From the IMG/VR virus record IMGVR_UViG_3300022921_000124, positions 1-22,218 of that record: a stretch of 22,218 nucleotides of DNA; one strand, written 5' to 3'. Positions within the stretch are counted from its first letter, which is position 1. Each line of letters begins with the position of its first letter. The position numbers and the translations under genes are program-made. This document shows positions 1 through 22,218 of the stretch, in pieces. A model generated the notes under the pieces. The model was not told where the DNA came from and searched no databases. It was given only the letters and a program-made list of their open reading frames with translations. Source of the DNA: a virus.

Positions 1-677
1 AATACAAAGTCTAAACTTTCAGGTTGAGGATCATATGTTTCACTACCTTGTCTTAATAGTGTATATGATTTATGTTTATGTCCGTATGTATCTCTTATTT
101 GTTCTAATCCTTTGTATGTAGGAATACAAGGGTCTGTACCTATGTAATTAACACCAGCCGCAATTGCACCTAATAATCGACCACCATAACCCATACTTGG
201 ATCCCATACTGTACCAGCACTTGTGCCTTCTAGTGGACTATCTTTTTCTACAAATATATCATATAAGGCAGCGGCAGCCGTAGGTCTAAAATTAGATACC
301 ATTTGAGTACCACTATAACGTCTTAACATAGATCGCATATCTGAATCTGTAATATCGTGTGGTTTCTTTTGTTTGAAAAATGTGCCTGTAAGTATTTTGT
401 TTAAACCTTTTTTAAGATGTTCTTCATCATTCCATATCTCCATAGGAGTTTTCATTTTACCACACTTAATGCCCCAAGCGTGTTGCATATAAGACCAAGC
501 AAGATTTAAACCGTGTGTGGATTGACCAATCACTTTGTTTTTGTGATCTATCATAGTATCACGTTTAAAGGCTAAAAGTTGATTATAGATATTGTTTCTC
601 CATTTCTCATCTGTAGGATAATATGGAAAACCTTTTGCCTTTATACTATCGTGTGTTTCTTGTAATATATCACTCAT
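1..677 (-). CDS. DNA methyltransferase-like protein, C-terminus cut by window edge
   Basis: An open frame starts with ATG at 677 and runs off the left edge, giving 225 visible residues. A glycine-rich SAM-binding motif I is seen as WDPSMGYGGR at residues 158-167, followed by an acidic residue in TDPCIPT (181-187) that suits the SAM ribose contact. The visible part ends in SLDFV, where amino-methyltransferases of the N6-adenine/N4-cytosine class usually continue into the catalytic (D/S/N)PP(Y/F) motif, so the decisive residues lie just outside the window. The N-terminal 130 residues carry a helical region with many aromatic residues and a FRPTAAAALYD segment before the SAM domain. The start overlaps the end of the upstream 71-residue gene by 8 bases, indicating translational coupling in the operon that begins at gp55. 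The SAM-dependent fold is seen; DNA as substrate is inferred. It could also act on another substrate. Confidence 0.65.
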   Translation of the reverse strand, partial: MSDILQETHDSIKAKGFPYYPTDEKWRNNIYNQLLAFKRDTMIDHKNKVIGQSTHGLNLAWSYMQHAWGIKCGKMKTPMEIWNDEEHLKKGLNKILTGTFFKQKKPHDITDSDMRSMLRRYSGTQMVSNFRPTAAAALYDIFVEKDSPLEGTSAGTVWDPSMGYGGRLLGAIAAGVNYIGTDPCIPTYKGLEQIRDTYGHKHKSYTLLRQGSETYDPQPESLDFV

Positions 678-885
678 TATTATCTTCGTATGTTCCTGGT
701 TTTTTATATACTTTTTCTATTTGATATTCTCCAAATTTTGAACTTTGACCACTTTCTACTTCGTGTTTAGTATATCTTGGCTTTCCTGATCTATCTAAAG
801 AACCTATATTATATGCCATACCTGGTTTTAACTTTTCTACTTTACCACCTCGTTTTAAAAATTCTTCAATTGTTTCTTTTTTCAT
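670..885 (-). CDS. Small hypothetical protein (71 aa)
   Basis: This is a 71-residue, lysine- and glutamate-rich protein with no recognised function. Its N-terminus, IEEFLKRGGKVEKL, reads as a short amphipathic helix followed by a GGK turn. The rest is polar, with tyrosines and glycines and no membrane segment. It starts 1 base after the stop of the PLP-enzyme gene, has an AGGAAAA ribosome-binding sequence, and overlaps the methyltransferase start by 8 bases. This packing supports it as a real member of the operon. I have no family assignment that I would defend. Confidence 0.6.
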   Translation of the reverse strand: MKKETIEEFLKRGGKVEKLKPGMAYNIGSLDRSGKPRYTKHEVESGQSSKFGEYQIEKVYKKPGTYEDNNE

Positions 886-886
886 T

Positions 887-1639
887 TTATTTTCCTACGT
901 TCCAAAACAGAGCACCTTTCTTAGCATATTTTTTCATAACAGGCCACGCCTTTGCGTCATAAGTAGGTACAGACGGAAAAGGTGGTTTGTCTTTATCTTT
1001 AACTTCTTGTGTAAACTTATAATCTGACATATACAATTTAGCACGTCCTACTTCATTCTGTTTCATTCTATGACCAACTGATACTACATTAACATCTTTA
1101 TCTGGAAATGCCATTTGCAATCCTCTTGTTAATGTACCACTTGATCCTACTGACCAAATTTCACTAATACTAATATTATACTCTATTTCTATATTTTTTG
1201 CAAGGTCCCTTATATCTTCAAATACTCTTTTTTCTTCTAATCCTAGTGGCAAAATACGTCTCCTTTTTGGATCCTCGTAAAAATACTCTCTTGCCCTTGC
1301 TTTTGTAACTTGTAACATACCATCGGGTACCCAACGTATATCAGCGCCATAGTCTAATGCTTGTTGTTGGTATGGGTGTAGATTGTCTAATGATCTCTTT
1401 GCCATAAAGAATACTGCCTTTTTACCGTATGCTTTTGCTTGTAGTGTTAATGATAGTTGAGCATATCCATTTGCTGGACATCCACCATATACAAATTCTT
1501 CGGCACCTTCTTCTATTTCTTCTCTAATTAATCTATCTACAAATCTTCTTTTTGATCCACCTTCTAATAGATCATCACGTACTATATGAAAACCCTCGTG
1601 TTCTTCTATGACTAATTTAGGAAAATCGTATGGTTTCAT
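887..1639 (-). CDS. Fold-type-II PLP-dependent enzyme (ACC deaminase / D-cysteine desulfhydrase-like)
   Basis: The 250 residues show the core signatures of the tryptophan-synthase-beta (fold type II) PLP superfamily. GGSKRRFVDRLI at 27-38 carries the candidate Schiff-base lysine K30. YGGCPANGYAQL at 51-62 matches the GGxQSNxxR loop that holds the cofactor ring. GSSGTL at 165-170 is the phosphate-binding loop. In the ACC deaminase/D-cysteine desulfhydrase branch the loop normally reads QSN; here the serine position is A56 while N57 is kept, so the chemistry may differ from these enzymes. At 250 residues it is clearly shorter than the usual 320-340. The C-terminus (YDAKAWPVM...LFWNVGK) looks intact, so it is compact rather than truncated. 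The ATG overlaps the upstream stop (ATGA). Substrate unknown: amino-acid metabolism, sulfur release or base modification are all possible. The fold is well supported, the reaction is not. Confidence 0.75.
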   Translation of the reverse strand: MKPYDFPKLVIEEHEGFHIVRDDLLEGGSKRRFVDRLIREEIEEGAEEFVYGGCPANGYAQLSLTLQAKAYGKKAVFFMAKRSLDNLHPYQQQALDYGADIRWVPDGMLQVTKARAREYFYEDPKRRRILPLGLEEKRVFEDIRDLAKNIEIEYNISISEIWSVGSSGTLTRGLQMAFPDKDVNVVSVGHRMKQNEVGRAKLYMSDYKFTQEVKDKDKPPFPSVPTYDAKAWPVMKKYAKKGALFWNVGK

Positions 1640-1875
1640 TTTAGTATATTAATATTACTTTCAGTTTCTATTACAACTCTTGCACCACAACTTAATAATG
1701 GTTTATCATTACCACCATAAACAATCTTACTTGGTCCTAATACTTCTACCTCGTGGCAATATGTATTTTTACTACCTTGTTTAACTGTAATTACAGGATC
1801 ATTTTTACTATGTTTTTTATTTGATCTAATTACGTGTTGGTTTACGTGTATGTATGTTTTACTTTTTTTGGGCAT
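1636..1875 (-). CDS. Small hypothetical protein (79 aa)
   Basis: A basic 79-residue protein with a beta-rich look: YIHVNQHVIR near the N-terminus, ITVKQG and NTYCHEVEV in the middle, and CGARVVIETES near the C-terminus. Two cysteines (C40, C63) and several histidines are present but do not form a recognisable zinc motif. It overlaps the end of the deformylase gene by 17 bases and the PLP-enzyme start by 4 bases (ATGA), so it is translationally coupled on both sides. I recall similar short proteins in marine T4-like phages but know of no function. The coding call rests on packing, frame integrity and protein-like composition. Confidence 0.6.
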   Translation of the reverse strand: MPKKSKTYIHVNQHVIRSNKKHSKNDPVITVKQGSKNTYCHEVEVLGPSKIVYGGNDKPLLSCGARVVIETESNINILK

Positions 1876-2413
1876 TTTGATATTTTCTATATCTATCCAT
1901 TTCTTTTTCTGCTTTTTTGTATGCCATATCTAGTTTCATTTTACTAGCATATTCTGTAAATACTCTACCTAACATATGATCGTATTCGTGTTGAAAGACT
2001 CTACTTATCATACCATCTAAATGACCTTCTTTTAAATCACCATTTTCGTCTTCATACTTAACAGTAACTTTACGTGGTCTAGTGATAGAAAGAAATACAA
2101 AAGGAAAAGTTAAACATCCTTCTTTCATTACAACTGTTTCCTCACTACTAGAAATTATCATAGGATTAAAACAAGTCATCTTTAAACCATTTTCTAATTG
2201 TGGATGATCTCCTAGCACAAACATATTAAAAGGTAAACCTACTTGATTAGCAGATAATCCTATGCCTCCATATTTTTTCATTGCGTCAAACATTGCATCT
2301 GATAATTCTTTTCTATCTTTAAATCCTTCTTCTTTTAACATATCTTCTTTAAAAGGTGCTATTGCTGATAACACTCTTGGATCACTTGGTGGTATTAATT
2401 TTAGTTCTTTCAT
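1859..2413 (-). CDS. def: Peptide deformylase
   Basis: All three deformylase motifs are present in order: GIGLSANQVG (50-59), EGCLTFP (98-104) with metal ligand C100, and QHEYDHM (141-147) with metal ligands H142 and H146 and catalytic E143. The family removes the N-formyl group from nascent proteins in the cytoplasm, using Fe2+ or a similar metal. At 184 residues it has a nearly full bacterial-type length, with a slightly longer N-terminal region than the minimal deformylases known from some marine phages. The start is set by AGGAGAT a few bases upstream, which overlaps the gp46 stop region. It sits in the gp55-gp47-gp46 operon, so it would be made before or with the late sigma factor. In phages it is thought to support high-rate processing of new viral or host photosystem-type proteins. 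No photosystem genes are visible here, so general translation support is more likely. The enzyme family is very secure. Confidence 0.94.
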   Translation of the reverse strand: MKELKLIPPSDPRVLSAIAPFKEDMLKEEGFKDRKELSDAMFDAMKKYGGIGLSANQVGLPFNMFVLGDHPQLENGLKMTCFNPMIISSSEETVVMKEGCLTFPFVFLSITRPRKVTVKYEDENGDLKEGHLDGMISRVFQHEYDHMLGRVFTEYASKMKLDMAYKKAEKEMDRYRKYQNAQKK

Positions 2414-2420
2414 ATATCTC

Positions 2421-4136
2421 CTATGTTTGTTCTAATCGTGTAAAGTTTTGATACTTTTCAAATTTAATCATATTGGTAAATTTATCAAACATTATATCGC
2501 CTTTATGTGATATGATAAAAATGTTTTCTTTTGTCATAGTTTTTATAATCTTAAAAAAGTCATCTGTGCCTTGACCATCTAAACTGCTATCAAAGATTTC
2601 ATCTAATACTAACAAGTTTGTATTGACACTATTTTTCATTTTAGCAATCTGTCGCCAAGTAAATAATAAAGCAAGGTCTATTCTTAACTTTTCACCCTCA
2701 CTAAAACTGTTGTAATTAAAAGTATCTCTATGACGACTTTTAACTGTTTCATTAAATTCTTCATCTAATTGAAATGATATAAAGAAGTCCATAGATTGTA
2801 AATATTGATTTATAAGTGTATTCATAATAGGTAAATACTTTTTAATAATTTTAGTTTTAGCACCTTTTTCTGATAATATTTCTCTTACTGTATCAACGTA
2901 AGTTTTTTCTTCACTAATTTTTGTTAATTCTGTTTGTGTATCTAATAGTTGTTGTGCTAGACTATCTAATTCTTCTTGTATTTTATTACTATCTTCTTTT
3001 TTATTTTCTAACAATACTATTTCATTGTGCAAATTATCGCTAAATCTTTTCATCTCAACAATAGAAGTATTTAATTTTGATATTTCTATATTTAAATCGG
3101 TTATTTTTTTAGATATAGAATTAAACTCTTTTAGTTTTGTTTCTGTTTGTACTATTTCTTCTACTAGTTTTTTCATTCCATCATTTAAAGTTACTATTTT
3201 ACCTTTTTCAAAAGCACGTTTTTCACCTCTAAATTCAGGTTCTAATGGTTGTGTACAGGTTGGGCAAGAATCGTTTTCTTCAAAAAACCTTAAACTTCTT
3301 TCGTGTGTTTTTAAATTTGTTTCAATTTTAGTTTCTAACTTAGATAATTCTTTTAATTTTTTTTCAACTTTTTCTTTATCTTTTATATCATCATTATATT
3401 TTTTAAAGTCATTATCTAAATGTTGTATTTTTTGTAAATAGGTTTTTTTATCATTTTCTATTTTATCAATTTGATCTTGTTTTATTTTTTTATCATCAAC
3501 ATTTCTGTTTTTAATCTCATTAAAATGTTTACTTTCTAATTCATATTTTGCTTGTATTAAATCTGCATTATGTTTTACTTCTACTATTTTTTTATTTAAA
3601 TTTGATTGTTCTTCTCTTAGCATCCAATCCATATGTGAAAAAACTTTAATGTCTAATATTTCTTCAACTGCTTCTTTTCTATAACGAGATTTCATTTTCA
3701 TAAATGGTTCATAAGAAGAAGAACCAAGTATAACAACCTGAACAAATGATCTATAACTTAATTTCATTATATTACGTTCTAAAACTTTTTGATAATCAAC
3801 AGTAGAAGCATTTTGATTTACAAGTTCATCATTACAATAAATTTCAAAAATATTAGGTTTAATACCTCGTATAACTTTATATTGTTTTGTGCCAACTGAA
3901 AAATCTATTTCAACTAAAGTATCGCCGTTATTAATAGTGTTTACTATTTGTTCTTTTTTAATAATTCTAAATGGTCGATTAAACAAAACAAAAGTAATAG
4001 CGTCAAGTAAAGTAGATTTACCTGAACCGTTTTTACCTATAATTAAGGTTGTATTAGATTTTGTTAAGTCAACTTCAATAAACTGATTACCAGTAGATAA
4101 AAAGTTTTTCCATTTTATTTTTTTAAATATAATCAT
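2421..4136 (-). CDS. 46: Recombination endonuclease subunit gp46 (Rad50-like)
   Basis: A Rad50/SbcC-type ATPase, partner of gp47 in resecting DNA ends for recombination-dependent replication and host DNA breakdown. Visible elements in order: Walker A GKNGSGKS (34-41); a long charged coiled coil from about 170 to 285; the zinc hook CPTC (291-294); a second coiled-coil arm to about 420; ABC signature FSEGEK (478-483); Walker B LLVLDE (508-513) followed by the D-loop SSLD (517-520); and the switch histidine in IISHK (H544). At 571 residues it matches T4 gp46 (560). Its ATG overlaps the gp47 stop by 4 bases (ATGA), as expected for a stoichiometric complex. Confidence 0.96.
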   Translation of the reverse strand: MIIFKKIKWKNFLSTGNQFIEVDLTKSNTTLIIGKNGSGKSTLLDAITFVLFNRPFRIIKKEQIVNTINNGDTLVEIDFSVGTKQYKVIRGIKPNIFEIYCNDELVNQNASTVDYQKVLERNIMKLSYRSFVQVVILGSSSYEPFMKMKSRYRKEAVEEILDIKVFSHMDWMLREEQSNLNKKIVEVKHNADLIQAKYELESKHFNEIKNRNVDDKKIKQDQIDKIENDKKTYLQKIQHLDNDFKKYNDDIKDKEKVEKKLKELSKLETKIETNLKTHERSLRFFEENDSCPTCTQPLEPEFRGEKRAFEKGKIVTLNDGMKKLVEEIVQTETKLKEFNSISKKITDLNIEISKLNTSIVEMKRFSDNLHNEIVLLENKKEDSNKIQEELDSLAQQLLDTQTELTKISEEKTYVDTVREILSEKGAKTKIIKKYLPIMNTLINQYLQSMDFFISFQLDEEFNETVKSRHRDTFNYNSFSEGEKLRIDLALLFTWRQIAKMKNSVNTNLLVLDEIFDSSLDGQGTDDFFKIIKTMTKENIFIISHKGDIMFDKFTNMIKFEKYQNFTRLEQT

Positions 4137-5206
4137 TTTGAATAATGGTCGTTTGCTTCAATATAAGTTTCTTTAATAAACTCTTTTAACTTTTGTTTGT
4201 TTAAATCTGTTTGTATTTGATCTACGTAATTATTTAAAAACGTAATGGTATCTTCTCCTTGATCTAATATATCTTCTCTTACACTAGTAAACATATCGCT
4301 TTGTACATCTTCAATAATGTTAACCTCGTGTACATTCATTTTATTTTGTAAACAATCTACTAGTTTATTAAACATATCTTCATTTGTTTTATTAGAAACA
4401 AATAACTTTATAAAACAATTTTCATATGGTGTTAAATCAAAGTTAGTATAATCTGTTTTTTTATCATCATAAATTATTTTTTTAAAGATTGTAAGTGGAT
4501 TAGATATTCTTTCTAATTCTCGTGTTTCTGTGTCAAATACGTGAAACCCTTTAGGACAATTATAGTCTGACCACATAATTTCATATTGAGTTCCTAGATA
4601 ATAAATATGTCCGTCATCTGATTTTTTATGAAAGTGACCAGAAAATACTTTTTCAAATCTTCTTAATTGTTCTTTTTCTAAACCGTGATCGTTCATAACA
4701 CCATTGTGCATTTCAAATCCTTTTACTTCTAAATGACCAAAACAAATATCAGCGGTAGAGTGATCTATTGCGTATATTGAATCTTCGTAATTGTCGTCAC
4801 ATATCCAAGGTAAAAATAACATACGACAACCACCTATTTCTACTTCTTTAGGACCTGTGTATATCCAAGGTTCGTTTACACCATCAAAAGTAGTAACAAG
4901 TTGTTCTATTGAATTAACTTCATTTGTGTTTTTGTAATAAGTGTCGTGGTTGCCTAATATAATATGTGTATCTATTTTTAACTCCCACAATCGTTTCCAA
5001 AACTTCTTTTGAAAATTATGCGCTGTATTAAAATTAATAAACTTTCTTCTATCAACAACATCACCTAAATGAATAAGAGTATCAATCTTGTTCTCAATAA
5101 GATATGGAAAAAATATCTCGTCATAGAAACGATTATGATAACTTATAAATGCAGGTGAGTCGTTACGGCATCCGAAGTGTGTATCATTCAGTAATGCTAT
5201 TTTCAT
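4133..5206 (-). CDS. 47: Recombination endonuclease subunit gp47 (Mre11-like)
   Basis: A calcineurin-type metallophosphoesterase related to Mre11/SbcD. The two-metal site is clear: DTH at 8-10, GDVVDRR at 48-54, GNHD at 85-88, GHLE at 157-160 and SGHFH at 189-193. At 357 residues it is close to T4 gp47 (339), and its N-terminus MKIALLNDTHFG aligns with the T4 start, supporting this ATG. It overlaps the end of gp55 by 23 bases and gp46 by 4 bases. With gp46 it forms the nuclease that generates 3' single strands for UvsX/UvsY-driven strand invasion; UvsY and UvsW are encoded just upstream. No strong Shine-Dalgarno is visible, so translation is probably coupled to gp55. Confidence 0.96.
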   Translation of the reverse strand: MKIALLNDTHFGCRNDSPAFISYHNRFYDEIFFPYLIENKIDTLIHLGDVVDRRKFINFNTAHNFQKKFWKRLWELKIDTHIILGNHDTYYKNTNEVNSIEQLVTTFDGVNEPWIYTGPKEVEIGGCRMLFLPWICDDNYEDSIYAIDHSTADICFGHLEVKGFEMHNGVMNDHGLEKEQLRRFEKVFSGHFHKKSDDGHIYYLGTQYEIMWSDYNCPKGFHVFDTETRELERISNPLTIFKKIIYDDKKTDYTNFDLTPYENCFIKLFVSNKTNEDMFNKLVDCLQNKMNVHEVNIIEDVQSDMFTSVREDILDQGEDTITFLNNYVDQIQTDLNKQKLKEFIKETYIEANDHYSK

Positions 5207-5756
5207 AACTCATAAAGTAATCTAAACTATTTTTACTTTTTCTGACCCTCTTTTTTTTCTTATTACTATCTGCTATTTTTTGTTGTTCTTCAATTGGCAT
5301 ATTCTTTTTAAGATATTCTGTAAATTGATTTGTAAACTCCTTATCTTCACCAGGTTGTAATGTCATATCATCATAATTAGAATCTGTAATAAGTTTATTT
5401 TTAATCGTAACTTGTTTTTTCTCTTTCTGTATTCTTCTTATAAATGCATAATATATGATTTGTGTAAAATATGCAAATGGATTATTTGATTTAGTTGGAT
5501 TAAAGTTGTCTAGGTATTGTAAACAATTTTCTATACCATCACTAATCATATCATCTTTAAAAGTATAATTAATAAAATTAGGTCTATACGATAAATGATT
5601 CGCAATCTTTAAAAAACAACTACCAATATAATCTGTAACTGGTGGTTTAGGTAATTTTTTTCTTTTGGCTTTATTGACCATCTTACGATATTCAATCATT
5701 GCCTGCAAGAACTCTTTATTATTTACATAATGTTCTTTTTTTTGTTTGTTATTCAT
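5184..5756 (-). CDS. 55: Late-transcription sigma factor gp55
   Basis: A highly diverged sigma factor that redirects host RNA polymerase to late promoters together with the sliding clamp. The N-terminal segment YVNNKEFLQAMIEYRK aligns with the T4 gp55 start. The core around DDMISDGIENCLQYLDNFNP and NPFAYFTQIIYYAFIRRIQKEKKQ corresponds to the sigma region 2-like core-binding and -10 recognition part. The C-terminus ends in SLDYFMSYENSITE; in T4 the clamp-binding hydrophobic tail SLDFLYE sits at the same place, so SLDYFMS is the likely equivalent. At 190 residues it matches T4 (185). The ATG is only 7 bases from a consensus -10 box and has no Shine-Dalgarno, implying a leaderless message. The TATAARTA boxes elsewhere in this window are its expected targets. 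Confidence 0.94.
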   Translation of the reverse strand: MNNKQKKEHYVNNKEFLQAMIEYRKMVNKAKRKKLPKPPVTDYIGSCFLKIANHLSYRPNFINYTFKDDMISDGIENCLQYLDNFNPTKSNNPFAYFTQIIYYAFIRRIQKEKKQVTIKNKLITDSNYDDMTLQPGEDKEFTNQFTEYLKKNMPIEEQQKIADSNKKKKRVRKSKNSLDYFMSYENSITE

Positions 5757-5763
5757 AATATAT

Positions 5764-5792
5764 AATATACTATATTTTGTTTAAAATGTCAA
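5764..5792 (-). promoter_or_regulatory. Sigma70-type promoter for the gp55-47-46 operon
   Basis: On the minus strand TTGACA (5792-5787) and TATATT (5769-5764) are separated by exactly 17 bases. The -35 is perfect and the -10 has one mismatch to TATAAT. The distance from the -10 to the gp55 ATG is 7 bases, so transcription should begin at or next to the A of the start codon. It would drive gp55, gp47, gp46, deformylase and the downstream accessory genes with host RNA polymerase before late transcription. Confidence 0.7.
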
Positions 5793-5852
5793 TGTTTTAA
5801 TTGGAGTTTTTTATAATAAAAAATATTATTTTTTTCCTGTTTTAACATTGAC
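5788..5852. repeat. 9-bp inverted repeat joining two divergent promoters
   Basis: GTCAATGTT at 5788-5796 and AACATTGAC at 5844-5852 are perfect inverted copies. Each copy contains most of a -35 element, one facing left toward gp55 and one facing right. About 47 bases separate the arms, including an AT-rich hairpin-like stretch (ATAATA/TATTAT around 5813-5830). The arrangement is what a common regulator or an upstream-promoter element shared by two back-to-back promoters would leave. Confidence 0.5.
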
Positions 5853-5875
5853 TTTTTCATTATTTTGTGTATAAT
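5848..5875 (+). promoter_or_regulatory. Divergent sigma70-type promoter on the plus strand
   Basis: TTGACT (5848-5853) and a perfect TATAAT (5870-5875) are separated by 16 bases on the plus strand, pointing away from gp55 and into the antisense strand of the LSm-like gene and uvsW. The predicted start is near 5882. No clear plus-strand gene follows. A 25-codon frame from ATG 5925 encodes a very hydrophobic peptide, but that composition is expected opposite an acidic coding stretch. The likely product is an antisense or small RNA. It could also be chance in AT-rich DNA. Confidence 0.45.
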
Positions 5876-5921
5876 AGAGCGTGTAGTGAGTGATTGAAGG
5901 TAATAGCTAAAGATAGTATTA

Positions 5922-6356
5922 TTAATGAATAGTTTTATCCAAATCTTCATCATCATATTCATCAAATATTTCATTAAGTTTTTCATTTTGTTCAGCAGAT
6001 AATTCTTGTGTTGTATATTTACTATTTTTGACGGGAACTGGTTTTTGATTGTAAGTGTTAGCAATATTCATATAACTACTAGCCATTTCTACAGTAGCAC
6101 TAGTTATTGTCATAATTTTATCTTTTGGAATAGTAATAATTTGATCTGGTGTATAAGAACACCATTTAATTAAAGCAACATAATCTTTAAAACCTGTCAT
6201 TGTCATTTGAGGCACATACTTAATTAATAGAGGTTTTTCTAAACGCATTAGTTTAGAATCTGTTGGTAATTGTTTATCACCAATAGGCAATATGCAAACA
6301 ACATCTTCACCGTTAACCAATTTTATTATTTTAATATTTTCTGTAGTATGGTGCAT
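5922..6356 (-). CDS. LSm/Hfq-like small protein
   Basis: A 144-residue protein whose N-terminal part resembles an Sm-fold beta barrel. IKIIKLVNGEDVVCILP (8-24) matches the LSm1-type opening with its VNGE turn, followed by LMRLEKPLLIKYV and VALIKWCSYTPDQIITIPKDKIMTI, which would supply the remaining strands. The last 35 residues are acidic and probably disordered (FDEYDDEDLDKTIH). It starts 1 base after the uvsW stop and is the last gene of the uvsY operon. Genes of this type sit between uvsW and gp55 in marine T4-like phages, and a role in RNA binding or transcription control is possible but unproven. The fold is moderately supported from pattern only. Confidence 0.6.
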   Translation of the reverse strand: MHHTTENIKIIKLVNGEDVVCILPIGDKQLPTDSKLMRLEKPLLIKYVPQMTMTGFKDYVALIKWCSYTPDQIITIPKDKIMTITSATVEMASSYMNIANTYNQKPVPVKNSKYTTQELSAEQNEKLNEIFDEYDDEDLDKTIH

Positions 6357-6357
6357 A

Positions 6358-7839
6358 TTACTTTAACTCTACGTTGTGTATTTCATAATTAAAATCTTCT
6401 TCATTATAGATATTTATTCTTTCTCTAAAGTGTGCTAAAGTGTAATTTTCTTTTTCATTATAAGTTAAATCATCTGAAATATCATATAATGTAGCACTAG
6501 AATTATTATCTTTTAACCTAAGACCACGGCCAATACTTTGGAGATTCCTAATCCTAGACTTTGAAGGACTAGCAAAAACAATATTGTGTAAGTTACGAAT
6601 GTTAATGCCAGTAGAAAAAGTGCCATAACTAGCAACAATAATAGCCCCCTCCGACTTTTCTGTAATGAAACGAATCTTTTCTCGCTCTTCTGCTTCAACA
6701 CCTCCATAAACAAAGAAAACTTTTTTATCATCAGCTTTCTCCTCGATTAATTGTTTAAGTAGCATTCCGTGTTTTTCAACGTACTGAAACAGACATAATG
6801 TATTGCCTTGTAAAGACAAACATAGATTGCGTATATATTTATTCCGTTTTTCGTTAGAAACGATATAATCCATTTCTTCTTGGTATGTTTTATCTTTTAA
6901 AAAGTGTCTAGCAGTTTTATCGTGTTGAAGTATTAAACAGAATATCTTTAAGTCAGCAAGTTGTTTCTTTTCTTGTAATTCACTTGTTGATACAACTTTA
7001 TTTACAGTACCAAATAAACCCTCTAATACAAGTTTATGTGTTTTAGTACCATCTAAAGTACCTGTAAGTCCAACTCTATATTTACATTTTTCAAGTTTAT
7101 TCATTATCTTACTTAATGAAACTGCTTTAAATAAATGTGCTTCATCACCAATCACCATACCAAATTGTTGAAACCATTTTTTAGGTAAATTATAGATTGA
7201 TTGCCAAGTAGATATAATAACTCTTTTGTTTGTTTCTTTATCGTGTCCTTGATATATTCTATGTACGTTACGATCACTATTATAACCATAATCTTTAAAG
7301 TCTTTAAATAATTGTTCTACTAAAGATGTTGTTGGTACAATAATGAGTATTTTATCTTGTTTACTTTCTTTTAATCTCAATAAATTAAAGATTAACATTA
7401 AGTATATAATTAAAGATTTACCAGAGGCAGTAGGAGATAATAATAAACATCTACTCTTTTTAATAGAGTGTACAAATGCCTCTCTTTGATAATCTCTTAT
7501 TTCTATTTTAGGAATTTTAAGTGCTTTTAAAAACTTATCTATATCATCTTCTTTTATTGATACATCTTTTATTTTAGTTCCGTCAACAACCTGTACATCA
7601 TTCTTTTTACACCAATCTACAATATAAGGATAAAGTCCTGCATAGATTTGACCTGTAGCATAACTGAATAGTCTAATTTTGCCATCCCAAACTCTACTAC
7701 GATATTGAGGCATAAACTTAAAACCAGGTACTTCAAATGTAAAGTATTCTCCAAGTTCTCGTCTTATATCTGCGTCTGCCTCTATTTTTAAATAGACTTC
7801 GTTCTTCTTATCTATGATGAGGTAACGTGTTGTGGTCAT
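6358..7839 (-). CDS. uvsW: UvsW superfamily 2 helicase
   Basis: An SF2 helicase of T4 UvsW type, which unwinds R-loops and branched recombination intermediates and thereby shifts replication from origin-dependent to recombination-dependent. Visible motifs: Q-like region RDYQREAF (115-122), Walker A SPTASGKS (135-142), TSLVEQL (Ia, 171-177), DEAH (232-235), LTGTL (motif III, 258-262), and motif VI QSIGRGLR (434-441). The first 85 residues form the small N-terminal substrate-recognition domain (FKFMPQYRSRVWDGKIRLF), also present in T4. At 493 residues it matches T4 (about 503). It starts 2 bases after uvsY with no strong Shine-Dalgarno, suggesting coupled translation. Confidence 0.96.
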   Translation of the reverse strand: MTTTRYLIIDKKNEVYLKIEADADIRRELGEYFTFEVPGFKFMPQYRSRVWDGKIRLFSYATGQIYAGLYPYIVDWCKKNDVQVVDGTKIKDVSIKEDDIDKFLKALKIPKIEIRDYQREAFVHSIKKSRCLLLSPTASGKSLIIYLMLIFNLLRLKESKQDKILIIVPTTSLVEQLFKDFKDYGYNSDRNVHRIYQGHDKETNKRVIISTWQSIYNLPKKWFQQFGMVIGDEAHLFKAVSLSKIMNKLEKCKYRVGLTGTLDGTKTHKLVLEGLFGTVNKVVSTSELQEKKQLADLKIFCLILQHDKTARHFLKDKTYQEEMDYIVSNEKRNKYIRNLCLSLQGNTLCLFQYVEKHGMLLKQLIEEKADDKKVFFVYGGVEAEEREKIRFITEKSEGAIIVASYGTFSTGINIRNLHNIVFASPSKSRIRNLQSIGRGLRLKDNNSSATLYDISDDLTYNEKENYTLAHFRERINIYNEEDFNYEIHNVELK

Positions 7840-7841
7840 TT

Positions 7842-8270
7842 TTAGATAGCGCCACTAGTAAACTTTCTCCAGTCTATAGCGTTCTTTATTGTAAAAGTTC
7901 TATTAGAAATTTGTCTAATAGTTCTATCTAAAAAATCAATTACTGTTTCTAAGTATTTAACTTTTTGAGTTGCTTTTTGTATTTCTTCGTCTGCTTCAAT
8001 ATACTTGTCAACGTCTTGTTTTAAAATTTTTAGATTAAAAGGTTTTTGTTGATATACTTGTGGGTCTGATTTACCTGTATAATATTCCCATTTAAATAAT
8101 CGTATTGTTCTTAAATCATCTTCAGCACGTGTTAATAACAACTTAAACTTTGTTAAGTGTTTCATATACTTGTTATGTAACTGAGGAGTTTTCAAAGACT
8201 CTAAATCTAATTCAGTATCGTTAATCTTTAGGTCTTTTTCTGCTAGTTCTTGTATTTGTTCTAAATCCAT
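7842..8270 (-). CDS. uvsY: UvsY recombination mediator
   Basis: A 142-residue, charged, largely helical protein with the size of T4 UvsY (137). The segment LTRAEDDLRTIRLFKWEYYTGKSDPQVY (about 46-73) is the characteristic UvsY core. It ends in a helix with RTFTIKNAIDWRKFTSG. UvsY loads the UvsX recombinase on gp32-coated single strands. It is the first gene of a three-gene operon (uvsY, uvsW, LSm-like). Its ATG lies 9 bases from a perfect TATAAT, so little or no leader is expected. A GGA sits 7 to 9 bases before the ATG, which would only count as a ribosome-binding site if transcription starts unusually early. Confidence 0.92.
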   Translation of the reverse strand: MDLEQIQELAEKDLKINDTELDLESLKTPQLHNKYMKHLTKFKLLLTRAEDDLRTIRLFKWEYYTGKSDPQVYQQKPFNLKILKQDVDKYIEADEEIQKATQKVKYLETVIDFLDRTIRQISNRTFTIKNAIDWRKFTSGAI

Positions 8271-8279
8271 AATATATCC

Positions 8280-8308
8280 ATTATATCATAAAACACTCAA
8301 AAAATCAA
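8280..8308 (-). promoter_or_regulatory. Sigma70-type promoter for the uvsY operon
   Basis: On the minus strand TTGATT (8308-8303) and TATAAT (8285-8280) are 17 bases apart inside the 42-base gap between the tail-tube-like gene and uvsY. The predicted start is about 8273, two or three bases before the ATG at 8270. It would uncouple early or middle recombination genes from the late virion transcripts. Confidence 0.7.
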
Positions 8309-8312
8309 GTTT

Positions 8313-8939
8313 TTAAGTTGTTGTTATGCTTGTTCTACTTGCGTTTGTATTTGCAAAGTCGTATAATTTGTAATCAAATGTTACAGTTGCCGTTAAATAA
8401 TCTGTATCAGTTGCTTGTTGTGAGTATTGTAGTCCAGATAAAGACAAAGGAAATATATCACTAAATCTTACTTCTACTACAGCATTGTTTTTACTTGTTA
8501 ATATTGTTAGTGTTGCGTCTGAAAATAGACCACCTGTACTAGGGGCAGCAAACTTTGATCGTCCTGCGTCACCTAATACACTATTTTTTGATGTAGGAAA
8601 TCTATCTGTACCAGAATCTAATAAATTTTTAAACTCTTGGTATCCTCCTGGAAATCCTAATCCTCTTAACCAACCGTGTATCTCTTGGTAGTTTTCTAAA
8701 TTTTCATCTACTAAAAATGTTAATGATAATCTATCATAAGTTAACTTTTCACCAGGCATTGGTATATCTCTAAATGGTGTAGGTTGAACATAGTTATCTG
8801 CTATTGATACACCAGGTAAATTTACCGCTGTACAAAAGTATTCTACTTTAGGTAATTTAAGTACATTAAACTTAAACTTAGTAGGATCTGCATAATCCAA
8901 TTTAGTAGGCTGTCTATTGTAACTATTTGTAGTAGTCAT
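8313..8939 (-). CDS. Tail-tube-fold virion protein related to gp19
   Basis: A 208-residue protein that shares an aligned pattern with gp19 of this same phage. FCTA at 35-38, P42, I46, TPFR at 54-57, G63 and W90 correspond to LCTA (43-46), P50, I54, VPFR (59-62), G70 and W96 in gp19, with similar spacing. This points to the tube/Hcp beta-barrel fold used by gp19, gp48 and gp54. Candidate roles are a baseplate-tube initiator (gp54-like), a tail terminator (gp3-like) or a spare tube subunit. A gp54-like role is the one I favour weakly. The C-terminal third (LSLSGLQYSQQATDTDYL...FDYKLYDF) is beta-rich, as in baseplate initiators. A perfect late box lies 5 bases from the ATG, so it is a late gene. 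Confidence 0.75.
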   Translation of the reverse strand: MTTTNSYNRQPTKLDYADPTKFKFNVLKLPKVEYFCTAVNLPGVSIADNYVQPTPFRDIPMPGEKLTYDRLSLTFLVDENLENYQEIHGWLRGLGFPGGYQEFKNLLDSGTDRFPTSKNSVLGDAGRSKFAAPSTGGLFSDATLTILTSKNNAVVEVRFSDIFPLSLSGLQYSQQATDTDYLTATVTFDYKLYDFANTNASRTSITTT

Positions 8940-8944
8940 AATAT

Positions 8945-8952
8945 TATTTATA
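8945..8952 (-). promoter_or_regulatory. T4-type late promoter for the tube-like gene
   Basis: TATAAATA on the minus strand (8952-8945) is a perfect match to the T4 late promoter box recognised by gp55. Only 5 bases (ATATT) separate it from the ATG at 8939, so the start of transcription would fall at or near the start codon. It lies in the 15-base gap after the small membrane protein gene. Confidence 0.75.
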
Positions 8953-8954
8953 TA

Positions 8955-9197
8955 CTATTTAGGAAGTGTTCCTGATTCACCTAGTTTCTCTAATGCTTTA
9001 ATAACTGTGTTTATGTTTTCTGATTTTTTACAAGGTTTTTCTTCGGTAGATTCTTGTAATTCTTCACACACAGGTATTGTTTTATTATCTACTGGTTTAA
9101 CTTGTTCTTGTTCACAAGCATTTGCCCAAGTAAATACAATAAGCATCATTAAAATTATAATGAATATGTATAGGTATTGAATTAAAACTTTTTTCAT
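8955..9197 (-). CDS. Small secreted or membrane-anchored protein (80 aa)
   Basis: An 80-residue protein. A hydrophobic stretch from about 5 to 24 after MKK looks like a signal sequence or membrane anchor and is followed by WANAC, a possible signal-peptidase site (ANA). The mature part has cysteines in ACEQ, PVCEEL and KPCKK, and an acidic, lysine-rich tail. I use the internal ATG at 9197 and not the first in-frame ATG at 9266, because the earlier start would place 23 codons across the intrinsic terminator behind gp23. A degenerate late-like box (ACTAAATA, 6 of 8) sits 5 bases before this ATG, with the same spacing as at the next gene. Function unknown; a lysis-related or envelope-directed role is conceivable. 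Confidence 0.55.
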   Translation of the reverse strand: MKKVLIQYLYIFIIILMMLIVFTWANACEQEQVKPVDNKTIPVCEELQESTEEKPCKKSENINTVIKALEKLGESGTLPK

Positions 9198-9212
9198 ATG
9201 TTTATTTAGTGC

Positions 9213-9250
9213 ATAAAAAAAGGGCGACTTGTTTAGAGCCGCCCTTTTAA
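9213..9250 (-). terminator. Intrinsic terminator after gp23
   Basis: A 9-bp stem AAAAGGGCG/CGCCCTTTT (9218-9226 with 9240-9248) with a 13-base loop is followed on the minus strand by a run of seven T (9221-9215). It begins 28 bases after the gp23 stop and is by far the most GC-rich hairpin in any gap here. It separates the abundant capsid message from the downstream genes. The stem is also A-rich at its base, so it might act in both directions. Confidence 0.88.
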
Positions 9251-9275
9251 GATTGTCAAACAACAATCAACCAAA

Positions 9276-10613
9276 TTACATTATGTTAGCAACTTGTACT
9301 TTTTGGTAGTATCTATTACTGTTTGCTGAACCAGCATTGTTAACAGCAGTAGCAGCACCTGATAGAGCACCTGTTTCTGCAAATGGGTTTGCAACTAGAC
9401 CATATCTAGTTTTGAAACCGATTTTTGGTTGGAAAGTGTCTTGTCCAACTGCTCTCACCATTTGTAGTGGCACGTATGGGCAGTAGAATATACCAGCGTC
9501 ATAAGGTGAAGTACCTTTGTAACCAACTACGTAGTATTGTTTCGCAGATGAGTTTGCTGAGTATGGATCAATGTACACTTTGTATCTTCCGTTTAATGTA
9601 CCAGCAAAAGTATTACCAGTGTCATCAACGTTTAGATTGTTGTTTAATGCAGGAGTGTAATCTAAAACACCAGCCATTTGAAGCGCACTAGCAACGTCAG
9701 CAGAACAGATAATGATGTTACCTTTTCCTCTTCTTGTTCTTTGTGCAATTCTATTAGCATCTCTCTCTAATTGGAACATTAATCCTTTGAATCTCTCAAC
9801 TGACCATCTTCCGTTTGAGTCTGTGTCTAAATCAAAGATACCAGCTGTAGTTGTGTTAACAGCAGCACCTTTTTCTGCATTGATGTAAATTGTTCTTACA
9901 ACTTCTCTATTGATTTCAGCAAGAATTTCAGCAGATAGAATATTTGCTAATTCTGTTTCTGCGTCTAAACCGTGGATTGCTTTTAAGTCTTGAGCAAGTT
10001 CCATAGTGTATTCTGCTTTTAGAGCTCTACTTCTTGCAGTTACAGTTGATTTCTCAATTGAGAAAGCCATTTCTGCAAACTGATTGCCAGAAGCGTCACC
10101 TAACGCCTCAGCAGTAGCAGTAGTCATTGCTTCACCTTTAGTGTAAGTACCTGGAGCAGCGTCGTTTAATACAGCAGGATTAGTTCCTGATTGACCACCA
10201 GCAGTTTGACCTGAAGTTGAATCACCAGCAGCGTTTCTTGCTGAATAGTCTGTATCTGCTTCATCAAATAAAGCTTCATCACCTGTTTGTGAAGTGTATC
10301 TACTTCTCATTGCAAAGATAAGTCCTGTTGGACCAGTCATTGGTTGTACACCAGCGATATCGTATGCGATAAGATTAGGCATTGCTCTTCTTACTAATGA
10401 GATCAAAATTGGATCCCAGTTAGCAACTGCACTACCTGTAGAGTTAGTAGGAGCAGCTTCGTTTAAGAAAGCAGCGTCCTCTTTCATAGCTCTCTCTTGG
10501 TTTTCCAAGATAGTAGCTGTAACGGCACGTCTGTAAGAATTCCCGATCTTTGGAAGTTCAGGATGTTCTAGGACAGGCTGCCATTTTTTTTCGTATTGTT
10601 CTGATAAATACAT
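9276..10613 (-). CDS. 23: Major capsid protein gp23
   Basis: The T4-type HK97-fold major head protein, 445 residues (T4: 521). The N-terminus WQPVLEHPELPKI and the later PNLIAYDIAGVQPMTGPTGLIFAMRSRY segment (80-107) are typical of T4-like capsid proteins. A prohead-protease site of the form LxE is seen as FLNE|AAPTNS, giving cleavage after E52 and a 52-residue propeptide, comparable to the 65 residues removed in T4. The Ala/Gly/Thr-rich stretch 130-160 probably forms a surface loop or insertion domain. Ribosome-binding site GGGAGAT precedes the ATG. A late box TATAAGTA lies within the end of gp22. There is no gp24 vertex paralogue next to it, as also in cyanophages. Confidence 0.96.
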   Translation of the reverse strand: MYLSEQYEKKWQPVLEHPELPKIGNSYRRAVTATILENQERAMKEDAAFLNEAAPTNSTGSAVANWDPILISLVRRAMPNLIAYDIAGVQPMTGPTGLIFAMRSRYTSQTGDEALFDEADTDYSARNAAGDSTSGQTAGGQSGTNPAVLNDAAPGTYTKGEAMTTATAEALGDASGNQFAEMAFSIEKSTVTARSRALKAEYTMELAQDLKAIHGLDAETELANILSAEILAEINREVVRTIYINAEKGAAVNTTTAGIFDLDTDSNGRWSVERFKGLMFQLERDANRIAQRTRRGKGNIIICSADVASALQMAGVLDYTPALNNNLNVDDTGNTFAGTLNGRYKVYIDPYSANSSAKQYYVVGYKGTSPYDAGIFYCPYVPLQMVRAVGQDTFQPKIGFKTRYGLVANPFAETGALSGAATAVNNAGSANSNRYYQKVQVANIM

Positions 10614-10632
10614 TTGTTTTTATCTCCCTATT

Positions 10633-11853
10633 TTACTTTGACAACTTAATGTCTTTTGTTTTACTTATAGCGGCACTATAAGCAGCCATTGCATTACTTA
10701 AATCCTCGTTAAGAGTATTTGAGTCTGCCGCCACATCATCTATCTCACCAGAAGAGTCTTTCTTACCAAAGTAACTCTCTTTTATAGTAGATACTTTTGT
10801 TCTAAAGTCTTCTTCGTTTTTATAGTCAACTTCTTCAGCAAGTTTGTTAAACTTTTCTTTTTGAGTTTCAGCAAGGTCTTTAGACGCCTCATCAATGATA
10901 GATTGTCTTACGTACTTACTGTTCTCTTTAGATAGTTCAACATTCTTTTCAATTGATTCGTTAAGTTTTTTATTTAACTCATCAATTTTTGAAGCTTGAT
11001 CTTCTAACACATTATATTTTTCGTCTGGCACATCAATGTAATGATCTTCAAATAATTTTTTAAGACCACTAATGAAGTCCTCAGCGATTTCGCCTTTGAT
11101 TCCTCTTTCTAAAGCAAGTTCGTTTTCTTTCATCCACTCCTCTACCACGTATGATAGATAAGAGTCAACTTTTTCTACTAACTCATCTTTAGCTTTTGAG
11201 GTTTCTTCTTCGAATTTTTTGTTGTAGTCTGCTTCTATTTCTTCAGCGATTTCTTTTACTTTAGATTTAATCGCAGCTTCAAATACAGTAGCAGCCTTTT
11301 GTTTAAATTCTTCAGATAATGAATCATCTCCAGCGACAAGAGCATCAACGTGTTCTTTTACGTCAATCTCTTTTTCTTTTTCTTCCTTTTTCTCGTCTTT
11401 CTTTTCTTCCGAATCGTGTGATGACTCTTTTTTCATTTTGTCATAACCTTCTTCTTTAGAATCTTCCTTGTCATCTTTAGACTCTTTTTTATCGTCTTTT
11501 TTGTCAAGGTATTTTTTGAGACCAGCAGGTAGTTCGCCTTCTTTGATTTCTTTATCTTCCGAATCTTTATCAGTTTCTTTGCTCTCCAACTTAGTATTAT
11601 GTCCAGTAAGTTTAGGCATTGCGTCTGCACTTCCTTGACTTTTCTGTTGTGGGTCGCCAGAAACTTGTTTTACTTTCTTGGTAGCGTCAGGATTACTGTC
11701 TGTAGGTTTAACTACAGCTGCGCCTAAATCTTCAGCATCATTTTTCAGATGTGTAGGTTCAGCCGCCACAGCATTCTTTTTAGGAGCATCAGGAGCTGTT
11801 GCTTCTGTTACTTCTTTTACTGTCGCCTCAAGTGTTTTTTCTGTTTCGGCCAT
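10633..11853 (-). CDS. 22: Prohead core scaffold protein gp22
   Basis: Position between protease gp21 and capsid gp23, extreme charge and coiled-coil content identify the major internal scaffold. It has 406 residues, against 269 in T4. The extra length lies mostly in the first 170 residues: an Ala/Pro/Lys region up to about 75, then a Lys/Asp/Glu/Ser low-complexity block (about 85-165, with runs such as KKDDKKESKDDKEDS). The C-terminal 230 residues are helical (IAEEIEADYNKKFEEETSK..., then LNKKLNESIEKNVELSKENSKY) and resemble the real gp22 body. LxE-type sites such as LNES could be protease cuts, since gp22 is degraded to small peptides during maturation. A strong AGAGGAGA ribosome-binding site and a late promoter precede it. 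Confidence 0.9.
   Translation of the reverse strand: MAETEKTLEATVKEVTEATAPDAPKKNAVAAEPTHLKNDAEDLGAAVVKPTDSNPDATKKVKQVSGDPQQKSQGSADAMPKLTGHNTKLESKETDKDSEDKEIKEGELPAGLKKYLDKKDDKKESKDDKEDSKEEGYDKMKKESSHDSEEKKDEKKEEKEKEIDVKEHVDALVAGDDSLSEEFKQKAATVFEAAIKSKVKEIAEEIEADYNKKFEEETSKAKDELVEKVDSYLSYVVEEWMKENELALERGIKGEIAEDFISGLKKLFEDHYIDVPDEKYNVLEDQASKIDELNKKLNESIEKNVELSKENSKYVRQSIIDEASKDLAETQKEKFNKLAEEVDYKNEEDFRTKVSTIKESYFGKKDSSGEIDDVAADSNTLNEDLSNAMAAYSAAISKTKDIKLSK
10662..10669 (-). promoter_or_regulatory. T4-type late promoter for gp23
   Basis: TATAAGTA on the minus strand (10669-10662) lies inside the last codons of gp22, about 49 bases before the gp23 ATG. It differs from TATAAATA by one base and is identical to the box before gp20. 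A short stem GACA...TGTC (10640-10653) would sit in the leader. Confidence 0.6.
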
Positions 11854-11871
11854 CGAAATCTCCTCTTTAAT

Positions 11872-11889
11872 TTTAAAACTAGTTTTAAA
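11872..11889. repeat. Perfect 18-bp palindrome in the gp22 leader
   Basis: TTTAAAACTAGTTTTAAA is its own reverse complement and lies between the gp22 late promoter and its Shine-Dalgarno, ending 18 bases before the ATG. In RNA it would form an A/U-rich stem directly upstream of the ribosome-binding site. A similar palindrome occurs before gp18. Confidence 0.6.
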
Positions 11890-11904
11890 TTGTTTTTGTA
11901 AGTA

Positions 11905-11912
11905 TATTTATA
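11905..11912 (-). promoter_or_regulatory. T4-type late promoter for gp22
   Basis: TATAAATA (11912-11905, minus strand) is a perfect late box just after the gp21 stop. The predicted leader to the gp22 ATG is about 45 bases and includes the 18-bp palindrome and a strong AGAGGAGA site. Confidence 0.8.
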
Positions 11913-11915
11913 AAA

Positions 11916-12560
11916 CTAGAGATTTTTAAGAAAGTTTTTAAATACTCTAACTTTAGCTTCTGCTAAAGCATTTCTTTTCGCACTTTCTATTTCTCGTTTC
12001 CAAGCATCTATGTTCTTTTCTACGAGAACGCCATTGTCCCACACCCACTCTTTGTTTTCCATAATACCTTCTACGAAAGCGTCTGGAGCAGATGGATCTG
12101 CAACAATATCAGCGGCAGTTGCTAAGTAAAAGTCGTCTTTTACATAGTTAGCGCCACCTCTTTGTTCTAATGAACCCATACCACGAGAAGATACTCCTAA
12201 TTGAGCACCTTCATCTATAAGACCTTTTACAATCTTACCGTATGGAGTATTCATTATTTTTGCTTCACCAATAAAATTTGAACCATCTGGATAGAGTTTT
12301 GTAATCATATGTGATACTCTTTCCAAATTAACAGTTGGTCCGTCAGGATGTCCTAACTCACCAAATGCACGTTTCTTATTGATAAATTCTGCGTTATATC
12401 TTTTTACTTCTTTGTCAAGTATGTCTTTAGGATAGACACGTCCATTTCTATTTTTAATTTCTGTTTGTAAAAAGACACCTCTAATTTTATAGTTTTTATT
12501 ACCGTTATTTTCTTCAACGATATATTGTGCGTCCGAAATTTCTTCTGATATTAGTTTCAT
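11916..12560 (-). CDS. 21: Prohead core protease gp21
   Basis: The T4-type head maturation protease, 214 residues (T4: 212), a herpesvirus-assemblin-like serine protease. GELGHPDGP (67-75) holds the candidate catalytic H71, and GVSSRGMGSL (122-131) holds the candidate nucleophile S124 or S125. DIVADPSAPDAFVEG (151-165) is the conserved acidic segment near the C-terminal half. It cleaves gp23, gp22 and other core proteins at (I/L)xE sites; gp23 here has a matching LNE|A site. A late box sits 16 bases upstream with GAGAGAGA as ribosome-binding sequence. The two accessory genes just upstream separate it from the core protein genes. Confidence 0.94.
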   Translation of the reverse strand: MKLISEEISDAQYIVEENNGNKNYKIRGVFLQTEIKNRNGRVYPKDILDKEVKRYNAEFINKKRAFGELGHPDGPTVNLERVSHMITKLYPDGSNFIGEAKIMNTPYGKIVKGLIDEGAQLGVSSRGMGSLEQRGGANYVKDDFYLATAADIVADPSAPDAFVEGIMENKEWVWDNGVLVEKNIDAWKREIESAKRNALAEAKVRVFKNFLKNL

Positions 12561-12576
12561 CTTATCTCTCTCTTAC

Positions 12577-12584
12577 TATTTATA
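12577..12584 (-). promoter_or_regulatory. T4-type late promoter for gp21
   Basis: TATAAATA (12584-12577, minus strand) lies in the 31-base gap before gp21. The predicted leader is about 11 bases and contains the purine-rich GAGAGAGA ribosome-binding sequence. Confidence 0.8.
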
Positions 12585-12591
12585 CATCTTT

Positions 12592-12984
12592 TTATCTAAA
12601 CTCTATCAAAATTGTATAATTATCACCTATTGTAAAGTTTTTTGTAGATAATAATACATCACCAGTAGGTGTTGTAGCATTATTTGTTATTTCATTACCT
12701 GCAGTTCTTAAATCCCAATATCCTTGTCCTGATAATACAATTGCAGTTGCATTTATAGTACCTGCCCACAAAATTTCTACTGATGATTTAGTATCAACTG
12801 TATTAATTGACCACCAAATTTTTGCAATCTTTCTGTTTCCATCTTCACTCATAAAAGTTGTTTCTGAAGCATCAACTTTATTAACCAAAGACTCTCCAGA
12901 ACCATCTGAAATATTTGTCAATTTAATTACATACTTTACACCAGATGTATCTGATAATACTTGTTTTGTTACTGTGTCTGCCAT
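12592..12984 (-). CDS. Beta-rich probable virion protein (130 aa)
   Basis: A 130-residue Thr/Ser/Asn-rich protein with alternating hydrophobic residues and several tryptophans (KIWWSIN near 52-58, ILWAG, GYWDLR), suggesting a compact beta sandwich. It ends in NYTILIEFR, a typical last strand. I recall loosely similar proteins in structural modules of marine phages, but I cannot name a family. It follows the LamG-like gene after 3 bases, with GGGGA as ribosome-binding sequence, and precedes gp21. The pair looks like an inserted cargo cassette within the head genes; a role as capsid decoration or fibre is inferred from place and composition only. Confidence 0.65.
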   Translation of the reverse strand: MADTVTKQVLSDTSGVKYVIKLTNISDGSGESLVNKVDASETTFMSEDGNRKIAKIWWSINTVDTKSSVEILWAGTINATAIVLSGQGYWDLRTAGNEITNNATTPTGDVLLSTKNFTIGDNYTILIEFR

Positions 12985-12987
12985 TTC

Positions 12988-13956
12988 TTATAATCCCCAT
13001 TTTGTTGATAAATAATTTTCAACACCTGTTATTTCTGCACTTGATAGTGCTTTGTTAAACATTAAAAATTCTGCTACGTCACCATTTAAAAATTCAGAAC
13101 CATCATCACAACCTATATAGATTGTTCCATTACTTGCACTAGTTGTAGCACCTACTGTACCTGTAAAAGTTAAAGACGTATCTGACTTGTCTATTCTATA
13201 AACTAATCTAGTTGCATTGTCTGATTGAGTACCATCAAATTTTAAAGTGTGAATATGAAAACTTGTATCAGCAGATGTACCTGTATCAGCACTTGCACCT
13301 GCCATTGAAACTTTATAATTTGTATCAATAAAAATACCCATATCTTCTTGGTCAGTTGTTGTAAGTGTACGAGTTCCAGATGTATTAGTAAATTTTGAAA
13401 CTGCTATTACTGTCATACCTGATAAACTTTGAGCCCACGCAATAGGATTAATACTCAAACAATCATTTGTTCCATCAAATCTTACTACAGATAAACTGTT
13501 TAAAATACTTGTTTTAAATACAGGTCTTGTTGTTGCACCGCCTGTAGGATTAGCATTGTGAGCAAAGTTTGATTTATCTGTCCATTGTGTAAATGTATCT
13601 CCATCTGTTGGATTAATTGGTACAAATTTTGTACTATCTGATCCATCAAACCAACTTTGTAGAGTTGTATCTGCGTCTGTAACTGTGTTAATAATAGTTG
13701 CAACAGTATCACCTAAACTTGCTTGATTGTCATAGTACCCTTTGTATAATTCTCCACGTTCAACATTATCTGCTGTTGTTCTACATCTAATATAACATTC
13801 TAATGTTTCACTCGTTCCAGGTCTTATCCAACTTCTAATACCATTTGAAACACTAACATTTGATCCATCAGCTGAATCTATATAAGTGTCTGTTACTACA
13901 GCAGTATTTTCATATTCCCAAATTCCATTTGTTCCAGGAACAGTTACCCATGCCAT
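12988..13956 (-). CDS. LamG / concanavalin A-like domain protein (322 aa)
   Basis: Residues about 98-322 fit the LamG-type lectin fold: LQSWFDGSDSTKF, FTQWTDKSNFAHNA, SVVRFDGTNDCLSI, HTLKFDGTQ, GTIYIGCDDGSEFLNGDVAEFLMF and the typical ending ALSSAEITGVENYLSTKWG. The first 97 residues form a separate beta-rich domain with WIRPGTSETLECYI. No signal peptide is present, so it should act in the virion, not be exported. Such domains bind sugars, and on phage heads or tails they commonly serve as weak adhesins. It sits between a small core-type gene and gp21, an unusual place for a receptor-binding gene, so a capsid-surface decoration is likely. GGAGAAAA precedes the ATG, inside the end of the upstream gene. 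Its codons 2-3 contain the only CATG of the window, in line with a recent arrival. Confidence 0.8.
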   Translation of the reverse strand: MAWVTVPGTNGIWEYENTAVVTDTYIDSADGSNVSVSNGIRSWIRPGTSETLECYIRCRTTADNVERGELYKGYYDNQASLGDTVATIINTVTDADTTLQSWFDGSDSTKFVPINPTDGDTFTQWTDKSNFAHNANPTGGATTRPVFKTSILNSLSVVRFDGTNDCLSINPIAWAQSLSGMTVIAVSKFTNTSGTRTLTTTDQEDMGIFIDTNYKVSMAGASADTGTSADTSFHIHTLKFDGTQSDNATRLVYRIDKSDTSLTFTGTVGATTSASNGTIYIGCDDGSEFLNGDVAEFLMFNKALSSAEITGVENYLSTKWGL

Positions 13957-14196
13957 TTACTTTTCTCCTAATTGTTCTATAATTTCGTTATCAAAGTATT
14001 CTTCAATATCGTCCTTATCAACATTATGAAACTCACAAACTTTTTTAACAGCATTTTCAAAATTAAAAATTAAGTTGCCCTCATTTTTAATTAATTTCAT
14101 TACGTCATTAACCGCCTCTTTCATAACAGGCGATAAATCTTTAAATGAATTGCTATTGAACGTCTGGTTGTTCTCCACTAACTGGCTCAACTTCAT
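13957..14196 (-). CDS. Small acidic hypothetical protein in the prohead core region (79 aa)
   Basis: A 79-residue helical protein with an acidic C-terminus. The segment FENAVKKVCEFHNVDKDDIEEYFDNEIIEQLG looks like a small helical domain. It overlaps the end of the gp67-like gene by 44 bases in another frame. I keep the long start because AGAGG sits 6 bases before that ATG, inside the overlapped gene, and the next in-frame ATG (codon 25) would remove a conserved-looking part. Position beside gp67 suggests a gp68-like prohead core component, but there is no sequence evidence for that. It ends exactly at the LamG-like start. Confidence 0.6.
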   Translation of the reverse strand: MKLSQLVENNQTFNSNSFKDLSPVMKEAVNDVMKLIKNEGNLIFNFENAVKKVCEFHNVDKDDIEEYFDNEIIEQLGEK

Positions 14197-14464
14197 TGTT
14201 TACCTCTGGTGTTGGTTCTTGTATTTGTGTATTTGCACCTGTAGGTTCAACTTCTCCATCACGTGTAAAGGTACCTGTACCTGCAATTTCTGGTTTTGGA
14301 TCACTATGAGGTTCTGCTTTAAATAAACTACTAGCAACTTCTTGTCTTCTAGTGTCTAATGCGTCACCTACTTTTGATCTTAATGCGTCTTTAAAAGCAT
14401 CTCCAGCACCAACCATATCATTTTGTGCTAACTTATCAATAAACGATTTTACTTCTTCACTCAT
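14153..14464 (-). CDS. Prohead core protein, gp67-like
   Basis: A 103-residue protein directly after the portal gene. Residues 5-50 (KSFIDKLAQNDMVGAGDAFKDALRSKVGDALDTRR followed by QEVASSLF) form the helical segment common to small prohead core proteins of marine T4-like phages. The rest is acidic, proline-rich and probably disordered (EPTGANTQIQEPTPE). T4 gp67 is 80 residues and is also a small, acidic core protein cleaved by gp21. The AAGGAG ribosome-binding site overlaps the gp20 end. The assignment rests on place, size and composition, with moderate sequence likeness. Confidence 0.65.
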   Translation of the reverse strand: MSEEVKSFIDKLAQNDMVGAGDAFKDALRSKVGDALDTRRQEVASSLFKAEPHSDPKPEIAGTGTFTRDGEVEPTGANTQIQEPTPEVNNEVEPVSGEQPDVQ

Positions 14465-14474
14465 TTTTTACTCC

Positions 14475-16004
14475 TTATAATATTCCATCATCATCATTTG
14501 TAACTTGTGTTGTTGGTGATGATATGATACCGTCATTAATTTCTTTTTTAATTTCAGCATCCATTTGTTTAATTTCTGATTCAGATTGTTTTAAAATATG
14601 TTTTCTAACATAATTAACAGAATAAAATTTACCAATGTAATCTCTTACTTCTCTTGCTAAATTTAATCTTTCTCTTAACATTTCTGAATTTTTTAATTCT
14701 GCAAAGTGTCCATCTTGTAAGAAGTCATAAAATATACTATCTCTTACAGTTGGCCATTCTGTTTCTGCAATTATACCTTTAATAATTAATTGTGTTCTTA
14801 ATAAATCATTAAATAATTCAGTAAATTTTTTTCTTAATCTGCCTACAAATTTAGTGAATTTTAATTCATCTCTTGTTATTTCTGTAGAACGACCAAGATT
14901 AAATCCTTGACTTGCTTCTAATCTACTAGATGGAACATTTAATGAACGATACAACTTACTTCTAAAGTATTCAATGTCTGCAATCTCACCTAAGTTTTGA
15001 CCACCAGGAAGTGTAGTAATATCTGTTCCTCTACCACCCTCTCTACTTGGTAACCAAAAGTCTTCTAACATTGACATATAGTTTCTGTCATCTCTTACTT
15101 CACCTGTAGCAGCGTCATAGACAAGTTTGTTTCTATATCTTGCCATAACATCTCTAAGATATTGTTCAGCCTTAACTTTAGGTAAATTACCTACGTCAAT
15201 TTTAAATATTCTTCTTTCAGGTGCTCTTGCAATACGATAGATAACTGCTGAGTCTTCAATCATTCTTAATTGATTGACAGGTTTAATTGCCTTATGTAAA
15301 TAAGATAATACTAAACCGTTTTTGTTTTGATCAATTAATCCTGATGGACAATATGCAATTGTGTCAACAGCAATCTTAATACCTTGAACAGCAGCTGCAC
15401 CTTGTATACCTCTTTCGTTGTAAACAAAATATTCAACTGTTTCATCTGCAATATTAATGTTAGTAGGAGAAACCATACCTTCTGGTCTTCTCTTTCTAAC
15501 TTCTCTAATCTTTTTTACTTTACGAGGATCTAGGTATTTTAATTCTGTAATACCATTTTTAGGATTTTCAGAGTCAATTACTTTTTGATAGAAAATTCTT
15601 CCATCAACATACCATCTTCTAAAAATATCGTGTCCTCTAGTATTAAACTGTAATAGTCTTAATACTTCTTTAAATTCTTCTTCTATTCTTACTTTAACAG
15701 CACTTCCAAATGGCAATGATTCTGTAACTACTTTTACAGATTGTCTGTTTTCATTAGACGTAATTGCTTCGTTGACAATATCTTCTATTGCCATATCGCA
15801 CTCTGGATGTAATGCTATTTCTCTATATCTTCTAATTAGATCCTGTTCAGTCTTGGCACTACCATCCATATCGAGGTAACTACCAAAGAAACCTCCAGCG
15901 GCGACGACTTGTGTGCCGTCCTCCGCTTGAGGCATACTGAACTGTTGTTTGGGATCCGTTTGAGGTTTAACCCTCGTTATACTAAACCCAAATAGCTCTG
16001 CCAT
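14475..16004 (-). CDS. 20: Portal vertex protein gp20
   Basis: The T4-type dodecameric portal that nucleates head assembly and passes DNA, 509 residues (T4: 524). Recognisable parts are the N-terminal RRYREIALHPECDMAIEDIVNEA (79-101), the RWYVDGRIFY and YLDPRKVKKIREVRKR region, the IEDSAVIYRIARAPERRIFKIDVGNLPK wing, MARYRNKLVYDAATGEVRDDR, and LPGGQNLGEIADIEYFRSKLYRSLNVP followed by the long crown helix with GRLRKKF. These are among the most conserved stretches of gp20 and are used as marine myovirus markers. A TAAGGAG ribosome-binding site and a TATAAGTA late box precede it. Confidence 0.97.
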   Translation of the reverse strand: MAELFGFSITRVKPQTDPKQQFSMPQAEDGTQVVAAGGFFGSYLDMDGSAKTEQDLIRRYREIALHPECDMAIEDIVNEAITSNENRQSVKVVTESLPFGSAVKVRIEEEFKEVLRLLQFNTRGHDIFRRWYVDGRIFYQKVIDSENPKNGITELKYLDPRKVKKIREVRKRRPEGMVSPTNINIADETVEYFVYNERGIQGAAAVQGIKIAVDTIAYCPSGLIDQNKNGLVLSYLHKAIKPVNQLRMIEDSAVIYRIARAPERRIFKIDVGNLPKVKAEQYLRDVMARYRNKLVYDAATGEVRDDRNYMSMLEDFWLPSREGGRGTDITTLPGGQNLGEIADIEYFRSKLYRSLNVPSSRLEASQGFNLGRSTEITRDELKFTKFVGRLRKKFTELFNDLLRTQLIIKGIIAETEWPTVRDSIFYDFLQDGHFAELKNSEMLRERLNLAREVRDYIGKFYSVNYVRKHILKQSESEIKQMDAEIKKEINDGIISSPTTQVTNDDDGIL

Positions 16005-16031
16005 AATTTAATTCTCCTTAATATATACTAC

Positions 16032-16039
16032 TACTTATA
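16032..16039 (-). promoter_or_regulatory. T4-type late promoter for gp20
   Basis: TATAAGTA (16039-16032, minus strand) lies in the 41-base gap between gp19 and gp20. It has one difference from TATAAATA and is followed by a leader of about 20 bases with TAAGGAG before the ATG. Confidence 0.65.
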
Positions 16040-16045
16040 ATAGTT

Positions 16046-16573
16046 TTAAGTAGTCGTATTTGTTTCAAAGTATTGATACTCAAATGTAACATCAAAGTCC
16101 TCAATAGCATTATTTGTTTCATAATTTAAAGGAATAGCAGCAATACCTATAGGATATGCGCCTCTCAATGTATAGGATTTAAGTGTATTACCGTTTCTGT
16201 CCAACTGGTCAACAAATACGTCAACTTGATAATCTACAGGATTTGAAAGTCCTTCGTTATCTGTCATATTGTTGATACCATTTTGCCATCTTTCAAAAGC
16301 GTTTCTTAACTTAAAGTTAGTATCGTTAAGAACAGTGATTGACCAACTTGCGAAGGTTCTGTCACCTGCGATTTTGATTTGTCTTCCTCTAAATGGTACA
16401 TTGATATTACCAATGTCCATAGCAGGAATAGATGTTGCTGTACATAGAAACGCTAGGTCTTCTATTTCGCCACCAACTTGTGCGTAACCAGGAAAAGGCA
16501 TTGTTACCTTAAACTGATTGGCTCTTGCGCCACCGCCTGCAAGTTTAGCTTTGAAGTCATTTATATTTGCCAT
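16046..16573 (-). CDS. 19: Tail tube protein gp19
   Basis: The inner tube subunit of the contractile tail, 175 residues (T4: 163). N-terminal NQFKVTMPFPGY, then FLCTATSIPAMDIGNINVPFRGRQIKIAGDR (42-72), TVLNDTNFKLRNAFERW (80-96) and a C-terminal strand DFDVTFEYQYFE are typical of T4-like tube proteins. AGAAGGAGAA precedes the ATG in a 22-base gap after gp18, so it is probably co-transcribed with the sheath. It has a diverged relative in this window at 8313-8939. Confidence 0.95.
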   Translation of the reverse strand: MANINDFKAKLAGGGARANQFKVTMPFPGYAQVGGEIEDLAFLCTATSIPAMDIGNINVPFRGRQIKIAGDRTFASWSITVLNDTNFKLRNAFERWQNGINNMTDNEGLSNPVDYQVDVFVDQLDRNGNTLKSYTLRGAYPIGIAAIPLNYETNNAIEDFDVTFEYQYFETNTTT

Positions 16574-16595
16574 TTTTTATTCTCCTTCTCTACTA

Positions 16596-18539
16596 TTAAC
16601 CGCCTGCGACTTCTTCAAAAGAAACGCCAGTTCTGGTTGCGATAAATTGAAGTGTAATGAAGTTAATGCTTCTAGCAGGTTTAACAAAAATCTCTGCTAT
16701 AAACTCATTTCTATCAATTACTTCGCCTGTGTTGTTAGTTTCATCACACACTACTAAAAAGTCTGTGATACCTCTTCGACCTTGTACTTCTCTTAGGAAA
16801 GGTTCTACAATGTTTCTAAAGTTTGCTCGTGTAAATTCATCATTGAACTCAAACAATTGGAATTTAGAAGCAGTTGCAATCGCCTTTTCTAATACAATAA
16901 ACAGTCTTCTTACGTTGATTCTATCAAAAGCACTTGGAGAAGATAATCCAGTTTTGTCTCCGAATAATACAGTTCCTTGACCTGGGAAGGTAGCAACTGG
17001 ATTAACTCTTTTTGGATATAACTCATCTCTTTGTGATTTTGTAGGATTGAAAGCAAGTTTAGCAGCACCTCTAATTACTCCTCGATTGTATCCAGCAGGT
17101 GAATACCAAGAGTCCGCAACTATGTCTGTTCTTGCAGCTAATCCAGCAATATCTCCGTTCAAAGGTACAAATCTATATACGTCATTGTATCTGTCGTAAC
17201 AGTATTTGTAACCACTATCAAATACAACATATGAAGAAGAACGTACTGAATCAAAGAAATCAATTACGTTATCTTTTTGTGTATTTGAGTTTGAGATATT
17301 AACAACATCACTTCTTTGTGGAGAAGCAAATACAATTGCGTCTTTTCTATTTTCTGCAATTGTGATTAGATTGTCAACGTGTGTTGTTGAACCACTAGGA
17401 CCAGCGATAATTAATCCTACATCAACTGTATCAGCGTCTGCAAATTTTTCATAAGCAGTTTTTAACTCACCGTCAGTTACAGTAGAACCATTAGCACCAC
17501 CATCTAAAGATACAGATAATGGTGTAGCAGCAGCGGCAAATGATTGATTTGCAGCTACAGATCCCCAACCTGTATTATCAGTTGATTGATGATCCATCCA
17601 AAAAATGTAATTTGATTTATTTTGAATTACAGTTGGATAGTAGTTCACATCTCCTTGTGGAGATTTTGCGTCTGAAGCTTTAGATACTTTTGAATATGTT
17701 TCTAAAACTGTACCAGGAACTCCTGAAACTCCACCGTCTTCGTCAATTACGATTACGTGTATTTCATCATTAGAACCTGATCTAGCTGAAACATAAGTTG
17801 AAGTGCCAGGAGCACCGTCAACTAAATCATAATATCTCCATCTTCTTTTTATTCTTGCATCATCTACAACAGCAGTAATTAATCCTCCAGCACCTCTAGG
17901 ATGTTGAACGATATCAATTGAAGTAGCAGCAACTGAAGTTACTCTATATTTTTCACCGACAGTGAAATCAGTAGCACCTGCAGTTGATGAAAACTCAACA
18001 ATGTCACCTACGTTTAAATAAGTTGTAGCATCTGAGTCAACAGCAACAGATGTTGCACCAACAGCGGCGCCTCCATCAACTTGTTGTGATGTTGATAGTG
18101 TTTGTTCGTATGCACTTGCACTTGGACAAGTTGCAACTAATATACTATTACCCCAAGCGCCAGGTGATCTAGCAGCAAAAGTTCCGACACTAGCAGAACC
18201 GTTGGCGTAATTGTCTTCATAATCTTGTGTATTCTTAACAAGTAAACCACTTCCATCAGAAGTTGCGTTTAGTTGACTTGTTTGGGTAGCTCGTACTACT
18301 CGTAATGCATTAGAATATTGTAAGAAGTTAGCAGCACTGAAAAAGTATTCAAAGTTACTTGAATCAGGTTTACCAAACGTATTTACAAGTTCTTGTTCAC
18401 TAGAAATAGATATTATCTCATCTACAGGACCTTGGTTGAATGAACCAGCAAAGGCACCAATAGAAGTTGATACAGCAGGAATGATTCTTGTTAAATCTTT
18501 TTCCTGTACGAGAACACCAGGTGATACTTGAAATGCCAT
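16596..18539 (-). CDS. 18: Tail sheath protein gp18
   Basis: The contractile sheath subunit, 647 residues (T4: 659). The N-terminus SPGVLVQEKDLTRIIPAVSTSIGAFAGSFNQGP is diagnostic of T4-like sheaths, as is the C-terminal domain VRRLFIVLEKAIATASKFQLFEFNDEFTRANFRNIVEPFLREVQGRRGI (about 555-604). The middle (about 130-330) is Ser/Thr/Gly-rich and forms the variable outer domains. AGGAG with 6-base spacing sets the start. The 117-base gap upstream carries a late promoter, a micro-ORF, a hairpin and a palindrome. Confidence 0.97.
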   Translation of the reverse strand: MAFQVSPGVLVQEKDLTRIIPAVSTSIGAFAGSFNQGPVDEIISISSEQELVNTFGKPDSSNFEYFFSAANFLQYSNALRVVRATQTSQLNATSDGSGLLVKNTQDYEDNYANGSASVGTFAARSPGAWGNSILVATCPSASAYEQTLSTSQQVDGGAAVGATSVAVDSDATTYLNVGDIVEFSSTAGATDFTVGEKYRVTSVAATSIDIVQHPRGAGGLITAVVDDARIKRRWRYYDLVDGAPGTSTYVSARSGSNDEIHVIVIDEDGGVSGVPGTVLETYSKVSKASDAKSPQGDVNYYPTVIQNKSNYIFWMDHQSTDNTGWGSVAANQSFAAAATPLSVSLDGGANGSTVTDGELKTAYEKFADADTVDVGLIIAGPSGSTTHVDNLITIAENRKDAIVFASPQRSDVVNISNSNTQKDNVIDFFDSVRSSSYVVFDSGYKYCYDRYNDVYRFVPLNGDIAGLAARTDIVADSWYSPAGYNRGVIRGAAKLAFNPTKSQRDELYPKRVNPVATFPGQGTVLFGDKTGLSSPSAFDRINVRRLFIVLEKAIATASKFQLFEFNDEFTRANFRNIVEPFLREVQGRRGITDFLVVCDETNNTGEVIDRNEFIAEIFVKPARSINFITLQFIATRTGVSFEEVAGG

Positions 18540-18551
18540 AGTTTTCTCCTC

Positions 18552-18565
18552 TAATTAGCTAATTA
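18552..18565. repeat. 14-bp palindrome before gp18
   Basis: TAATTAGCTAATTA is a perfect palindrome that ends 12 bases before the gp18 ATG, directly next to its AGAGGAG site. It echoes the palindrome in the gp22 leader and could form a short stem upstream of the ribosome-binding site. Chance is possible in such AT-rich DNA. Confidence 0.4.
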
Positions 18566-18581
18566 TTTTATACATATAAAT

Positions 18582-18623
18582 TCATTTATCGTAAGTTTTC
18601 TTACGCCCATAGTCAAATTTCAT
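18582..18623 (-). CDS. Possible 13-residue leader peptide before gp18
   Basis: A complete frame ATG...TGA encodes MKFDYGRKKTYDK in the gp18 leader. Its ATG is 9 bases from the end of the late box, so it would be translated from an almost leaderless message. The peptide is strongly basic. Codons 7 to 12 lie in a perfect 6-bp hairpin. It might be a leader peptide or nothing more than a chance frame; no ribosome-binding sequence supports it. Confidence 0.25.
   Translation of the reverse strand: MKFDYGRKKTYDK
18590..18605. promoter_or_regulatory. CGTAAG/CTTACG hairpin in the gp18 leader
   Basis: CGTAAG and CTTACG flank a 4-base AAAA loop (minus strand), giving a perfect 6-bp stem about 28 bases after the predicted late transcription start. 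On the DNA the same symmetry lies between a sigma70-like TTGACT (18616-18611) and TACGAT (18593-18588), spaced 17 bases, so it may also be an operator-like site. Confidence 0.45.
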
Positions 18624-18632
18624 TATTACTTC

Positions 18633-18640
18633 TATTTATA
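18633..18640 (-). promoter_or_regulatory. T4-type late promoter for gp18-gp19
   Basis: TATAAATA (18640-18633, minus strand) is a perfect late box 17 bases after the end of gp17. The leader to the gp18 ATG is about 88 bases, the longest seen here. Confidence 0.8.
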
Positions 18641-18656
18641 ATTACTATAAATTGTA

Positions 18657-20294
18657 CTAATGGTCTTTACGTACAACAGGAACCCACCTTGTTCCGTATT
18701 CATCAACTATATCTTCATTCATTGGATCTGTATTGATACCATCATCTATAAACCCAAAAGGTGCCATATCTTCTTCTATTAATTTCTGTTGTTCCACGTA
18801 CATTTGCTGACGTGCATTTTGATTAGTCAATTCTTTAAAATAACCTTGATTTGATACCCAACCAAAGATAACTAAACACATCATTAAATCATCATTTGCA
18901 CCGTCTTCAGCCTGCCAAGATTGACCTCTTTTAGCAAAAGTTGACATCTCCTGTATAATCTTAAAAGAACTAGTTAAAAGTTTATCTCCCTCTATTAACG
19001 TCTTTAAATTAGCACAACCTACTCTTTTGATCTGTTTAGTCATACGAACACCTAAAGACGAACCACGACCACTATACATTGCACCAAGTATCTGTCCTGC
19101 TCGACCCTTTTGTGTACACATCATAAGATTAGGATACTCTATTTCAAAGTTCAGTGCTTCTGATATTTGTTGACCTATGTCATTGACTTCTACTAATATA
19201 TGTGCTTGATTATATCTTAATGCAATCTCACTAATTATATTAGGAAAAATAAATGGTTTAACTTCGTTGTTTTTATATAATGCAACAACCTTAAATGGCA
19301 TTTGTGTAACGTCAAAGACAACAAAAGCAGAATAGTCTTTATCAACTCCTCTTGCAACGTCAACCGTAATTACATAAGTATGATCTTTAATAGGTTCTTC
19401 AAATTGATCTACACTACCTGCTGATTTTATAGGTTCAAAATACGGTATTGTTTTTATTTTTGCTGGTGATATAAGCGTATTAACTGATCCTAAAAATTCA
19501 CATTCAAACTCTTGTTGGAATTGTTCAGGTGAGGTATTTCTAATTGTCTGTTCTTTCCATTCTTCATCTCTTCCTGGCACCTCTGACCAATGTACTTCAA
19601 TAGGAACGTAATCGTTTCTTTTTGTTTCTGCGTCTGTCCACAATTTATAAAATTGATTCATACCATAAGGTGTAGATACAATAATCATCTTTGTATTTTT
19701 ACCAGCAGAGATAGTAGGATAAACTGAACTAAAAAATGATTCGGCAATGTTTGTAGGTACGAAAGCAAACTCGTCTAAGAATATAATGTTATATGAGCCT
19801 CCTCGAATAGCAGATGAAGAAGTAGCAGCAGCAATAATTTGAGATTTGTTTTCTAACTCTATTGAACCTTTGTTCCAGTTTATAACACCTTGTTGTAACC
19901 ATTTAGGTAAATTTTCATATGCAAGTTGAAGACGGCCTAATATATCTCTAGCAGTAGATGATTTGTTTGCTAATATGGCAATATTTGAATTTGGATTAAA
20001 TAATGCAAAGTGCATTAAATAAGAAATTGTTGTTGTTGATTTTCCAGACTGTCTTGGTAATTTGCAAATTGTAAATCTATTATCGTGTATGGTTCTTACA
20101 ATTTGTTTTTGAAAGTCATACATTTTAAAAGGTACAAGACCTTCATCTAATGATACAATTCTAATATATTTTTCCATAAAGTAAATAGGATCATCTGCAC
20201 ACTTTTTAAATTCTGCAATTTGTTCAGCAGTATATTCTTGTGGTGTATTTACTTTTTTAAGATTAGGATTTCCTAAATATGCATCATTACTCAT
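18657..20294 (-). CDS. 17: Terminase large subunit gp17
   Basis: The packaging motor ATPase-nuclease, 545 residues (T4: 610). ATPase domain: Walker A RQSGKST (81-87), Walker B IIFLDE (170-175) and coupling motif STP (207-209). RNase H-like nuclease domain: VITVDVARG with D312, ILVEVND with E369, and GANDDL with D468/D469, giving the acidic metal-binding triad. The motor docks on portal gp20, encoded further along the same cluster. AAGGAAA upstream is a weak ribosome-binding site with long spacing; the start follows gp16 after 32 bases. Confidence 0.97.
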   Translation of the reverse strand: MSNDAYLGNPNLKKVNTPQEYTAEQIAEFKKCADDPIYFMEKYIRIVSLDEGLVPFKMYDFQKQIVRTIHDNRFTICKLPRQSGKSTTTISYLMHFALFNPNSNIAILANKSSTARDILGRLQLAYENLPKWLQQGVINWNKGSIELENKSQIIAAATSSSAIRGGSYNIIFLDEFAFVPTNIAESFFSSVYPTISAGKNTKMIIVSTPYGMNQFYKLWTDAETKRNDYVPIEVHWSEVPGRDEEWKEQTIRNTSPEQFQQEFECEFLGSVNTLISPAKIKTIPYFEPIKSAGSVDQFEEPIKDHTYVITVDVARGVDKDYSAFVVFDVTQMPFKVVALYKNNEVKPFIFPNIISEIALRYNQAHILVEVNDIGQQISEALNFEIEYPNLMMCTQKGRAGQILGAMYSGRGSSLGVRMTKQIKRVGCANLKTLIEGDKLLTSSFKIIQEMSTFAKRGQSWQAEDGANDDLMMCLVIFGWVSNQGYFKELTNQNARQQMYVEQQKLIEEDMAPFGFIDDGINTDPMNEDIVDEYGTRWVPVVRKDH

Positions 20295-20326
20295 TACAAT
20301 AATTTCCTTAACTAATTGTGTACAGA

Positions 20327-20776
20327 TTACTTATCTGTTTCTTCAGGTGTAATAGTTTTTGTTTTATCATCATTTTGTTTCAACATTTTTTGTAATTCTG
20401 CTGTAGAACCAACAAAAAGAGCATTTTTTATATTCGCACTTGTTTTATTAGGAACTTCTTTTAAGTCTTTTAATTTTTTTTGCAAGTCTTGTAATTTATC
20501 TACAGTTGTAGCAACTTGACCTATTAACTGTCCTGCAACTTCATATGCACGAGGATGTTGTCCTTCTTTTGCAATATCTAATATACCTTGTATTGCCTCT
20601 TGTCCTCTTTCAATTAGATTGTAGTAATTTTCTCTACTGTACTTGTAGTCGTTATCTACATCACCTTTATCTTTTTCTTCTACACGAGGAACTAGAGGTT
20701 TAAATTCTTTTTGTTCTATAGGTGGTTTAGATTCTATACCTAATATTTCATTGACTCTATCTTCTAATTTACTCAT
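20327..20776 (-). CDS. 16: Terminase small subunit gp16
   Basis: A 149-residue, mainly helical protein (T4 gp16: 164) directly before gp17. The central part YYNLIERGQEAIQGILDIAKEGQHPRAYEVAGQLIGQVA (about 52-90) is the conserved T4-like oligomerisation core with the HPRAYEV signature, followed by a coiled-coil helix (TVDKLQDLQKKLKDLK). The termini are charged and flexible. It recognises concatemer DNA and stimulates the gp17 ATPase. The start overlaps the gp15 stop by 1 base (TAATG). Confidence 0.93.
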   Translation of the reverse strand: MSKLEDRVNEILGIESKPPIEQKEFKPLVPRVEEKDKGDVDNDYKYSRENYYNLIERGQEAIQGILDIAKEGQHPRAYEVAGQLIGQVATTVDKLQDLQKKLKDLKEVPNKTSANIKNALFVGSTAELQKMLKQNDDKTKTITPEETDK

Positions 20777-21579
20777 TATGTATCATTTCCTGTTTCTGGA
20801 TCATATCGTTTTCCATCATTGTAAAAATTAATTGTAGTTGTAAATCCAAAATCATCATTTGCGTCAGCACTAGTTGGATTAGGTGTTATAACTATTCTTT
20901 CTTCTCTTGTTAGTGGAGAATCTGTATCTGTACCAATATCTGCTTGTACTGTTTTGATGACTTTTTGCGTTAACGCTGGTCCATATAGATAAGTTTTTGC
21001 AGTAAAACTTAGAGAATAAATTACAGCACGTCTTTGTGTAAAAGCACCATCATATGAATCTTCATATTGTATATTATTTAAAATTATAGGTACATCTCTT
21101 TTAATATTTAATTCAGGTACCTGATTGATTGTTACAGTGTAATCAGGTTGAAAGAAAGGTAGGATTTGTTCTATAATTTGTAATCCACTTTCTGCTGTTG
21201 CTGTAAAAACATTTAAATTGTATGATATATCATATGGAACAGGAGTATAATTGTAATCTAATATTTTGCCTTCAATATTTGATTTGACTGTTTTATACTT
21301 TTGTATTCTAGTTAGTTTACGAGATCCATCGTATTTTATTCCAGATATTTCAAAAGACATACGTGGTAGAGTAATTGCAAATTCTCTATTTTCTAAATTT
21401 GCTTGTTGATCTAATCTAACTAAAAATTTTTCTTTAGGTGCATAAGCCAAAGGAACTTTAATTGATTGAACAATATTATTAGATGAGTCTTTTCTTTTTA
21501 TTTCAATATTATTAAAAATTTGACCAAACGCAACTGTCGTTTTTCTCATACCTTCATTATAAAAATATTTTCCAAACAT
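20776..21579 (-). CDS. 15: Tail sheath stabilizer and completion protein gp15
   Basis: A 267-residue protein (T4: 272) that caps the tail and joins it to the neck. The opening FGKYFYNEGMRKTTVAFGQIFNNIEIKR, the LPRMSFEISGIKYDGSRKL segment (about 94-112), TPVPYDISYNLNVF, and FQPDYTVTINQ are strongly typical of T4-like gp15. The C-terminal 50 residues are acidic and polar. It overlaps gp14 and gp16 by one base each, so the neck and packaging genes are translated as a coupled string. Confidence 0.94.
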   Translation of the reverse strand: MFGKYFYNEGMRKTTVAFGQIFNNIEIKRKDSSNNIVQSIKVPLAYAPKEKFLVRLDQQANLENREFAITLPRMSFEISGIKYDGSRKLTRIQKYKTVKSNIEGKILDYNYTPVPYDISYNLNVFTATAESGLQIIEQILPFFQPDYTVTINQVPELNIKRDVPIILNNIQYEDSYDGAFTQRRAVIYSLSFTAKTYLYGPALTQKVIKTVQADIGTDTDSPLTREERIVITPNPTSADANDDFGFTTTINFYNDGKRYDPETGNDT

Positions 21580-22218
21580 TATAAATCTACCTCTCCAAAT
21601 GGATTACGTTCTTCAAAATCTAATATATCATCTAACGTTGATGCTGTATCAAATCCTGCTTCGGTATCTAAATCAGTATTGTTTGCATATGTCGATTGAG
21701 TTTGCAAATCAAAATCTTCATTAATAAAGTATTGAACTTGACCATCTGCACTATCATTTTCTAATAATAATGATCCTGTAGCATCTGTATTTTCTGATAT
21801 AGTAACTGTAGGTGATAATCCTAAATAACTTGAGCCGTCTACAGTAATACCAATTCTTTCAATAACTCCGTTTGTTAAAATCGCCTGAGCAGCTGCAGTA
21901 ACAGCACCACCAGGACTGGATATAGATACACTTGTTACAGACAAAATATCATTAATTGTTGGCACAGAAATTGCAGTTACTTGTCCATCTGTTAACGTTA
22001 TAACCGCTGTTTCATCTGTTTTAGTTGAAGTATCTGTTGACACATAAGTTAATGTTAAAATAGGAACTGAACTATATCCACGACCTATATTATCAATATT
22101 AAATGAGGTTAATGTATTTCCAGTTACATTTGCTGATGCTACAGCATTTATTGTAGCAGAAGGACTAGATATAGTAATGGTTGGGGCTGTAATATATCCC
22201 TCTCCACCTGATATAACC
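21579..22218 (-). CDS. 14: Neck protein gp14, C-terminal part, with beta-repeat insertion
   Basis: The frame stays open to the right edge, giving 212 visible residues; the GTG at 22043 is an internal codon, not the start. The assignment rests on its place before gp15 and on the C-terminus DDILDFEERNPFGE, close to the LDFSESNPFGD ending I recall for cyanophage gp14. T4 gp14 is 256 residues in total. The visible part is dominated by Ser/Thr/Gly-rich beta repeats of the form GxGYxxxPTITIS (GEGYITAPTITIS, GRGYSSVPILTLT, and a looser GSSYLGLSPTVTIS), which T4 gp14 lacks. Such repeats occur in marine phage virion proteins and may extend whiskers or a surface loop at the neck. The fusion makes the name slightly less secure. 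Confidence 0.7.
   Translation of the reverse strand, partial: VISGGEGYITAPTITISSPSATINAVASANVTGNTLTSFNIDNIGRGYSSVPILTLTYVSTDTSTKTDETAVITLTDGQVTAISVPTINDILSVTSVSISSPGGAVTAAAQAILTNGVIERIGITVDGSSYLGLSPTVTISENTDATGSLLLENDSADGQVQYFINEDFDLQTQSTYANNTDLDTEAGFDTASTLDDILDFEERNPFGEVDL

Follow-up and report, generated by a model that had tools for sequence, protein, structure and literature searches.

What a fold-type-II PLP enzyme does for a virus is the question raised by a 22,218-base fragment of a marine virus (IMG/VR IMGVR_UViG_3300022921_000124), the whole of which we refer to as the window. The enzyme is encoded by an open frame of 250 amino acids with an ATG start at positions 887–1639 on the minus strand. 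Its surroundings were described correctly by the original prediction, i.e., two small genes at 1636–1875 and 670–885 flank it, and a methyltransferase (MTase)-like gene that is cut by the window edge comes next (3–677), all on the minus strand. The same co-directional run includes a peptide deformylase gene (Pfam E 8.4e-38), the gene of a gp46-type nuclease subunit (PHROG 77) and a gene at 4133–5206 that looks gp47-like, judging only by the ORF list. The small upstream gene at 1636–1875 matches PHROG 8676, which has no assigned function, and a similar ORF also adjoins loci with a GNAT-like partner (L230, L271, see below), hence it is not specific for the PLP gene. For the small protein encoded at 670–885, between the PLP enzyme and the MTase, we found only a weak, sub-threshold match of residues 6–22 to the RNA-polymerase-binding region of SutA (SutA-RBD). 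It has a FL.[RK]GGK[VI].KL.PG motif in common with a small protein near 4354–4698 of the locus L220.

Our analyses confirmed that the protein has the fold-type-II PLP architecture. The PLP-binding lysine K30 in the GGSK motif (codon at 1550–1552), said at the outset to be retained, is a lysine in 62 of 62 aligned relatives. The phosphate-binding loop, also said to be kept, reads GSSGT (residues 165–169, positions 1133–1147), with S167 present in 57 and G168 in 61 of these 62 sequences. Structure prediction with AlphaFold gave a confident model (pLDDT 96.0, pTM 0.91), which superimposed on the ACC deaminase homologue 1j0a with Z 24.8 and rmsd 2.3 over 247 aligned residues and on the D-cysteine desulfhydrase 4d9f with Z 24.4; these two enzyme types are the nearest solved folds, with overall Z of 22–25. 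Pfam PALP gives no match with the window protein alone but does match its phage homologues above the curated cut-off, and we ascribe the miss to divergence rather than to absence of the fold. Nor is the observation due to chance, since 46 viral contigs encode close relatives and at least 510 stretches were confirmed by profile scan. On plasmids, no match to the Microcystis homologue was found at 1e-6.

A CPAN stretch in place of the QSN loop had been pointed out for this protein. Residues 54–57 (1469–1480) indeed read CPAN where ACC deaminase reads QSN; however, the change is a trait of the family and not of the window protein, because P55 and G58 are invariant while position 57 varies among the 62 relatives (T in 37, E in 11, N in 7 and Y in 3). 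The family thus carries PA[TNEY]G, whereas QSN is present in a true ACC deaminase that served as control (L188).

Which family this is becomes apparent from several comparisons. The window protein matches PHROG 7093 over residues 14–250 with E 2.6e-31, and this group is centred on the PLP enzyme of M6-like phages; the homologue from Bordetella phage CN2 matches the group with 521 bits. A tblastn search of 50,697 phage records with the CN2 protein yielded 69 matching records, which include Pseudomonas phage M6 and Sphaerotilus phage SN1. Profile alignment of the window family with the M6/CN2 PLP enzymes by hhalign covered the full length (224 columns) with a probability of 98.3 and E 1.3e-14. 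Both also have the C-terminal signature PFP..P.YD.KAW...FWN.G, which reads PPFPSVPTYDAKAW in the window protein (944–985) and APFPCNPFYDLKAW in M6 gp52, with Y227 and D228 found in 61 of the 62 relatives. A tree of 49 rows groups the window protein and its relatives with M6/CN2 in a clade of 40 rows (support 96/87), outside of which the true ACC deaminase and other fold-II enzymes fall. The tree has long branches, and these make the exact place of M6 less sure, although its join to the rest of the clade has support 92/79, and the label "thymidine context" of three rows (L065, L075, L077) rests on their likeness to L061 and L076. As a further candidate, the D-cysteate sulfo-lyase CuyA (NCBIfam NF052482) was rejected, the window protein reaching 12.1 bits against a curated cut-off of 450 bits. 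The original prediction had pointed to the branch of ACC deaminase and D-cysteine desulfhydrase; this was right with regard to the nearest solved fold but named the wrong family, and the phylogeny did not place the protein with ACC deaminase. On sequence grounds, we count it among the PLP enzymes that serve DNA hypermodification in phages, of the PHROG 7093 type.

For this family, a place in DNA-modification cassettes has been described. According to the announcement of the SN1 genome (PMC9476957), the M6 cassette for thymidine modification includes this PLP-dependent enzyme. In the CN2 cassette, PF18748 identifies a 5-hmdU DNA kinase and PF18724 an amino acid:DNA transferase alongside the PLP gene, and a further protein has a weak match to radical-SAM enzymes. 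In work by Lee and co-workers from 2021, such PLP enzymes, M6 gp52 among them, are reported to decarboxylate amino acids that have first been attached to 5-hmdU in DNA.

The proposed partner of the window enzyme is an amino-MTase-fold protein, of which the window encodes the first 225 of 359 residues, all 225 being identical to a homologous protein from another locus (P0002, L004). Its motif I reads DPSMGYGGR, and its TSPPYF motif IV falls in the part of the gene outside the window; motif I and an SPPY-type motif IV have positions that are invariant in 30 of 30 sequences. The fold is that of a class I MTase (Z 16.7 to TrmN, 3tma). The top structural matches are RNA m2G methyltransferases, no carboxypropyl transferase is among the structural matches listed, and no sequence relative of the MTase profile was found in the PDB at 0.01. 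With 16.9, P0002 stays below the curated cut-off of 26.7 for PF01555, whereas a ParB-linked sister protein scores 51.5.

Physical linkage of PLP enzyme and MTase was observed in several forms. Two Erythrobacter phages, R6L and ZS04, encode a ParB-MTase that harbors the PLP domain as an insertion between motif I and SCPPY, and in Pseudanabaena phage Pam4 a divergent PLP domain occupies the same insertion point. Microcystis phage Mae-JY30 has the two as separate neighbors, the MTase gene being followed by the PLP gene, and in the marine relatives of the window locus the partner of the PLP gene is a TSPPYF MTase. Overall, our search of 165 PLP loci revealed an MTase in 127. A role in nucleic-acid modification together with the neighboring MTase, originally suggested as one option among others, is strongly supported by the fusion, by operon linkage and by kinship to hypermodification PLP enzymes, and the window gene very probably belongs to a DNA modification system of some kind. 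Near the Erythrobacter phage fusion, we also noted a gene annotated as PAPS reductase (L001:2392-3435).

In the other 38 PLP loci, no MTase was detected; 21 of them end less than 1 kb downstream of the PLP gene and another four within 3 kb (L086, L088, L132, L145). The remaining 13 are real misses with at least 3 kb of downstream sequence (L061, L065, L075, L076, L077, L080-L083, L105, L122, L148, L165); from these, the context was read for L061, L076 and L165 and more lightly for L080-L083, L105, L122 and L148. In L061 and L076, thymidylate synthase-like and deaminase-like genes lie next door, and CN2 is another such miss. L061 and L076 possibly represent a thymidine hypermodification route without recognized kinase or transferase families. 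Their PLP-family members are divergent and lie near large ORFs of unknown function (L061:3838-9007, L076:2405-9060).

Beside MTases of the window type, the PLP gene is exchanged for other partners. Among 80 such loci, the best 80 of 112 confirmed with the MTase as query and thus the clean figure for partner choice, 19 have a window-type PLP gene, 7 an M6-like PLP gene, 45 a GNAT-like ORF and 9 neither, while none has both; 8 of the 9 partnerless loci have less than 3 kb upstream. When all window-type MTase loci with at least 3 kb upstream are considered, the numbers are 97 window-type PLP, 6 M6-like PLP, 39 GNAT, 3 neither and again none with both, the count of 97 being inflated because most of these loci were fetched with the PLP query. 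The loci are not independent, as one contig may occur under two locus identifiers. In a tree of 52 window-type MTases in which many forks are weak, the partner labels need at least nine changes. The GNAT-like ORF of 140–150 amino acids that replaces the PLP gene (L265:4955-6020, L271, L254, L220, L217) is a weak assignment, with Pfam E of 0.006–0.02 under the cut-off. In several loci, a gene resembling Asp/Asn beta-hydroxylases lies just upstream of it (L265: PF05118, E 2.8e-10).

One might ask whether the two enzymes act together at all. The MTase could be an ordinary N4-cytosine or N6-adenine methyltransferase, as its SPPY motif IV and the PF01555 matches would suggest, and the PLP enzyme could catalyze an independent step, e.g., on hypermodified thymidine. 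Related MTases often occur without a PLP gene, and because many R-type MTases (see below) lack a PLP gene in the flanks seen, these may simply methylate. Moreover, in a subgroup of loci the PLP gene adjoins a gene resembling thymidylate synthase and another with a weak match to kinases. However, insertion of the PLP domain within the MTase and the repeated swaps of one partner argue for a common substrate. In addition, neither an hmdU kinase nor an amino acid:DNA transferase nor a hydroxymethylase was recognized in the 22-kb window by ORF reading, with profiles run around the PLP gene. Since the window is a fragment, this is compatible with a 5-hmdU pathway elsewhere in the genome, which is possible. 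On balance, we consider two independent steps unlikely.

A second line of evidence comes from sister MTases that are linked to ParB. At 1e-20, 23 of 50,697 phage records contain a related ParB-linked MTase. An S-adenosylmethionine (SAM) decarboxylase gene overlaps the MTase gene in Pseudomonas phage ZRG1 as well as in Croceibacter phage P2559S. The ZRG1 decarboxylase scores 83.5 bits with PF02675 against a cut-off of 25 and contains ESH...HTYPE, which we take to be the self-cleavage motif of SAM decarboxylases. The P2559S decarboxylase has been shown to be functional, as an E. coli mutant lacking speD regained spermidine when supplied with it (PMC9992855). Among 80 viral ParB-MTase loci, the best of 590 when ranked by likeness to the ZRG1 protein and thereby favoring the SAM decarboxylase branch, 50 contain a SAM decarboxylase gene, in 48 cases immediately downstream; the two non-adjacent genes lie 2.8 kb (L310) and 0.8 kb (L343) away. 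Among the roughly one half of the 23 phage records that were inspected, Listeria phage B054, Enterococcus phage phiFL3A and HCTV-2 had neither partner nearby. SAM decarboxylase matches as such occur in 130 of 50,697 phage records, 122 of which are named Synechococcus, Cyanophage or Prochlorococcus; cyanophage speD is known for other reasons. The pairing of MTase and SAM decarboxylase genes is best understood if the MTase takes a 3-aminopropyl group from decarboxylated SAM. Such pairs are candidates for a separate DNA aminopropyltransferase system.

In Mycobacterium phage AlanGrant, the ParB-MTase gene overlaps yet another PLP gene (L272:1406-2275; PALP 2.5e-10). This gene, number 2 of the phage, encodes a PALP enzyme, and its annotation as nucleoside deaminase is likely wrong. 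Its relatives are found mostly in phages of Salmonella, Vibrio, Klebsiella, Escherichia and Dickeya. Such a distribution would fit the PLP enzyme of the ViI pathway, reported to be conserved among Ackermannviridae (PMC6336734); to judge by their host names, these phages presumably are members of that family.

The donor site of the MTases differs with the partner gene. We surveyed motif I in 115 ParB-type loci, of which 30 have a PLP gene, 52 a SAM decarboxylase gene, 33 neither and none both; four of the 115 rows could not be placed. At position D+8 of motif I, all 27 placed PLP-linked MTases have arginine, whereas 51 of 52 SAM decarboxylase-linked MTases have F, L or M. Position D+5 shows the same split, with G in all 27 of the former and D in 51 of the 52 latter. 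The sole exception to the D..F type is L310 with its decarboxylase 2.8 kb away. The genes that overlap a SAM decarboxylase gene and encode D..F in motif I include those of ZRG1 (L275:2356-4201), P2559S (L356:2356-3997) and L276-L343. In window-type MTases, D+8 is R in every resolved sequence, whatever the partner. The signature is imperfectly tied to the partner, given that partnerless ParB-type loci have R at D+8 in 23 cases and K, F or T in nine. Furthermore, the motif I switch counts as about one event because it is confined to one clade with full support. The arginine at D+8 might hold the SAM carboxylate, and its loss together with the gain of an aspartate would suit a donor that lacks the carboxylate, i.e., decarboxylated SAM. 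Six ParB-MTases for which neither a SAM decarboxylase nor a PLP gene was found have K at D+8, with the motif GDTQKGL in L308, L309, L311, L313 and L330 and GDITKGY in L354; such K-type enzymes may use a third kind of donor. In L313, a 404-amino acid ORF with an SGGKD stretch lies right after this unusual ParB-MTase.

From these sister systems, it could also be proposed that the PLP enzyme decarboxylates free SAM, as a functional stand-in for SAM decarboxylase, and that its MTase partner then transfers the aminopropyl group. PLP gene and SAM decarboxylase take the same role beside related ParB-MTases and were never found together in 115 loci, and the end product of this route would be identical. 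However, the PLP-linked MTases keep the G..R of most partnerless enzymes and are devoid of the D..F found with SAM decarboxylases. Hence, they look built for a donor that bears a carboxylate. Also, relatives of the PLP enzyme sit in cassettes where the amino acid is put onto DNA first. Decarboxylation of free SAM thus seems decidedly improbable to us.

Our preferred reading is that the window gene encodes a decarboxylase acting on a DNA-bound amino acid in a phage base-hypermodification system, to which we give a probability of about one half. What the MTase-fold partner would transfer to an exocyclic nitrogen of the base is not a methyl group but the 3-amino-3-carboxypropyl arm of SAM. For RNA, transfer of this arm by enzymes with an MTase fold is known (TYW2). 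A base that carries a free alpha-amino acid is the kind of substrate on which the M6 PLP kin act, and the window gene is hence read as a decarboxylase. The PLP enzyme would bind the DNA-hung alpha-amino acid as external aldimine, displacing K30, and then remove the carboxylate to leave a positively charged 3-aminopropyl base. In the sister branch, SAM would first be decarboxylated by the phage SAM decarboxylase and the aminopropyl group be transferred afterward, yielding the same product. A GNAT protein could cap the amine instead. The SPPY motif by rule favors cytosine N4, and this might tentatively be taken as the target. Protection from host nucleases could be the purpose of the modification.

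The PLP reaction itself cannot be read from sequence, as a variable loop takes the place of QSN. Fold-II PLP enzymes catalyze most of elimination, deamination, beta-replacement and racemization, and replacement of the QSN loop would leave room for any of these on a base-linked amino acid. In contrast, the characterized kin are reported to be decarboxylases, and the sister MTases, too, have a decarboxylase as their alternative partner, so that we see little prospect for such other chemistry. It is very improbable that the gene is metabolic cargo that helps the host as ACC deaminase, D-cysteine desulfhydrase or threonine dehydratase, which we reject on family and context even though the former two are the nearest solved folds and several records label homologues threonine dehydratase, because QSN is lost, the true ACC deaminase falls outside the clade and a DNA MTase is the regular company; the roles in sulfur or amino-nitrogen supply that had been considered originally likewise found no support.

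Taken further, the loci could equally well make up a new class of DNA modification or not: in such a class, an MTase-fold enzyme would transfer the SAM arm or an aminopropyl group, and interchangeable finishing enzymes, i.e., PLP decarboxylase, GNAT protein or a prior SAM decarboxylase, would lead to 3-aminopropyl or N-acylated chains. A literature search covering titles and the openings of abstracts returned no published DNA modification by PLP enzyme and MTase, nor a transfer of the SAM arm to DNA. If the proposal is true, viruses would have a new way to disguise their DNA, which by the counts obtained here (at least 510 stretches) would be common in marine viruses and alphaproteobacterial genomes. 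It would also explain why a SAM decarboxylase lies next to a ParB-MTase in phages, and a transferase that modifies DNA with aminopropyl or carboxypropyl groups would become available as a tool.

Compared with known systems, the window protein is closest to the PLP enzyme of the M6 and SN1 cassettes (M6 gp52), with which it has family, lysine, C-terminal signature and DNA modification context in common. In contrast to M6 gp52, it is about 30 residues shorter, has a PA-type instead of an SK-type loop, and is paired with an amino-MTase-fold protein; near it in the window, neither a 5-hmdU kinase nor an amino acid:DNA transferase was recognized. The PLP enzymes of ViI-like phages (Ackermannviridae) also work in DNA hypermodification (PMC6336734), namely in the 5-(2-aminoethoxy)methyl-dU pathway; they act in the 5-hmdU route, however, and are only distant relatives. 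D-cysteine desulfhydrase and ACC deaminase have the fold, the GG[SN]K motif and the C-terminal Y-D/E in common with the window protein, which differs from them by lack of QSN, by its size (250 versus about 325 residues), by clade and by genomic company. The phage SAM decarboxylase beside the ParB-MTases of ZRG1 and P2559S fills the same partner role as the window PLP enzyme, yet it is an unrelated pyruvoyl enzyme and its MTases differ in motif I. Mom of phage Mu, of the GNAT type, is a known phage DNA modification enzyme, and beside window-type MTases a GNAT-like ORF does replace the PLP gene; this assignment is weak, and a search of the ORF for a match to the Mom family returned none. To our knowledge, the cationic phage bases 5-NedU, 5-NeOmdU and putrescinylthymine all come from 5-hydroxymethyluridine together with free amino acids or polyamines; a SAM-based route on an ordinary MTase scaffold, if our reading holds, would need only two genes.

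Follow-up and report, generated by a model that had tools for sequence, protein, structure and literature searches.

T4-like marine phages are among the most abundant phages of the sea, and the timing of their genes is poorly understood. Several non-coding RNAs have been described in the cyanophages of this group, namely CfrI, PhotoRC-II, wcaG and the glutamine riboswitch (PMC9964418). CfrI, from cyanophage S-PM2, is a cis-antisense RNA of about 225 nt, seen experimentally, which lies opposite psbA and a homing endonuclease. In T4 itself, the studied replication origins consist of a promoter and an AT-rich unwinding region, and one of them uses an early promoter; UvsW, which is made late, dissolves the R-loops formed at origins and thereby shuts such origins (PMC3016281). 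Convergent antisense promoters, which act by transcriptional interference, are described in bacteria and phages, and point against an operon from its 3' end. As to transcription in the marine relatives, satisfactory prediction of middle and late promoters failed for pelagimyophages (PMC7029224), while the SAR11 phage transcriptome covers two other pelagiphages, HTVC022P and HTVC027P (PMC12753301); for P-HM2 growing on Prochlorococcus MED4, the passages searched report antisense RNA for the host only (PMC5082946).

The locus described here is located in a 22.2-kb virus record (22,218 nucleotides, analysed as a whole and indicated as "the window"), a fragment of a T4-like pelagiphage, whose closest named relatives are the Pelagibacter phages Mosig and HTVC008M. 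A rightward promoter, found upstream of gp55, would give this T4-like marine phage a non-coding RNA which, like CfrI, is antisense in cis. The locus and the partner genes are different, the gp55-side promoter is also found in pelagiphages, and the gp55/uvsW RNA is predicted from sequence, where CfrI was observed; S-PM2 has the gp55-side promoter too. Like the convergent promoters, the new one points against an operon from the 3' end, but it belongs to lytic phages and to a boundary between early and late genes, with no known protein repressor or lysogeny switch. Like T4 oriE and oriF, it would have a promoter-dependent, non-protein role near recombination genes, with UvsW acting on R-loops (PMC3016281), although no origin activity is known or detected at the gp55 gap. 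Unlike the listed cyanophage RNAs, the window features no Rfam match at the gathering threshold, and in five relatives nothing but tRNA exceeds the gathering score. The literature passages searched, which did not include the Syn9 transcriptome (Doron et al. 2016), contain no description of the gp55-side antisense promoter.

A conserved rightward promoter upstream of gp55

All the genes recognised in the window are on the minus strand, and are therefore read leftward. In this direction, the late operon includes terminase, tail sheath, portal, scaffold, major head, a tail-tube match, the recombination mediator uvsY (7842-8270, PF11056), the helicase uvsW (6358-7839, PF21241 UvsW_N plus helicase domains) and, as its last gene, a Sm/LSm-like protein (5922-6356, phrog_471, labelled 'methylamine utilization'). 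Past this gene, transcription units continue leftward with the early operon, composed of gp55, gp47 and gp46, and with a peptide deformylase; gp55, the sigma factor for late transcription, is found at 5184-5756 (phrog_234, E 4.8e-64). The gap between gp55 and the Sm-like gene, 165 bp long, is the largest of the window, and marks the boundary between a late block, ending in the Sm-like gene, and an early replication block, opening with gp55. This layout agrees with an earlier interpretation of the same DNA, made from the letters alone (the sequence-only reading), as to the size rank of the gap and the position of uvsW beyond the LSm-like gene.

The assignment of the latter gene, also proposed there, is borne out by structural comparison. 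The protein matches 3by7 with a phmmer E of 1.8e-5, and its AlphaFold model (mean pLDDT 78), when superposed on 3by7, reaches a VIA-align Z of 11.8, with an rmsd of 1.5 over 80 residues. According to this model, the gene adjoining the gap encodes a true Sm/LSm fold; this refers to the fold alone, and RNA binding is only putative. Across pelagiphages and a methylophage the protein ends in T-[I/L/V]-H (5922-5933 in the window), while the rest of the C-terminal tail diverges.

Two sigma-70 promoters lie back to back in the gap, at the positions first given by the sequence-only reading. The leftward one, serving gp55, spans 5764-5792 on the minus strand (-35 TTGACA at 5792-5787, 17 bp, -10 TATATT at 5769-5764); the rightward one, antisense to the late operon, spans 5848-5875 on the plus strand (-35 TTGACT at 5848-5853, 16 bp, -10 TATAAT at 5870-5875). 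When compared with TTGACA and TATAAT, separated by 16–18 bp and followed by a start 6–9 nt past the -10, each of them matches at 11 of 12 positions, and they are the best two matches in the interval 3-9 kb of the window. The rightward promoter, whose -35 is nearly invariant in relatives, with a conserved -10 and a G at +7/+8, does face no plus-strand gene, as had been noticed, all recognised genes to its right being on the opposite strand.

Conservation was evaluated in a set of 83 related loci (80 IMG/VR loci encoding a gp55 relative and three phage records), with the gp55 start and the preceding gene's stop codon as the two anchors of the alignment. Of the 83 gp55-upstream gaps, 78 hold a rightward sigma-70 site matching at 11 or more of 12 positions, against 0.5 expected from the match rate elsewhere in the same loci; both promoters are present in 76. 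Loss of the rightward -10 in relatives, which would have spoken against the original proposal, is therefore not what is observed. In Mosig the match is complete (12/12), and rare among the sites of that genome. Within the alignment conservation is limited to the -35, the -10 and the start region, and stops about 25 nt past the predicted start. A second set, built on cyanophage gp55, includes 55 distinct gaps: TTGACA-17-TANNNT is found in all of them, in the same orientation. P-SSM3, P-RSM4, Syn9 and S-PM2 are among the cyanophages with the rightward promoter. For the 55 gaps the best-scoring site was taken in each, and the evidence is thus the constant hexamer and spacing, not the score; variation in the -10 is confined to positions where sigma-70 tolerates change. 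In the methylophage Melnitz no -35/-10 pair is recognisable rightward at the usual spacing; a TATATT with a weak -35 may be seen by eye. The rightward promoter is thus shown to be real, and both pelagimyophages and cyanomyophages keep it with the same fixed architecture of -35, -10 and start site.

The mutual arrangement of the two promoters is much less constant. The 9-mer AACATTGAC does occur as inverted copies around both -35 elements (5788-5796 and 5844-5852), as first noticed from the window; the meaning then attributed to this mirror symmetry did not survive the comparison with relatives. The distance between the -35s, 55 bp in the window, ranges from 8 to 557 bp in pelagiphages, and the bases preceding the rightward TTGAC vary (AGCA, ACGC, TAGG, AACA). 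Because of this variable spacing and of the different flanks, AACATTGAC is not a conserved operator: a shared inverted -35 with operator function was rejected, and the symmetry is regarded as incidental. In nearly all cyanophages the two -35s are interleaved or touching, and in most of them they interleave at a constant geometry, -16 or -7. Where the promoters overlap, as in most cyanophages, RNA polymerase cannot occupy both at once; at the -16 geometry, a polymerase bound to either promoter would have a footprint extending over the other. In most cyanophage loci, as at 1193-1235 of L085, the promoters interleave on the palindrome TTGACAnnnTTGTCAA.

In pelagiphages part of the extra distance between the promoters is taken up by small cargo, inserted there on the gp55 strand (loci L012, L016, L017, L028, L067, L068, L070, L074-L076 and L080). 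A tRNA-Gly(GCC) is found in L016, L017 and L070; the other cargo consists of small ORFs, including a family of 62-aa proteins and one 179-aa ORF.

On the gp55 side, the -10 is 7 nt from the ATG in the window, and ends 6, 7 or 9 nt from it in 62 of 68 distinct pelagiphage loci. Given such a short distance, the gp55 mRNA is predicted to be, probably, leaderless. Similarly short spacings are found at several other early promoters of Mosig.

The predicted start site and its inverted repeat

Transcription from the rightward promoter is predicted to start at 5883 on the plus strand, at the G of a conserved TGT, 8 nt past the -10. In 82 of 84 pelagiphage rows and in 54 of 55 cyanophage rows, the first TGT following the -10 has its G 7 or 8 nt downstream, the usual distance of a start from the -10. 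In Syn9, the predicted start is the G of AACACTGTCAGGGTT, between gp143 and gp55.

For most pelagiphage clades, hardly so for that of the window, the start G is also the centre of an inverted repeat. Examples are GGACT-ATGT-AGTCC, GGTCT-ATGT-AGACC, AGACT-ATGT-AGTCT, AACGG-TGT-CCGTT and CAGCG-TGT-CGCTG: the arms change between relatives, and pairing is retained. At least four Watson-Crick pairs were counted by hand in 24 of 53 distinct sequences, and, in comparison with shuffled sequence, the excess of repeats is highest at the start site (z 10.2 in the interval nearest to it). The gp55 promoters of the same loci show no excess of inverted repeats (z 0.9), and no start-site repeat is seen at the other strong promoters of Mosig; the repeat was accordingly rejected as a general promoter feature. 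Cyanophages feature a shorter AACC/GGTT repeat, where the signal is weaker and distinct sequences are few. In the window the corresponding region, 5876-5893 on the plus strand, is decayed (AGAGCGTGTAGTGAGTGA, no Watson-Crick stem), and locus L005 also lacks a Watson-Crick stem. As the repeat is decayed in the window and in its nearest relatives, it is common but not required.

A hairpin at the 5' end of the plus-strand RNA was considered and rejected: the 5' arm of the repeat precedes the predicted start, and therefore cannot form in an RNA starting at +7/+8. Wobble pairs inside the stems, in a count over the pelagiphage set, are 10 G.T against 2 A.C, thus leaning to the rightward strand, but this strand is rich in G and T, and the gain obtained by allowing G.T pairs is below that of shuffled sequences. 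The repeat may act at the DNA level, during initiation, or within the mRNA of the opposite strand; in the second case its loop and one of its arms would be matched by the antisense 5' end.

The predicted antisense RNA and its possible roles

As no rightward gene follows the promoter, its product should be a cis-antisense non-coding transcript. No long plus-strand ORF is found downstream, and a plus-strand protein product was rejected on this ground; the ATG/GTG located at the Sm-like stop codon is a product of the His codon in the conserved C-terminal T-[I/L]-H, for which both His codons are used. The predicted start is 39 nt from the Sm-like stop codon and directed towards it, with no good terminator between. 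The 5' part of the transcript, as read from sequence, would extend over 5883-5934 (plus strand), and includes a weak hairpin across the stop codon (AGCTA at 5905-5909 and TAGTT at 5930-5934), followed by TTATCC; related hairpins are present in relatives. Very probably, marine T4-like phages make at this position, early in infection, a non-coding RNA so far undescribed. A short RNA and one that continues through the Sm-like gene into uvsW, the next gene on its path, are considered equally likely.

Added synonymous constraint under the antisense RNA is not clearly detected, after allowing for amino-acid composition. Since neither the RNA sequence nor the choice of the overlapped codons is specially conserved, a trans-acting RNA or peptide is unlikely; the end of conservation, about 25 nt past the start, argues instead for a role in cis. 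Such a role fits without a conserved sequence, because a cis-antisense RNA is always complementary to its target: pairing, interference or R-loop formation need none.

The explanation favoured here, to which about even credence is given, with reservations bearing mostly on the function and not on the promoter, is that early antisense transcription restrains the late uvsW/Sm-like operon. The divergent promoters, taken as host sigma-70 (early) ones, lie where the late operon meets the early replication operon. At the early stage of infection, the leftward one would direct a leaderless gp55 mRNA, and the rightward one a non-coding RNA covering in antisense the 3' part of the Sm-like gene, and perhaps uvsW. 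Antisense transcription would act in cis, by RNA pairing, by polymerase collision or by a polymerase sitting on the promoter, and read-through of the late operon, above all into UvsW, would be held low. Later, the phage-modified RNA polymerase, directed by gp55, would abandon the sigma-70 promoters, and the antisense would fall silent.

Among the late genes to the right, several are preceded by sites matching a T4-type late motif, TATAAATA, while strong leftward sigma-70 matches inside the uvsW/Sm-like region are rare in relatives, and none is common. On these grounds, uvsW and the Sm-like gene would depend mainly on upstream transcription. The late synthesis of T4 UvsW, and its ability to dissolve origin R-loops, make an early UvsW plausibly harmful, which would be a reason to keep it low. 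The conservation of the rightward promoter in both sets, its 12/12 match in Mosig, the mutually exclusive occupancy in most cyanophages and the start-site G, fixed 7–8 nt from the -10, count in favour of this explanation; interference with the late genes is what we infer from position only. Against restraint of the late operon, the dependence of late promoters on gp55 may by itself keep the late genes off early, making extra repression unnecessary; the gp55-strand cargo, placed in some phages in the interval separating the two promoters, would have to be reached by transcription reading through the antisense promoter; and Melnitz has no recognisable rightward promoter at the usual spacing.

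A more elaborate version, considered unlikely, takes in the inverted repeat. A family-wide early antisense promoter would time the late uvsW/Sm-like operon, or prime replication, starting inside a repeat kept by compensatory change and not by its sequence; the opposing mRNA would then form a hairpin whose loop and one arm are complementary to the antisense 5' end, or the non-template strand would fold at the start. To our knowledge, neither start-site architecture has a precedent.

The strongest rival of antisense restraint, although an unlikely one, is a replication origin, where the non-coding transcript would form an R-loop priming leading-strand synthesis. This would resemble T4 oriF, which is the uvsY promoter, or oriE, which is an early promoter, and the R-loop would be dissolved by UvsW once this is produced, at a later time, from the same region. 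T4 offers the precedent of promoter-plus-AT-rich origins silenced by UvsW (PMC3016281); the promoter described here is adjacent to uvsW, is followed by AT-rich DNA and is predicted to yield a non-coding RNA. Its conservation, extending to the start region and not downstream, also fits R-loops, as these need no specific sequence. Yet no switch of GC or AT skew is found in Mosig at fourfold-degenerate sites at this locus (21 kb), a result that would also be compatible with an origin.

An improbable alternative is a discrete small RNA, of about 50–70 nt, ended by the hairpin over the Sm-like stop codon and by T-rich antisense sequence. It would act on the Sm-like mRNA, resulting in autoregulation of the phage Sm protein, or in trans together with the Sm-like protein. 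In pelagiphages, stem-loops with a T-rich tail past the stop codon score 3.03 on average, against 2.11 (sd 0.11) for shuffled sequence and 0.69 for the opposite strand, T-rich bins are found 10–20 nt past the stop, and the adjoining protein has, by its model, a Sm fold. However, terminator-like structures with a good score are found just past the stop in only about 29% of pelagiphage loci and 2% of cyanophage loci, and no convincing plus-strand terminator is present in the window, where the sequence-only reading had proposed to look for one after 5882; the RNA has no conserved sequence past the start region and no Rfam match, and the AlphaFold model of the Sm-like protein is silent on RNA binding. 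The regulatory small RNA envisaged by the sequence-only reading is thus unsupported as a discrete species.

Still more improbable is that the rightward promoter matters only through the bound polymerase, which would block the gp55 promoter or compete with it, the RNA being a by-product. The interleaved -35s of most cyanophages, constant in geometry and making the promoters mutually exclusive, are in its favour; in pelagiphages, however, the promoters are often too far apart for competition and the rightward one is still near-consensus, and the conserved start-site G points to productive initiation. Finally, a chance promoter-like sequence in AT-rich DNA, suggested by the fact that 11/12 matches are not rare (shuffling the window is expected to give about one on each strand), is refuted, not by the quality of the match within one AT-rich sequence, but by conservation at a specific position, in 78 of 83 loci against 0.5 expected and in cyanophages as well.

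A near-consensus promoter, facing no gene and shared by phages of SAR11 and of Prochlorococcus, would represent a control point at the junction of the early and late blocks, located beside the late sigma factor itself. The prediction that follows from it is precise: plus-strand RNA should begin at one specified G, 5883 in the window.
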